46,293 bases of DNA from positions 305,947 through 352,239 of the forward strand of contig NZ_KB235944.1 of assembly GCF_000332315.1 (NCBI RefSeq), read 5' to 3'. This document shows, piece by piece, positions 1-46,293 of the stretch. A program made the position numbers and the translations under genes. Source of the DNA: Prochlorothrix hollandica PCC 9006 = CALU 1027 (GTDB lineage Bacteria > Cyanobacteriota > Cyanobacteriia > Prochlorotrichales > Prochlorotrichaceae). Below the pieces are notes generated by a model. It saw only the letters and a program-made list of their open reading frames with translations, was not told the origin of the DNA and made no database searches. The number at the start of each line of letters is the position of its first letter. The first letter of the stretch is position 1.

Positions 1-411
1 TTGGAGACCTTTTGGGACTATGGACTGCGCTTTCGTATTGAACAGTTGTTTCTCGACAGCAAGTCTGGAGTCTTTGATTGGGAAGGGTCTAGAGTCCGCA
101 ACGTTGAGGCTCTCGAACGCCTCTATCTAGTGGTCGCCATTTCCCTGCTGTTCGCGACTATCACGGGCATGGCGGTGCAACGGGCGGACTTGCGTCGTCA
201 AGTCGATACCCATTGGCGGCGGGGCTTGAGCTACCTCAAAATAGGTCTCCGTTGGTTAACGGGGGTGGTTCACAAAGGCCGTGATTTTCTGCCCTTCGAT
301 GCTCTACTCTACCGAGACCCCGAACCTTGTTTTGCTTCTGCTAAGGCCAAGCAAAAACACCTCGAACAATTCTCGATTGAGCGAGTGCAGACCTTTTACT
401 GTTCTGCTTGA
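1..411 (+). CDS. IS4-family transposase, C-terminal fragment (cut by window edge)
   Basis: The frame is open from the first base, so the 5' part lies outside the window. The first residues show the IS4-family Y(2)R(3)E(6)K signature exactly: Y10... in YGLRFRIEQLFLDSK, with Tyr, Arg, Glu and Lys at the right spacing. The Glu is the last acidic residue of the DDE catalytic triad. The following KSG-F-WE-SR and the hydrophobic helix with ALERLYLVVAISLLFA are typical of the C-terminal end of these transposases. The protein would cut and join the ends of its own element. The TTG at base 1 is not a credible start. The element's right end appears to lie at about 441-477, just after the stop codon. 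Whether the full gene is intact cannot be seen. Confidence 0.85.
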   Translation: METFWDYGLRFRIEQLFLDSKSGVFDWEGSRVRNVEALERLYLVVAISLLFATITGMAVQRADLRRQVDTHWRRGLSYLKIGLRWLTGVVHKGRDFLPFDALLYRDPEPCFASAKAKQKHLEQFSIERVQTFYCSA

Positions 412-440
412 GAAGCCTCTAACCAAGGCTGTCACTATCT

Positions 441-477
441 TTCACAGATGTGTCAGTCAGTCAGGTCAGTCAGTCAG
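441..477. mobile_element. Probable right end of the IS4-type element, with duplicated GTCAGTCAGTCAG
   Basis: About 30 bp after the transposase stop the sequence reads TTCACAGATGTGTCAGTCAG, then a second GTCAGTCAGTCAG. The inner part resembles the terminal repeat of the 141-bp element at 16942-17082 (TTGTGTCAGTCAAGCAG). The left terminus lies outside the window, so the exact IS boundary (464 or 477) is not decided. Confidence 0.45.
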
Positions 478-541
478 GTTTTAGACTGCTGTAGATCACT
501 ATAAATATACAGCAATCCGTATATACAGCAATCCGTATATC
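478..541. repeat. Fragments resembling ends of the 103-bp MITE, plus an 18-bp duplication
   Basis: TTTAGACTGCTGTA at about 480-493 matches the terminus of the 103-bp element (TTTAGGACTGCTGTA) with one base missing. ATACAGCAATCCGTAT then occurs twice in tandem (about 507-541) and resembles the opposite terminus. No complete element is present, so this looks like a decayed or partly excised copy next to the IS4 end. Confidence 0.5.
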
Positions 542-567
542 TGGAAATGAGACTGATAAGCTTAGAT

Positions 568-660
568 TAAGTAGGCTGGGTAGAAAAACAGGGTTAGAAG
601 TGGCTGAAACCCTTACTCTTTCGTAATCTCTACTTCGGATTAATTATCCTGCCCTACTTA
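568..660 (-). mobile_element. 93-bp MITE-like element, family 2 (TAAGTAGG termini)
   Basis: The segment begins TAAGTAGGCTGGGTAG and ends GCCCTACTTA, so the ends are inverted repeats bounded by TA. Its reverse complement matches 17097-17190 almost along its whole length, including GGATAATTAATCCGA and AGGGTTTCAGCCACTTCTAA. It carries no coding capacity. It lies between the IS4 remnant and the 3' end of the transporter gene. Confidence 0.75.
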
Positions 661-785
661 GCAGCTAACCTTCGGAGGCTAAGGGGAGGGGTGGGGTTGA
701 GCCGCTGACGTGGATGCGGGGGCGTTGTTGGCTATTGGGTTCAGCCTGTTGCAGAATCTTGTGGGTCATCATAAGACCGGTTTCC

Positions 786-1889
786 CTAGGTAAATGGGTT
801 GTGGGACTCTATGGGGCTAGAAGCGGTCGAAATGGGCTGGGACGTGGTGAATTGGGTCTGGTGGAGGGTTCTAAAGTGGGTGGCGATACTTTTCAAAGAC
901 CCGGCTAGGGGAATCGCGAGGATTAACCCCAGGAAGCCCCCCAACTGTCCCCCCAGCAACAGGGATATGAGAATCCAAATGGGATTAAGGCCCACGAGGC
1001 GACCGAGAATCCGGGGGGCGATCGCGTTATCAACAATCTGATCTGTGATCACGGCCAAGGCCAGGATTTCCCCCCCGAGGAGAATGCTTTTAAAACTGAC
1101 CACGACGGTGGCGATGAGGATGCCCACCACGTCCCCCAAGGGAATGAGGGTTAACAGACCAATGCCCAGACCGAACACCAGCCAGTAGGGAATGGCGAAG
1201 CAGAAAAATAAGGGGGTGAGAATGATGGTCATGACCAGGGCGATCGTGGCCTGCCCGACGAAATAGTTGCGGAACTGATCCTGAAAGGCTGACCGCACCG
1301 GAGTGGCGTAGGCCTCTGGGAACCAGCCCCACAGCCCTTGCCAAAATTGATCGCCGTGGAGCAACAGATAGATGGTTAAGACTCCGGTCAGTAAGGCTTC
1401 GACGAGGCGATCGGCCAGTCCCTGAATGGCATCTAAGGTCTGATCGGGCAGTTGGAGCAGTTCGTTGGGCAGCAGTTGGGTCACCTGATCGACTAAGGCT
1501 GTGATATCGAGGGGCAGTTGGCGATCGCTGAGCCAAGTATCCAGGGTCTGGAACTGTTGGCTTGTGGAACTCAGCCAATCGGGGAACTGATCCCCTAAGT
1601 CTTCCAACTGCTGGAAGAGGAGAGGAGTGCCTAAAACGCCTAACACCAGCACCAGAGTCACGCCGCTGAGCAAAATCAAGAGGACGCTGACATTCTTGCT
1701 CAGACCTCGCTTTTGCAGTTGGCGCACAGGATAGCTGAGCAGGAATGACAAGAGGGTGGAGGTAATTAATAGGCTTAAAGGGGTTTCAAAGACCTGGAAA
1801 ACCTTAGAAACAAGCCAAATATTAAGAAAGCTGAGGGGAATGACCAGTTCCCACACCAGCCAACGGGGGAGTTGTTTAAGGACAGACAT
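786..1889 (-). CDS. AI-2E family (PerM/UPF0118) membrane transporter
   Basis: This 367-residue protein has the AI-2E transporter layout. A pair of hydrophobic helices lies at about residues 13-60, a third at about 68-90, and a soluble stretch rich in Gln, Asp and Leu at about 95-160. A hydrophobic C-terminal half carries the typical family segment IPLGDVVGILIA and the DQIVDNAIAPRILGRLVGLNP region before the last helices. Family members are inner-membrane exporters or channels, and the true substrate here is unknown. The ATG start follows directly on a 400-bp gene-free spacer. The Ser/Thr-rich hydrophilic tail (last 30 residues) is not conserved in the family as I know it. No partner gene is adjacent on the same strand. 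Confidence 0.85.
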   Translation of the reverse strand: MSVLKQLPRWLVWELVIPLSFLNIWLVSKVFQVFETPLSLLITSTLLSFLLSYPVRQLQKRGLSKNVSVLLILLSGVTLVLVLGVLGTPLLFQQLEDLGDQFPDWLSSTSQQFQTLDTWLSDRQLPLDITALVDQVTQLLPNELLQLPDQTLDAIQGLADRLVEALLTGVLTIYLLLHGDQFWQGLWGWFPEAYATPVRSAFQDQFRNYFVGQATIALVMTIILTPLFFCFAIPYWLVFGLGIGLLTLIPLGDVVGILIATVVVSFKSILLGGEILALAVITDQIVDNAIAPRILGRLVGLNPIWILISLLLGGQLGGFLGLILAIPLAGSLKSIATHFRTLHQTQFTTSQPISTASSPIESHNPFT

Positions 1890-1902
1890 AGGGTAAGCCT
1901 GA

Positions 1903-2155
1903 GGGATGAACCGGAGTGAATTAGAGAAAATCAGAGTTAACCAAAGTTAACGGGAGCTAAAGTGATTTAATCAGACTTCAATAAATTTAATTAGGCTAAA
2001 GGGGATCTAAATTGAGCTAAGTCGAGCTAAATTGATTGAATTAGAGAGAAATACTAAACCGATCAAAGTGATTTAACCAAAGCTAAATCAAGCTAAGTAG
2101 AGCTAAGCTGATGTAATCAGAGATAACCGATCTAAACAGATCTAACACCAAACCC
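1903..2155. repeat. Degenerate 10-bp periodic array, consensus NNNRNCTAA
   Basis: From about 1921 the sequence runs in near-perfect 10-bp steps that each end in TTAA, CTAA or GAA (for example CGGGAGCTAA, GGGGATCTAA, ATTGAGCTAA, GTCGAGCTAA). About 20 or more units can be followed to about 2150, with small phase slips after 2050. The tract is A/T-rich in a GC-rich neighbourhood. It lies in the transporter's upstream region and codes for nothing convincing. Confidence 0.7.
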
Positions 2156-2160
2156 AGCAA

Positions 2161-2210
2161 TAAGTAGGTCAGGATAATTAATCCGAGGTAGAGATGACGG
2201 CAGAGTGAGG
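2161..2210 (+). mobile_element. Half copy of the family-2 MITE-like element
   Basis: These 50 bases (TAAGTAGGTCAGGATAATTA onward) match the left half of the element at 17097-17190 almost base for base. The match stops at the GAGTGAGG-AG stretch, and the right half with the closing CCTACTTA is missing. It is a truncated copy abutting the 10-bp periodic array. Confidence 0.75.
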
Positions 2211-2286
2211 ACTGCTTGGTTGACCAAAGATGCTGCATTGGGCGGGGAAACCCCGCCCCTTGTATGAGCATAAGGGGTTGGGGGGA

Positions 2287-3321
2287 TTAGGGGGCGGGGG
2301 GAGCTAAGGTGGCTTGGGCGAGGTGTTGGAGGGCTTGGGCCACTGCTGAGGGAGACCGATCGGTGACGATTAGGGGATAGCAGGGGACGGCGCGGCGATC
2401 GAGATCATAGCGATAGGTTTGATCATAGTAGGCCAAGACAATGGCCATGGCAGCGGTAATATTACCCCCTTGAATATGATCCAGGGCTTGTTGGGTGCGC
2501 AGACCCCCCAGGCGTTTGCGGATGCGTTCCGTGGCGGTCATCAGATCCGCCCGATCGCAGTCCCCATAGACCTGGGTTAAAAGAGCAAGGCGATCGCCCA
2601 AGGATCGCACCAGTTCCAGCACCGGAGCCTGTTCCATTTGGCTAAATAGCTCCGGGGGAATGCGACAGGTGCCCACTTGGCGACTTTCCGCCTCAATCCA
2701 CACCGGACGCTGGCGATCGCAGCCCGCCAGTGCCCAGGCCAGATCGTTTTCATAGTGTTCCGTAGTGGGTTGGGGAGGGAGGCCCAAATTGCCATAGCTA
2801 CTGCCCCGGTGGTGGGCCAGTCCCTCCAGATCCACCACTTGCTCCCCCAGGTCTTTGAGGGCCAGCAAGGCTTCGGTTTTGCCGGTGCCCGTCATGCCGC
2901 CGACGATGTAGAGCGATCGGGGCTGTGCCAACACCTGCCGCACCCACTGGCGAAACGCCTTATAGCCCCGCTCCAGCAGCACCACCTTAAACCCCGCCAT
3001 CTCCAACACCATCCCCAGGCTAGCGCTGCGCATTCCCCCCCGCCAACAGTGGATCCGGATCTGGCGATCGGGGGCGAGAGCTTTGGCTTGATGTACCAGA
3101 TCTGCCAACTTCGGACCCACAATCACCAACCCCAACTCCACCGCCACTTCCCGGCCCTGCTGCTTATAGCAGGTGCCCACCGCCACCCGTTCTGGGTTGC
3201 TAAACAGGGGCAGGTTGATGGCTCCGGGGATGTGACCCTGGTCAAATTCCCCTGGACTGCGCACATCTAAGACTGGACCCGGTGCCTGTAGAAAAGCAGG
3301 AATCCCAAGAGACTGGGGCAT
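2287..3321 (-). CDS. mnmH: tRNA 2-selenouridine synthase (rhodanese plus P-loop)
   Basis: The enzyme exchanges sulfur for selenium at the wobble 2-thiouridine of certain tRNAs, via a geranylated intermediate in characterised homologues. The N-terminal rhodanese domain (about residues 10-125) contains DVRSPGEFDQGHIPGAINLP and the active-site loop HCWRGGMRSA, whose Cys is the expected catalytic residue. A Walker A loop GGMTGTGKTEAL follows at about residue 138, then the AESRQVG motif typical of the family. The length of 344 aa is normal. I chose the ATG at 3321 because GGGAG lies about 12 bases upstream; a GTG at 3336 would add five residues. No selD or other selenium gene is in the window. The family assignment is secure. 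Confidence 0.92.
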   Translation of the reverse strand: MPQSLGIPAFLQAPGPVLDVRSPGEFDQGHIPGAINLPLFSNPERVAVGTCYKQQGREVAVELGLVIVGPKLADLVHQAKALAPDRQIRIHCWRGGMRSASLGMVLEMAGFKVVLLERGYKAFRQWVRQVLAQPRSLYIVGGMTGTGKTEALLALKDLGEQVVDLEGLAHHRGSSYGNLGLPPQPTTEHYENDLAWALAGCDRQRPVWIEAESRQVGTCRIPPELFSQMEQAPVLELVRSLGDRLALLTQVYGDCDRADLMTATERIRKRLGGLRTQQALDHIQGGNITAAMAIVLAYYDQTYRYDLDRRAVPCYPLIVTDRSPSAVAQALQHLAQATLAPPAP

Positions 3322-3393
3322 GGGGACAACTCCCACGGATTTGGTAGAACAGCGTTTGGTCTATCCCTAATCTATCCTTAAACTGCTGCCTCA

Positions 3394-3499
3394 GGGTTAC
3401 CGCTGAAAGCGGGACAAGATGAACGGGACAGGGGGGCACTCCGGGGGGCACTCCGGGGGGCACTCCGCGCTCCACTGTCCCGACTGAAGTTGATACCCC
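3394..3499. repeat. Palindromic element, family 3, with a 12-bp unit amplified three times
   Basis: The outer parts (AAGCGGGACAAGAT, AACGGGA, CTGTCCCG, AAGTTGATACCC) match those at 24195-24275 and 30995-31077. The central arm carries GGGGGGCACTCC three times in tandem (3431-3466), where the other two copies have a single GGGGCGCTCCGC. The element lies in the spacer between mnmH and the divergent DUF3110 gene. Confidence 0.75.
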
Positions 3500-3647
3500 T
3501 GCCTAACGGCCCTCCCCTAGACCAATGTCCTCTCCCTAGTTGAGAATGGGATCACGAGACTGGGGCACAGCGGGAAGGCGGAACCCCCCGCCCCCAACCC
3601 AGCCCCCTGTCCTTGGCACCTGTTAACCCTTGGTTATGTAAATTGTT

Positions 3648-4094
3648 ATGCAAGTCTTTGTGCTGCTCTACAAAATTGCCCCCGACCAGGAAGGGATCCA
3701 CACCCTCCGCATGGGCGATCGCAATGTGGTGTTGATCTTTGAAGAAGAGGACGATGCCAGCCGCTACGCCATGCTTTTGGAGGCCCAGGACTTTATGCTG
3801 CCGGATGTGGAGTGCCTCGATCGCCAAGACGTGGAGGACTACTGTGCCGAGTCGGGCTATGACTATCGCCTCGTGCCCCAGGGCTTTATCCCCCAGAACG
3901 ATACCGATCGCCTGCTGTTGGCTCCCCCAGAGAAAAACATTGATCCCGATCTGGATGCCCTGGGGGAAGAGAACCCCAGCCGCCGCCCAGGGGCAGGGAA
4001 GCCGGAAGCGGATACCACGGAAGCCTCCGAGTTTTCCCAGTTTTCCCAGCGGGAACTGGACTCTATCCGCCGCCGCCTCGAAGGGTTGCTGTGA
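3648..4094 (+). CDS. DUF3110 domain protein, conserved in cyanobacteria
   Basis: The first 90 residues match the DUF3110 pattern: a short beta strand MQVFVLLY, then GIHTLRMGDRNVVLIFEEEDDASRYAMLLEAQDF and DVECLDRQDVEDYCAESGYDYRLVP. This is a small alpha/beta fold found mainly in cyanobacteria and plastid-bearing eukaryotes, with no established function. The last 45 residues are acidic, low in hydrophobics and probably disordered. The protein has no signal peptide and should be cytosolic. The ATG at 3648 has no clear Shine-Dalgarno. The gene converges with mtnD; between the stop codons lie three short AACCCCAGCCC-type repeats. Confidence 0.82.
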   Translation: MQVFVLLYKIAPDQEGIHTLRMGDRNVVLIFEEEDDASRYAMLLEAQDFMLPDVECLDRQDVEDYCAESGYDYRLVPQGFIPQNDTDRLLLAPPEKNIDPDLDALGEENPSRRPGAGKPEADTTEASEFSQFSQRELDSIRRRLEGLL

Positions 4095-4136
4095 ACCCGC
4101 CCGCCAAACCCCAGCCCAAACCCCAGCCCAAACCCC

Positions 4137-4655
4137 TTAATACTGCTGTTCTGTGCCGCTGTTGGTGTAGTGGGGAGTCCAGCCGCCGGGATCCTGGAAG
4201 AGGCGAATGGCCCGGATCCGGCGATCGTCCGCCAACTCAAACCAATGCAGGGTGCCGCGAGGCACCACCAGCAAGTCCCCCGCTGCCACGTCTACTTTCA
4301 CCACCGGGCTAGTTGTGGGGTTAATGTAAAAAATCCCATGGCCCGCCAGGGTAAAGCGCACTTCATCTTCATCATGCCAATGTTCTTTGTCGAACTTGGC
4401 CAACATTGCATCTAAATTGGGGGTATCTGGCTGGATATCAATGACATCAGCGGTCACATAGCCGCCTGCCGCCTTCAGGGTTTCGATTTCTGCCCCATAG
4501 GCTGCTAGGACTTCGTCACTGGTGGCGCTGTCCCCCAGGGGCTGGCTGGGTTGCCATTGCTGATAGTCCAAGCCAATGCCCTGGAGGTAGGCGGTGATGT
4601 CTGGGGCGGTGGTCAGTGGGGGGGTGGATCGATCGAGCAGGGTCAGGGTAGCCAT
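4137..4655 (-). CDS. mtnD: Acireductone dioxygenase, methionine salvage
   Basis: This is a cupin enzyme that cleaves acireductone with O2 in the methionine salvage pathway; product choice depends on bound Fe or Ni. The metal site is visible as HWHDEDEVRF (two His and one Glu) at about residue 90, followed by the second cupin strand VPRGTLHWFEL, which supplies the last His. The length of 172 aa is close to the usual 175-180. The ATG at 4655 begins MATLTLLD, a usual start for the family. No other salvage genes (mtnA, B or C) are adjacent. It converges with the DUF3110 gene. Confidence 0.92.
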   Translation of the reverse strand: MATLTLLDRSTPPLTTAPDITAYLQGIGLDYQQWQPSQPLGDSATSDEVLAAYGAEIETLKAAGGYVTADVIDIQPDTPNLDAMLAKFDKEHWHDEDEVRFTLAGHGIFYINPTTSPVVKVDVAAGDLLVVPRGTLHWFELADDRRIRAIRLFQDPGGWTPHYTNSGTEQQY

Positions 4656-4748
4656 GGTGATTCAGGTAACGGTAATTCGGGTAACGCTGTTATCAACCAA
4701 TTCTAATGGGGTGTGATGGCTTGCGATCGACGATCGTCGATCGTCGAT

Positions 4749-5077
4749 CGTAGGTTGGGTAGAGGAACGAAACCCAACAAGGGACCTATCAATAGGCAGA
4801 TGTGGGGGCGATCGCCCAATGGCTCGTTGGGTTTCGCCCGGTCGGTTGGGGCGGTGTGCCTGGGGTCTTGGGCAGCTCAACCCAACCTACGGTTGCTACG
4901 ATTGCGAGATCGTAGGTTGGGTAGAGGAACGAAACCCAACAAGGGACCTATCAATAGGCAGATGTGGGGGCGATCGCCCAATGGCTCGTTGGGTTTCGCC
5001 CGATCGGTTGGGGCGGTGTGCCTGGGGTCTTGGGCAGATCAACCCAACCTATAATGGCTCAACCCAACCTACGGTTG
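4749..5077. repeat. Tandem duplication (162-bp period) of a TAGGTTGGGT palindromic repeat
   Basis: Two nearly identical copies start at 4749 and 4911 (CGTAGGTTGGGTAGAGGAAC), each ending in CAACCCAACCT. A third partial end, CTCAACCCAACCTACGG, lies at about 5056-5072. Each copy is an imperfect palindrome: TAGGTTGGGT pairs with ACCCAACCTA, and AACCCAAC with GTTGGGTT. A shorter relative sits at 16969-17043. The spacer just before it (4725-4750) is a run of GATCGTCGATCG units. The copies differ at about three positions, so the duplication is recent. Confidence 0.8.
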
Positions 5078-5104
5078 TGAGGTTTTGCATAGCATGGGGA
5101 GGGA

Positions 5105-5461
5105 TTACAGCGGAGCTTTGATGTTTTCCCAGCGATCGGCAAAAATATAGCCCACCGCCTCCGAAATGCGCCGCAAATCGTCCCCCAACAGGGGTGGCCA
5201 GTCTACTCCCTGGCGGTGGCCCTGCTCAAACCAATGGCGACTATCCCGCGCCAGGGTATAGAGGGCATTGGCCAAATCCCGCTCTAGGGTGGGGGCACCC
5301 CGCAGCCCTTCATAGACCACCTTGAGGGCCAACAAAACAGTGGTGATCTGGCCCGGTATGGGGGGTTGGCCTCGGCTCAGGCGCACCAAAAGAGCCTCGC
5401 CATCCTGGGGGTCGGCTTGGCCCTGTTGGGTCAAAAAACGATAGGCCGTTGGGTAATCCAT
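5105..5461 (-). CDS. Conserved cyanobacterial protein of unknown function
   Basis: The protein has 118 residues, starting at the ATG at 5461 (MDYPTAYRFLTQQGQ). A TTG seven codons upstream would be an alternative, but AACGGATGG lies just before the ATG. The sequence is mostly helical, with PPIPGQITTVLLALKVVYEGL and LARDSRHWFEQGHRQGVDWPPLLGDDL. I recognise this pattern from cyanobacterial genomes, where such proteins carry doubtful transferred names. I see no catalytic motif, signal peptide or membrane segment. It lies 194 bp downstream of the WD40-KAP gene on the same strand and could be its distal partner, but a small 15-bp array separates them. Confidence 0.7.
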   Translation of the reverse strand: MDYPTAYRFLTQQGQADPQDGEALLVRLSRGQPPIPGQITTVLLALKVVYEGLRGAPTLERDLANALYTLARDSRHWFEQGHRQGVDWPPLLGDDLRRISEAVGYIFADRWENIKAPL

Positions 5462-5585
5462 AGTCCATCCGTTAAAGATCAAGGACTGAACGATCGGGCA
5501 GGTTATCGAGCAGGTTGCCGTGGGGTTTAGGACAGGCAGTGCCCCGGTAACCCAGTATAGGGCACGGATCTGGAGTCTTCTATAC

Positions 5586-5636
5586 CAAGCACTCTCAAGT
5601 CAAGCACTCTCAAGTCTATACAAGCCACTCTCAAGC
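5586..5636. repeat. 15-bp tandem array CAAGCACTCTCAAGT, about three units
   Basis: Two exact units CAAGCACTCTCAAGT are followed by a degenerate third (CAAGCCACTCTCAAG). The array fills most of the short spacer between the WD40-KAP stop codon and the next minus-strand gene. No terminator-like hairpin with a T-run was seen here. Confidence 0.65.
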
Positions 5637-5655
5637 AACCCGCCCTGAACCCTAG

Positions 5656-8600
5656 CTAGGGGGTGGCAGGGGCTGGGGGATCGGGCACACCATAGCCAGT
5701 AAAATCGGCGGGATCATAGCCAATATCCCCCACAAAACAGAAGGATAGGGTGAGGTAAAAGGTGGCTCGATCGACGCGGAACCGAAACCCCAGCGTATTT
5801 TTGAGATCACTTTCAAAGCGTCGCCACTCCCGCAGCACATGGGGATCGACGGTGCCGGGGGCGGGTTTGAGGGAGGGGCTGATGTCCTGCCAGTTCACGG
5901 TTAGAGATTGATCCCGCGCCTCGATCGCCGTTTCCTCGAAGCAAGTATCCAACTCCCCAAACAGATCCCGCATAAAGTCGGGGTAGCGACCCGACAGGGC
6001 CAGAAAAACCATGACAACTCGCTTGCTTTCGGCATCCGGCTCCCCCCGTTTGGCCCAAATCGCTTTAAGGATTTTGTAGATATTAATCAGCCGTTTAGCG
6101 GTACGGGGAGTGATATCGACGTAATTGCAGCAGGTGACCAATAGCTCAAATTCAGCTTGATCTAACACGGTGACTTCGGCGATCGTTTCCAAATAGCTGT
6201 CATCGGCCCTCAGAGGCAAGTCTGGCACCGGCACCTCGTCGGGCAAGGTTAAGCTGGTTTGCTCCATCTGTTGGTATTGGCCTAACCCTTGCTGACTAAA
6301 CCCTTGCTGACTAAACCCTTGCTGACTAAACCCTTGCGAATCGAGGGACTGCTGGCCTAGATCGGCATTAGTCCAGGGTAGGAGGGACTGTTGCACCTGG
6401 TCTTGCACCGATTGCTGGAACTGCTGGGTTTGTTGCTGAATCTGCTGGGTTTGTTGGGCCAAAGATTGAGCATGGGGGAGGGGATCGATGCCCTCCGGGG
6501 TGGCTGGGGCTGGGAACGGCGATCGCCCCCCTTTCGCCATCATCCCGATCGCCGTGGCCGTTGCCCCTTCATCCCGGCGATAGTCCACTTGGGACGCTAA
6601 ATAGGATTCCACATTGAGGGGAGAAATGGGGCGCATTCGGTAGGGAATTTGGATAATTTTCTCCAAGTAATCCATCCCTGAGGGTTTGCCCCGCCGTTTG
6701 AGAACGCCCTGGTACACATCTTCCAGGGCGCGGGCAATGTAGCGATCGTCAATGGCCACAACCACAATAAATAACTTGGTTTTGACCAGTAATTGGATGG
6801 CTTCTAAGACTTCCACCACCCGATCGGGGGGACAGCGGTCTAAATCGTCAATATACAGCACCACCCGCGCTTCACCCCTGGGAAATAACTGTTGCTTTTG
6901 GGCTTGGAGGTCAGGGGAATCATCGGGGTTAATGACCAGGCGATCGCTCAAGGCTTCGATGTCCTGGCGCACCTGATGAATGATGCCCAACTGTTCTTGG
7001 TAGGGGTTACTTTGGAGGCGATCGCTCACAAATTCTGTTAGGGATGAGTAATCCCCCGCAAGGCTGATGTGGTTGCGCCGTTCTGCTAGTTCTGCCTTTT
7101 TCTTGTTGATTTTCTGTTCTAGATCTTTCGTTTTTTCGGCGCGTTGAGCATCAATGAGGGATTGGCGATAACTGACTAATTGGTCTTGGTGCGCTTGTAA
7201 CCGTGCCTGATACTGAACCCATAGCTCCTGGACTTTTCGCCGGTGTTGTTTCCAGATGGTTCGTGCCTTTTGATACAGGGGAATGCCCGCTGCAACGAGG
7301 GGAGTGTTGGCCATCACAGCCATGAACCGTTCCCCAATTCTGCCGCCCCAGCCAGCAAGCCCATCCACCAGTAAGGGCGTTGAGAGGGCCAGCACCACTG
7401 CGACCAAAAATCCCAGGACTAACCAGGGGTTTTGGCGATAGGTCTTGATCACGCTACGCCAAAAGTCGGGTTGCAATTCTTCGAGAACAGCTTTAACTTC
7501 CGCCGTTTTAACGGGATCAGCGGCCAGTAACTTGTCCCGTAGGTCATCCGCCCCTTGCCCCAGGAGATCTTGCCACGTCTCCTTCATGGGTTTCATCGCT
7601 TCTTTGCAGGCAATTTTTAATAGTTCTCGATCGGCCTCTGCTTCAATCTCAGCCATCTGCTGTTGTAACTGGGCTTCCAACTCCGCCACCGTTTTCTCGG
7701 CGGTTTTGAGGTCTTCCCCCTCTTGGGTTTGCAGCCGATCCAGATGTTGCCAGAGGGCGGCGGTGCGCTGGTTGGTGATGGCTTGCCAGTCTTGCCAGAG
7801 GCGGGGACTGAGGTGATTTTCCAATAAAGCACGGCGTTGCTCCTCCCCCATGGTGTTGAGGGCTTGCCAAATATCGCCCCCTTGCAGTTGGTTCACTCCC
7901 GCCTGTTCCAATTGCTGCTCTAGGCTGATTTGGCGGTTTAATTCCTGGAAAATGGTCTCCATGAGGCTGGCCCACAGATTAGCTTTGGCGTAGCTCCAGG
8001 CATCAAAGCGAATCTGGTAAATATGGCCCACATAGGGCGATCGTAGCTCCCGATCGTCCCCCCAGGCTTGGGCCGATTGCAGGGGTTGGCTGCGAATGGC
8101 GTTGATGCGCTGTTGCATCAGGTGCATGGCGAAGGATTTGCCGCTGCCCCAACTGCCCAAAATCCCCACGGCCAAGGGCGGTTGCAGTTGCCGCAACATC
8201 AAAATACTGGTGAGGGCATCCAGTTCGTCTTGAATCAGCAGCCGGTCTTCTCCTTCGGCCAGGTCGTTGCTCAAGCTCTGGGGAACAGCCAAAGTCCCCA
8301 CCTTCCCCCACAACCGAATCGTTTTGTCACCACTGCCGGAAACGATGCGCGAACCATCGGGGCTAAAGGCCACTGACCTGACACGATCCGAATGGCCCTG
8401 GAACGGCTCTCCGATGGGGTTACCCTGCAAATCCCACAGCCGAATCGTGTTGTCACCACTGCCGGAAACGATGCGCGAACCATCGGGGCTAAAGGCCACT
8501 GACTCTACAGCATCCGAATGCCCCTGGAACGGCTCCCCGATGGGGTTACCCTGCAAATCCCACAGCCGAATCGTTTTGTCCTTACTGCCGGAAACGATGC

Positions 8601-9069
8601 ACGAACCATCGGGGCTAAAGGCCACTGAGGTAACATAATAATCTGAATGCCCCTGGAACGGCTCCCCCTCCAAGATGGGGTTACCCTGCAAATCCCACAG
8701 CCGAATCGTTTTGGCAGAACCGCCGGAAACGATGCGCGAACCATCGGGGCTAAAGGCCACTGAACAGACAGATGAATAGACATTACCCGACCCCCACACC
8801 CTCTTCCCCATGGGGTTACCCTGCAAATCCCACAGCCGAATCGTTTTGTCATCACTGCCGGAAACGATGCGCGAACCATCGGGGCTAAAGGCCACGGATG
8901 TGACAGGAGCCGAATGGCCCTGGAAGATGCGGCTGGTGTAGCGGGGGGCAGGGGAGGGGGCAGTTTTGGAGGAGGGGGGAGGCGCGGTCATGGGTAATTG
9001 GGGGCGATCGGTCTGCCTGCCCATTGTAGGCGCTGGTTGTGGCCTAATGCTGCCTGGGTTGAACCCCAT
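5656..9069 (-). CDS. WD40-repeat / KAP-family P-loop NTPase fusion, membrane-anchored
   Basis: This 1137-residue protein starts with a Pro-rich segment (1-45). Five WD40 repeats follow at about 48-255, almost identical to each other ([26 protein letters not shown]). The KAP NTPase begins with Walker A GSWGSGKS at about 305-312, and the Walker B region [12 protein letters not shown] is at about 738-750. Between them lie coiled-coil segments and a hydrophobic span at about 546-568, with a second weaker one near 590. This matches KAP ATPases, whose P-loop domain is interrupted by transmembrane helices. A Gln-rich stretch near 870-930 contains the pentapeptide QQGFS three times. KAP proteins include the phage-exclusion protein PifA and animal Kidins220. 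Function here is inferred only: signalling or defence at the membrane. M16 and M27 are alternative starts. The gene lies 49 bp behind the FHA gene. Confidence 0.85.
6277..6336 (-). repeat. In-frame 15-bp array in the NTPase gene (QQGFS pentapeptides)
   Basis: The unit CTGACTAAACCCTTG (plus strand) occurs three times exactly at 6292-6336, preceded by a partial unit. On the coding strand it gives QQGFS pentapeptides in a Gln-rich linker, downstream of the Walker B region. Confidence 0.85.
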
Positions 9070-9118
9070 GGGCTATAGCTTCGGGGGCGATCGCCAACAT
9101 CCCGACCCCAGCCCTGGT

Positions 9119-12100
9119 TTAGCCGATCGGGACCCCAGCCCCCAGATCGATCGTCCCCAAGGTAAATTCAACCGCTGGCACCTCCAGCAGCACATTATCC
9201 CCCAGGGACAGGGATCCCGTCCCCAGAGACGCTTTGATGTGAACCCGCTTAATGCGGCCATTTTGCATTTCAATCGTGGCCTTAGACAGGCGCAGGCTGA
9301 AATTAATGGGGAACTCAAAGGAACCCAGGCTTTGCTCTTTGAATTGGGGTTCGATCGTCGAAGTTTGGGAAATGGCCACCTCATGATCCGCCAAGGGGAT
9401 CGCCAGCATAAAGCTGGAACTATGGAGAGCGCGATCGCGGTAGTCGATGATTTCCTTAGCATTACCCCAAATCAGGCCCAAAATATCCCGACCCACCGAG
9501 ATATTGTCCAGGGCTTCATTCATCTTCTCCACCATCCCCACCATGGCCGCATCAAAGAACATGGCCGGCAGACCCGCCGCCTTTTCCTCTAGCTGACGTT
9601 TGATTTGGGCCTTGATTTGGGCTTTGATCAGGCTATCTTCTGTTTCCTCTTCCGTTTCCTCTGCTGTCTCGGCTGCTGTCTCGGCTGCTGTCTCGGCTGC
9701 TGCCGCAGTTTTTGCCTCAGTTTCTGCCCCGGCTGCTGCTGCGGACTCTGCACCATCAGCCTCCGCCTCTTCCCCATCTCCTAACCCCAAGCGTTCCTTG
9801 AGGTTAAAGAAATCAGCCAGGGTGGGCTTGAGGATAGGCGGGGTGTCGGTATCGAGGGAGGTTGAGACTGTGGCATCAGTCAGGGGGGCGATCGTGGCCT
9901 CTCCTGTCTCTGGATCAACTCCCATCCCTGCCTCTGCCGTGATGGAGTTAGCTTCCGAGGTCTCTGCCCCCAGATCTGGGCTACGCTTACCGAGCACCGC
10001 ACTGGCTCCCATCACAGCCGTTACAGCGGCAGCAGTGGCCGCGACGGTGGTTGCAGCGGTGTTAAACAGGGATTGATCCCCGATATCCATACTATAGAGG
10101 GTTAGGTCATCCGTATCGACCCGATTCAAGCTAAATTCCAATGCACCCAAATCCATGGTGGCTACAACGGAGAAATCGAGATTGAAGGTATTGTTTTGCA
10201 GACTTTGTTGAATCGCGTTCTGGAGGCTGGGAGTCAGGAGGTTGGCACCATTGCCACCACTGGAGGCGGCTTGGCCCCCGGCTTGGCCTGCATTGGCTCC
10301 GGCAGCGTTGGCACTGGCGGCTTGACTGGCGGCTTGACTGGCGGCTTGACCCCCTGCTTGCCCCCCTGAGAGGAGACCTTGGACGCTGGAGGCGATGCTC
10401 TGACCGGCGCTGGTCAACCCTTGGCCCAGGCTGGAAACGCCTTGGCTAATGGCACTGGTAGCACTGCCCACCCCACCACTGACTGCACTACTGGCGGCAC
10501 CGGCGGCGCTGCTGACTCCGGCCCCGATCGCCGCAACACCCCCGGCCACACTGGCTCCGACGGCGGCGGCAGCACCGGTGGCCACTGCTGCGGCAACAGC
10601 ACCCAGGGCAGCGACGGCTACCCCAACGGCGATCGCGGTGGTGGCGGCAGGACTCAAGCCTTCAGCGGTTTCCGATCCCAGGGCAGAACTCCCCCCGGCT
10701 GAGGCGACCCGATCGGCGAACCCATCACTACTGGATCCGCCACTGGATCCGTCACTAGATCCACCACTAGATCCCGTGCCACTGGAGCCAGTCCCACCCC
10801 CCGCAGCAGCACTGGTTCCGGTACCGCCATTGGTTTCGGCCCCGATCGCGCCAGCTTCAGAACCGGGGGCACTGGCGATCGCTGTCCCTGCCCCCGCTGA
10901 GCCAGCCCCGGCCCCCCCACTGCTTGCACCTGAGGCTCCGGTAGCTCCACCAGAACCAGAACCAGATCCGCTAGCACCAGAACCCGCACCAGCACCAGCA
11001 CCAGCACCAGATCCGCTAGCACCAGAAGCCCCGGCACTACTAACCGCTGAGGCTGCACCGGAAGTCCCAGCCCCCGCTGAGCCAGCCCCAGACCCCCCAC
11101 TGCTTGCACCTGAGGCTCCGGTAGCTGCACCAGAACCCGCACCAGCACCAGAACCCGCACCAGAACCAGCGCTAGCGCCAGCACTAGAACCAGAACCGGC
11201 ACCAGAACCAGATCCGCTAGCACCAGAAGCCCCGGCACTGCTAACCGCTGAGGCTGCACCGGAAGTCCCTGCCCCCGCCGAGCCAGCCCCTGAAGTCCCT
11301 GCACTGGCCGCAGTCCCAGCCCCCGCCGAACCAGCCCCAGATCCTTCTGCACTGCTCCTGATATCTGTGGTGCCGCTACTGTTGAGGGTTAGCCCCTGGG
11401 AACCCGTCACTGTGTTGTTGAGGTTGAGGTTCGCCCCTGCTAGGGTAACGGACTGGGTATTAACGGTAGCCGCGTCATTAAGGGTTAAATTACCCGTTGT
11501 TGTGATATTGGCATCCAGGTTCGTGGTACCTGGAGCATCGATGGTTAAGCTGGCAACGGTTACGGCTCCATTAATATCTGTGGTGCCGCTGCTGTTGAGG
11601 GTTAAAGCTTGGTTGCCGTTTATGGTGCTACCCAGTGTCAGGTTCCCCCCGTTAGCATTAAGAACTACCTGGCCAGTAATGGCATCTAAGGTAACGGCAT
11701 CATTGAGGGTCAGATTGCCGGTCGTGGTGAGGTTAGCCCCCACTTGCGTGCTACCAGCCCCATCGGTGGTTAAGCTGCCTAAGCTCACTGTTGCATTAAT
11801 ATCTGTAACCCCAGAACTATTGAGGGTTAGCCCCTGGGAACCCGTCACTGTGCTGTTGAGGTTGAGATTCGCCCCTGCTAGGGTAACGGACTGGGTATTA
11901 ACGGTAGCCGCGTCATTAAGGGTTAAATTACCCGTTGTTGTGATGTTGGCATCCAGGTTCGTGGTACCTGGAGCATCGGTGGTTAAGCTGGCAACGGTGA
12001 CTGCTCCATTAATATCTGTGGTGCCGCTGCTGTTGAGGGTTAAAGCTTGGTTGCCGTTTATGGTGCTACCCAGTGTCAGGTTCCCCCCGTTAGCATTAAG

Positions 12101-15100
12101 AACTACCTGGCCAGTAATGGCATCTAAGGTAACGGCATCATTGAGGGTCAGATTGCCGGTCGTGGTGAGGTTAGCCCCCACTTGCGTGCTACCAGCCCCA
12201 TCGGTGGTTAAGCTGCCTAAGCTCACTGTTGCATTAATATCTGTAACCCCAGAACTATTGAGGGTTAGCCCCTGGGAACCCGTCACTGTGTTGTTGAGGT
12301 TGAGATTCGCCCCTGCTAGGGTAACGGACTGGGTATTAACGGTAGCCGCGTCATTAAGGGTTAAATTACCCGTTGTTGTGATGTTGGCATCCAGGTTGGT
12401 GGTACCTGGCTCATCGGTGGTTAAGCTGGCAACGGTTGTGACTCCATTGATAGTCGTTACACCCGCACTATTGAGGGTCAGGCCAAAGGCACCATCAACC
12501 GTATTGTTGAGAGTCAAACTGCCGCCGCCCAAGGTAATATCCCCCAGCAAGGTCAGTGCCCCATTAAAGGTTTGCGCCCCCGTCGTGGTCAGATTGACCG
12601 CAAGGCTTGTAGCCCCGCCCACGGTCAGGCTAGCCGCTGTCAGGCTCCCGTTGGCTTGCACCGTTAACCCGTCCAGCAGTACCGAACCACTGGCATTCAG
12701 GCTACCATTGGCCAAAATCAAGCTTCCACCCGTCAGACTGACCAAACTCACAGGATCTCCGGCTAAATCAAAGGTAACCGTGTTATTCCCCGGAATCACC
12801 ACATTGGCAACATTGGCCAGTTCAGGAACCACCCCCCGCGCCGCCAAGTTAGCAGTCGGTGCCCAATTATTGGGGTCAAACCACTGCCCCGTGGTGTCCC
12901 CAACCCAAGTGGCCGAGTCCAGGGGCGTAATATCAGCCGTGACGGAACCCGACAAAACATAGTTAAAAGCTCGGCTACCGTTCAGGGCCAGGGAAACCGC
13001 TTGGTTATCCCCAACATTCTTACTGCCAAAGCTGCCCACCACCTCAATATTGGCTCGATCGCCCGCCGCAATTTGATCCGTAAAGGGCGTGTCCAGGGTA
13101 AAACTGGCGGCAACGGAACCATCATAGGCTTTGGCATTGGCGCTGAGGCCCGTGGCGGTCAGCGGCTTCGGGTCAATGGTGAGGGTGGCCCCGGTCGAGG
13201 CGCTATTGAGGGTGTAGGCTTGGCTCAGGGTTGGGGACAGAATCGGGCGGATGGCGCTGTAGGTTCCTGCATCCACAAAGGACGTAATCGGCTGCCCGTT
13301 CCACTCAAAGGTATAGTTAACCGTGCTGCCATCCTGCACATTCAGGGTCGTCCCATCCACATTGAGGCGCAGTTGACCGAAAAGGGCAGCCAAATTCACC
13401 AGAGTGCCGTCATAAACCGTCGCCGCAGCATTGGACAACGCCCCCGACACCAAAAAATCATAGGTGGTATCCACAGGAGTGGTGGTGCCCCCAGAGGATT
13501 GGACCACATCTTGAATCACTGAATTAATGGTGGCAGCGGGGGCAGCGGTGTAATACCAGGTGAAACCCGCTTCGCTACCAGGGGCAATATCCCCTAGGCT
13601 GTTGTACAGCGCATAGGAACCGTCGCCCGTCACTTGAATGGTGGCGCTGGCCGGGTTCACTCTGGTGGCATTGGTAAAACTACAGCAACCAGCATGGGTA
13701 CCTCTGACGGAGGAATCCGTAGAATAAAAGAGAACCGATGCCCCACTGGACGCGCCGCTCACCTCATCAACCCGCAGTACATTGGCAGCATCCCCCACCT
13801 GCGTAATCGCCGTAAATCCACTACCGGTGAGGTTCCCCAGCGTCTTCGTGGGACCATCGGTCTGACCAACCCAATCATCCTGGGTTCCGGTCCAGAGGCC
13901 CACATTTTGTAAGGTCGTCGTCGTGGCCCGAATGGAGGTTGTTGCCGCTAGAAAAGAGTCACCCGATCCCAGGCTGTACTGGTTCGTGATGAGCGCAGGA
14001 CTGCCGCCAATGGTAATCGGGACAACGGACTCAATCACGCCGGAACCCTTGGGACCGCCCCCTGGCCCTGAACCCACCCCAGGGCGATACCCCCCAATTT
14101 CCAGGTAGCCACCGGGCTGGACGGTATAGGTTCCCCCCTGCGTACTCGCAAAGTTCGTTTCGATGTTGCCATTCCAACGGGATCCCCTAGTACCGGTGCC
14201 AACCTCAAGGTTGAGGGGATAACTGGAAAAGGTCAGTTTGTAATAGCCATTACGACCCGTCGTGACATTATCGAAATAGTTGGGCTGGGTTAGTAACCCT
14301 TGGGGATTGACAGCAGCAGTATTAGCAGCAGCGGGAGCATTTTGGGCACCACCGTTGATCGTACCAAAGGAGAGGTAGCCGTTGTTGAGGACCAATTGAT
14401 TAACTGTGCCGCTGGATCCCTTCTGCCAAGTAAATGCCGTAGTAGCAGTGGTTTGGTTCCCTGTGGGTAAGGGAATCTGGATACTAACTCCATCGGCCAC
14501 GGTGTAGGAGGAGCCGCTACCGTCGGTTGTGCCTTGACCAAAGGCGGCGCGCAGAGCACCAGTTCCTGTGATGGTGAGATCGGCATTAATCTGGAGATTA
14601 CGAGTTGCCAGTAGGGTTAACTGGTTCGCAGACCAACTGAGGGCACCATTCACCGTAATATCGCCATTGCCGCCACTGCCCGTGGTTTGAATCACCAGGG
14701 ATCCCGTATTTTTGAGGAAGGTGGAAATGTGATTGGCGTAAATGGTGTTGGCATTGGTGGGGCTACCGCTGATGGGTGGACCGGAACCGGCAGCGATCGT
14801 AATATCATTGGGATCAAACACCAGCGTCCCCGCCCCCCCCTGGGGAGCCGCCAGATCGACGCGGTTATACCAGTCACTGACCAAATTAAGGGTCTCCTTG
14901 CCCGACAGATCAATCAATCCGCCATTTCCACCCAAATCTCCGCCCCTGGCGCTAGCCTCACCCCAAAACGCCAACTCATCCTCCGCAATAATCCGGGCCT
15001 CACCCCCATCCCCCAAAATCAGCGCATCCACATTCACCGTTCCCGCCAAGGCAATATCCCCGGCCCCCGTTGGCAACGGCTGAGTTGAACCCCTCAAAGA

Positions 15101-15955
15101 CACCGTACCATCGGCATTGACCACCAAAGCCGTGGCATGATGGAGATTCCCCCCCGTCAGCAGTTGGGGCAAATCCAGGGGCGTTAAGGTTTCCGGCAGC
15201 AGATTCAGACCTAGGGCTGAGCCATCTGTGGCGAGGGGTTCGATTTCCAAGCCTAGGACCATGCCCGCTTGCTCTAGGCGCACCACCCCCGCATCCGGGA
15301 CCGCCTTCAGATTCACAAAACCACCGGGGGCCGTCAGCGATCCCGTGTTGACCACCGTCCCCCCCACCAGGGTCAGGCTCTGGCCCGCTGGGACTTCTAA
15401 GGCTCCTTCGTTGACGATCGTCCCCTGGCCCACCTGGGTAAAGGCAAAGCGGTTGGGACTGCCCACCAGGCTCCCATAGTCGTTGCTCCCCACCCCATTA
15501 AACCAACCGTTCTCGAAGCCGATGGCCGTGGCCGTGGTGGCCGTAAAGGATCCCCCCAAATCCAAGCGCCCCTGGGGACCAAACACCACCCCCGCCGGAT
15601 TCATCAAATATAAGTTGGCATTGCTGTTACTCACCTGGAGCAAGCCATTGATAATGGAAACCTCTCCCCCCGTCACCCGTCCCAAGATATTGGCTAAGTC
15701 CGGGGAACCGATAAAGTTAGCCACTTGATCGCTGTTTAAACCAAACTGTTCAAAGCTATGGAACAGGTTTTGGCCCGATCGACTGCCTCCCGTAATCTCA
15801 AAGCCATTACCGCTGACACTAACCTGGGTTTGGGTTCCATCCCCTGCCGGTAGAATGGACTGAGCCTGCGCCAGGGTTGTGAAGGTCAGTCCTAGACCTG
15901 TCGCATACAGAAGGGGCAGAAAAATGCGATGGGGCGTAGGAGAGTGATAATCCAT
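9119..15955 (-). CDS. Filamentous-haemagglutinin-type secreted protein (TpsA-like), giant repeat protein
   Basis: About 2278 residues from the ATG at 15955, chosen because AAGGAA lies 12 bases upstream and a signal peptide starts there (hydrophobic 11-28, ending TTLAQA). A longer frame to 16114 would add 53 residues, including KAALQ repeats. The two-partner-secretion (FHA N-terminal) domain follows, with SNANLYLMNPAGVVFGP at about 111-127. Beta-helix-like repeats continue, with a YDG/MBG-type segment (LSANAKAYDGSVAASF) near 930-1010. Then come 2.5 copies of a 146-residue repeat (about 1168-1531), an Ala/Gly/Ser-only tract (about 1535-1755), a small-residue hydrophobic stretch (about 1770-1830), an Ala/Glu-rich helix (about 2060-2120) and a unique C-terminal 150 residues. 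Such proteins are exported through a TpsB outer-membrane pore as adhesins; no TpsB gene is in the window. Confidence 0.85.
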   Translation of the reverse strand: MDYHSPTPHRIFLPLLYATGLGLTFTTLAQAQSILPAGDGTQTQVSVSGNGFEITGGSRSGQNLFHSFEQFGLNSDQVANFIGSPDLANILGRVTGGEVSIINGLLQVSNSNANLYLMNPAGVVFGPQGRLDLGGSFTATTATAIGFENGWFNGVGSNDYGSLVGSPNRFAFTQVGQGTIVNEGALEVPAGQSLTLVGGTVVNTGSLTAPGGFVNLKAVPDAGVVRLEQAGMVLGLEIEPLATDGSALGLNLLPETLTPLDLPQLLTGGNLHHATALVVNADGTVSLRGSTQPLPTGAGDIALAGTVNVDALILGDGGEARIIAEDELAFWGEASARGGDLGGNGGLIDLSGKETLNLVSDWYNRVDLAAPQGGAGTLVFDPNDITIAAGSGPPISGSPTNANTIYANHISTFLKNTGSLVIQTTGSGGNGDITVNGALSWSANQLTLLATRNLQINADLTITGTGALRAAFGQGTTDGSGSSYTVADGVSIQIPLPTGNQTTATTAFTWQKGSSGTVNQLVLNNGYLSFGTINGGAQNAPAAANTAAVNPQGLLTQPNYFDNVTTGRNGYYKLTFSSYPLNLEVGTGTRGSRWNGNIETNFASTQGGTYTVQPGGYLEIGGYRPGVGSGPGGGPKGSGVIESVVPITIGGSPALITNQYSLGSGDSFLAATTSIRATTTTLQNVGLWTGTQDDWVGQTDGPTKTLGNLTGSGFTAITQVGDAANVLRVDEVSGASSGASVLFYSTDSSVRGTHAGCCSFTNATRVNPASATIQVTGDGSYALYNSLGDIAPGSEAGFTWYYTAAPAATINSVIQDVVQSSGGTTTPVDTTYDFLVSGALSNAAATVYDGTLVNLAALFGQLRLNVDGTTLNVQDGSTVNYTFEWNGQPITSFVDAGTYSAIRPILSPTLSQAYTLNSASTGATLTIDPKPLTATGLSANAKAYDGSVAASFTLDTPFTDQIAAGDRANIEVVGSFGSKNVGDNQAVSLALNGSRAFNYVLSGSVTADITPLDSATWVGDTTGQWFDPNNWAPTANLAARGVVPELANVANVVIPGNNTVTFDLAGDPVSLVSLTGGSLILANGSLNASGSVLLDGLTVQANGSLTAASLTVGGATSLAVNLTTTGAQTFNGALTLLGDITLGGGSLTLNNTVDGAFGLTLNSAGVTTINGVTTVASLTTDEPGTTNLDANITTTGNLTLNDAATVNTQSVTLAGANLNLNNTVTGSQGLTLNSSGVTDINATVSLGSLTTDGAGSTQVGANLTTTGNLTLNDAVTLDAITGQVVLNANGGNLTLGSTINGNQALTLNSSGTTDINGAVTVASLTTDAPGTTNLDANITTTGNLTLNDAATVNTQSVTLAGANLNLNSTVTGSQGLTLNSSGVTDINATVSLGSLTTDGAGSTQVGANLTTTGNLTLNDAVTLDAITGQVVLNANGGNLTLGSTINGNQALTLNSSGTTDINGAVTVASLTIDAPGTTNLDANITTTGNLTLNDAATVNTQSVTLAGANLNLNNTVTGSQGLTLNSSGTTDIRSSAEGSGAGSAGAGTAASAGTSGAGSAGAGTSGAASAVSSAGASGASGSGSGAGSGSSAGASAGSGAGSGAGAGSGAATGASGASSGGSGAGSAGAGTSGAASAVSSAGASGASGSGAGAGAGAGSGASGSGSGSGGATGASGASSGGAGAGSAGAGTAIASAPGSEAGAIGAETNGGTGTSAAAGGGTGSSGTGSSGGSSDGSSGGSSSDGFADRVASAGGSSALGSETAEGLSPAATTAIAVGVAVAALGAVAAAVATGAAAAVGASVAGGVAAIGAGVSSAAGAASSAVSGGVGSATSAISQGVSSLGQGLTSAGQSIASSVQGLLSGGQAGGQAASQAASQAASANAAGANAGQAGGQAASSGGNGANLLTPSLQNAIQQSLQNNTFNLDFSVVATMDLGALEFSLNRVDTDDLTLYSMDIGDQSLFNTAATTVAATAAAVTAVMGASAVLGKRSPDLGAETSEANSITAEAGMGVDPETGEATIAPLTDATVSTSLDTDTPPILKPTLADFFNLKERLGLGDGEEAEADGAESAAAAGAETEAKTAAAAETAAETAAETAEETEEETEDSLIKAQIKAQIKRQLEEKAAGLPAMFFDAAMVGMVEKMNEALDNISVGRDILGLIWGNAKEIIDYRDRALHSSSFMLAIPLADHEVAISQTSTIEPQFKEQSLGSFEFPINFSLRLSKATIEMQNGRIKRVHIKASLGTGSLSLGDNVLLEVPAVEFTLGTIDLGAGVPIG
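10690..11345 (-). repeat. Ala/Gly/Ser low-complexity coding tract
   Basis: About 220 consecutive codons use almost only Ala, Gly, Ser and a few Thr, in short motifs such as GAGSGAGS and AGASGASGSG. An inner block of about 180-190 bp (ending at about 11106 and 11293) is repeated with small changes. The tract lies between the 146-residue repeats and a hydrophobic glycine-alanine stretch, like a flexible stalk. Confidence 0.8.
11361..12460 (-). repeat. 438-bp direct tandem repeat within the FHA-type gene (about 2.5 copies)
   Basis: The plus-strand string ATATCTGT followed by the GGGTTAGCCCCTGGGAACC block begins at 11361, 11799 and 12237, so the period is exactly 438 bp (146 codons). The first two copies are nearly identical and the third is partial, grading into diverged repeats by about 12460. 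Each unit contains shorter internal repeats (TTTGNLTLNDA, LTLNSSG), as in a beta-helix built by duplication. Confidence 0.9.
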
Positions 15956-15998
15956 GGGAAATTTCCTTAAAGCTGTTGATAAAGTAGTGCTTGCTGCC

Positions 15999-16058
15999 TG
16001 TAGAGCAGCCTTCTGTAGAGCAGCCTTCTGTAGAGCAGCCTTCTGTAGAGCAGCCTTA
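15999..16058. repeat. 15-bp tandem array TGTAGAGCAGCCTTC, four exact units
   Basis: Four identical 15-bp units lie 44-103 bp upstream of the chosen FHA start. If translation began at 16114 they would encode KAALQ pentapeptides ahead of the signal peptide; with the start at 15955 they belong to the leader. The ribosome site and signal peptide favour the second reading. Confidence 0.85.
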
Positions 16059-16114
16059 AGGGCCGTTGGCAACGGAAAACACCCCCCCGACTCCCTGAAG
16101 CAGGCGGACAGCAT

Positions 16115-16363
16115 GTCATCCTCCTCCTCCGCTATGACAAGACACGGAGGAATATCCCCAGGACATTATTGCACCCAACCAAAACTTCGATGGCGGTTCA
16201 GTAAATCGGGATCATTAAGCCGAGGTGGCGATGGCGACAGCATCAGGATTGTAGCCACTTTTACCTCTATTTATTGACACCGCCCTACTGATGGGCGTTG
16301 GCAACCCCTAGCCGCAGAGCATTGCAGATGCCATCGCCGGCCTAACCCAAGGGTTGGCCGCTA
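16115..16363. other. Spacer upstream of the FHA-type gene, no gene seen
   Basis: The frames here are short and unconvincing. The region should contain the FHA gene promoter, but I could not pick out credible -35 and -10 boxes. Confidence 0.4.
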
Positions 16364-16466
16364 TACAGCAGTCCTAAATGGGTCGTGTGGTGTGCCCCCT
16401 CCGGGGGCACACCACACCAAGGGTTTCAGCCATTGAGATGCTTACAACTGATTTAGGGTTGCTGTA
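16364..16466 (-). mobile_element. 103-bp palindromic MITE, family 1, copy A
   Basis: The ends are TACAGCAGTCCTAAAT and ATTTAGGGTTGCTGTA, inverted repeats bounded by TA. The centre is a strong hairpin (GTGTGGTGTGCCCCC / GGGGGCACACCACAC, loop TCC). The orientation is opposite to that of copies B, C, D and F. It has no coding capacity. The TA borders suggest mobilisation by an IS630/Tc1-type transposase, which is inference. Confidence 0.85.
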
Positions 16467-16941
16467 GTTCTCGTCTGAAACCTATAGAATCTTGCACCGA
16501 TACCGATGATGGAATCTGCAAACTCTGCCCAAGCCCCTGCTCCCACGTCTGGGTTCTAGCAAGCAAGGTCTAGGCTGGAAGGAATCTGTGGCAACGTCGT
16601 CAAACGTTCTCAAACGTTCTCAAACGTTGCTGGCCTGAAATGATGTACCCCTCATGCTTTTAGTGTACCCGGTTAGGGGAGGCTGAGCCTCCGTATTTCT
16701 AGCAGGCTTGCAGTCTGTTGCATAGCAATGAAGGTAACGACCCAGCCCTGGGATCTTCGATACAGCCGACCCGATCGCCGCTTGCTTTGTACCCCAAAAA
16801 AGCCCCAAAACTAATCCCCGGTTGCTGCTGGGCTGAAAGCCGCAATCTGTAAATCTTGGCCCAGAAACCGGGAATCTCAGAAATCGGGAATCTCAACCCC
16901 CAGGGATACAACCAGAACTCTGGGCTTGGAGAGGCTAATAC

Positions 16942-17082
16942 CTGGTTGACTGACACAAGATGGTCGCTGTAGGTTGGGTTGAGGTACGAAACCCAACAGC
17001 CACAATGGTTGTGTTGGGTTTCGCAAGGCTCTACCCAACCTACGCAAACATAAGCCTTTCAGAAGTTGTGTCAGTCAAGCAG
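16942..17082. mobile_element. 141-bp MITE with 17-bp inverted ends and 9-bp target duplication
   Basis: The left end CTGGTTGACTGACACAA and the right end TTGTGTCAGTCAAGCAG are inverted repeats with one mismatch. The element is flanked on both sides by the perfect direct repeat GGCTAATAC (16933-16941 and 17083-17091). Inside is a TAGGTTGGGT...ACCCAACCTA palindrome (16969-17043) related to the repeat at 4749. The termini resemble the sequence just after the IS4-family gene at the left window edge. Nine-base duplications are known for several IS4-family groups. Confidence 0.85.
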
Positions 17083-17096
17083 GGCTAATACACTGT

Positions 17097-17190
17097 TAAG
17101 TAGGTCAGGATAATTAATCCGAGGTAGAGGTGACGACAGAGTAAGGGTTTCAGCCACTTCTAACCCTGTTTATTTTACCGAGCCTACTTA
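17097..17190 (+). mobile_element. 94-bp MITE-like element, family 2, full copy
   Basis: It runs from TAAGTAGGTCAGGATAATTA to AGCCTACTTA, with inverted ends bounded by TA. It is the best preserved of the family (other copies at 568-660 and 2161-2210). It sits 5 bp beyond the 9-bp duplication of the preceding element and 10 bp before the psb29 stop codon. Confidence 0.8.
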
Positions 17191-17200
17191 TCGAGCAGGT

Positions 17201-17986
17201 TTAGGAATCCGATGGGTCAGACTCTGCGGGGGAAGGATCGGCAGTGGGTTCAGGGGTTTCAGCAGCGGCTTGGGCCTTGGTCTCTGCCTCCGCCTGGGCT
17301 GCGGCCTTCGCGGCCCGTTCCTCCGCCCGCTGTTCCCGCTTTTTGCGCTCCGCTTCCGTCATTTCCGCCAGCAGCAACTGGGCCTGCCCCAGCTTCTCCA
17401 AATTGCTTTGGTATAGCTCCACATCTTTCTTGAGCTTTTCGAGGGGTAACACCAGGGACACACTAACCTTGTCCCACAGTTCCCCCTGTTTGTCCGTGTC
17501 CTTAATCCAATCGGGGGCTACCTTCTCCACCAGGCTAAACAGGCCAATGGCAAAGAGACGGCTGTATTTAAATTTGGCTCGATCGGACAACTGGGCCAAC
17601 ACCGATCGCAGGCTCCCCCCGATGGATCCATCCGCCGACAAATTGAACAGGGCCAGTAAGTCATCGGGGGACAGCCCGTCCGTGGCGGCGAGGATCGCCT
17701 CTGCATCCCGGCGGTAGGTCTGGACATCGGATCCCACGGCCCCGCAGAGGGCGCTAAAAATGGAGTCCCGATCGGCCTCCGGACGGTAACCTTCCATGAA
17801 GCGATCGAAGGTAGTCACCACCCCCAGGGCGTAGATGGAGTCATAGGTAAAGGTGGCATTGACCCCCAGCAGATGCATCTCGACCATCAACTCTTCCAAC
17901 ACTCGACGGTAAATCGAGTTGATGGGGCGGGTATGGGCAGCGTAAAAGGCCCGCTTGGTGTCAGACAGCGTTGGTGGGTTATTCAC
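17201..17986 (-). CDS. psb29: Photosystem II biogenesis protein Psb29 / thylakoid formation protein Thf1
   Basis: The N-terminus VNNPPTLSDTKRAFYAAHTR and the following PINSIYRRVLEELMVEMHLL are hallmark sequences of Psb29/Thf1. This protein supports photosystem II assembly and repair and works with FtsH proteases at the thylakoid. The GTG at 17986 gives the usual N-terminus (NNPPTLSDTKRAF); a longer frame starting with TTG at 18055 is unlikely. The protein has 261 aa and is helical, ending in a charged coiled coil (KKREQRAEERAAKAAAQ) and an acidic Pro/Ser tail. It is the last gene of the fraC-fraD-Rieske cluster, 86 bp after the oxygenase. Confidence 0.93.
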   Translation of the reverse strand: MNNPPTLSDTKRAFYAAHTRPINSIYRRVLEELMVEMHLLGVNATFTYDSIYALGVVTTFDRFMEGYRPEADRDSIFSALCGAVGSDVQTYRRDAEAILAATDGLSPDDLLALFNLSADGSIGGSLRSVLAQLSDRAKFKYSRLFAIGLFSLVEKVAPDWIKDTDKQGELWDKVSVSLVLPLEKLKKDVELYQSNLEKLGQAQLLLAEMTEAERKKREQRAEERAAKAAAQAEAETKAQAAAETPEPTADPSPAESDPSDS

Positions 17987-18072
17987 GAGTATCAAGCTGA
18001 GAGAAATATTAACTTCTATTAAACAGGACGACGGGGGCTTGACACAAGGAATCAACCCCGAAAAGACTGCGG

Positions 18073-19149
18073 TTAAACCTGGGCCTGGTGACTCTGGTGT
18101 TGGATCAACCGCTGCACACTGAGCAGGGTACGGTTCAACTCATGGGAACGATAGTCCGGGTGCTTCCCGTAAGATTCCTGTTCCTCCTCCAGCATCAACA
18201 CGTCCTCCCGCACCAAACCCTCTAACAGACCTTTGGCCGCATTAAAAAGGCTGTTTTTGACAAAGCGGCGGAAGGGGATGGGCAGCTTGTGCAAGCGCCA
18301 AAAGGCATTGAGGGAGGTGAAATGCACCAGGTAGGCGCGGGTGTGGGTTTCGTTGACGGGGGCAAAGAGACAGCAGATCACAAAGTCTTCCCCCAGGGTC
18401 GATCTCCAATGGGGATAGTGATAGCCCACATCCAAGGGTTCCGGGTGCAGGCGGCGCAGGGCCGGGACGAAAAGCTGAGAAATGGACCAAATTTTATCGA
18501 TGCGGTAGTAACTCTGGGCGGTGTAGTGGGCTTCGACGCGATCGGGGTGTTCCTCCAACCGTTCCAAGGCCGCCGAGGCCCAAGCCTGATAACCCTGATG
18601 CAGGTGGCCATGGTACATGTCCATCAGGTTTTCAATCAAAAAGGAGAAATGGGCCTTGCAGTCAATGGTGGTGACGCTGACGATGTAGTTGAGGTGATCC
18701 CATTCGGGTAATCCCTGGAGGGGCACCGCCGCCGCTTGGTGGGGATCCCCCGGAAAAACCCAAATAAAGCCATCTTGCTCCCGGACGGGATAGCTGCGCA
18801 GCTTACAGGTGGGCAATTTTTGGTCCTCTGCCAAGTAGGGCACCCCCGCACACAGCCCCCCCTGATCAAATTGCCAGCCATGGTAGGCACATTCCAGGCG
18901 ATCGCCCACCACCAGCCCATGGCTCAACTTGACCTGGCGATGGGGACAGCGATCCTCTAGGGCGTGGATCTGGCCGTGGCTATCCCGGTAGAGGACAATG
19001 GCCTGGTGCCAAAGGATCAGGGCATAGGGTTGGTGGGTCACCTCGCCACTGAGGGCAGCAACATACCAATGGTTGGGGTTGATGGCGGTTTGGCGGATGT
19101 CGCAGCGCCCTTGGGGTTTGGCCAGGGACGATTCAATTTGAACTGGCAT
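18073..19149 (-). CDS. Rieske [2Fe-2S] oxygenase, ring-hydroxylating alpha-subunit type
   Basis: A Rieske domain near residues 25-125 shows both cluster-binding motifs: CPHRQVKLSHG and CAYHGWQFDQGG. The catalytic domain carries the mononuclear iron motif ENLMDMYHGHLH at about residue 175. The architecture matches the pheophorbide a oxygenase / Tic55 / chlorophyllide a oxygenase group of cyanobacteria and plastids. The C-terminal CxxC redox motif found in some plant members is absent. The substrate is unknown; a pigment or lipid role is a guess. I chose the ATG at 19149; a GTG two codons upstream (19155) is possible. The gene lies 41 bp after fraD with a 16-bp tandem repeat in between, and precedes psb29. 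Confidence 0.85.
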   Translation of the reverse strand: MPVQIESSLAKPQGRCDIRQTAINPNHWYVAALSGEVTHQPYALILWHQAIVLYRDSHGQIHALEDRCPHRQVKLSHGLVVGDRLECAYHGWQFDQGGLCAGVPYLAEDQKLPTCKLRSYPVREQDGFIWVFPGDPHQAAAVPLQGLPEWDHLNYIVSVTTIDCKAHFSFLIENLMDMYHGHLHQGYQAWASAALERLEEHPDRVEAHYTAQSYYRIDKIWSISQLFVPALRRLHPEPLDVGYHYPHWRSTLGEDFVICCLFAPVNETHTRAYLVHFTSLNAFWRLHKLPIPFRRFVKNSLFNAAKGLLEGLVREDVLMLEEEQESYGKHPDYRSHELNRTLLSVQRLIQHQSHQAQV

Positions 19150-19154
19150 AGACA

Positions 19155-19202
19155 CTTCTTACCGTGATGGCTTCTTACCGTGATGGCTTCTTACCGTGAT
19201 GG
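19155..19202. repeat. 16-bp tandem repeat (three units) bridging fraD stop and oxygenase start
   Basis: CTTCTTACCGTGATGG is present three times exactly. The unit nearest fraD contains its stop codon, and the unit nearest the oxygenase supplies GGTAAGAAG, a possible ribosome-binding site. Each extra unit may therefore add another copy of the site. Confidence 0.85.
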
Positions 19203-20138
19203 AGATTCCACAATTTTATTGACCGGACCCACACAGGTCACATCGGCAATGGCCGTGGGCAAGGCGGTGGGAAAGCTAATGCGGCAGGTGCGTTGCATCA
19301 AATACCCCGTGGCCATGGCACTGGGTCCCATCCAGCGGGTCCCCAACAGCACTTGATATTCAGGGTCGGCAATGCGTAGCTCAAACTGCCAAAACTTGGC
19401 ATCCTTGACCGATCGCGGCGTGGTCAGGGCCAATTGCTGAAACACCGCCTCCCGGAATTGGTTGGGGGCAGCGGGATCGTCCTGGAGCCGTCGTAGCCAC
19501 TGTTCCACCTCCGATCGCGTCCGGCCATCCACCTGCAATTGCAGTTCCTGGATCATCTGGGCCACAATCTGTTGGCCGCGATCGTCCGCCGCCGACACCG
19601 TCCCCACGGGGTAAATAAAGGTACTGGCGGCAAAGTTCTCTTGGCGCAAGCCGGGATAGGCCACCAACCAATCCGCCAAGGTATAGAAAAACAGGATCCA
19701 AGCCGTCAGGAGCAAATTGACCAACACCAACACCAACAGCCGGGTACGGGTCGCAATGGGCGGTACCTGGAACCCCGTGTCGGGGCGAAAACTGGCGGGG
19801 AAGATGGCCACCAAGGCCGCAATCACCGGCCAGGAAATGACCGCAATGCGGGGGATCCCCTGGTCTGGGCTGCTGACAAACAGAAACAAACAGACCAAAA
19901 TCCCCGTAATCCAGGGGCTAAAGGACAACCCCCACAACTGGATCGGGTTAGCCGTGGTCATCCAGCCCACCCCAATAATCAGAAAAATCCAACCCAGGCG
20001 CACCAACAAATTTTGGATGGGGGGGACCGTGGGGAAGGACATCAACCAGGCCAGGACACACAACGCCATGGCCGTTTGCCAGGAGTAGAAGCGCTCCGGC
20101 AACAGCATCGACCGAACGGATTGGAAAAAGTCTCGCAT
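19191..20138 (-). CDS. fraD: FraD-like septal junction / filament integrity membrane protein (DUF5357)
   Basis: The 315-residue protein has about five hydrophobic segments in its N-terminal half (near residues 25-40, 45-62, 68-90, 95-115 and 130-155). A periplasmic domain of about 150 residues follows, with a heptad-like stretch (QQIVAQMIQELQLQVDGRTRSEVEQWLRRL divided by polar turns). That is the layout of Anabaena FraD, a septal-junction plug protein needed for filament integrity and cell-cell exchange. The assignment rests on this layout and on the FraC-like gene directly upstream. The stop codon lies inside a 16-bp tandem repeat. The ATG at 20138 lacks a strong ribosome site. Confidence 0.72.
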   Translation of the reverse strand: MRDFFQSVRSMLLPERFYSWQTAMALCVLAWLMSFPTVPPIQNLLVRLGWIFLIIGVGWMTTANPIQLWGLSFSPWITGILVCLFLFVSSPDQGIPRIAVISWPVIAALVAIFPASFRPDTGFQVPPIATRTRLLVLVLVNLLLTAWILFFYTLADWLVAYPGLRQENFAASTFIYPVGTVSAADDRGQQIVAQMIQELQLQVDGRTRSEVEQWLRRLQDDPAAPNQFREAVFQQLALTTPRSVKDAKFWQFELRIADPEYQVLLGTRWMGPSAMATGYLMQRTCRISFPTALPTAIADVTCVGPVNKIVESPSR

Positions 20139-20223
20139 GGTATTGCTGGACAGACCAGGTTTTTGAGGGCAGGGTTCAGGGCCGGCTTGGAATCCGGTTA
20201 CAGGGCCAGTTTCACAACCAGTG

Positions 20224-20847
20224 TCAGGTCATAAAGACCTGGCGTAGGAACAGGATCACCAGCACGGCCCCATAACTACAGGCATTGGCAATGAGCAGTG
20301 TATTCATTCGATACTGATCTGTCCAGGACGCTTGGTAGCGGCTCATGCGGTTGATCTGCACTTGGTTGGTGTCCTTGCGCACTTGGGGCTGGGTCCGCAA
20401 CACCAGCAACAAGAGATTGAGCGCCTGGGTTTCCATGAAGAACGTGGTGATAAAGATCAGCAGCATACAAACCACTGCCACAGTACTGATGGTTTGGGGA
20501 TCAAGCTGGAAGACCCCGTTAAAGAGAACATAGTCAATGATCTCTAAGCGCCAGCGCTCCGGCACCACCAGTTCCACCACCAGAAAGACCAACCAGCCCA
20601 CGATTGTTGAAAACAGATTTAAGACGGTGGAAAATTGCACACTCCCCCGTTCACTGATGCCCAATTTCTGTTGCAAAACCATGGCTTCTAGGGCGATCAC
20701 CACCAACAGCAACAAAATTTGAAAAACAAGGACCCTCACGGGGACCAGCATCAACGACCAGTCCCCCCCTAAATTAAATGGCAGGTTGAAATCTAGCATG
20801 GGATCGTTGGGTTGGCTCCAGGACTTCCAGGCCAGGGGAAACCGCAT
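20224..20847 (-). CDS. fraC: FraC-like filament integrity membrane protein
   Basis: The 207-residue protein has hydrophobic segments near residues 35-56 (LMLVPVRVLVFQILLLLVVI), 72-96 (LFSTIVGWLVFLVVELVVPE), 120-142 and 188-204. The pattern of VPVRVLVFQIL, STIVGWLVFLVVE and a trailing soluble segment recalls FraC, which with FraD localises to the septa of filamentous cyanobacteria. The gene pair and order support this. The start is uncertain: the ATG at 20847 gives MRFPLAW, and an ATG at 20799 (MLDFNLPFN) would be closer to the usual length. It begins a same-strand group of four genes with spacings of 85, 41 and 86 bp. Confidence 0.68.
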   Translation of the reverse strand: MRFPLAWKSWSQPNDPMLDFNLPFNLGGDWSLMLVPVRVLVFQILLLLVVIALEAMVLQQKLGISERGSVQFSTVLNLFSTIVGWLVFLVVELVVPERWRLEIIDYVLFNGVFQLDPQTISTVAVVCMLLIFITTFFMETQALNLLLLVLRTQPQVRKDTNQVQINRMSRYQASWTDQYRMNTLLIANACSYGAVLVILFLRQVFMT

Positions 20848-21323
20848 TGACTGTCAGTCAAACCTGGGTAAATTGTCATAAAACTTTATCAATGTTTACT
20901 TGTGTCGTATACTACCCGATGGGATCAGCATGGGGTGTTCCTCGGTAATCCCTAGGGTAACTGCACCAGCCATAGCCATGACTCTAGCGAGGCAAAGCCA
21001 ACTCTGGGGCATTCCCACGGGTCAGACCAGGGGGGCGATCGAGGCCAACCTCCATCCCCATCAACCGGCTCTCACTCCTCCCCAGATCTTCCGGGCTTTC
21101 CCCAGAGGCAGACGGGCGGAACAGTTGCCCTAGAAACGGTTAACCTCAGGTCTACCGAGACAGGTCTCCCCAAACCGACAACCTTGGCTCCCAGTAATGC
21201 CCCTGCCCTAGGACGGAGGCGATCGTGAGAGCGATGGGATTCAGAGTAACGTTGAGAATGCTGCGACCTTACCCAACTGATTTCTAAAAGTCAATCCTAC
21301 CCACGGCCTAAGGCGCTGGGTTG
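20848..21323. other. Spacer upstream of fraC, no gene seen
   Basis: I found no convincing coding frame, RNA gene or hairpin in this stretch. A 77-codon frame at 20900-21133 has no recognisable features. The fraC promoter should lie in the first 150 bp. Confidence 0.4.
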
Positions 21324-21437
21324 TACAGCAATCCTAAATCAGTTGTAAGGATCTCAATAGCTAAATCTCAATAGCTAAAACCCTTTGGCTGGTGTGCGCC
21401 CGGGCGCACACCACAGAACCCATTTCGGACTGCTGTA
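21324..21437 (+). mobile_element. Palindromic MITE, family 1, copy B (114 bp, internal duplication)
   Basis: Ends are TACAGCAATCCTAAATCAGT and CATTTCGGACTGCTGTA. It is longer than the 103-bp standard because ATCTCAATAGCTAAA is nearly duplicated within the left arm. The central hairpin has lost its loop bases (GTGTGCGCCC directly joined to GGGCGCACAC). It sits upstream of crtR. Confidence 0.8.
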
Positions 21438-21527
21438 TCCCTCTAGCTATTGCCTAGGGAAGATATTGCCTGGATAGTTCTGCTCCCTGAAGTCATCGGG
21501 CTTAGGCCAATCCTTAAGGGCAAACCG

Positions 21528-21632
21528 GGCGAGGGCAAACCGGGCGAGGGCAAAATAAGCGAGGCCAAAATAAACGAGGCCAAAATAAACGAGGCCAAAA
21601 TAAACGAGGCCAAAATAAACGAGGAACTCGTT
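21528..21632. repeat. 15-bp tandem array upstream of crtR, seven units
   Basis: Two units of GGGCAAACCGGGCGA are followed by one intermediate and four of GGCCAAAATAAACGA, all in strict 15-bp phase. On the minus strand they read as YFGLV-type pentapeptides, but the host frame (21447-21881) has no other support. The segment appears non-coding. Confidence 0.8.
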
Positions 21633-21817
21633 CCCTAGCCATAGGCCCGTATCCATAAGCCCGTACCAGCCCGCGACCATAAGCCCACACCCATCACCCC
21701 CACTAGCCAATCCCTGGAAATTCCCCCATTGTGAGGATCCCCGATTCAGGGTTCCATGAATCCCTTTAGGCTCATGAGTGTAATTCAATCCCAACAACAC
21801 AAACCAAGCGAAAGCAT

Positions 21818-21877
21818 ACAGCTTGCAGCTACACAGCTTGCAGCTACACAGCTTGCAATCACACAGCTTGGAACTAC
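21818..21877. repeat. 15-bp tandem array ACAGCTTGCAGCTAC, four units, in the crtR leader
   Basis: The first two units are identical and the last two carry single changes. The array ends about 10 bp before the AAAGGAGGG ribosome site of crtR, so it is part of the leader. It is unrelated in sequence to the array at 21528 but has the same unit length. Confidence 0.85.
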
Positions 21878-21899
21878 ACACAAAAGGAGGGAACGCAGC

Positions 21900-22781
21900 A
21901 TGTCGGAGGCACAGGTGCCCCTGACAGTACCACGGGAGTTCTTGCAGCCACCGGGCACCTTCAATCCCAATTTGTGGATGTGCTTGGCGGCCTATGGTTT
22001 AGTAACCCTCTCTACCCTGGGCTATATGGGTGGAGATTGGCCCCGGTGGTGTTGTTTTTGGATGAATGTTTTGGCCTTGCATTTGGTGGGCACCGTCATT
22101 CACGATGCATCCCACAATGCCGCTCATCCGAGCCGGGTGATGAATGCCGTGCTGGGCCATGCCAGTGCCCTGCTTTTGGGGTTCTCCTTTCCCGTGTTCA
22201 CCCGTGTTCACCTCCAGCACCATGGCAACGTCAATGATCCGGAGAATGATCCTGATCATTTTGTCTCCACCAGTGGGCCGGTGTGGCTCATTGCCCCCCG
22301 GTTTTTTTACCACGAAATCTTTTTCTTCCAGCGCAAGCTCTGGCGCAAGTATGAGCTGCTGGAGTGGGTGCTGGGGCGAGCCGCCGTGGGGGGTCTGATC
22401 TATGTGGGCATCCACTACGGTTACCAGGACTATATTCTCAACTTCTGGTTCTCGCCCGCCCTGGTGGTGGGCATCGCCCTGGGGATCTTTTTTGATTATT
22501 TGCCCCACCGCCCGTTTCAGGAACGGCACCGTTGGCGCAATGCCAGGGTTTACCCCAGCCGCATCTTAAATATGCTGATCATGGGTCAGAACTACCACCT
22601 GGTTCACCACCTCTGGCCATCGATTCCCTGGTACCGTTATCAACCCGCCTATGGGGCCACCCGCCATTTAATGGACGAACGGGACAGCCCCCAAACCCTA
22701 GGAATCTTCTCAGGCAAGGAATTTTGGCAATTCCTCTACGATGTATTTTTGGGTATCCGTTTCCATCAACCCAACCACTAA
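21900..22781 (+). CDS. crtR: Beta-carotene hydroxylase, membrane di-iron desaturase type
   Basis: CrtR hydroxylates the ionone rings of beta-carotene and related carotenoids to give zeaxanthin and similar xanthophylls. The 293-residue protein has the family's His boxes: HDASHNAAH at about residue 68, HLQHHGNVND at about 106, and NYHLVHHLWP near 232. Membrane helices lie near 30-65, 85-100 and 165-205. The ATG at 21900 is preceded by AAAGGAGGG, an excellent ribosome site; upstream in-frame ATGs at 21756 and 21774 would translate the 15-bp array and are unlikely. A perfect-stem rho-independent terminator follows 45 bp after the stop. Confidence 0.9.
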   Translation: MSEAQVPLTVPREFLQPPGTFNPNLWMCLAAYGLVTLSTLGYMGGDWPRWCCFWMNVLALHLVGTVIHDASHNAAHPSRVMNAVLGHASALLLGFSFPVFTRVHLQHHGNVNDPENDPDHFVSTSGPVWLIAPRFFYHEIFFFQRKLWRKYELLEWVLGRAAVGGLIYVGIHYGYQDYILNFWFSPALVVGIALGIFFDYLPHRPFQERHRWRNARVYPSRILNMLIMGQNYHLVHHLWPSIPWYRYQPAYGATRHLMDERDSPQTLGIFSGKEFWQFLYDVFLGIRFHQPNH

Positions 22782-22825
22782 GGCTTGAGAAGTTGGCCGA
22801 GGGGTTAACTGAGTCTCGTTTGATG

Positions 22826-22850
22826 AACCGGCGATCGCCGGTTTTTTTTT
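22826..22850 (+). terminator. Rho-independent terminator of crtR
   Basis: The perfect palindrome AACCGGCGATCGCCGGTT is followed by a run of T residues to 22850. Its core contains the HIP1 octamer GCGATCGC, so an abundant cyanobacterial motif doubles as the stem here. Confidence 0.85.
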
Positions 22851-22856
22851 CGCCTA

Positions 22857-22947
22857 GCGACTTCAGTCGTTCCCCCCCCCAGTTCGTAATAACGACTTCA
22901 GTCGTTCCCCCCAGTTCGTAATAACGACTTCAGTCGTTCCCCCCCAG
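22857..22947. repeat. Three tandem copies of a small stem-loop, AACGACTTCAGTCGTT
   Basis: CGACTTCAGTCG begins at 22858, 22893 and 22925. Each is followed by a C-run, and the first two also by AGTTCGTAATA. Arms ACGACT / AGTCGT would form short hairpins. The array lies just after the crtR terminator and before the convergent gene's stop. Confidence 0.8.
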
Positions 22948-22964
22948 GGAAATGGGAGACCAGC

Positions 22965-23771
22965 CTAGGGCGTAGTGGTGGGAGGGGCGATCGCCGCCGT
23001 GCGGGACATATAGAGGGCCATAAATAGAAGATTCTGGCGCTCAAAGGCCGGGAAACTGAGGGTATAAAGGGTGTTGTCCTGTTCCCACATCACCGACGAA
23101 AAGGCATAGGGCGGACGCTGCAGATTGCCATCCAGCAAATAACCCTGAATCCCATCCGCCAAGGTAATGGGGGTCGCCGCTGCCCGGTGTCGTGCCAGTT
23201 CCCGCTGACCATTGGCGGAGGTGCGGGCTTCCACCACAATGGTCCCCAGCAAACAGGGAAACAAGCCCTGGTCACAGGTCATCAGGTTGATGGTGGCGAT
23301 CGCCGGGGTGCGGGCCGCTAGAATCTGAACCCGCAGCGTAGACGGATCAAAGGCAGCGGGTTCGCTGATCAAGATTGTGGGGGGAAGGCGCAGTTGAGTA
23401 TTAGGGGGAAGACTCTGGAGAATCGCGGGAATTTCCGGCTGAAACAGGGGATCGATCGAGTCCACAAAGCGCGGCGTAATCGGCACCTGAGCGGGATCCA
23501 CCAGGGGATCCGCAGGGGAGCCTAGGGGGGTAGGGTCTGGATCTAAAGGGGTAGGATTGACCCTAGGAGCCATCGGATCCCCCGTACCTTGGGCGAAGGC
23601 GGCGGAACCCAGGGGTTGCCCAATGCCCAGGGCTAGTCCCAGGCTGAGGCTCAGGTGAGCACCGACGGCGATCGCACGCCTCAGGAGGGTCGATCGGGCC
23701 GTCCGGTCAAGGTGCCGCCCTGCCTGCCGGGATCCGGTGGCCAACGGATCGGTAAACTGTTGCTGTCCCAT
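22965..23771 (-). CDS. Secreted or periplasmic protein of unknown function
   Basis: The 268-residue protein has a polar, Arg-rich N-terminus and then a hydrophobic segment (residues about 33-58, AVGAHLSLSLGLALGIGQPL) ending in SAAFAQG. This is a plausible signal peptide with cleavage after AFA. A Pro-rich linker follows (60-105). The rest is a globular domain with strands such as TQLRLPPTILISEPAAF and YAFSSVMWEQDNTLYTLSFPAFERQNLLFMALYM, and two Cys (TCDQGLFPCLLG) that could form a disulfide. I recognise no family. It converges on crtR. Confidence 0.7.
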   Translation of the reverse strand: MGQQQFTDPLATGSRQAGRHLDRTARSTLLRRAIAVGAHLSLSLGLALGIGQPLGSAAFAQGTGDPMAPRVNPTPLDPDPTPLGSPADPLVDPAQVPITPRFVDSIDPLFQPEIPAILQSLPPNTQLRLPPTILISEPAAFDPSTLRVQILAARTPAIATINLMTCDQGLFPCLLGTIVVEARTSANGQRELARHRAAATPITLADGIQGYLLDGNLQRPPYAFSSVMWEQDNTLYTLSFPAFERQNLLFMALYMSRTAAIAPPTTTP

Positions 23772-23881
23772 AGCAGATCCCTTCCATCACAAAGTCAGCC
23801 CTATCATATAGCGGTGTGCCCTTAGGCGAGAAACCAGAGAATCTCAACCTGCCCACTTCAACCTGTTAAGCCCCTGCAACC

Positions 23882-24067
23882 ATGGAATTTTTCACCCAAC
23901 CCCGCATCGCCCTCTTTATTACAGGGCTTTTGGTCACCCTGCTCATTTATGCCCTACGGGTTATTGGCATTCTCTCATTTCTGCCCGGTCTGGTGTTGAT
24001 CGGTCTCGTGGTGTTTGATTTTCTTTTGTTAATCCTAGCCCTCAATCCCCCTCGCCGCTTTTGGTAG
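23882..24067 (+). CDS. Small two-helix membrane protein, unknown function
   Basis: Sixty-one residues: a short polar start MEFFTQPR, a helix LFITGLLVTLLIYALRVIG, a Pro turn (FLPG), a second helix LVLIGLVVFDFLLLILAL, and a basic end NPPRRFW. Two helices with a positive end suggest a hairpin in the membrane with both termini in the cytosol. No Shine-Dalgarno is visible before the ATG. It is divergent from the secreted protein gene, 110 bp away. It is too small to assign, but its composition is far from random. Confidence 0.6.
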   Translation: MEFFTQPRIALFITGLLVTLLIYALRVIGILSFLPGLVLIGLVVFDFLLLILALNPPRRFW

Positions 24068-24194
24068 TCGCCGCTTTTGGTCACAGGGGCGACCCGAACT
24101 CGTTGAACCCTAGAACCCGTCCCCAGGGGGGGCACCTGGAGGGGTTGGGATTAGTCTGGGAAGGGGTCTATTAAAAATATCTGTCGGTTAATTT

Positions 24195-24275
24195 GGGTTT
24201 CCCCTTAAAGCGGGACAAGATTAACGGGAGAGTGGGGCGCTCCGCGCCCCACTCTCCCGGCTTAAGTTGATACCC
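24195..24275. repeat. Palindromic element, family 3, compact copy
   Basis: GGGTTTCCCCTTAAAGCGGG and CGGCTTAAGTTGATACCC are imperfect inverted ends. The centre GGGAGAGTGGGGCGC / GCGCCCCACTCTCCC is a perfect 15-bp-arm hairpin with loop TCC. Related copies are at 3394-3499 and 30995-31077. Confidence 0.8.
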
Positions 24276-24317
24276 GTTAGTTCTGTCGGTTAGTTCTGTG
24301 TCATCCACGTAATCCAC

Positions 24318-24678
24318 TTGACATGCTCCCCGACCTAAAGGTGCGGGGATTCTCCGACTAGGCGAATAGTCTAGGCTATTCGCTGTACGGCTGGCTAGAC
24401 AAAGCAGTCGGATTGCCAGACATCCTGGTCTTACGCCCGTTCTTTGTCCATTTAGAGTCTTGGGTTAGCCCCAACCCAGACTTTTATCGTTCTTTTATGC
24501 TAATCATAATACAGCAACCCTAAATGAGTTGTAAGAATCTCGATCGCTGAAACCCCTTGTGTGGTGTGCGCCCGGAGGGCGCACACCACACGACCCATTT
24601 AGGACTGCTGTAGCATAAACGGATGCAGGAAGAAAAGCCGTCCTAGAAGGACGGGGCTTTAGACCCAGATTTTTGGTA
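24318..24678. mobile_element. Gutted IS200/IS605-type element (ends only), with a nested MITE
   Basis: The left part TTGACATGCTCCCCGACCTA then AAGGTGCGGGGATTCTC has the look of a left end of TnpB-type IS605 elements (CCCCG..CCT / AGG..CGGGG hairpin). The right part has the matching hairpin AAGCCGTCCTAGAAGGACGG then GGCTTTAGACCC. No tnpA or tnpB frame remains in the approximately 250 bp of native sequence. A family-1 MITE (24510-24612) has inserted in the middle. The 15-bp direct repeat ATCCACGTAATCCAC flanks the whole unit (24303-24317 and 24679-24693). The family call is from end resemblance only. Confidence 0.6.
24510..24612 (+). mobile_element. 103-bp palindromic MITE, family 1, copy C (nested)
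   Basis: Ends TACAGCAACCCTAAATGAGT and CATTTAGGACTGCTGTA. The hairpin arms GTGTGCGCCC / GGGCGCACAC enclose loop GGA, the reverse complement of the TCC loop of other copies. It interrupts the IS605-like remnant; on either side the sequences AATCATAA and GCATAAAC continue that element. Confidence 0.85.
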
Positions 24679-24694
24679 ATCCACGTAATCCACC

Positions 24695-25348
24695 ATGGCG
24701 ATCGATAACTTATTTGCAGCGGGTGGGATAGTGATGTGGCCTTTATTGGCCTTCTCCATCCTCTCCATGGCGTTAATTCTGGAACGGCTCATCTTTTGGT
24801 TCCGGGTCATTCCCCGCCAAGATCGCCTGGTGCGGGACGTGCTGAAACTCTATCGCCACAACCCCTCAGCCGCCTACAGCCAACTGGAGCGCAACGCTGA
24901 CTTACCCTTGGCCCGCATTTTCATGGCCCCCTTGATGCTCGATCGCCCCAGCCCCGAAGAATTTCGCCTTGCCCTGGAAAGCGCCGGACAGGCAGAGTTG
25001 CCCCAATTGCGCCGGTTTAATACCCTCTTCGACACGGTCATTAGCGTCGCCCCCCTCCTGGGACTCTTGGGAACCATTTTGGGCCTGATGAACGCCTTCG
25101 CCTCCCTCAAGGTGGGGGACGTGGGGGGAACCCAAACCGCTGGCGTGACGGAAGGTATTAGTGAATCCCTGGTCTCCACCGCAGCGGGTCTGGTGGTGGC
25201 CATTTTTACCCTGTTGTTTACCAATATTTTCCGGGGCATTTATCGCCGCCAAGTGGCCCTGATCCAAGAACAGGGGGGGCAACTGGAGCTACTGTACCGC
25301 CGTCGCGCTGAACAAGGAGGCTACCCCCGTGCAACTACTGGACGATGA
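24695..25348 (+). CDS. exbB: ExbB/TolQ/MotA-family proton channel protein
   Basis: ExbB and ExbD use the proton gradient to energise TonB-dependent outer-membrane uptake. This 217-residue protein has the three expected membrane helices: about 11-31 (GGIVMWPLLAFSILSMALIL), about 110-135 (TVISVAPLLGLLGTILGLM) and about 153-178 (SLVSTAAGLVVAIFTLLFTN). The conserved APLLGLLGTILGL and GISESLVSTAAGLVVAI blocks are intact. The ATG at 24695 lies 2 bp after a 15-bp direct repeat and lacks a Shine-Dalgarno; the repeat insertion may have replaced its native leader. The 3' end overlaps exbD by 20 bp. No tonB gene is present. Confidence 0.88.
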   Translation: MAIDNLFAAGGIVMWPLLAFSILSMALILERLIFWFRVIPRQDRLVRDVLKLYRHNPSAAYSQLERNADLPLARIFMAPLMLDRPSPEEFRLALESAGQAELPQLRRFNTLFDTVISVAPLLGLLGTILGLMNAFASLKVGDVGGTQTAGVTEGISESLVSTAAGLVVAIFTLLFTNIFRGIYRRQVALIQEQGGQLELLYRRRAEQGGYPRATTGR

Positions 25349-25733
25349 ACCGGATCTACCGGCCCAGATTAATATTGTGCCGATGATCGATGCCATTTTT
25401 GCCATCTTGGCCTTTTTCATCATTTCAACCCTGTCCCTCACCAAGTCTGAGGGGTTACCCGTCAATTTGCCCCCCGCCGCCACCGGCCAAGGCCAAGGGG
25501 ATACCCCTGCGACGGTGACGATCGCCCCCCAAGGCCAAGTGTATCTCAACCGGGAAGCCGTGCCCGTGGCCAACCTAGCCCAAGCCCTGGAAACCTTTCG
25601 GGGCGATCAACCCCAGATTTTAGTGATTCTGAATGCCGATGAAAGCGTGACCCATGGCGTAGTGGTCAAGGTCATGGATCAAGTGCGCCAGGTGGAGGGG
25701 GCGCGGCTGGCGATCGCCACCACCCAGCCCTAA
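25329..25733 (+). CDS. exbD: ExbD/TolR-family biopolymer transport protein
   Basis: This 134-residue partner of ExbB begins with the GTG at 25329, preceded by AAGGAGG at the ideal distance within the end of exbB. The family core INIVPMIDAIFAILAFFII carries the conserved membrane Asp (MID) that takes part in proton transfer. One membrane helix (about 17-38) is followed by a Pro-rich linker and a periplasmic alpha/beta domain (TVTIAPQGQVYLNREAV, ILVILNADESVTHGVVVKVMDQVRQ). The 20-bp overlap points to translational coupling. Confidence 0.9.
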   Translation: MQLLDDEPDLPAQINIVPMIDAIFAILAFFIISTLSLTKSEGLPVNLPPAATGQGQGDTPATVTIAPQGQVYLNREAVPVANLAQALETFRGDQPQILVILNADESVTHGVVVKVMDQVRQVEGARLAIATTQP

Positions 25734-26043
25734 GACCACGATCGCCCCAGGGATCAAGGAATAGAATCAGGAAATCCCCAACGGACCCACGTCGAGGGGT
25801 ACGCAGACGTGTAAAATTCTCTAGAGGTATTGACCATTTCTGTTAGCAAAACACGACAAGGGTTCCTAGGAACCTGCTTGGGTCTTTCCGATGTAGCAAC
25901 CTTGCTGCTGTTGAAGAGAGGCTCCAAGACATACCGAATACTCAAATTTTCACCAAGCTTACAGTGGGGGGCTAGGAATCGCACATTGCCTGACCCGTCG
26001 CCCATTGTGGGATGTTAGGGATAAACAACGCTAGAGGTTTACT
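25734..26043 (+). promoter_or_regulatory. psbO upstream region
   Basis: No gene is seen in this 310-bp spacer, so it should contain the psbO promoter. CTAGAGGTTTACT just before the ATG supplies a ribosome site (AGAGG). TTGCCT at about 25986 could be a -35 box, but no good -10 at the right distance is evident. A short frame at 25830-26018 is not supported. Confidence 0.4.
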
Positions 26044-26889
26044 ATGAGGTATCGAGCCGTACTGGCTACCTTTTTGGCCATTTGTCTAACCTTTTTAACC
26101 GCTTGCTCCGGTAGCGATCTGTCTGCCAGCGATCGACTCACCTATGACCAAATCAAGTCCCTCAGCTACGATGACATCGTTGGGACTGGTCTGGCGGGCA
26201 AGTGCCCCCAGATTGCCGCAGAAGCCAATGGCTCCATCTCCCTGGGTGAAGGCCAGACCTTAACCCTGAGCCAACTGTGCATCGAGCCAGATGACTTCTT
26301 TGTGAAGGAAGAGCCGACCAACAAGCGGACTGTCGCTGAGTTTGTCACAGCCCAGCCCCTCACCCGTGTCACCACCACCCTCGACCAAATCTTTGGACCC
26401 TTGGCAGTGAATGGCGAGGGAGCATTGACCTTCACAGAATCCGGTGGTCTGGACTTTGCAGCCATTACCGTGCGCGTTCCCAGTGGCGAGCAGTTCCCGT
26501 TCCTCTTCACCACGAAGGGATTAGTGGCCACTGCTAGCACCGCTGGCACTGCGATCGCCCCCGATGTCACCTTGGGTGGCGACTACCTGGTGCCCTCTTA
26601 CCGTACCTCCAATTTCTTGGATCCCAAAGGTCGGGGTTTAACCGCAGGCTATGAAACCGCTGTGGCTCTGCCTCCCCAGGGAGACTCCGAGGAAATCATG
26701 CGGGAGAATATGAAGAGCTTCGATGTGGGCACGGGCCACATCGAGTTCACCATCTCCAAAGTCGATGCAGAAACCGGTGAAGTGGCTGGTATCTTTGAAG
26801 CCGTTCAGACCTCTGACACCGATATGGGTAGCAAAGAGGCGGCAGATGTCAAAATCCGTGGCCTGTTCTACGGTCGCATTGATGCCTAG
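26044..26889 (+). CDS. psbO: Photosystem II manganese-stabilising protein PsbO
   Basis: PsbO is the 33-kDa lumenal subunit that stabilises the Mn4CaO5 cluster of oxygen evolution. Clear family blocks include LSYDDIVGTGLAGKCPQI, LCIEPDDFFVKEEPTNKR, SYRTSNFLDPKGRGLTAGY and AGIFEAVQTSDTDMGSKE. The two Cys of the conserved disulfide (GKCP and QLCIEP) are present. The 281-residue precursor has a signal sequence (residues 1-20). It ends in LTAC, which fits a lipobox with acylated Cys; similar sequences occur in other cyanobacterial PsbO proteins as I remember them. The ATG follows AGAGG by eight bases. A strong terminator follows the gene. Confidence 0.96.
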   Translation: MRYRAVLATFLAICLTFLTACSGSDLSASDRLTYDQIKSLSYDDIVGTGLAGKCPQIAAEANGSISLGEGQTLTLSQLCIEPDDFFVKEEPTNKRTVAEFVTAQPLTRVTTTLDQIFGPLAVNGEGALTFTESGGLDFAAITVRVPSGEQFPFLFTTKGLVATASTAGTAIAPDVTLGGDYLVPSYRTSNFLDPKGRGLTAGYETAVALPPQGDSEEIMRENMKSFDVGTGHIEFTISKVDAETGEVAGIFEAVQTSDTDMGSKEAADVKIRGLFYGRIDA

Positions 26890-26988
26890 GACGTGATTCC
26901 TAAGGATAGCCCTTGCCAACAGCTCAGGACGGTTAGGCCGTTCCTCGGCTGCTGGCATCCCATCAGTTTTGTTGTCTCCGCATTCGAG

Positions 26989-27013
26989 GGAGCCTGCTCA
27001 GGCTCCTTTTTTT
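26989..27013 (+). terminator. Rho-independent terminator of psbO
   Basis: Perfect arms GGAGCCTG / CAGGCTCC with a CT loop are followed by seven T residues, about 100 bp after the psbO stop. This is the clearest terminator in the window together with that of crtR. Confidence 0.88.
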
Positions 27014-27082
27014 ATGGCGTTTCAACACCTAGTAGACTGCGGCTTAAATATCCCTACTAACGCGATGTGCGACCTTCCCGAA

Positions 27083-27195
27083 GACCCTCACCCTAAATCC
27101 CTCTCCCAGGGCGGGAGAGGGACTTTGAAGAATTCTTGCTCCCCTTTTGCTCCCCTTCTCCCCCTGGTGGGAGAAAGGGCTGGGGGATGAGGGTC
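27083..27195. repeat. Palindromic repeat of the GACCCTCACCCT...GATGAGGGTC type
   Basis: The ends GACCCTCACC and GGATGAGGGTC are inverted. Inside, CCCTCTCCCAGGGCGGGAGAGGG and CTTCTCCCCCTGGTGGGAGAA form two further hairpins. Repeats of this general sequence are common between genes in many cyanobacterial genomes (from memory). It has no coding content. Confidence 0.65.
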
Positions 27196-27215
27196 TAAAA
27201 CTGAGATGAGACAGC

Positions 27216-27318
27216 TACAGCAACCCTAAATCAGTTGTAAGGCTCTCGATCGCTGAAACCCCTTGTGTGGTGTGCGCCCTCCGGGCGCACACCACACGAC
27301 CCATTTAGGACGGCTATA
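27216..27318 (+). mobile_element. 103-bp palindromic MITE, family 1, copy D
   Basis: Left end TACAGCAACCCTAAATCAGT; right end CCATTTAGGACGGCTATA, with two changes from the usual terminus. The hairpin is GTGTGCGCCC, loop TCC, GGGCGCACAC. It ends 16 bp before the moaE stop codon, directly after the preceding palindromic repeat. Confidence 0.85.
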
Positions 27319-27334
27319 CAAGCCTTCTGAAGGG

Positions 27335-27796
27335 CTAGACCTCACAGGCTCCAATACTGACCCACTCGCTGGATCCATCCTGCCAGAGTTCTTTTTTCCA
27401 GATGGGGGCATTATGCTTGAGGGTATCAATGGCATATTGGCAGGCGGCAAAGGCTTCACCCCGGTGAGGACAGCCCACTGCGACTAAGACACTGATTTCA
27501 CCAATGGCCAAACGCCCCGTCCGATGGTGAATTACGACCCGGTTAACCTGGGTCCACTGCTGGCGGATTTGGGCAGCGATCGCCCGGAACACCTCCAGGG
27601 CCATGGGTTCATAGGCTTGGTAATCGAGGGCCACCACCGGCTTGCCGTCGGTCTGGTTGCGCACGGTGCCGCTCATCACCACCACAGCCCCATTGGCGGG
27701 ATCCTCGGCTTGGCTGTAGCAGTCCGCCAAGTCCAGGGGGGCAAAGGTCAGGGCCAAGCGATCGCGGGGATCCGAGGGGGCAGGAGTCAGGGCCAT
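27335..27796 (-). CDS. moaE: Molybdopterin synthase catalytic subunit MoaE
   Basis: MoaE transfers sulfur from MoaD to precursor Z to form molybdopterin. Family motifs are clear: GAVVVMSGTVRNQTDG, LDYQAYEPMA, VVIHHRTGRLAIGEISVLVAV, HRGEAFAACQYAIDTLK and the catalytic Lys motif APIWKKELWQDGS near the C-terminus. The length of 153 aa is typical. The ATG at 27796 opens a divergent promoter region of about 110 bp shared with the kinase gene. No moaD gene is adjacent. Confidence 0.94.
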   Translation of the reverse strand: MALTPAPSDPRDRLALTFAPLDLADCYSQAEDPANGAVVVMSGTVRNQTDGKPVVALDYQAYEPMALEVFRAIAAQIRQQWTQVNRVVIHHRTGRLAIGEISVLVAVGCPHRGEAFAACQYAIDTLKHNAPIWKKELWQDGSSEWVSIGACEV

Positions 27797-27904
27797 GGGT
27801 ACCGCAGTAGGGGGAGATGATGTCCACTATATCGCCAATCCCTAGGCTAACTGGACCCGCACTCCAGGGCAAAACCTGAACAGTCGTACATGGGGGAAGA
27901 TGTA

Positions 27905-29524
27905 ATGCTCTTAGATAATCGCTATCAAATTTTACGATCCCTGGGGTCTGGCGGCTTCGGAGAGGCGCTGCTGGCGGAAGATACACAGATGCCGTCACGG
28001 CGACGCTGTGTCATTAAAAAACTGCATCCCGTCAACAATGATCCCCAGATTTATAGCATCATTCGCGATCGCTTCCAACGGGAAGCTGCCATCCTGGAAG
28101 ATCTGGGCAAACATGATCAAATCCCCACCCTCTATGCCTATTTTGAGGAAGACGGCAATTTCTATTTAGCCCAAGAACTGATCGACGGCCAATCCCTGAC
28201 CGAGCTGATGCGATCCCAGGGCATTTGCAGCGAAGCCTATGTGCGGGATTTTTTGACTAGCGCCCTGGGGATTCTGGAATATGTCCACGCAAAACGCATT
28301 ATTCACCGGGATATCAACCCCAATAATATTATTGTGCGGGAACGGGATCATCGCCCCGTGCTCATTGACTTTGGGGCCGTGAAGGAACTGATGAGCAGCG
28401 CCATCACCCTAGAGGGCCAAGTCACGGCCTCGATCGTCATTGGTACACCGGGCTTTATGTCTTCGGAACAGGCCGCAGGGCGACCGATCTATAGCAGCGA
28501 TCTCTATGCCCTCGCCCTGACCGCCATTTATCTGTTGACCCAACGCCTACCCCAAAGCCTGGAAATTAATAATGCCACGGGGGAAATTCTCTGGAGTCAC
28601 TATTGTCCAAGCCTCAGCCCCACCCTCATTGCCATTCTCAAGCAAGCGGTGGATCCCAATCCCCGCGATCGCTATGGCACTGCCACCCTGATGCGGGAAG
28701 CCCTCGTCCAGGGCAGCACCGTACCCGCAACGGCGGAACTGTCTCCCTCAGGGTCAATGCCTCCCCGTTCTCCAGCCCCTGGATCCACGGTTCTCTCCTC
28801 TGCACCCTCTGGCCCAAACCCGGCAGGCCCAACGCTAGCTTCAAGCACCTCCCCATCGCCAGGGAATGACTGGCAAAAGACCCTGGTCATTGCTGGCTCA
28901 ACGGTGTTTGCGATTTTAGTGGGGTTTTGGATGTTGAGCCGATCCCAATCCACGACCGTCGTCGTAGACCCTTCCCCCACGCCGCTGCCCTCCACCGACA
29001 GTACCCCCGAACTCACCCCAACGCCGGTGCCAGAAACCCCAGCCCCCACACCAACGCCGGTGCCAGAAACCCCAGCCCCCACACCACCTCCAGAAACCCC
29101 AGCCCCTACTCCCACTATCTCGTCCGCAGGCTCAACTACCTTGAGCAACGAATATCAAGAGCAGGTGCAGACCCAGCTAAGCGTTGCACGGTTGGCCCTA
29201 GGTCTAGAGGATTATGAAGATAGCTATGACAGTTACATCAGTGCCATCGAAGGGGGCAGTCTGGAGACCTTAAATTTACCGTTGGATGCTGGGAATACCT
29301 ATTCCATCGTGGGGGTCTGTGACGTAGATTGTAGCGATTTAGACCTGACGTTATATGACGACAATGGCAATCAAATTGATGAAGATCAGGAAAGCGATGA
29401 CTACCCGATCGTAACGGTGGAACCCTCCTGGAGTGCCACCTTTCGTTTAGATGCCACCATGTACCAATGTGACACCGCCACCTGTGTTTATGGCATTGGC
29501 GTGTTTAGAAAACCAGTGCCCTAA
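27905..29524 (+). CDS. Membrane Ser/Thr protein kinase with extracytoplasmic sensor-like domain
   Basis: A Hanks-type kinase domain covers about residues 1-265: glycine loop GSGGFGEALLAED, the ATP-binding Lys in CVIKKLHP, HRDINPNN (His134) and DFGAVKE (Asp155), then GTPGFMSSEQ. The usual Lys after HRD is Asn here; I recall similar substitutions in a cyanobacterial kinase subgroup, so activity is still likely. A juxtamembrane Pro/Ser linker is followed by one membrane helix (TLVIAGSTVFAILVGFWML, about 325-345). A Pro/Thr-rich stalk with TPVPETPAP repeats leads to a C-terminal beta-sandwich domain with Cys pairs (GVCDVDCSDLDLTLYDDNG). I chose the ATG at 27905 because GGGGGAAG precedes it; an ATG at 27890 adds five residues. 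The last 4 bp overlap the convergent zinc-ribbon gene. Confidence 0.88.
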   Translation: MLLDNRYQILRSLGSGGFGEALLAEDTQMPSRRRCVIKKLHPVNNDPQIYSIIRDRFQREAAILEDLGKHDQIPTLYAYFEEDGNFYLAQELIDGQSLTELMRSQGICSEAYVRDFLTSALGILEYVHAKRIIHRDINPNNIIVRERDHRPVLIDFGAVKELMSSAITLEGQVTASIVIGTPGFMSSEQAAGRPIYSSDLYALALTAIYLLTQRLPQSLEINNATGEILWSHYCPSLSPTLIAILKQAVDPNPRDRYGTATLMREALVQGSTVPATAELSPSGSMPPRSPAPGSTVLSSAPSGPNPAGPTLASSTSPSPGNDWQKTLVIAGSTVFAILVGFWMLSRSQSTTVVVDPSPTPLPSTDSTPELTPTPVPETPAPTPTPVPETPAPTPPPETPAPTPTISSAGSTTLSNEYQEQVQTQLSVARLALGLEDYEDSYDSYISAIEGGSLETLNLPLDAGNTYSIVGVCDVDCSDLDLTLYDDNGNQIDEDQESDDYPIVTVEPSWSATFRLDATMYQCDTATCVYGIGVFRKPVP

Positions 29525-29841
29525 ACGAGGGGGAGGGTTGGGCGAGCGGTTCGCCCCGATCGCGGGACAGATGGCAGCGGCCCAGGGGAGACCCGATCCG
29601 GGACCACAGCCGTCGATCGGGCAGGGCTGACCGGGGACGATCGCGGCGATCGGCTCGGACTGTAGGCTTCCAGCACCTTGCCATTGATCTGACACGTAAT
29701 CAGCAGGTAATCACACACCAGGCACTCGGTTTTAGTAATACGCTGGTCTGGGCAGTTGTGACACTGGGGCAAGCGATCGCTCAACAGGCGATGGGCCAAG
29801 CTACCACAGTTCGGGCAATAAATTTGGGTATAGGTTTCCAT
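29521..29841 (-). CDS. Small zinc-ribbon protein, unknown function
   Basis: From the ATG at 29841 the protein has 106 residues and begins METYTQIYCPNCGSLAHR. Two paired motifs, CPNCG and CHNC, plus a later CLVC, could bind zinc, and a short beta segment (DYLLITCQINGKVLEAY) follows. The last 45 residues are Ser/Pro/Arg-rich and probably disordered. A GTG- or ATG-led extension to 29892 would add MEPPCPALL and has no support. It lies 87 bp downstream of trxA on the same strand, so it may be co-transcribed. I know no function. Confidence 0.65.
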   Translation of the reverse strand: METYTQIYCPNCGSLAHRLLSDRLPQCHNCPDQRITKTECLVCDYLLITCQINGKVLEAYSPSRSPRSSPVSPARSTAVVPDRVSPGPLPSVPRSGRTARPTLPLV

Positions 29842-29927
29842 AGCGAGGGATGTCCCAGGGACGTTGAGGAGGGCGGGGCAGGGGGGTTCCAAATCAATCC
29901 TCTGGGAGCACCCATCGGATCAGGCGT

Positions 29928-30260
29928 TTAGAGATATTTCTCTAGGGTTTCTTTGAAGTCGTCATAGGGCTTGACACCAATGGCAGTTTCCATGAGTTCT
30001 CCATCTTTGAAGAATAAGACTGCTGGAATACTACGCACTTGATAGCGCTTGGCTAGGTCTTTATTAGTGTCGAGATCGAGTTTATAAACTTGGGCACGAT
30101 CGCGATATTCATCACACAGCTTGTCCATTAAAGGGGCCACGATTTTACAAGGGCCACACCAGGTCGCAGTACAATCCACCACCATGAGGGTATTGGTGGT
30201 CAGCAACGTATCAAATTCAGCTTCATTTTCAATAAAGGTTGCGCCAGTTTGGGTCGTCAT
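29928..30260 (-). CDS. trxA: Thioredoxin
   Basis: This 110-residue protein has the thioredoxin active site WCGPCK, the cis-Pro loop RSIPAVLFFKDG, and the usual order of strands (LMVVDCTATWCGPC, AQVYKLDLDTN). It reduces protein disulfides in the cytosol or stroma-like compartment. An extra Cys lies just before the active site (VVDCTATWC) where many thioredoxins have Phe or Trp. The ATG at 30260 gives the usual length. Its upstream region contains a family-1 MITE about 200 bp away. Confidence 0.95.
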   Translation of the reverse strand: MTTQTGATFIENEAEFDTLLTTNTLMVVDCTATWCGPCKIVAPLMDKLCDEYRDRAQVYKLDLDTNKDLAKRYQVRSIPAVLFFKDGELMETAIGVKPYDDFKETLEKYL

Positions 30261-30456
30261 GAATTTACTTACTCCAGTAAGATTTTAAGGAACGGTAGAG
30301 TGAGGGAATGGGGGAATCTGTGATGGGGGGTGAATGGGCGATCGTTCTCTGGCCCTGATGGTTCAGCCTGGAACGATTCGCCCTTTAACTATCCCGTGAA
30401 CCATCTCTTTAACTATAAGGTCTCGCGGCGAAATCTTGATAATTTATAAAGATTCC

Positions 30457-30559
30457 TACAGCAGTCCTAAATGGGTCGTGTGGTGTGCGCCCTCCGGGCG
30501 CACACCACACCAAGGGTTTCAGAGATCGAGAGCCTTACAACTGATTTAGGGTTGCTGTA
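30457..30559 (-). mobile_element. 103-bp palindromic MITE, family 1, copy E
   Basis: Ends TACAGCAGTCCTAAATGGGT and CTGATTTAGGGTTGCTGTA, in the same orientation as copy A. The hairpin is GTGTGCGCCC, loop TCC, GGGCGCACAC. It lies upstream of trxA in a long gene-free region. Confidence 0.88.
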
Positions 30560-30994
30560 TAGTTAAATGAAGAAACGGTACAAGGATCAATTGCAACGTC
30601 TGCATCCGTGAGGGTAAACCGACTCCCGTCCTGAGTTGTTTGAAGCTAGTTTTAAGCTGGTTTCAAGCTAGTTTGAAGCTAGGTTAAATGGGTGAACAGC
30701 ATCAAAGGTCGGACAGGTTAGCGATCGCGTAACCTACGGAGACGTTGGGGTTTTTGCCTTAACCGAACCGACTTTAGATCCCCATGGAGACCCCTGAAGA
30801 TCTGGATCCTACTATTTCTAGGCAGCACCGATCGCCGTGGTTTAAGGCCGGTATTGCCTGCCATGATTCATAGGGCTGAGATCACCGAATTAACGGTTAA
30901 CTGTCTGTGCCCTTTAACCCCGTCGTCATACAGCCACAAAGATCCTAAGTTGCCGAGGAAACCCCCTAGAAAAATAGAAGAACTACGCTAGAAT
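30560..30994. other. Gene-free spacer
   Basis: No coding frame or RNA gene is visible. The only structure is a small direct repeat of AGCTAGTTT / AGCTGGTTTC / AGCTAGGTT units (about 30645-30685). It separates trxA from the recombinase-domain gene. Confidence 0.4.
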
Positions 30995-31077
30995 GGGCTA
31001 TCAACTTAAGTCGGGACAGTGGGGCGCTCCGCACCCCACCATCCCGTTAATCTTGTCCCGCTGTCAGCGGAAACCCC
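30995..31077. repeat. Palindromic element, family 3, third copy (inverted)
   Basis: It reads GGGCTATCAACTTAAGTCGG at the left and CTTGTCCCGCTGTCAGCGGA then AACCC at the right, the reverse orientation of 24195-24275. The central arms GTGGGGCGC / GCACCCCAC carry mismatches. It lies 25 bp upstream of the recombinase-domain gene and probably contributes to its leader. Confidence 0.75.
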
Positions 31078-31102
31078 TAGAATGAGTTGGAGTGGTTAAG
31101 GG

Positions 31103-31537
31103 ATGGAGAACACTATGGAGGAGACTTCTCCTAAGAATTTATCCGTTTGGGAACGCCTAGAACGGGGACGACAAGCCAAAGCCAGCACGGGCGGCTATGT
31201 GGGTTATGGGTCTCCCGCCTTTGGCCAGCGATCGGTCAACGGTGAGTTAGTGGATGACCCGGTGGAGTGTCAAGTGATTGAACTGATTCGCCGCCACCAT
31301 AAGTCGGGGAAATCCCTCCAGAAAATTGCCGACTGGCTCAACTACCAGGGATACACCACCAAGCGAGGACAGCCCTGGCAACGCATTTCCGTCAAACGGG
31401 TCCTCGATCGCCTCTATGGCAAAACTGGCAGGAGCAGCGAGGATCCTGGGGATCCAGACCAGACCCTGGACCGGGGCATTACCTTGGAAGCCCTGGGGGA
31501 TGATTGCAATAACCAAGACCGCTCTCAAGCATCCTAA
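31103..31537 (+). CDS. Stand-alone serine-recombinase-type DNA-binding domain protein
   Basis: The 144-residue protein matches only the middle 'recombinase' domain of large serine recombinases: GRQAKASTGGYVGYGSPAFG, then VIELIRRHHKSGKSLQKIADWLNYQGYTTKRG and ISVKRVLDRLYG. The resolvase catalytic domain with its Ser is missing, and so is the zinc ribbon. I recall similar short proteins across cyanobacteria, which suggests a domesticated regulator or DNA-binding protein rather than a broken phage gene. The ATG at 31103 has AAGGG upstream; a second ATG at 31115 is possible. The acidic tail (DPGDPDQTLDRG) is not conserved as far as I know. Confidence 0.72.
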   Translation: MENTMEETSPKNLSVWERLERGRQAKASTGGYVGYGSPAFGQRSVNGELVDDPVECQVIELIRRHHKSGKSLQKIADWLNYQGYTTKRGQPWQRISVKRVLDRLYGKTGRSSEDPGDPDQTLDRGITLEALGDDCNNQDRSQAS

Positions 31538-31779
31538 AATGGAGTCTATGGCGATTTTTGTGTTACATCTTCCTGAGTATAAACCATAACCGGCTGCAAA
31601 CCAATCTGTAAATATATTACAGCCTATTGTTTGTTACATTTCCCTAAGACACCGGATCACCCCTGACCTGGACCCCAGGGGGCGAGACATCGGGCAGGGA
31701 ACATGGGGCATCAAAACCAGCCACGGGAGTCGTGGTTGCCAGCCACTCCCCTCAGCCTTGTTCCACCGTTTTTAGGGTA

Positions 31780-33222
31780 ATGACCATGGCCTTTGACCCT
31801 TCCCTCGCCTGGGTGCCCAATCTTGAGGATGCGATCGACCTCCATCCCCTGATCGTGCCCCCCCATACGCCCTTAACCACGGTCATTACCCAACTGAGCC
31901 AATACCACCATCGAGCCTGTAAGCTACCCCAGGCGGAACTTTCTTTGGATCGGTCAGCGGTCGATCGACCAACCCTCGATCGGCCAACCCTCGATCGGTC
32001 AGCCCTCGATCGGCCACCACTAGCGGGGGGACGCTCCAGTTGTGCCCTGGTGATGGATGGGCCGCAACTGCTGGGGATTTTGACGGAGCGGGATGTGGTG
32101 CGGCTGACGGCCCAAGCCCTGAACCTGAGCCATCTGTCGGCGGCGGATGTCATGGTGCAGCCCGTGATTACCCTACCGACGCGATCCCTACAGGACATTT
32201 TCGCTGCCCTCTTTATCTTCCGGCGCTACCGCATTCGCCACATCCCGGTGGTGGACGATGGGGGGCAGGTGCGGGGGGTTATTTCCCATGACAGTGTGCG
32301 GCAGGTGTTGCGCCCTGCCAACCTGTTGCGGTTCCGGCGGGTGGCGGATGTGATGACCACATCGGTGATTCAGGCTCCCCTCACGGCCACGGTGTTAGAG
32401 ATAGCGCGGCTGATGGCCCAGCATCGGGTCAGTTGTGTGGTCATTGTCCAGACCGATGGGGAAGGGAACCCGCAGCCCGTGGGCATTGTGACGGAGCGGG
32501 ACATCGTTCAGTTTCAGGCGCTCCAGGTGTCCATTGCCCAAACCCAAGCCCACCTCGTCATGAGTAGTCCCCTCTTTCTGCTCAGTCCGGAAGATTCCCT
32601 ATGGAGCGCCCACCAGACCATGCAGGAGCGCCGGATGGGGCGGTTGGTGGTGTCGTGGAATTGGGGTCAAGGCTTGGGATTGGTGACCCAAACCAGTTTG
32701 CTCCGGGTCTTTGATCCCATGGAAATGTATGGGGTGATTGAGAACTTGCAGCAGACGATCCAGCAGATGGAGGCTCAGCAGAGAACCCCTGGCTCCCCGA
32801 TCGCCGGATCTCAGCCGTTGTCGATCGAGCCGTTAGGGATAGAGAACACAGGCATAGGATCACCGGCCCAGCCATCAGCCGCCTTGCAACCCGTAAATTT
32901 GCAGCCCGGAAACTTGCAGCCCGGAAACTTGCAGCCCGGAAACTTGCAACCCGGAAACTTGCAACCCGGAAAACTAACAGCCGAAACGTTCACGCCCCAA
33001 GACCTAACGCCCGATGCCGCCCCGCCTTTGATCCCGGCCCTGCCGCCAGACCTGCCAGGGGATAGCTACCCCAGTCCCCTGGTTCTGTTGACCATGCTCC
33101 AGGGGGATCTTCAGCAACTGGCAGCGGATCAAACCCTATCAGCGGCCCAACAACGATCGCGGATCCGATCGCTGCTGCAACCCCTCCAACAAGCCTTGGC
33201 CCTGTCCCAGCGTCGGGCCTAA
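31780..33222 (+). CDS. Four-CBS-domain protein without an output domain
   Basis: Four CBS motifs can be read in two pairs: about residues 15-105 (SCALVMDGPQLLGILTERDVVR), 115-180 (HIPVVDDGGQVRGVISHDSVRQ), 185-255 (PVGIVTERDIVQFQALQ) and 265-320 (MGRLVVSWNWGQGLGLVTQTSLLR). CBS pairs usually sense adenosine nucleotides. In cyanobacteria such a block often precedes PAS and histidine-kinase domains, but this protein ends in Pro-rich sequence. Two pentapeptide arrays interrupt it: DRPTL-type (about 56-80) and LQPGN-type (about 369-398). I chose the ATG at 31780 since TTTAGGGTA precedes it; MAFDPSLAW at 31786 is equally possible, and an upstream GTG at 31732 is less likely. Confidence 0.82.
   Translation: MTMAFDPSLAWVPNLEDAIDLHPLIVPPHTPLTTVITQLSQYHHRACKLPQAELSLDRSAVDRPTLDRPTLDRSALDRPPLAGGRSSCALVMDGPQLLGILTERDVVRLTAQALNLSHLSAADVMVQPVITLPTRSLQDIFAALFIFRRYRIRHIPVVDDGGQVRGVISHDSVRQVLRPANLLRFRRVADVMTTSVIQAPLTATVLEIARLMAQHRVSCVVIVQTDGEGNPQPVGIVTERDIVQFQALQVSIAQTQAHLVMSSPLFLLSPEDSLWSAHQTMQERRMGRLVVSWNWGQGLGLVTQTSLLRVFDPMEMYGVIENLQQTIQQMEAQQRTPGSPIAGSQPLSIEPLGIENTGIGSPAQPSAALQPVNLQPGNLQPGNLQPGNLQPGNLQPGKLTAETFTPQDLTPDAAPPLIPALPPDLPGDSYPSPLVLLTMLQGDLQQLAADQTLSAAQQRSRIRSLLQPLQQALALSQRRA
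31946..32023 (+). repeat. In-frame 15-bp array (DRPTL pentapeptides) in the CBS gene
   Basis: Five units of the form GATCGGCCAACCCTC repeat in 15-bp phase and encode DRSAV, DRPTL, DRPTL, DRSAL, DRPPL. They interrupt the first CBS domain as an insertion. Confidence 0.8.
32884..32973 (+). repeat. In-frame 15-bp array (LQPGN pentapeptides) in the CBS gene
   Basis: Six units of TTGCAGCCCGGAAAC (some with CAACCC) run in strict phase and encode LQPGN. The three central copies are identical at the DNA level, which implies recent expansion. Confidence 0.85.
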
Positions 33223-33350
33223 GGTCGCGCCCCATTCAGCAGTGGAGACAAGATCCCCTAAAATATTACAATATATAAAGATTTTGGGGTTCCCTGGGGG
33301 TTCCCTTGGGCCACCCCCCGCCCCCCCTGAGGATTACCGAGAAAAGACCT

Positions 33351-34790
33351 ATGCGCATTGCGATCGTTGGAGCCGGTTTGGCCGGTATGGCTGCTGCTGT
33401 GGACCTGGTGGATGCAGGCCATACCGTGGAACTGTTTGAGTCTCGTCCCTTTGTGGGCGGTAAAGTGGGCAGTTGGGTGGATGCCGATGGAAACCATGTG
33501 GAAATGGGTCTCCATGTGTTTTTTGGCTGCTATTACCAGTTATTTGACCTGATGCGTAAGGTGGGGGCGATCGATCACCTGCGCCTCAAGGACCATACCC
33601 ATGTCTTCGTCAATGAGGGGGGTCGCCTCGGTGCCCTGGATTTCCGCTTCATCACCGGTGCCCCCTTCAACGGTCTCAAAGCCTTTTTCACCACGTCCCA
33701 ACTGACCCTCCAGGACAAGGTGACCAACGCCCTGGCCCTGGGCACCAGCCCCATTGTCCGGGGGTTAGTGGACTTTCAGGGAGCTATGAATACCATTCGT
33801 GCCTTGGATTCCGTCAGCTTTGCCGACTGGTTCCGCAGCCACGGGGGATCCAATGGCAGTCTTAAGCGCATGTGGAACCCGATCGCCTATGCCCTGGGTT
33901 TCATCGACACGGAGAATATTTCGGCCCGCTGTATGCTGACCATTTTCCAGTTTTTCGCCGCGAAAACCGAGGCTTCGGTGCTGCGGATGCTGGAGGGTTC
34001 GCCCCAGGAGTATTTGCACACGCCGATCGTCAACTACCTAGAAGCGCGGGGGGCTAAGTTCCACCTGCGGCAACGGATTCGGGAGGTGCTGTTTACGGAA
34101 GCGGACGGCCAAACCCAGGTGACGGGCCTGAGCCTGGGGGAGGGGGACCAAGCCACGGTGGTGACTGCCGATGCTTATTTGGCGGCCTGTGATGTGCCGG
34201 GGATTCAGCGGTTGCTGCCGGAGCCGTGGCGCAAGTGGTCGGCGTTCGACAATATTTACAAGCTGGATGCGGTGCCGGTGGCCACGGTGCAGTTGCGTTT
34301 TGATGGCTGGGTGACGGAGTTGGAGGATGCCGATCGCCGCCAACAACTGAAGGAAGCGGCGGGTATCGATAATTTGCTCTATACGGCTGATGCTGATTTT
34401 TCCTGTTTTGCGGACTTGGCCCTGACTAGCCCCAGCGACTATTACCGGGCCGGTGAAGGCTCGCTGTTGCAGTTGGTGTTGACCCCTGGGGATCCCTTTA
34501 TTAAGGAAAGCAATGAGGCGATCGCCCACCATGTTCTCCAACAGGTGCAAGCCCTGTTTCCCTCGGCCCGTGATCTCCAGATGACTTGGTACAGTGTGGT
34601 GAAGCTGGCCCAATCCCTCTACCGGGAAGCGCCGGGGATGGATCCGTTCCGCCCTGCCCAGAAAACTCCGGTTGCCAATTTCTTTTTGGCGGGCAGCTAT
34701 ACCCAACAGGACTATATCGACAGTATGGAAGGGGCGACGCTCTCTGGTCGTCAGGCTGCGAAGGAAATCCTAGGGGCGGCGCTGTCCTAA
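33351..34790 (+). CDS. crtQ: Zeta-carotene desaturase, CrtI-related plant type
   Basis: The enzyme converts zeta-carotene to lycopene via neurosporene in the cyanobacterial/plant pathway, upstream of CrtR. The N-terminus is the FAD-binding fold [19 protein letters not shown] with the acidic residue in VELFESR at the end of the second strand. [19 protein letters not shown] and the C-terminal motif [20 protein letters not shown] are characteristic. The protein has 479 residues, a normal length. The ATG at 33351 begins MRIAIVGAG; the upstream ATG at 33306 would add a low-complexity Pro tract. It stands alone here. Confidence 0.93.
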
Positions 34791-34855
34791 TTCGGTTACG
34801 GGGGGTTGACCTGTGACTGACCGCAGAATGTTGAAATACCGCCTGCTGGAAGCAG

Positions 34856-34944
34856 AGGTTGACCCACCCCCCAGCCCCCGACCCGGAGGGGGAGTAAGAT
34901 TTCTGGTTCCCCTCCTCCGGAGGGGTTAGGGGTGGGTTTGACCT
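34856..34944. repeat. Palindromic repeat AGGTTGACCCACCCC...GGGGTGGGTTTGACCT
   Basis: Arms of 15-16 bases at 34856-34870 and 34929-34944 are nearly perfect inverts. Inside are two smaller hairpins (CCCCCGACCCGGAGGGGG and CCCCTCCTCCGGAGGGG). This is a further intergenic palindrome; the one at 27083 is similar in style but not in sequence. Confidence 0.65.
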
Positions 34945-35002
34945 CGCGATCGCAGCGGAGTGCCTCAAATTACATCTCAGACCACCGTCTTTTTGATTAG
35001 CC

Positions 35003-35248
35003 ATGCCAACTATTCTCCGTAAAGATGGGTTCCGGATTGTGATCTATTTTGATGATCACTTGCCTTGCCATGTTCACGCCATCAGTGGGGATAGTGAGAC
35101 TAAAATCAATCTAGGCGATCGCGCCCATCCGCCCACGATCGTGGAGCATCGAGGCAAGCGCAGTAGCGCTCTGAAAGCTCTGCAACTTGTGGTGGAACAT
35201 CAAAACGAACTCATTACTGCTTGGGAGGAGATTCATGGTTCCCTCTAA
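35003..35248 (+). CDS. DUF4160 domain protein
   Basis: Eighty-one residues with the full DUF4160 pattern: MPTILRKDGFRIVIYFDDH, then HVHAISGDSETKINLG and ALKALQLVVEHQNELITAWEEIHG. Proteins of this family are usually paired with DUF2442 proteins. The pair behaves in genome context like toxin-antitoxin modules, but no mechanism is established that I know of. The DUF2442 gene starts inside the end of this one (14-bp overlap), and GGGAGGAG within this gene serves as its ribosome site. Confidence 0.88.
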   Translation: MPTILRKDGFRIVIYFDDHLPCHVHAISGDSETKINLGDRAHPPTIVEHRGKRSSALKALQLVVEHQNELITAWEEIHGSL

Positions 35249-35591
35249 TACTTTAAGTGCTGCTGATTTGGAAGCTCAGATCGATCGGGCGGAAAGGGTG
35301 GCCCAGCTTGCGGATGCGGGGGAACCCCGTGCCCAAGCGGCCCATTACGATCGAGACACTGACCGGGTGGTGATCCAGTTGCGGGATGGGTCGGTGTTTA
35401 TGTTTCCCAGCCGATTGGGGCAGGGGCTGGCGGGGGCAGCGGCGGCGGATTTGGCGAGGGTGGAGGTTACGCCGTCGGGGATCGGTCTCCATTGGGAGCG
35501 GTTGGATGTGGATTTGCAGGTACCGTCCCTGTTGCGGGGGATTTATGGCACCCAGGCGTGGATGGCTCGGTTGCGGGGGGACGTGGGGTGA
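35235..35591 (+). CDS. DUF2442 domain protein
   Basis: From the ATG at 35235 the protein has 118 residues. The DUF2442 core is visible: AAHYDRDTDRVVIQLRDGSVFMFPSR, then EVTPSGIGLHWERLDVDLQVPSLLRGIYG. Lengths of 80-120 are usual. The first 40 residues (DLEAQIDRAERVAQLADAGEPRA) are helical and charged. An ORF beginning at 35187 would add residues encoded in the DUF4160 gene and is not supported. It is translationally coupled to the DUF4160 gene. Confidence 0.87.
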   Translation: MVPSNTLSAADLEAQIDRAERVAQLADAGEPRAQAAHYDRDTDRVVIQLRDGSVFMFPSRLGQGLAGAAAADLARVEVTPSGIGLHWERLDVDLQVPSLLRGIYGTQAWMARLRGDVG

Positions 35592-35686
35592 GGGGAGCGA
35601 TCTACCGTTAATCGTGTTTTTCGGGTGTTACAGTCTTAAATGTCTGAGTCGATCGGTGTTCCTGACCCGCTTATCCCTGATTTCCC

Positions 35687-37774
35687 ATGGCCTACAAAGA
35701 CGCACAACGGAAGATTGCCCAAGCGAAGGCGGAAGGCTGGACGGAACTGGATCTAGCGGGGCTGGAGTTGGAGGCGTTGCCCCCGGAACTGTGGGCGTTG
35801 GAGCAGTTGGAAGTGTTGGTGCTGGGGAAATGGGTTAATGGTAAAGGCTCTGTAGGGAATCAACTGAGCAGTCTGTCCCCCGAAATCGGTCAACTCAACA
35901 GCCTCAAACACCTTGCCCTCATCAGAAATCAACTGAGCAGTCTGCCCCCCGAAATCGGTCAACTTAACAGCCTCAAACACCTTGACTTAAGCGTCAATAA
36001 ACTGAGAAGTCTGCCACCCGAATTCGGACAACTCAACAGCCTCAAACACCTTTACCTCGACTCCAATAAACTGAGCAGTCTGCCCCCCGAATTCGTCCAA
36101 CTCAACAACCTCCAACACCTTGTCCTAAGCTCCAATCAACTGAGTAGTCTGCCACTCGAATTCGTCCAACTCAACAGCCTCCAACACCTTGACCTCAGTT
36201 CCAATCAACTGAGCAGTCTGCCCCCCGAAATCGGCCAACTCAACAGCCTCCAACACCTTGTCCTAAGCTCCAATAAACTGAGCAGCCTGCCCCCCGAATT
36301 CGTCCAACTCAACAGCCTCGAATACCTTGACCTCATCGACAATAAACTGAAAAATCTGCCACCCGAAATCGTCAAACTCACCCACATCCAAGAGCTTTAC
36401 CTCAGCGAAAATAAACTGAGCAGTCTGCCACCCGAAATTGGTCAACTCACCCACATCCAAGAGCTTTACCTCAGCGACAATAAACTGAGCAGTCTGCCAC
36501 CCGAAATCGGTCAACTCAACAGTCTCCACTTGCTTGACCTCAGCGACAATAAACTGAGCAGTCTGCCACCCGAAATCGGTCAACTCAACAGCCTCCACTT
36601 GCTTGACCTCAGCGACAATAAACTGAGCAGTCTGCCACCCGAATTCGGTCAACTCAACAGCCTCCAAGACCTTGCCCTAAACTCCAATAAATTGAGAAGT
36701 CTTCCCCCTGAATTTTTCCAACTCACCAATCTCCAAGATCTTAGTCTCGGCGAAAATAAACTGAGAAGTCTTCCCCCTGAAATTGTCAAACTCACCAGCC
36801 TCCAAGACCTTTACCTCCACTCCAATAAATTGAGCAGTCTGCCACCCGAATTCGGACAACTCAACAGCATCAAACACCTTTACCTCGACTCCAATAAACT
36901 GAGCAGTATTCCCCCTGAAGTTTTCCAACTCACCAACCTCCAACAACTTAACCTCAACTTCAATAAATTGAGCAGTCTTCCCCCCGAAATCGGTCAACTT
37001 AACAGCATCCAAAGGCTTGACCTTACCGCCAATCAACTGAGCACTCTGCCACCCGAAATCGGACAACTCAACAGCCTCCAACACCTTGACCTCAGCTCCA
37101 ATCAACTAAGTAGTTTGCCACCCGAAATCGGTCAACTCAATAACCTCCAAAAGCTTTACGTCAGAGGCAATCAACTAAGTAGTTTGCCACCCGAAATCGG
37201 TCAACTCAACAGCCTCCACTTGCTTGACCTAAGCTCCAATCAACTGAGCAGTTTTCCCTCCGAAATCGGACAACTCAACAGCCTCCAACACCTTGACTTC
37301 GGATCCAGTCAACTGAGCAGTCTGCCACCCGAAATCGGACAACTCAACAGCCTCCAACACCTTGACTTCCGCTCCAATCAACTGAGCAGTCTGCCACCCG
37401 AATTTGGTCAACTTAAAAGCCTTCAACACCTTGACTTTCGCTCCAATCAACTGAGCAGTCTGCCACCCGAATTCGGTCAACTTAAAAGCCTCCAAAGGCT
37501 TAACCTCAGCTATAATCAACTGAGCAGTCTGCCACCCGAATTCGGACAACTCAACAGCCTCCAAGGGCTTGACCTCAGCTACAATCAACTGAGCAGTCTG
37601 CCACCCGAAATCGGACAACTCAACAGCCTCCAAGGGCTTGACCTCAGCTACAATCAACTGAGCAGTCTACCACCCGAAATCAGTCAACTCAAAAACCTCC
37701 AACAAATTGTCCTCAACAACAATCAACTTAGCAATCTGCACCTCAAAATCGGTAACCGTTCATGGAGAGTATAA
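35687..37774 (+). CDS. Leucine-rich-repeat protein, 27 near-identical repeats, C-terminally truncated
   Basis: The 695-residue protein has an N-terminal cap (MAYKDAQRKIAQAKAEGWTE) like that of bacterial Roco/COR-type LRR proteins, then 27 consecutive repeats of exactly 23 residues. A typical unit is LPPEIGQLNSLQHLDLSSNQ followed by LSS (residues 63-683). The repeats are close to identical in DNA as well, so the array expands or homogenises by recombination. The last unit breaks at LHLKIG, and the last residues (NRSWRV) are encoded by an inverted-repeat element at 37751. Roco relatives would continue with a GTPase; none follows here. Function unknown: probably a protein-binding solenoid in the cytosol. 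No signal peptide is present. Confidence 0.82.
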   Translation: MAYKDAQRKIAQAKAEGWTELDLAGLELEALPPELWALEQLEVLVLGKWVNGKGSVGNQLSSLSPEIGQLNSLKHLALIRNQLSSLPPEIGQLNSLKHLDLSVNKLRSLPPEFGQLNSLKHLYLDSNKLSSLPPEFVQLNNLQHLVLSSNQLSSLPLEFVQLNSLQHLDLSSNQLSSLPPEIGQLNSLQHLVLSSNKLSSLPPEFVQLNSLEYLDLIDNKLKNLPPEIVKLTHIQELYLSENKLSSLPPEIGQLTHIQELYLSDNKLSSLPPEIGQLNSLHLLDLSDNKLSSLPPEIGQLNSLHLLDLSDNKLSSLPPEFGQLNSLQDLALNSNKLRSLPPEFFQLTNLQDLSLGENKLRSLPPEIVKLTSLQDLYLHSNKLSSLPPEFGQLNSIKHLYLDSNKLSSIPPEVFQLTNLQQLNLNFNKLSSLPPEIGQLNSIQRLDLTANQLSTLPPEIGQLNSLQHLDLSSNQLSSLPPEIGQLNNLQKLYVRGNQLSSLPPEIGQLNSLHLLDLSSNQLSSFPSEIGQLNSLQHLDFGSSQLSSLPPEIGQLNSLQHLDFRSNQLSSLPPEFGQLKSLQHLDFRSNQLSSLPPEFGQLKSLQRLNLSYNQLSSLPPEFGQLNSLQGLDLSYNQLSSLPPEIGQLNSLQGLDLSYNQLSSLPPEISQLKNLQQIVLNNNQLSNLHLKIGNRSWRV

Positions 37775-37886
37775 AGTTAGTGCATTTCAGCCTTATCTCT
37801 GTCCCCATATTGGCAAAAAAATAAGCCTCGTGAGGTCATGTTATAGCCTAAAAATCTGATTGTTTCGTCACCACTGAACGGTTACC
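37751..37886. mobile_element. 136-bp inverted-repeat element that ends the LRR gene
   Basis: GGTAACCGTTCA at 37751-37762 and TGAACGGTTACC at 37875-37886 are perfect inverse copies of each other, and the inner sides continue as TGG and CCA. The internal sequence has no long frame and is A/T-richer than its surroundings. The LRR reading frame runs into the left end and stops at 37774. I see no clear target duplication. It may be a MITE or the scar of a longer element. Confidence 0.6.
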
Positions 37887-37945
37887 CAGTAATTGGCAAA
37901 AGGTATCGCGATCTAAAACATAGGCGTTGGTAAACGACGGGATGA

Positions 37946-38113
37946 ATTCGATCTGAAGGCAGGTGTGATCACCACGGTCAACGCTATAGTCTGGACTTTC
38001 CCCTCACTCGCCAGGGCAACACTGCCGTAATTCGCAGTTGTTGGATCGTTCGCCCCAACGAAGACTTTCCCCGCCTAACCACCTGCTACATCCTCAAGAA
38101 ATCTCTGCCATGA
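37946..38113 (+). pseudogene. 3' fragment of a DUF6883-type gene, coupled to the DUF4926 gene
   Basis: The plus-strand frame from 37946 to the TGA at 38111-38113 reads HGQRYSLDFPLTRQGN, then IRSCWIVRPNEDFPRLTTCY, which is the C-terminal signature of DUF6883 proteins (GQRYxxDF and WIxRxxEDFPRLxxCY). A stop (TGA at 37943) lies directly upstream in the same frame, and no upstream frame continues the family, so the 5' half has been lost. It is 60 bp from the inverted-repeat element at 37751-37886. The terminal TGA overlaps the ATG of the DUF4926 gene as ATGA, a coupling often seen for this pair. The family recognition is from memory of its motifs. Confidence 0.65.
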
Positions 38114-38589
38114 CCTACACCACCACTCTTGCCACTACCTTGCAACTGTTCGATTTAGTGGTCTTAAACCAAGACTTCCCGATCGACCATCTCAGACGGG
38201 GCGAAATTGGCACTGTTGTAGAAGTTTTTGATCAAAATAGCGATCGACCAGCCTATGAAGTGGAGTTTATTGATGATGAGGGCCAACCCCTAGCCCTGGT
38301 AACCCTCACCCTAGATCAACTTCTCCCCCTCACGCCAACCCAATACCATCGCATCCAACGGATTATCCAAGACCTCAAAGCCCTCTACGCCGAACTAGAC
38401 CACACCTATCCCGGCAACCCCACCCTGGTCGGCATCAAAACCCTCGAACGCATCGAAACCAACCCCAGCCTCAAACAACGCATCACCAAGGCGGGTAAGG
38501 AAGCCGGACTTGCCGCGATCGAAGCCGCCCTCGACCATCCCGCCGTCACCATCACCATGGCCGGAATTAAGGGCTTTGTGGAAGGCTAG
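38110..38589 (+). CDS. DUF4926 domain protein with a C-terminal helical extension
   Basis: From the ATG at 38110 the protein has 159 residues. DUF4926 spans about 10-75: FDLVVLNQDFPIDHLRRGEI, GTVVEVFDQ and AYEVEFIDDEG, ending LVTLTLDQLLPL, an SH3-like small barrel. The second half (about 80-159) is helical (LKALYAELDHT, TLERIETNPSLKQRITKAGKEAG) and ends with small residues. DUF4926 proteins usually follow DUF6883 proteins in a two-gene unit, possibly of toxin-antitoxin or transporter-accessory kind; here the partner is broken. The ORF frame reaches 38038 with a TTG, but the ATGA overlap supports 38110. Confidence 0.8.
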   Translation: MTYTTTLATTLQLFDLVVLNQDFPIDHLRRGEIGTVVEVFDQNSDRPAYEVEFIDDEGQPLALVTLTLDQLLPLTPTQYHRIQRIIQDLKALYAELDHTYPGNPTLVGIKTLERIETNPSLKQRITKAGKEAGLAAIEAALDHPAVTITMAGIKGFVEG

Positions 38590-38637
38590 GGCGATCGGCC
38601 CCCATCTCCTGCCACAGCCTCCAGAGTTCCGGATTCT

Positions 38638-38991
38638 TCAGAGCTGAATGGCCTCCCGATCGACCTGTTGCCGCACCAAAGGATGGAGAGAATTAGCCAG
38701 GACCACATCCACCCTACACTGTAGAAAATCCTCCAGATCGTGGATCAAACCCACCGGGAACCAAGAAGAAATACGCTCCAAATCATAATCCACCACAAAA
38801 TCAATATCACTCGCCGCCGTCGATTCCCCCCGCGCCACCGACCCAAAAACCCGCACATTATAGGCTCCATGGTGCTGGGCAATGGCAAGCACCTGGGATC
38901 GCACATCTCCCCCCTCAGCCCAAGCAACCAACCCAGCCCCCCCGTCCTGAAACGCCCCCATCAGCACATCACCCTTAGACTTAACTGCCAT
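38638..38991 (-). CDS. MNT-type nucleotidyltransferase domain protein
   Basis: The 117-residue protein carries the nucleotidyltransferase motif VRVFGSVARGESTAASDIDF (GSx10DxD), which supplies the two metal-binding Asp. It belongs with the short MNT proteins that pair with HEPN toxins, where MNT can neutralise HEPN by adding AMP groups. No HEPN gene is beside it: the neighbouring genes are proB upstream and DUF4926 convergent. The ATG at 38991 is supported by GGAGGGG seven bases upstream. The N-terminal 35 residues are longer than usual. Confidence 0.85.
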   Translation of the reverse strand: MAVKSKGDVLMGAFQDGGAGLVAWAEGGDVRSQVLAIAQHHGAYNVRVFGSVARGESTAASDIDFVVDYDLERISSWFPVGLIHDLEDFLQCRVDVVLANSLHPLVRQQVDREAIQL

Positions 38992-39058
38992 CGATCCCCT
39001 CCAGCCCCGGAACCCGTTGCCACCATTTTAACAACCCTCTCCCCCCCCACCCCAGCCC

Positions 39059-40192
39059 CTAACTCATCAACACCAAATTATCCCGGTGTACCACCTCCGA
39101 CACCGCCTCCGGGCGATCGAGGTGGAGAATAGCCATAATTTCCGCCGTTTTGCGCCCCAGGATTTGCTGCAACTCCCCACTGCCATAGCTGCTGATGCCC
39201 CGCCCCACCGACTGGCCCTCGCCATCGCACAGCAACACCCCCTCCTGGCGCTGAAACTCCCCCTCCACCGCCACAATCCCCGCCGCCAACAGCGACTTCC
39301 CCCCATGGCGCAGAGCTTCCACCGCCCCCCCATCCAAATAGAGGGTCCCCGCCGGGATAGCACCGTGGGCAATCCAGCGCTTGCGGGCCGTAATAGCCCC
39401 GGCTTGGGCCGCAAAATGGGTCCCTAGGGCTTCCCCCTCCAAAATGCGCCGCAGGTTCTGGGGGGTTTTGCCCTCCGTGATCACCGTGCGCACCCCCGAC
39501 TGGGTAGCAATGCGGGCCGCCTCCAGCTTCGTCACCATGCCCCCCGTGCCCCACTGACTGCCCGCCTTCCCCGTTTGCACCTGGAGAGCATCCAGATCCG
39601 CCAGATTCTGCACCCAATCAATGGGCTGGGCTTCGGGATTGCTGCGGGGATCGTCGGAGTAGAGGCGATCGACATCCGTCAACAGAAACAGCCAATCCGC
39701 CCCCACCAAACTCGCCACCCGCGCCGACAGGGTATCGTTATCGCCAAACTTCAGTTCCTCCACCGCCACCGTATCGTTTTCGTTGACGATGGGGATCACC
39801 CCCAGCCGCAGCAGTTCCTGGAAGGTTTGGTAGGCATTGACATAGCGGCTGCGTTGCATCAAGTCCCCACGGGTCAGCAGCACCTGGGCAATGGGTTGGT
39901 TGATGGAGGTAAAAAAATCATCGTAAATCCGCATCAACCGCCCCTGGCCCACCGCCGCCACCGCCTGCTTCAGGGCAATACTGCGGGGCCGATCGGTCAA
40001 CCCCAAACGGGCACAGCCCACCCCCACCGCCCCAGAGGACACCAAGACCACCCCATAGCCCAAGCTTTGCAGTTGGCTCAGTTCTTCCACGAGGGTGGCG
40101 ATCGTCGCCAGGGCCAGCACCCCCGTTTCCGGTCGGGTCAGGCTAGAGGTGCCGATCTTCACCACAATCACAGGGGAGGTCGTAGGGGACAT
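39059..40192 (-). CDS. proB: Glutamate 5-kinase (proline biosynthesis)
   Basis: ProB phosphorylates glutamate in the first step of proline synthesis. The amino-acid kinase domain shows [10 protein letters not shown] near the start, [38 protein letters not shown] and [16 protein letters not shown]-terminal PUA domain follows at about 280-370 ([21 protein letters not shown]). The 377-residue length is normal. The ATG at 40192 is a usual start. The gene stands alone, transcribed away from a 450-bp spacer. Confidence 0.95.
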
Positions 40193-40644
40193 AGGGAACT
40201 CGTAGGGGACTCCAGGGACTTACCGCAAACCAAACCCTGAACACGGCAAAGCACCAAGCTTCCAGGATCGGAAGTTGGCGCTCTGCAACGGTGTTAATAA
40301 TAAATTATGGTCAGAGTCTTTATAAAAGCTGACTCCGTTTGATTGCATATTAAGGATTGCAAAGTTCTATGATGGCCCTTATTTTCATAATCATTTTTTT
40401 AGATTTAGATCGATCGTAGCCAAGAACAGACCCAAACCAGTTCCATTACGGGACAAACCCAGCAGGGATCAAGGATCGGGGGCGATCGACCCATGGCCGA
40501 AACACGATCGATCTCGCTGGATCAGGGCCATCACCCAGGCCATCACCCAGACCATCACCCAGGCCATCCCTATCCAAGACTGCGGGCACGTTCCCCACCA
40601 GCCATGGCCCTCCCCATTGCCCCTGGAAGCACCGCAGCGTCGCC
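40193..40644. other. Gene-free spacer with a 12-bp tandem repeat
   Basis: It should hold the proB promoter. A 12-bp array GCCATCACCCAG runs for about four units at 40527-40574. No supported gene or RNA was seen; an 80-codon minus-strand frame here merely reads the repeat as GDGLGDGLGDG. Confidence 0.5.
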
Positions 40645-41979
40645 TCAGGTCCGATCCGTTTCCTGGCCATCCTCACTGTCCTCTCCACCCTGGATCTCTA
40701 CCTGAGTATCCAGATCCTGAACCTCTACCGCCGGGGCTTGCCAATCCCGCACCTCTACAACCTGAGGATCCCCGTCCTGGGCTTCCCAGTCCTGACCCCC
40801 AGACGCGATGAACTGGGCCAAGGTCTTGGCATACACGGCCTCCGTTTGTTGGGCCAACATGGGCCACCGGAAGCGCCGCTCCAGCTCCACATAGGCATTT
40901 TTCACCAGGGTCTGGGCATAGGCAGGGCTGGTCAGCACCTCCAGAATCCCCCAGGCCAAGGTATCCGCCTGGGTTGCCCAGGTCACAATGCCGGTTTTGC
41001 CATGGTGAACCACTTCCGGCAGTCCTCCCGCATCGGAGACCACCACAGGCACCCGCGCCGCAAAACTTTCCAGGGCCACAATGCCAAAGGGTTCATAGAG
41101 GCTAGGAAAAACGGCACAGTCAGCAATGGTTTGGAACTTGTCCAATTCGTCATCGGGCATAAACCCCGTGAAATAACATTTGGGGTAAATTTCCAGATCC
41201 CAAGCCTGCTGTTTGAGGTAGTCCGTGTTGCCTCCCCCAATAATCACAAATTTAACCCGATAATCGAGCTTTTGCAGCACATGGGGAGCCGCTTCCAGTA
41301 ACATGGGCACTCCCTTTTCGTGGGAAATGCGGCCCACGTAATAGACGATTTTTTCGTCATCGGTGGCAAAGCGGCGGCGGAACGTTACATAGTCGAAATT
41401 GGGATCTCGGTGCTTTTTTTCGGCCCGAATGCCGTTATAGACGACATCCATTTTGCTGGAGGGACAGTTGAGGGCATAGGCCACTTCCCTGGACATATAG
41501 TCACTACAGACAATGATCCGGTGGGCATCCTCGGTTAAGGCTTTTTCCTTGTCGCTGATGTAGTAATTGGTGGCATTGTGGAGACCGTGGCAGCGGCCAT
41601 ATTCCGTGGCGTGGATGGTGGCCACTAGGGGCATTTGGAAATGGTATTTGAGGGCGATCGCCGCATCCCCCACCAGCCAGTCATGGGCATGGATCAAGTC
41701 AAAGGGTCCTTCTTCCAAGAGCAGCTTGCCCCCGTGTTCCCCCATGATCTCGTTCATGTTGGCAATCCAGTGGAAAAAGTCTTGGCTAGAGGCAACCTCA
41801 ACCCGATAAACGTGAATTCCTTCCACCAACTCATAGCTGGGAGCATCCCCAAAGGCCACGGTCACTAGATGCACGTCATGGTCAAGGAGGACGATTTCCG
41901 GATAAAGCTCTGCCACATGACGCGCAATCCCCCCCACAATCCTGGGGGGAAATTCCCAAGCTAGGACTAGAATTTTCAT
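40645..41979 (-). CDS. Family-4 glycosyltransferase (GlgA/GT-B type)
   Basis: The 444-residue protein begins MKILVLAWEFPPRIVGGIARHVAELYPEI; the GGIARH loop is the usual N-terminal donor/acceptor motif. The C-terminal GT-B half has YVGRISHEKGVPMLLEAAP, FTGFMPDDELDKFQTIAD, and the nucleotide-sugar motif EPFGIVALESFAARVPVVVSDAGGLPEVV. The DWLVGDAAIAL and HATEYGR segments resemble starch/glycogen-synthase-like GT4 enzymes. Donor and acceptor are unknown. I chose the ATG at 41979 since CAGGAG precedes it by nine bases. The last 60 residues are acidic, with internal VEVxDW-type repeats, and lie outside the fold. Confidence 0.85.
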   Translation of the reverse strand: MKILVLAWEFPPRIVGGIARHVAELYPEIVLLDHDVHLVTVAFGDAPSYELVEGIHVYRVEVASSQDFFHWIANMNEIMGEHGGKLLLEEGPFDLIHAHDWLVGDAAIALKYHFQMPLVATIHATEYGRCHGLHNATNYYISDKEKALTEDAHRIIVCSDYMSREVAYALNCPSSKMDVVYNGIRAEKKHRDPNFDYVTFRRRFATDDEKIVYYVGRISHEKGVPMLLEAAPHVLQKLDYRVKFVIIGGGNTDYLKQQAWDLEIYPKCYFTGFMPDDELDKFQTIADCAVFPSLYEPFGIVALESFAARVPVVVSDAGGLPEVVHHGKTGIVTWATQADTLAWGILEVLTSPAYAQTLVKNAYVELERRFRWPMLAQQTEAVYAKTLAQFIASGGQDWEAQDGDPQVVEVRDWQAPAVEVQDLDTQVEIQGGEDSEDGQETDRT

Positions 41980-43031
41980 GGCTCCTGGTGGGTCATTAAG
42001 CCCCTGTGATGGTGTAGGTGGGGGGGTGAAAGCCAAGTCAAGCACACTTCTACCCCTAGTTTGGGACAGGCTAAGGGGTTAACCCAGAGGAATTGAACCC
42101 ATTGAACCCGCTGAAATCTGGCCAGAAACATTGGTGGAAGTTTAACAGACTGCCCCGGCTTCAGTCAGGATGGATCGATCGGGATCGATCGGGATAGGTC
42201 ACCATGGGTCACCATGGGTCTAGATCCGTCTGGATCGGTTGAAGATAGCCAGGTGCCTCTGGCCTGCCCTCTTGTCGCCTGCCCCATCTCGCCTGCCCTT
42301 TGGCAAGGAACTGAGCCACCCCAGAGAGATGATCCCTAGACCTAACTATCCTCTATGACAGCTTAGCGCCGGGAACGATCGCCCCCACCCCAAACCCCCA
42401 GGCAACCTCACCATCCCCCCCACCCCAAGCCACCGCTGCACCCTGGAGGTTCTAGGACGCAGTACAGGCTGGCAATCTAGGGCAGGCTATTCCCCACAAC
42501 CCCGGCGGCCCGCCAGCCATCCTCCCGTTATCCTTAAGTTTTGTAGGCGATCGCGGTAGGGTATTGAGGGTAAAGCATCGGGCTAAAGCATCGGGCTAAA
42601 GCATCGGGGTAAGGCATCGGGGTAAAGCATCTGGCTAAAGCGCCCGACCAGATCGCCCGACCAGATCGCCCCCCTAGCCCCACCCCCCCATAGCCCAGAT
42701 GACCTACCCCTAGGCCAGCCCCTAGCACCCACCCCTAGAACCCACCCCTAGAACCCAAAGGATACCAGTTAACCTGAAACCCCTTGCAAACCCCTTGCAA
42801 CTCCCCACCCACCATCTGCCCCCACCCTTGGCCCGCTTAAAGCGGTAAGCCGAATCTGGATCCCTTACCTTGCTTTCTTTGGACAAGGGAGATAACAATA
42901 AAAGTGAATTCCCTTGCACCAGAAACACCAGGATAGTCTGAGGCAGATCCCAACAGACCCCACCTGGCTATTGGGCAAATCGATGCCCTAGGGATGCGGG
43001 CAGTGATCTATAAACTTCGCCTACGGTTGGA
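41980..43031. other. Long gene-free region with several short tandem repeats
   Basis: About 1050 bp without a supportable gene or RNA. It contains a GGATCGATCG doublet and a GGTCACCATG doublet (42170-42215), the 13-bp array at 42572-42671, and a tandem ACCCACCCCTAGA (about 42722-42757). It should also hold the divergent promoters of the glycosyltransferase and sasA. TATAAA at 43009 lies close to the sasA start, but no -35 box is evident. Confidence 0.45.
42572..42671. repeat. 13-bp tandem array AAAGCATCGGGCT, about eight units
   Basis: Units drift in order: AAAGCATCGGGCT (two), AAAGCATCGGGGT, AAGGCATCGGGGT, AAAGCATCTGGCT, AAAGCGCCCGACC, AGATCGCCCGACC, AGATCGCCC. The phase stays at 13, so it would break any reading frame. 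The gradual drift suggests an old array. Confidence 0.75.
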
Positions 43032-44225
43032 ATGAGAGCTGGCATGGAGGCAACAACGGATACTTTCAATCAAGGCTCTTTCCCCCCTGCCCAACTTCAG
43101 CTCCTGCTGTTTGTGGATAATCGATCCAGTTCCCAGGAACAAATGTGGCAAGTGCGTCGAACCCTGGAAACCCTCAGTGATCCCCAGACCTTTCAACTGG
43201 AGGTGATGAATGTCACTGAGCAACCCCATCTGACAGAACATTTCAAACTGATTGCCACACCCGCCTTAATTCGGCTTTATCCCACTCCCCAACAAATCCT
43301 GGCGGGCACCAATTTAGCCACCCAACTGGAAAATTGGTGGCCCCGATGGCAGCAAATTCTAGAGGAGGAACACCATGCCTTGCACCGCGATCGATCCGGT
43401 GTTCCCCTGCCTAGCTCGCCGTTATCGATTAATTCATCATCGGAACTTCTACGGCTATCCGATGAAATCTTTCAGTTGCAACAGGACAAAGTGGACTTAG
43501 AGTCCCAAATTCGGTTCAAGGATCGCATTATTGCCATGCTCGCCCATGATTTGCGCAATCCGTTAACGGCGGCGCTGTTAGCCATTGATACCGCTGGCTT
43601 GGGCTTTAGTTCCGAGGATCATCACAAAGCTTGTCTATCGCCCGAAATGGGCCAACAAATGCTGCAACAGGCAAAGAATCAATTGCGGGAGATCGATCGC
43701 ATGGTGACAGATATCTTGCAAGCTGAAAGAGGCAGCAACCATTCCCTGGTCGTTCAACCCGATCGCCTACAATTACAGCCCCTCTGCCAGGAAGTGATCC
43801 AACAGTTGCAGGAACAGATCAGCCATAAGAATCAAGGGATATCCATGGATATCCCATCAGATTTACCCATGGTTTATGCCGATCGGGAACGTATTCGCCA
43901 GGTTCTGACCAATCTTTTAGATAATGCCATTAAGTACACCCCCCAAGGGGGTAGCATTCAAATTTCCATGCTCCACCGCACCAGTCAAAAAGTACAGGTC
44001 AGCATCTGTGATACAGGTCCAGGAATTCCACCCGAAAAGCACAGCAAAATCTTTGAAGCCTCTTTCCGTCTCCAACGGGATGAACAGTCCGATGGCTATG
44101 GTTTAGGGCTGTCGGTTTGCCAACGAATTATCCAATCCCACTATGGCCAAATTTGGGTCAGTTCCCCGTCCCCATCCGGCAGTTGTTTCCATTTCAATCT
44201 CCCCGTATACCCCTACGCCACCTAA
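43032..44225 (+). CDS. sasA: Circadian clock output histidine kinase SasA
   Basis: SasA reads the KaiC state and phosphorylates RpaA. The KaiB-like thioredoxin-fold sensor is at about residues 20-110 (LQLLLFVDNRSSSQEQMWQVRRTL, HFKLIATPALIRLYP). A coiled-coil linker leads to the phosphoacceptor His in AMLAHDLRNPLTAALLAIDT, the N box VLTNLLDNAIKYTPQGG, G1 DTGPGIPP and G2 GYGLGLSVCQRI. The domain order and the HDLRNPLTAALLA sequence match known SasA. The start is the ATG at 43032 or 43044 (MEATTDTFN); the second has GAGAG before it. The gene is followed by the convergent beta-barrel gene. Confidence 0.93.
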   Translation: MRAGMEATTDTFNQGSFPPAQLQLLLFVDNRSSSQEQMWQVRRTLETLSDPQTFQLEVMNVTEQPHLTEHFKLIATPALIRLYPTPQQILAGTNLATQLENWWPRWQQILEEEHHALHRDRSGVPLPSSPLSINSSSELLRLSDEIFQLQQDKVDLESQIRFKDRIIAMLAHDLRNPLTAALLAIDTAGLGFSSEDHHKACLSPEMGQQMLQQAKNQLREIDRMVTDILQAERGSNHSLVVQPDRLQLQPLCQEVIQQLQEQISHKNQGISMDIPSDLPMVYADRERIRQVLTNLLDNAIKYTPQGGSIQISMLHRTSQKVQVSICDTGPGIPPEKHSKIFEASFRLQRDEQSDGYGLGLSVCQRIIQSHYGQIWVSSPSPSGSCFHFNLPVYPYAT

Positions 44226-44260
44226 GAGTTCTAAAGCCCGATTAAAGTCAACCAACCCAC

Positions 44261-44294
44261 AAAAAAGGTGATCCCCTAATAGATGGGAATCACC
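44261..44294 (-). terminator. Rho-independent terminator on the minus strand, beyond a MITE
   Basis: On the minus strand GGTGATTCCC and GGGGATCACC form the stem and six T residues follow. It lies about 175 bp beyond the stop codon of the beta-barrel gene, with MITE copy F between the two. It probably was that gene's own terminator before the insertion. Confidence 0.7.
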
Positions 44295-44342
44295 AATATA
44301 CTGTCCAGCAATCTAGCAATTACGCTTTCCAGTAATCAAGAC

Positions 44343-44445
44343 TACAGCAACCCTAAATCAGTTGTAGGGATCTCGACGGCTGAAACCCTTGGTGTGGTGT
44401 GCCCCCTCCGGGGGCACACCACACGACCCATTTAGGACTGCTGTA
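44343..44445 (+). mobile_element. 103-bp palindromic MITE, family 1, copy F
   Basis: Ends TACAGCAACCCTAAATCAGT and CATTTAGGACTGCTGTA. The hairpin is GTGTGCCCCC, loop TCC, GGGGGCACAC, like copy A. It lies between the stop codon of the beta-barrel gene (44469) and its apparent terminator (44261-44294). Confidence 0.88.
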
Positions 44446-44468
44446 GAACGACAGATCAACCCGTCACC

Positions 44469-44990
44469 TTAGAAGCGATAGGCAGCTCCAACTTGGATAC
44501 TCAGAGCATCAGCCAAGCTTTTCTCATAGGCATTGATGCCCAGCTTAACATCACCATAGACGGCTAAGTTATCGGTTAAACCCGTCTCAACACCAGCCGT
44601 TAAGGCAAAGGCATCACGGTTACCCAAAGGGGTCGTGCTGTTGTTATCCAGCAGCAGCGATGCACCACCACCCGCATAAATATTGGTGTTTTCGCTTACT
44701 GCAAGGTCATAGGACACCATCGGCACAAAGGCAGCATTCTCATCGGTAAACAGAACCGAACCCCGCAAAGAGATAGGTGCATTGGGAACATCAAAGCGGC
44801 CTTGGACATTACCGCCCATGGTGCGACCATCATCACCTTGACCGCCAGAAGTGGTTCCGATCGAAACACCTGCACCCAGATAGCTACCCTCTAGTCCTTG
44901 AGGGTTAGCAGCCGCAGGATTGGCACCGAAAATGGCAACAACAGAAAAGATAGAGAATGCAGAAGCGGCAAAGGTTTTAAAGACTTTCAT
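44469..44990 (-). CDS. Outer-membrane beta-barrel protein
   Basis: The 173-residue protein has a clear signal peptide (MKVFKTFAASAFSIFSVVAI, cleavage after NPAAA) and then alternating polar/hydrophobic strands with Gly-rich turns: GSYLGAGVSIGTTSGG, GGNVQGRFDVP, SLRGSVLF, FALTAGVETGL, LAVYGDVKLGI. It ends in QVGAAYRF, with terminal Phe as in outer-membrane proteins assembled by BamA. About eight strands would fit. The role is unknown. The ATG at 44990 gives the signal peptide directly. Its 3' UTR carries MITE copy F before the terminator. Confidence 0.85.
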   Translation of the reverse strand: MKVFKTFAASAFSIFSVVAIFGANPAAANPQGLEGSYLGAGVSIGTTSGGQGDDGRTMGGNVQGRFDVPNAPISLRGSVLFTDENAAFVPMVSYDLAVSENTNIYAGGGASLLLDNNSTTPLGNRDAFALTAGVETGLTDNLAVYGDVKLGINAYEKSLADALSIQVGAAYRF

Positions 44991-45558
44991 GGTGATTTCC
45001 TGAGTAGAGTAGTGGGGCTAATAGATCGAAAAATGAGTGCTGGGGATGGAAACAGAAGTTAGTGTAGAAACTCCTATGCCACTGATTTAGAGTCAGGGAT
45101 AGTTGAGAATTCTCTCCCTTGATGGGTTTCTAACCACAGAGGTTTAAGCATGTCCATAGTCTCAGCATTACGATGATGTACCGGTTACTGAAATCCCTTT
45201 GATCAAGGGGTTCAATAGTTGGTAAATTCTGAACCTTGAGGAGGAACCGGGTCGGTTTGAACTCCGCTGTGTTCATGGCTTTATTTTCACGGTTAGACCC
45301 TGCCTTTACCGAGGGTTCCTACCTCTTTAGGAACTGGCACAGTTTTAGGGGGATCTGGGAACTCAGGCAGACCCCTCATTCCTACCCAGAGGTGCTCCAA
45401 GGCTTGCTATCAAAAAAGCTGAATTCCTTTCCACAGAAGAATTTCAGCTTTTATAATGTTAGCGATCGATCGCGGAAAATCAGTTTCGATCCAGTCTCTC
45501 CAACTAGCACAAGGGTTCGGGGGCGATCGCAACCCCTTCAGCCGGGCGCATCCAGAGG
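44991..45558. other. Gene-free region upstream of the beta-barrel gene, up to the ISKra4 gene
   Basis: The promoter of the beta-barrel gene should lie near 44995-45150. A 108-codon plus-strand frame at 45236-45562 has no recognisable features. The segment from about 45455 to 45558 probably belongs to the IS terminus. Confidence 0.4.
45412..45452. terminator. Terminator-like hairpin near the IS end
   Basis: AAAAGCTGAATTC and GAATTTCAGCTTTT form a stem-loop (one offset base) with A-runs and T-runs on both sides, so it could terminate in both directions. On the minus strand it would stop transcripts leaving the transposase gene. Confidence 0.45.
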
Positions 45559-46293
45559 TTAGGGGGGAGATGAAGAAGAGGGGAAAAGGGCATCAAAGCG
45601 ATGATTGACCCATTCGAGTCGGAGGTAGAGGAGATGCTCAAAGCCTTTAGCACTCCATCGCATTCCGACCCCCTTAAAGCGTTGCTGAATCAGCCACTTA
45701 CAGGCACTTTCGACCAACCCAGAGCCAAGGGGGAAGGTTTCAGTTTCAAACGTAGAATAGGCAATGTGTTGGCGGTGTTCTGTGAAGTAAGCCTGAACCT
45801 GAGCCAAAGCCTGCATCTGGGGTTCTGGAAGCTCTGCCGTATTGACCAACCGGGTGAGTTGCCAAAGGACTTGATTGTGTTTGCCGTGGCGTAATAAATG
45901 CCGCCAGTGCTCGAAGCGGACTTGGGCCGTGTCTGGGTCATGGTGAAGATAGGCTTGGGCTGCCTTCCACAAATGGCTCGCTGCATGATAAAAATCGAGG
46001 ATCCCCACGGCACAGGTCGCAAAGCAGTCTCGAAAAATGCGCCAAAACCCAACCCCTCCATCACTCAACCAGACGACCTTAGGAGCGTCCTCAATCCCCT
46101 GATACTGAGTTTCCCACACCAGTCGTTGTTTCAGGTCATCTACATCTCCTTGGATCGCGATTAATCGCCGTTGAACTAAGCGAGTGTAATGTTTTCCGGC
46201 TGCGGTAGTCAGATGTTGCAGACGAGCCACCACCGCCACTTTTACCTCTCGCCAAATCGTTTTGCCTTGGGCGGTTCCGCTGTGAGGACGGAA
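45559..46293 (-). CDS. ISKra4-family transposase, C-terminal part (cut by window edge)
   Basis: The frame is open through the last base of the window, 18 codons beyond the first possible internal GTG start at 46239, so the N-terminal part lies outside. The visible 244 codons include VVWLSDGGVGFWRIFRD (probable catalytic Asp), AVGILDFYHAASHLWKAAQAY (second Asp) and the terminal ETFPLGSGLVESACKWLIQQRFKGVGMRW motif with the last Glu. These are the DDE triad and GSG-VES motif typical of ISKra4-type transposases. The stop codon lies at 45559. Confidence 0.85.
   Translation of the reverse strand, partial: FRPHSGTAQGKTIWREVKVAVVARLQHLTTAAGKHYTRLVQRRLIAIQGDVDDLKQRLVWETQYQGIEDAPKVVWLSDGGVGFWRIFRDCFATCAVGILDFYHAASHLWKAAQAYLHHDPDTAQVRFEHWRHLLRHGKHNQVLWQLTRLVNTAELPEPQMQALAQVQAYFTEHRQHIAYSTFETETFPLGSGLVESACKWLIQQRFKGVGMRWSAKGFEHLLYLRLEWVNHRFDALFPSSSSPP

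Follow-up and report, generated by a model that had tools for sequence, protein, structure and literature searches.

A cyanobacterial WD40-KAP NTPase with a fast-changing blade array: a candidate membrane-anchored NLR-like receptor

The window, the whole stretch of 46,293 nucleotides analysed here, carries a gene of 1137 codons on its minus strand (5656..9069; ATG start at 9069, stop codon included at 5656), identified by its open reading frame and translation and assigned to the Pfam families WD40 and KAP_NTPase. The gene region is free of N bases. Pfam recognizes five WD40 stretches in the 1137-residue protein (E 1.7e-62). They form an N-terminal array at amino acids 49-258 (8296..8925, minus strand, as for all parts of the gene given below), delimited with Pfam, an HMM of our own and the coordinates, the AlphaFold pLDDT being mostly above 80 in the blades. 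Blades 1 (8806..8925), 2 (8674..8784) and 3 (8536..8658) were placed with the same HMM, blade 2 having a divergent d-a loop and lacking the GH pair; blades 4 (8410..8529) and 5 (8296..8403), placed by DNA comparison, are 93% identical in DNA over 126 nt, and blade 5 continues into the KAP domain. The latter (PF07693; 114.4 bits against a cut-off of 20, E 7.6e-33) occupies amino acids 280-1003 (6061..8232) and contains a long coiled-coil and membrane insert. The Walker A motif, GSWGSGKS, lies at amino acids 305-312 (8134..8157) and Walker B at amino acids 736-745 (6835..6864), in a core that is 98-100% conserved in the orthologues of close relatives; the next strand of the NTPase core follows at 6724..6765. 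Between the two motifs, as in other KAP NTPases, are a predicted membrane span at amino acids 550-568 (7366..7422; Kyte-Doolittle mean 2.66 over 19 residues) and a weaker hydrophobic segment at amino acids 583-598 (7276..7323), below the scan threshold and possibly a second span. A Gln-rich linker (6388..6468), whose counterpart varies in relatives, joins the NTPase core to a C-terminal helical part (amino acids 962-1137, 5659..6186) that alignment with relatives shows to be common to the KAP clade. The open reading frame, the Pfam matches and the motif positions thus confirm the five repeats, the two Walker motifs and the intervening span of the preliminary description, and the Pfam result, Walker motifs and hydrophobic span support its assignment as a membrane-bound KAP switch that bears a WD40 array. 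No STAND NTPase domain (NACHT, NB-ARC or other) was found among the 25 Pfam families listed out of 41; the NTPase is of the KAP type. A sequence search returned no solved structure for the KAP half, and around the gene neither RNA families nor promoter or terminator signals rose above chance.

The genome from which the window derives (5.65 Mb in 13 contigs) is the only representative of its family in the set compared. Since the window encodes PsbO, the filament integrity protein FraC and a thylakoid formation protein, the host is a photosynthetic and probably filamentous cyanobacterium. The WD40-KAP gene follows, on the same strand and after a gap of about 50 bases, a gene that by our own reading appears to encode a filamentous-haemagglutinin-like adhesin; other neighbors are cupin/ARD, rhodanese and AI-2E transporter genes. 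WD40-KAP genes were looked for near defence islands, as had been suggested. Scanning the 16 other window proteins with PADLOC revealed no defence island at this locus, the only strong match being a generic Ser/Thr kinase (27890..29521, matched as PD-T4-6), and among 119 proteins encoded next to relatives few matched a defence model apart from transposon genes. Most relatives have ordinary, non-conserved neighbors, and none of those compared shares a conserved partner gene.

The repeats of the array had been described as nearly identical. This is true of the blade scaffold and of blades 4 and 5, not of the remainder: the other blades show 60-75% ungapped DNA identity to the reference copy, because the spacing shifts by 9 nt at two points, and the four key surface positions differ in every blade (PTDK, SCSK, YTKK, AEGN and RRGK). 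Mean pairwise DNA identity in a gap-free core of 31 codons is 0.857, and the longest exact repeat in the array measures 54 nt. The blades match best inside the gene (mean best DNA identity 0.886), and none of the other genes examined exceeds 0.774, indicating that the array was recently homogenized or expanded within the gene, as had been proposed. The nearest outside blades are those of a caspase/WD40 NTPase gene in the same genome (0.774) and of KAP relatives (0.766). A protein identity of 81-87% hints at an exchange of blades with the caspase/WD40 gene, but at the DNA level this gene is hardly closer than the KAP relatives. We consider it very improbable that the five blades result from the collapse of a seven-blade gene during assembly. 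The 13-contig assembly does have N runs elsewhere, and repeats sharing up to 54 identical bases could be merged; however, the assembly did resolve an array of 19 blades in which pairs reach 99.2% identity, so the count of five in the N-free WD40-KAP gene is probably real.

An open propeller of five blades had been suggested from the count alone, and structure prediction agrees with it. Residues 1-270, modelled from the single sequence, gave a mean pLDDT of 78.6 (the full-length model, at 42.6, was unusable), and the best PDB matches of the five-blade model were seven-bladed WRAP designs (closest rmsd 1.1-1.5) and 6R60 (TMt 0.91), an assembly of two five-blade WD40 fragments (PMC6805158). WD40 fragments with two to six blades form homo-oligomers, the five-blade fragment being an asymmetric dimer (PMC6805158). 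By analogy, the likeness of the model to 6R60 fits the idea that a second chain may complete the ring of the window protein.

In the WD40 repeats of the Podospora HNWD genes, positive selection acts at codons 7, 9, 25 and 27, which flank the conserved codons 8 and 26 on the top face of the propeller (Paoletti et al., PMC1805685). These four correspond to positions 6, 8, 24 and 26 in the numbering used here; the offset of one comes from our own alignment through the conserved V and D between the members of each pair, and was not set blind, since a per-position entropy table was already known. When positions are ranked by how much they differ nonsynonymously between the blades of a gene, the HNWD codons take four of the top five places out of 34, and only 2 of 46,376 four-site sets have a mean pN as high as this set, which was chosen from PMC1805685. 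Their pN/pS is 1.35 (0.98-1.88, bootstrap over genes) against 0.39 (0.32-0.47) elsewhere, with a lower limit of 0.98 and with the reservation that recombination between blades can inflate such ratios. As a control, other WD40 arrays of the same genome were analysed in the same manner; the homogenized ones, a type also found on the caspase/WD40 NTPase protein, displayed the same pattern, and the non-homogenized ones displayed it weakly. The pattern is thus a mark of the array type and not of KAP.

It had been suggested that blade number may vary between strains, and among relatives it does: counted with our HMM, WD40-KAP relatives carry from 2 to 14 blades, a range reminiscent of the variable repeat counts of HNWD genes, with the proviso that some arrays may be collapsed in draft assemblies. 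The sister genes of G144a, G206 and G223 have 3, 12 and 7 blades, respectively; G198 has 7, and G037, which has also lost sequence from the stretch separating the two Walker motifs, has 3. The closed or near-closed genomes G051, G143 and G178 have seven each. In the best assembled genomes, clade members have seven blades with a divergent first one; the window gene has five and lacks that blade. It might be argued from this difference that the window copy is a decaying allele, having lost blades including the divergent first and been left with a non-functional open array in the manner of Podospora het-d and het-e. HNWD genes are most often inactivated by losing repeats (PMC1805685), and other relatives of the window gene are clearly broken. 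Yet the frame of 1137 codons is intact, all KAP motifs are present, blade sites outside the four keep a pN/pS of 0.64, and five-blade fragments are known to assemble (PMC6805158), all of which make decay an improbable account of this copy.

The rate of change can be gauged from two close strains, G051 and G143, in which the gene lies in a syntenic block with flanking proteins of 96-98% identity. Within this block the WD40-KAP gene is a mosaic of conserved and divergent parts. Identity is 73% in blades 2-7 (pN 0.174), 65% in the membrane insert (pN 0.208) and 68% in the linker (pN 0.155), whereas in the Walker B core it is 98% (pN 0.012), within the range of the seven flanking genes (pN 0.007-0.023). 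Amino-acid change in the blades thus exceeds that of the flanking genes about ten-fold. The blades and the membrane insert also have elevated synonymous change (0.36-0.42 versus 0.13-0.24), so replacement by divergent alleles contributes beside selection. At the level of sequence, then, the KAP core is conserved as expected of a switch, and it is the blades, the membrane insert and the C-terminal linker that vary. Together with the variability at the four surface codons, the divergence of blades in close strains bears out the earlier suggestion of a fast-changing recognition surface.

With the KAP half as query (1e-10 or better), homologues were detected in 34 of the 388 genomes of the class and in 7 of the 26 genomes of one genus; the window genome has a single copy. 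Distant relatives occur in 78 plasmid records, a scan of genome contigs yielded one distant relative only, and a phage origin found no support among 50,697 phage records, none of which matched. A WD40-KAP gene was also found outside the cyanobacteria, on a Pseudonocardia plasmid. The preliminary description would have been contradicted by a fixed, invariant gene in most cyanobacteria; instead, the distribution is sporadic, there is no class-wide common locus and the propeller varies. A fixed housekeeping locus is ruled out by the sporadic distribution and the non-conserved neighbors.

When frames around the KAP matches were extracted, WD40-KAP fusions were recovered in 17 of the 34 KAP genomes, a few of them degenerate or broken. 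Elsewhere the same junction joins the KAP core to other modules: TIR_2 (E 1.2e-26), caspase C14 (E 1.5e-19, plus two weaker cases), PNP_UDP_1 (E 1.2e-24), PG_binding with a weak Macro match and, as we read the sequences, what appear to be long arrays of helical repeats of about 30 residues that matched no Pfam family. In a tree of the KAP core the TIR, caspase and helical versions fall into one clade with a support of 100/100, which indicates that a single core has exchanged its front modules; mapped on the tree, the module labels require nine changes as against a minimum of six. The position of the window protein itself is not fixed by this tree because its branch is long.

These data also bear on the notion that the protein is a scaffold for membrane signalling in ordinary physiology, laid out much like animal Kidins220/ARMS, in which repeats, KAP and membrane spans are likewise combined in one chain. 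Besides this broad layout, the conserved Walker core and the ordinary gene neighbors in most genomes are what a scaffold would have. A scaffold would hardly be sporadic even inside one genus, however, nor would one expect blade turnover, roughly ten times as much amino-acid change in the blades as in flanking genes, replacement of N-terminal modules and broken copies. Kidins220/ARMS differs from the window protein in its ankyrin repeats and animal signalling role and is not known as sporadic or module-swapping. All considered, we regard such a scaffold as unlikely, although somewhat less so than decay of the window copy.

Ordinary neighbors are not the rule throughout. In G206 the WD40-KAP gene follows the type V-K transposition genes TnsB (E 4.4e-214), TnsC and TniQ, and about 10 kb beyond it lies Cas12k (E 1e-261), on whose side there is a CRISPR-like array of five repeats spaced by 72-74 nt. 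This gene order places the G206 copy in the cargo of a CRISPR-associated transposon (CAST) of type V-K. The same TnsB-TnsC-TniQ order is found in G223 beside a broken WD40-KAP copy. The cargo of Tn7-like elements is rich in defence genes (PMC8649781). On a Rhizobium plasmid, genes for SIR2_2 and a nucleoside deoxyribosyltransferase directly follow a relative. The cargo position in G206 is an independent reason to regard the gene as a candidate for defence testing.

Sporadic presence, module swapping, blade turnover, hypervariability, a place among CAST cargo and the occurrence of several broken copies all speak for a receptor; the lack of a defence island at the window and the ordinary neighbors of most relatives speak against one. 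On balance we favor, by a modest margin over doubt, the view that the WD40-KAP protein is a stand-alone, membrane-anchored NLR-like receptor in which KAP serves as switch and WD40 as sensor; the sequence evidence points to a role that is probably immune or related to cell death. The KAP NTPase would act as a switch on the cytoplasmic face, held at the membrane by the helices inserted in the NTPase domain, and the N-terminal WD40 array would be the sensor, with the residues that vary from blade to blade displayed on its top face. The open five-blade ring may close through pairing with a second chain. The ligand would be a partner protein, most likely a foreign one (e.g., from a phage) or an altered protein of the cell itself, whose recognition would release the switch and allow NTP-bound KAP units to oligomerize at the membrane. 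The output would most likely be membrane damage or arrest brought about by the KAP/membrane part, as in abortive infection. A self-contained output is proposed because the WD40 form has neither a fused nor a neighboring effector and because single-gene KAP proteins such as Tmn exist. Tmn, a membrane KAP system encoded by one gene, blocks phages (PMC11846954), and QatA forms heptamers or octamers (PMC13279940); it is from these precedents, with the conserved core and the variable blades, insert and linker, that we infer recognition by the blade face, release of the switch, oligomerization and the membrane effect, the ligand and the defence role being likewise inferred. Since the TIR, caspase and phosphorylase modules found at the same junction look like outputs, the WD40 array could also be an adaptor that recruits an effector, rather than a sensor.

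It seems conceivable that the trigger is not an invader. The protein could serve the filament as a receptor for self-recognition or programmed cell death, its WD40 array sensing a changed protein of self or of a neighbor and KAP triggering death or arrest, as HET-E does in fungi. The variability map equals that of the HET-D/HET-E allorecognition receptors, FraC is encoded in the genome, and the caspase, TIR and phosphorylase modules of sister proteins are typical of cell-death systems. Bacterial conflict systems assembled from such parts are mostly thought to be directed at invaders, however, and a position in transposon cargo fits defence as well, leaving self-recognition a minority possibility, albeit the most credible of the alternatives considered here. 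The evolutionary expectations with which the analysis began were largely borne out by sequence comparison, while the function of the favored NLR-like receptor is proposed. More tentatively, and with slightly less conviction than for the window protein itself, the relatives may represent a bacterial class of KAP-based NLR-like receptors, characterized by front-module swaps, blade turnover with selection at the HET-E codons and, in part, carriage on CAST elements. For KAP NTPases (PifA, Tmn, QatA), few of whose triggers are known, the variable blade face offers a direct handle on finding a ligand. The protein also joins two lines of work usually kept apart, that on KAP NTPases and that on repeat receptors which diversify like immune receptors.

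With the KAP NTPases of PF07693 (PifA, QatA, Tmn and PDC-S20) the window protein shares the NTPase core, the Walker motifs and the insertion of membrane helices in the domain; unlike these, it carries WD40 blades at its N terminus and falls in a cyanobacterial clade of its own. Tmn and QatABCD, KAP systems with measured defence activity, are distant from it, and its matches among the PADLOC models included no Tmn profile. Assignment to QatA was rejected (87.1 bits against the NCBIfam NF041923 cut-off of 600, with no qatBCD neighbors), as were PifA, for which the best stretch covers only profile positions 107-253 of 720 (E 5.4e-9), and PDC-S20, a partial match far below membership. Repetitive WD40 propellers on cyanobacterial STAND ATPases have been described and a role in innate immunity argued (PMC9218822). 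These WRAP or repetitive prokaryotic arrays resemble the present one in their near-identical blades and their frequency in cyanobacteria (PMC9218822, PMC6805158); unlike in WD40-KAP, the NTPase is of the STAND type and the blades are C-terminal to it. A study of ternary and EAD-linked conflict systems in multicellular bacteria states, in its passage on KAP, that this domain can take the place of STAND, alongside caspase and similar effectors; that passage has no WD40-KAP fusions, module swaps, blade turnover or hypervariable sites (PMC8195603). KAP is also listed among hypermutated sensor proteins (PMC10907252). The literature searched, which did not include the 2004 paper that introduced the KAP NTPases (Genome Biol 5:R30), contained no description of WD40-KAP fusions. 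Within that literature a WD40-KAP family with these dynamics looks undescribed, the idea of KAP in place of STAND being already known.

The closest parallel is fungal. Like the NACHT-WD40 proteins HET-D, HET-E and HET-R of the HNWD family, the window protein and its relatives have homogenized WD40 repeats of 42 residues, variable in number and with the same four variable codons. Whereas the fungal proteins combine a STAND/NACHT switch with C-terminal WD40 repeats and an N-terminal effector, in the window protein the switch is a membrane KAP domain, the WD40 array is N-terminal and no effector is fused. The likeness between WD40-KAP and HNWD is likely to be convergent and, if the proposed receptor reading is true, would provide a bacterial case of Podospora-style allorecognition evolution built on a different NTPase.

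Two relatives of the WD40-KAP gene lie beside transposition genes in other cyanobacterial genomes. In genome G206, contig C68 holds a type V-K CRISPR-associated transposon, comprising TnsB, TnsC, TniQ and Cas12k together with a CRISPR-like array, and a gene with twelve WD40 blades fused to KAP sits where its cargo is carried (extracted loci L069:7390-12423, L069:12683-19345 and L117:13088-15841). In genome G223 (L063:1530-11076), a seven-blade WD40-KAP gene, broken by an in-frame TAG, adjoins TnsB-TnsC-TniQ on one side and is flanked by a tyrosine recombinase on the other. Other front modules are found on KAP in a TIR-KAP fusion (L082:7700-10687) and a caspase-KAP fusion (L077:7256-10978), the caspase of which matches the NCBIfam model for EACC1-associated caspases below the model cut-off.

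Plasmids also carry relatives. On a Rhizobium plasmid (L107:2708-8456), the KAP gene overlaps genes for a SIR2-like protein and a nucleoside deoxyribosyltransferase, the three likely forming an operon. The non-cyanobacterial WD40-KAP fusion of Pseudonocardia plasmid p1 (L109:2225-6106) has a different blade type (VAVTPDGTRIV).

Within the window, a 2331-aa putative filamentous-haemagglutinin-like adhesin with internal repeats (9119-16114, minus strand) is encoded on the same strand as the WD40-KAP gene and ends about 50 bases before it. A pair of 144-nt direct repeats, 99% identical, lies at 4746-5051 (162 bases start to start), and leucine-rich repeats cover almost the whole of a 695-aa protein (35687-37771, plus strand).

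Elsewhere in the same genome, contig C1 encodes a caspase-like protein that has a Walker-type NTPase region in its middle and carries five WD40 blades closely resembling one another (L030:5132-8206); 5-6 kb away, adjoining N runs, blades of this type recur in an array that is disrupted (L030:13095-14087). On contig C12, a 2131-aa frame (L111, around 57-60 kb) contains at least 19 homogenised WD40 blades, with pairwise identities of up to 99.2%. These blades vary at the same top-face codons as the WD40-KAP blades (positions 6, 8, 24 and 26, or 7, 9, 25 and 27 in fungal HNWD numbering).

Follow-up and report, generated by a model that had tools for sequence, protein, structure and literature searches.

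The question raised by this locus is how a 141-bp palindromic element came to lie between perfect 9-bp direct repeats in Prochlorothrix hollandica PCC 9006, and whether an insertion sequence (IS) of the IS4 family resident in the same genome supplied the enzyme. The window, i.e. the whole stretch of DNA analyzed, comprised 46,293 nucleotides of contig NZ_KB235944.1. The element occupies positions 16942-17082 (plus strand) and is bounded by two unstranded 9-bp copies of the target duplication GGCTAATAC, at 16933-16941 and 17083-17091. Its ends, CTGGTTGACTGACACAA (left terminal inverted repeat, 16942-16958, plus strand) and CTGCTTGACTGACACAA, are inverted over 17 bp with 16 of 17 positions identical. 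Both the perfect direct repeat and the 17-bp ends with one mismatch had been described in the initial annotation and were confirmed. In the core (16969-17043, plus strand), two GTAG-tagged REP palindromes, GTAG-GTTGGGTT..AACCCAAC and the inverse of this sequence, face each other head to head, with inverted arms at 16969-16983/17029-17043 and 16987-16998/17012-17023. The right arm (17044-17082, plus strand), in which CTTTCA is followed by the terminal repeat TTGTGTCAGTCAAGCAG at 17066-17082, is conserved in other cyanobacteria. Single-strand folding yielded one long, strong hairpin (-46.1 kcal/mol, z -10.1 against 200 shuffles). The element is short, has terminal inverted repeats and, at 141 bp, is too short for a transposase gene, as expected of a MITE. 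The insertion lies between open reading frames, since both long neighbors, minus-strand frames of 2,331 aa at 9119-16114 and of 284 aa at 17201-18055, stay clear of it. An Rfam search of four loci returned a single match, which was sub-threshold and outside the MITE. A separate repeat, TTAAGTAGG..CAGGGTTAGAAGTGGCTGAAACCCTTACTC.., was observed as an inverted pair at 570-660 beside the IS remnant and at approximately 17086-17190 directly beside the MITE.

The host genome (5.65 Mb, 13 contigs) was searched with the focal element, yielding at least 86 matches at E<=0.001. These included at least 20 near-full-length copies, plus fragments, 20 being a lower bound because 40 of 232 candidates were scored. 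The pattern TTGACTGACACAA, allowing one mismatch, occurred 169 times in the genome versus 6 times for the reversed control pattern. Among 25 distinct two-ended copies, enlarged ones included, the 9-bp duplication was perfect in 10, matched at 8/9 or better in 15 and fell below 8/9 in the other 10. Three of 28 rows had been removed from this test (L192, the same element as L027, and L020 and L030, which lack a convincing second end); with all 28 rows restored, the duplication was perfect in 11 and reached 8/9 or better in 16. Mean flank identity was 0.83 at length 9, compared with 0.23-0.34 at lengths 6-8 and 10-13 and a null of 0.28 at length 9; the sole excess at the other lengths was L004, with an 8-bp duplication. 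The genome search and the duplication length of 9 bp, both of which the initial annotation had set as checks, thus came out as it had anticipated. The draft assembly contains gaps of 100 N at many IS copies, which could favor reading the flanking repeats as chance or assembly artefacts. This explanation is refuted by the flank test, in which 8/9 or better was reached by 15 of 25 real flank pairs and by 0 of 600 mismatched left-right pairs; the structure was also found independently in other genomes, and we regard such an origin as having practically no chance of being correct.

Inspection of 20 regions with the TTGACTGACACAA pattern revealed further small element types beside the focal family (family 1). 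Family 2 is approximately 132 bp long and has no REP core (L183, L189, L194), with duplications that are perfect in L189 and 7/9 in L183 and L194. Family 3 consists of units of approximately 83 bp (L184, L185, L186, L195). These have their first 28 nt in common with the IS left end, and perfect 9-bp duplications surround the enlarged L185 and L186. Related empty sites were found for three family 1 copies, the joined flanks of which, with the 9-bp sequence counted once, match other small elements through the junction; that of L007 lies in family 3 copies (86% over 65 bp in L186), and those of L009 and L027 lie in family 2 copies. Many dispersed copies, a duplication of constant length and ends common with an autonomous element are all present in the host genome. 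The sequences of family 1 thus show conserved 17-18-bp ends, 9-bp duplications, many copies and related empty sites.

The autonomous candidate is the resident IS, of which the window retains the right part. Positions 1-411 (plus strand) encode the C-terminal 136 aa of a 398-aa IS4-family transposase, the remainder falling in a 100-N assembly gap left of the window. The 3' noncoding part and right end (..TGTGTCAGTCAGTCAG) follow at 412-464 (plus strand), the right end reading TTTCACAGATGTGTCAGTCAGTCAG with its last base at 464, and then a probable duplication, GTCAGTCAG, at 465-473. This copy allows no check of left end or duplication because its left flank lies in the gap. The whole 398-aa protein was read in L050 and L051. 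The resident IS is 1,334 bp long, starts with CTGACTGACTGACACAAG, ends with TGTGTCAGTCAGTCAG and has terminal repeats CTGACTGACTGACACA; the 25 genome matches to its transposase form one family at 84-100% identity. Copies elsewhere in the genome, which the initial annotation had named as a test, carry the same end sequence, and eight of the nine with both ends have perfect 9-bp duplications, the exception being L053 with a 1/9 match. The flank GTCAGTCAG is common to the right side of the window copy (465-473) and of L053 and equals the last bases of an IS end, which would fit insertion of the IS into the end of another element.

Members of the IS4 family carry a YREK signature and terminal repeats with a 9- to 12-bp duplication. 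Such repeats and duplications were found for the resident IS, and its transposase contains the DDE triad and most of the YREK signature; D109, D172, E276, Y269 and R272 were invariant in 10 proteins and K283 was present in 8 of 10. The protein passed the cut-off of the Pfam DDE_Tnp_1 model (42.3 bits, cut-off 23) and missed that of the NCBIfam IS4 model NF033591 (131.9 bits versus 152), and a search with the transposase profile for relatives of solved structure found no chain at E<=1. The IS10- and IS50-like groups of the IS4 family have a DDE transposase, ends starting with CTG and a 9-bp duplication, and the resident IS resembles them in all three respects.

Comparison with other cyanobacteria revealed a distribution much wider than this genome. 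The focal element found a match in 25 of 59 genomes, many to the core only; among the matches listed, both arms were covered in G050, G003, G031, G027, G011, G002, G041 and G006. At 27 loci in other genomes, 11 perfect duplications of 9 or 10 bp, five of 8/9 and seven weaker or absent ones were observed, and four loci were one-ended. Most aligned copies elsewhere fell within 139-143 bp, and all within 132-145 bp, with conserved arms and the REP pair at a constant place. Of 291 genomes of the class, 101 contained the 17-mer CTGATTGACTGACAAAA, compared with two occurrences for the reversed control, and 108 contained relatives of the transposase. Twenty-one of 29 loci were scanned for ends, eight being too short; CTG ends with a perfect duplication were found in 10 of the 21 (9 bp in eight, 10 bp in two) and not in the rest. 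Among the cyanobacterial relatives with ends read, protein identity to the resident enzyme is only 35-57%, and their ends fall into two sets, CTGACTGCCTGACA-like for proteins 53-57% identical and CTG[AG]TTGACTGACAAAA-like for those 35-42% identical, with duplications of 9 or 10 bp. Ends of the second clade (e.g. CTGATTGGCTGACAAAA in L123) are the same as those of most MITEs, and an architecture of 141-143 bp with CTGATTGACTGACAAAA ends, like this clade, spans many cyanobacterial genera. A transposase relative was not found at E<=1e-20 in G003, which carries the MITE, and the MITE carrier G050 is not among the 108 genomes with such a relative. In 20 genomes, most of them selected as carriers of the first IS clade, MITE-sized elements with its exact ends (CTGACTGCCTGACA) occurred once each in two; there is no comparable MITE family with exact first-clade ends in those genomes.

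The resident IS is the only relative of the transposase found in the genome and is therefore the best helper candidate. The initial annotation had noted a likeness between MITE and IS ends, and this was borne out at 15/17 for each focal end against the IS left end and 14/17 against its right end. The second clade, not found in the host genome, fits equally well (15/17); since the focal ends fit the resident IS no better, the element probably began with another helper. At position 5 the focal ends agree with the second clade (T), and at position 15 with the resident IS (C). Over 18 nt, the left ends of L005 and of the IS do not differ, and the resident-type left end CTGACTGACTGACA is present in L005 and L021. 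The 11 of 20 copies with C15 at both ends showed less interior divergence than the nine others (one-sided p 0.015), and the eight with A at an end were more diverged, i.e. older, than the other 12 (p 0.002), both tests counting copies related by descent as independent. In other genomes, position 15 was A in 163 of 164 ends of 82 elements, the search pattern having allowed A or C. The match to the resident IS is incomplete, as positions 4-5 of most young copies read GT/CT and those of the IS read AC; subterminal likeness is also weak, with TGAA[AG] (the TGAAAG block, considered as a candidate shared site for transposase binding) in 8 of 26 IS ends versus 4 in the control. The pattern of C15 in younger copies, as in the resident IS, and A15 in older ones suggests a change of helper. 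For this one genome, we read the MITE as probably inherited with second-clade ends, then taken up and being adapted by the resident enzyme.

A competing explanation holds that a lost second-clade IS4 enzyme (ends CTG[AG]TTGACTGACAAAA) spread the MITE, that the resident IS never did, and that the change at position 15 is drift in one copy lineage. It would account for the second-clade ends on MITEs of other genomes, for the nine exact CTGATTGACTGACAAAA copies that persist in the host genome, and for the 15/17 match of the focal ends to that clade. It sits poorly with copies 97-99% identical with perfect duplications in a genome where the second clade was not found, and with the C15 of the resident IS in young copies and its CTGACTGACTGACA left end in L005 and L021. 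We consider this explanation unlikely, though it is the likeliest of the alternatives weighed here.

The favored reading, held with good though not full confidence, is that the element is a non-autonomous IS4-type cut-and-paste MITE whose recent copies were served by the resident 398-aa enzyme, with the REP core as passenger, and that it descends with a helper change from a cyanobacterium-wide MITE. A DDE transposase would bind both CTG..GACTGACA ends, and the 141-bp element would be excised and inserted at cuts staggered by 9 bp. For recent copies here the enzyme would be the resident one, which agrees with them in its own ends and in duplication length; the IS4 transposase as mover, proposed in the initial annotation, is thus supported by shared ends and duplication length as a probable means of mobilization. 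The REP pair would be carried along and let the whole element fold into its long hairpin. The presumed ancestor would have had the usual ends CTGATTGACTGACAAAA, matching an IS4 clade not found here, and the A to C change at end position 15, marking younger copies, looks like adaptation to a new helper.

The core raises a further possibility regarding mobilization. It has the form of a GTAG-type REP dimer, with the GTAG tag, then a short stem-loop, and head-to-head pairing, and it is integral to the element and not a local accident. Its palindrome belongs to a separate repeat family, as had been proposed, which is shared with a solo REP pair without MITE ends at 4750-4890 and with a second, tandem solo unit at 4912-5072 (both plus strand). 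With such a core, and with five Y1-transposase matches in the genome, the unit could be regarded as a REP/BIME moved by a REP-associated tyrosine transposase (RAYT), the IS4-like arms being incidental. However, the 9-bp duplications and constant ends are of the DDE type, families 2 and 3 share the ends but lack this core, and the GTAGGTTGGGT REP was absent within approximately 1.5 kb on each side of all five Y1 genes. RAYT mobilization was dropped on this last result and is judged very improbable.

Enlarged family 1 copies add to the picture of the core. Perfect 9-bp duplications flank L181 (279 bp), L196 (371 bp) and L192 (596 bp), and L200 (242 bp) has a duplication of 8/9. Added REP units were observed in the core of L181 (505-783), L196 (84-454), L192 (432-1027, the L027 element) and L025. 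In L181 and L025, a 143-bp alignment of the extra DNA with the solo REP unit at 4750 showed 92-95% identity, and therefore the core exchanges material with resident REPs.

An end-pair pattern scan of named genomes returned 91 stretches, of which 80 were kept as loci containing 82 elements. The GTAGGTTGGGT core was present in 27 of the 82, from 15 genomes (counted, as below, by record title) including Nodosilinea, Tildeniella, Halomicronema, Spirulina and Kaiparowitsia; a different core, CCCTCACCC..GGGTGAGGGC, occurred in 45, from eight genomes, with 32 of the 45 from one MAG; neither motif was found in 10. In control windows, the two motif tests scored 8/1511 and 16/1511, respectively. Flanks matched over 8 to 11 bp with at most one mismatch in 56 of the 82 elements, 43 of these at 9 bp. 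L207, L226, L213 and others were observed to be MITEs of approximately 155 bp with the same ends and the CCCTCACCC/GGGTGAGGGC palindromic core. The CCCTCTCCC..GGTGAGGGC palindrome of the intrastrand-triplex (TMECO) repeats of E. coli resembles the core of this second MITE family, but in the section of PMC4666352 concerned those repeats are described as intergenic and not as MITE cores.

Two unrelated palindromic repeats are therefore carried by the same ends. These two cores (27 and 45 of 82), the enlarged copies with REP material like that at 4750 and the end changes following the resident IS lead to a tentative broader proposal, which we hold to be possible but less than even in probability. 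The IS4-type ends may be a chassis that repeatedly takes up or exchanges REP-like palindromes, so that a DDE transposase, and not only RAYTs, would disperse cyanobacterial REPs; a palindromic core may be favored as bringing both ends together.

The pairing of a MITE with a resident IS is well established, according to the relevant part of a review (PMC10969869). Nezha, as cited in a passage of PMC3049150, is a cyanobacterial MITE proposed to be moved by ISNpu3-like elements. It is likewise paired with a resident IS via shared ends, and the comparison being by description, the two could be identical. Literature searches for the element, its motif and an IS4/REP composite found no report of the family among the papers listed, Nezha being compared by description alone. 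For Anabaena sp. 90, an excerpt of PMC3542288 lists ISAsp10, a member of the IS10 subgroup. GTAG REPs of cyanobacteria, and dimers lying within other palindromes, are treated in sections of PMC3733652. The GTAG-15 REP dimers of Anabaena variabilis described there resemble the focal case in lying inside a second, long palindromic element; however, the consensus of that outer palindrome (TATAGGA..) bears no relation to the CTGATTGACTGACAAAA ends, and those sections of PMC3733652 mention neither a transposase nor a duplication for it.

The mechanism is ordinary in kind; what is unusual is the wide distribution of one composite architecture, the core exchange and the hint of a switch between helpers. 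Non-autonomous elements tend to be local and to last only briefly, whereas here one architecture of near-fixed length spans many cyanobacterial genera. The core of the MITE is a repeat that belongs to another mobile system, and the ends of the MITE change visibly where the resident transposase differs, so that two processes become directly testable: the switching of a MITE between helpers and the dispersal of REPs by a DDE enzyme.

Minor observations were also made at individual loci. Four records of the end-pair scan bear non-cyanobacterial labels. Two of them, L221 and L278, have no CTG ends and are probably chance matches; L256 and L266 are MITE-sized, have complete CTG..GACTGACAAAA ends and come from records labelled as Chloroflexi and proteobacterium MAGs, the explanation being transfer or mis-binning. 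In the host genome, L192 holds an unrelated repeat of approximately 300 bp bounded by GTAACTATTCAGG../..CCCCTGAATAATTAC, which is also present in L186. In L200 and L030, one arm bears a repeat starting CAGCAGTCCTAAA.GGGTCGTGTGGTGTGCCCCCGG, a sign that the genome may hold a further mobile repeat.
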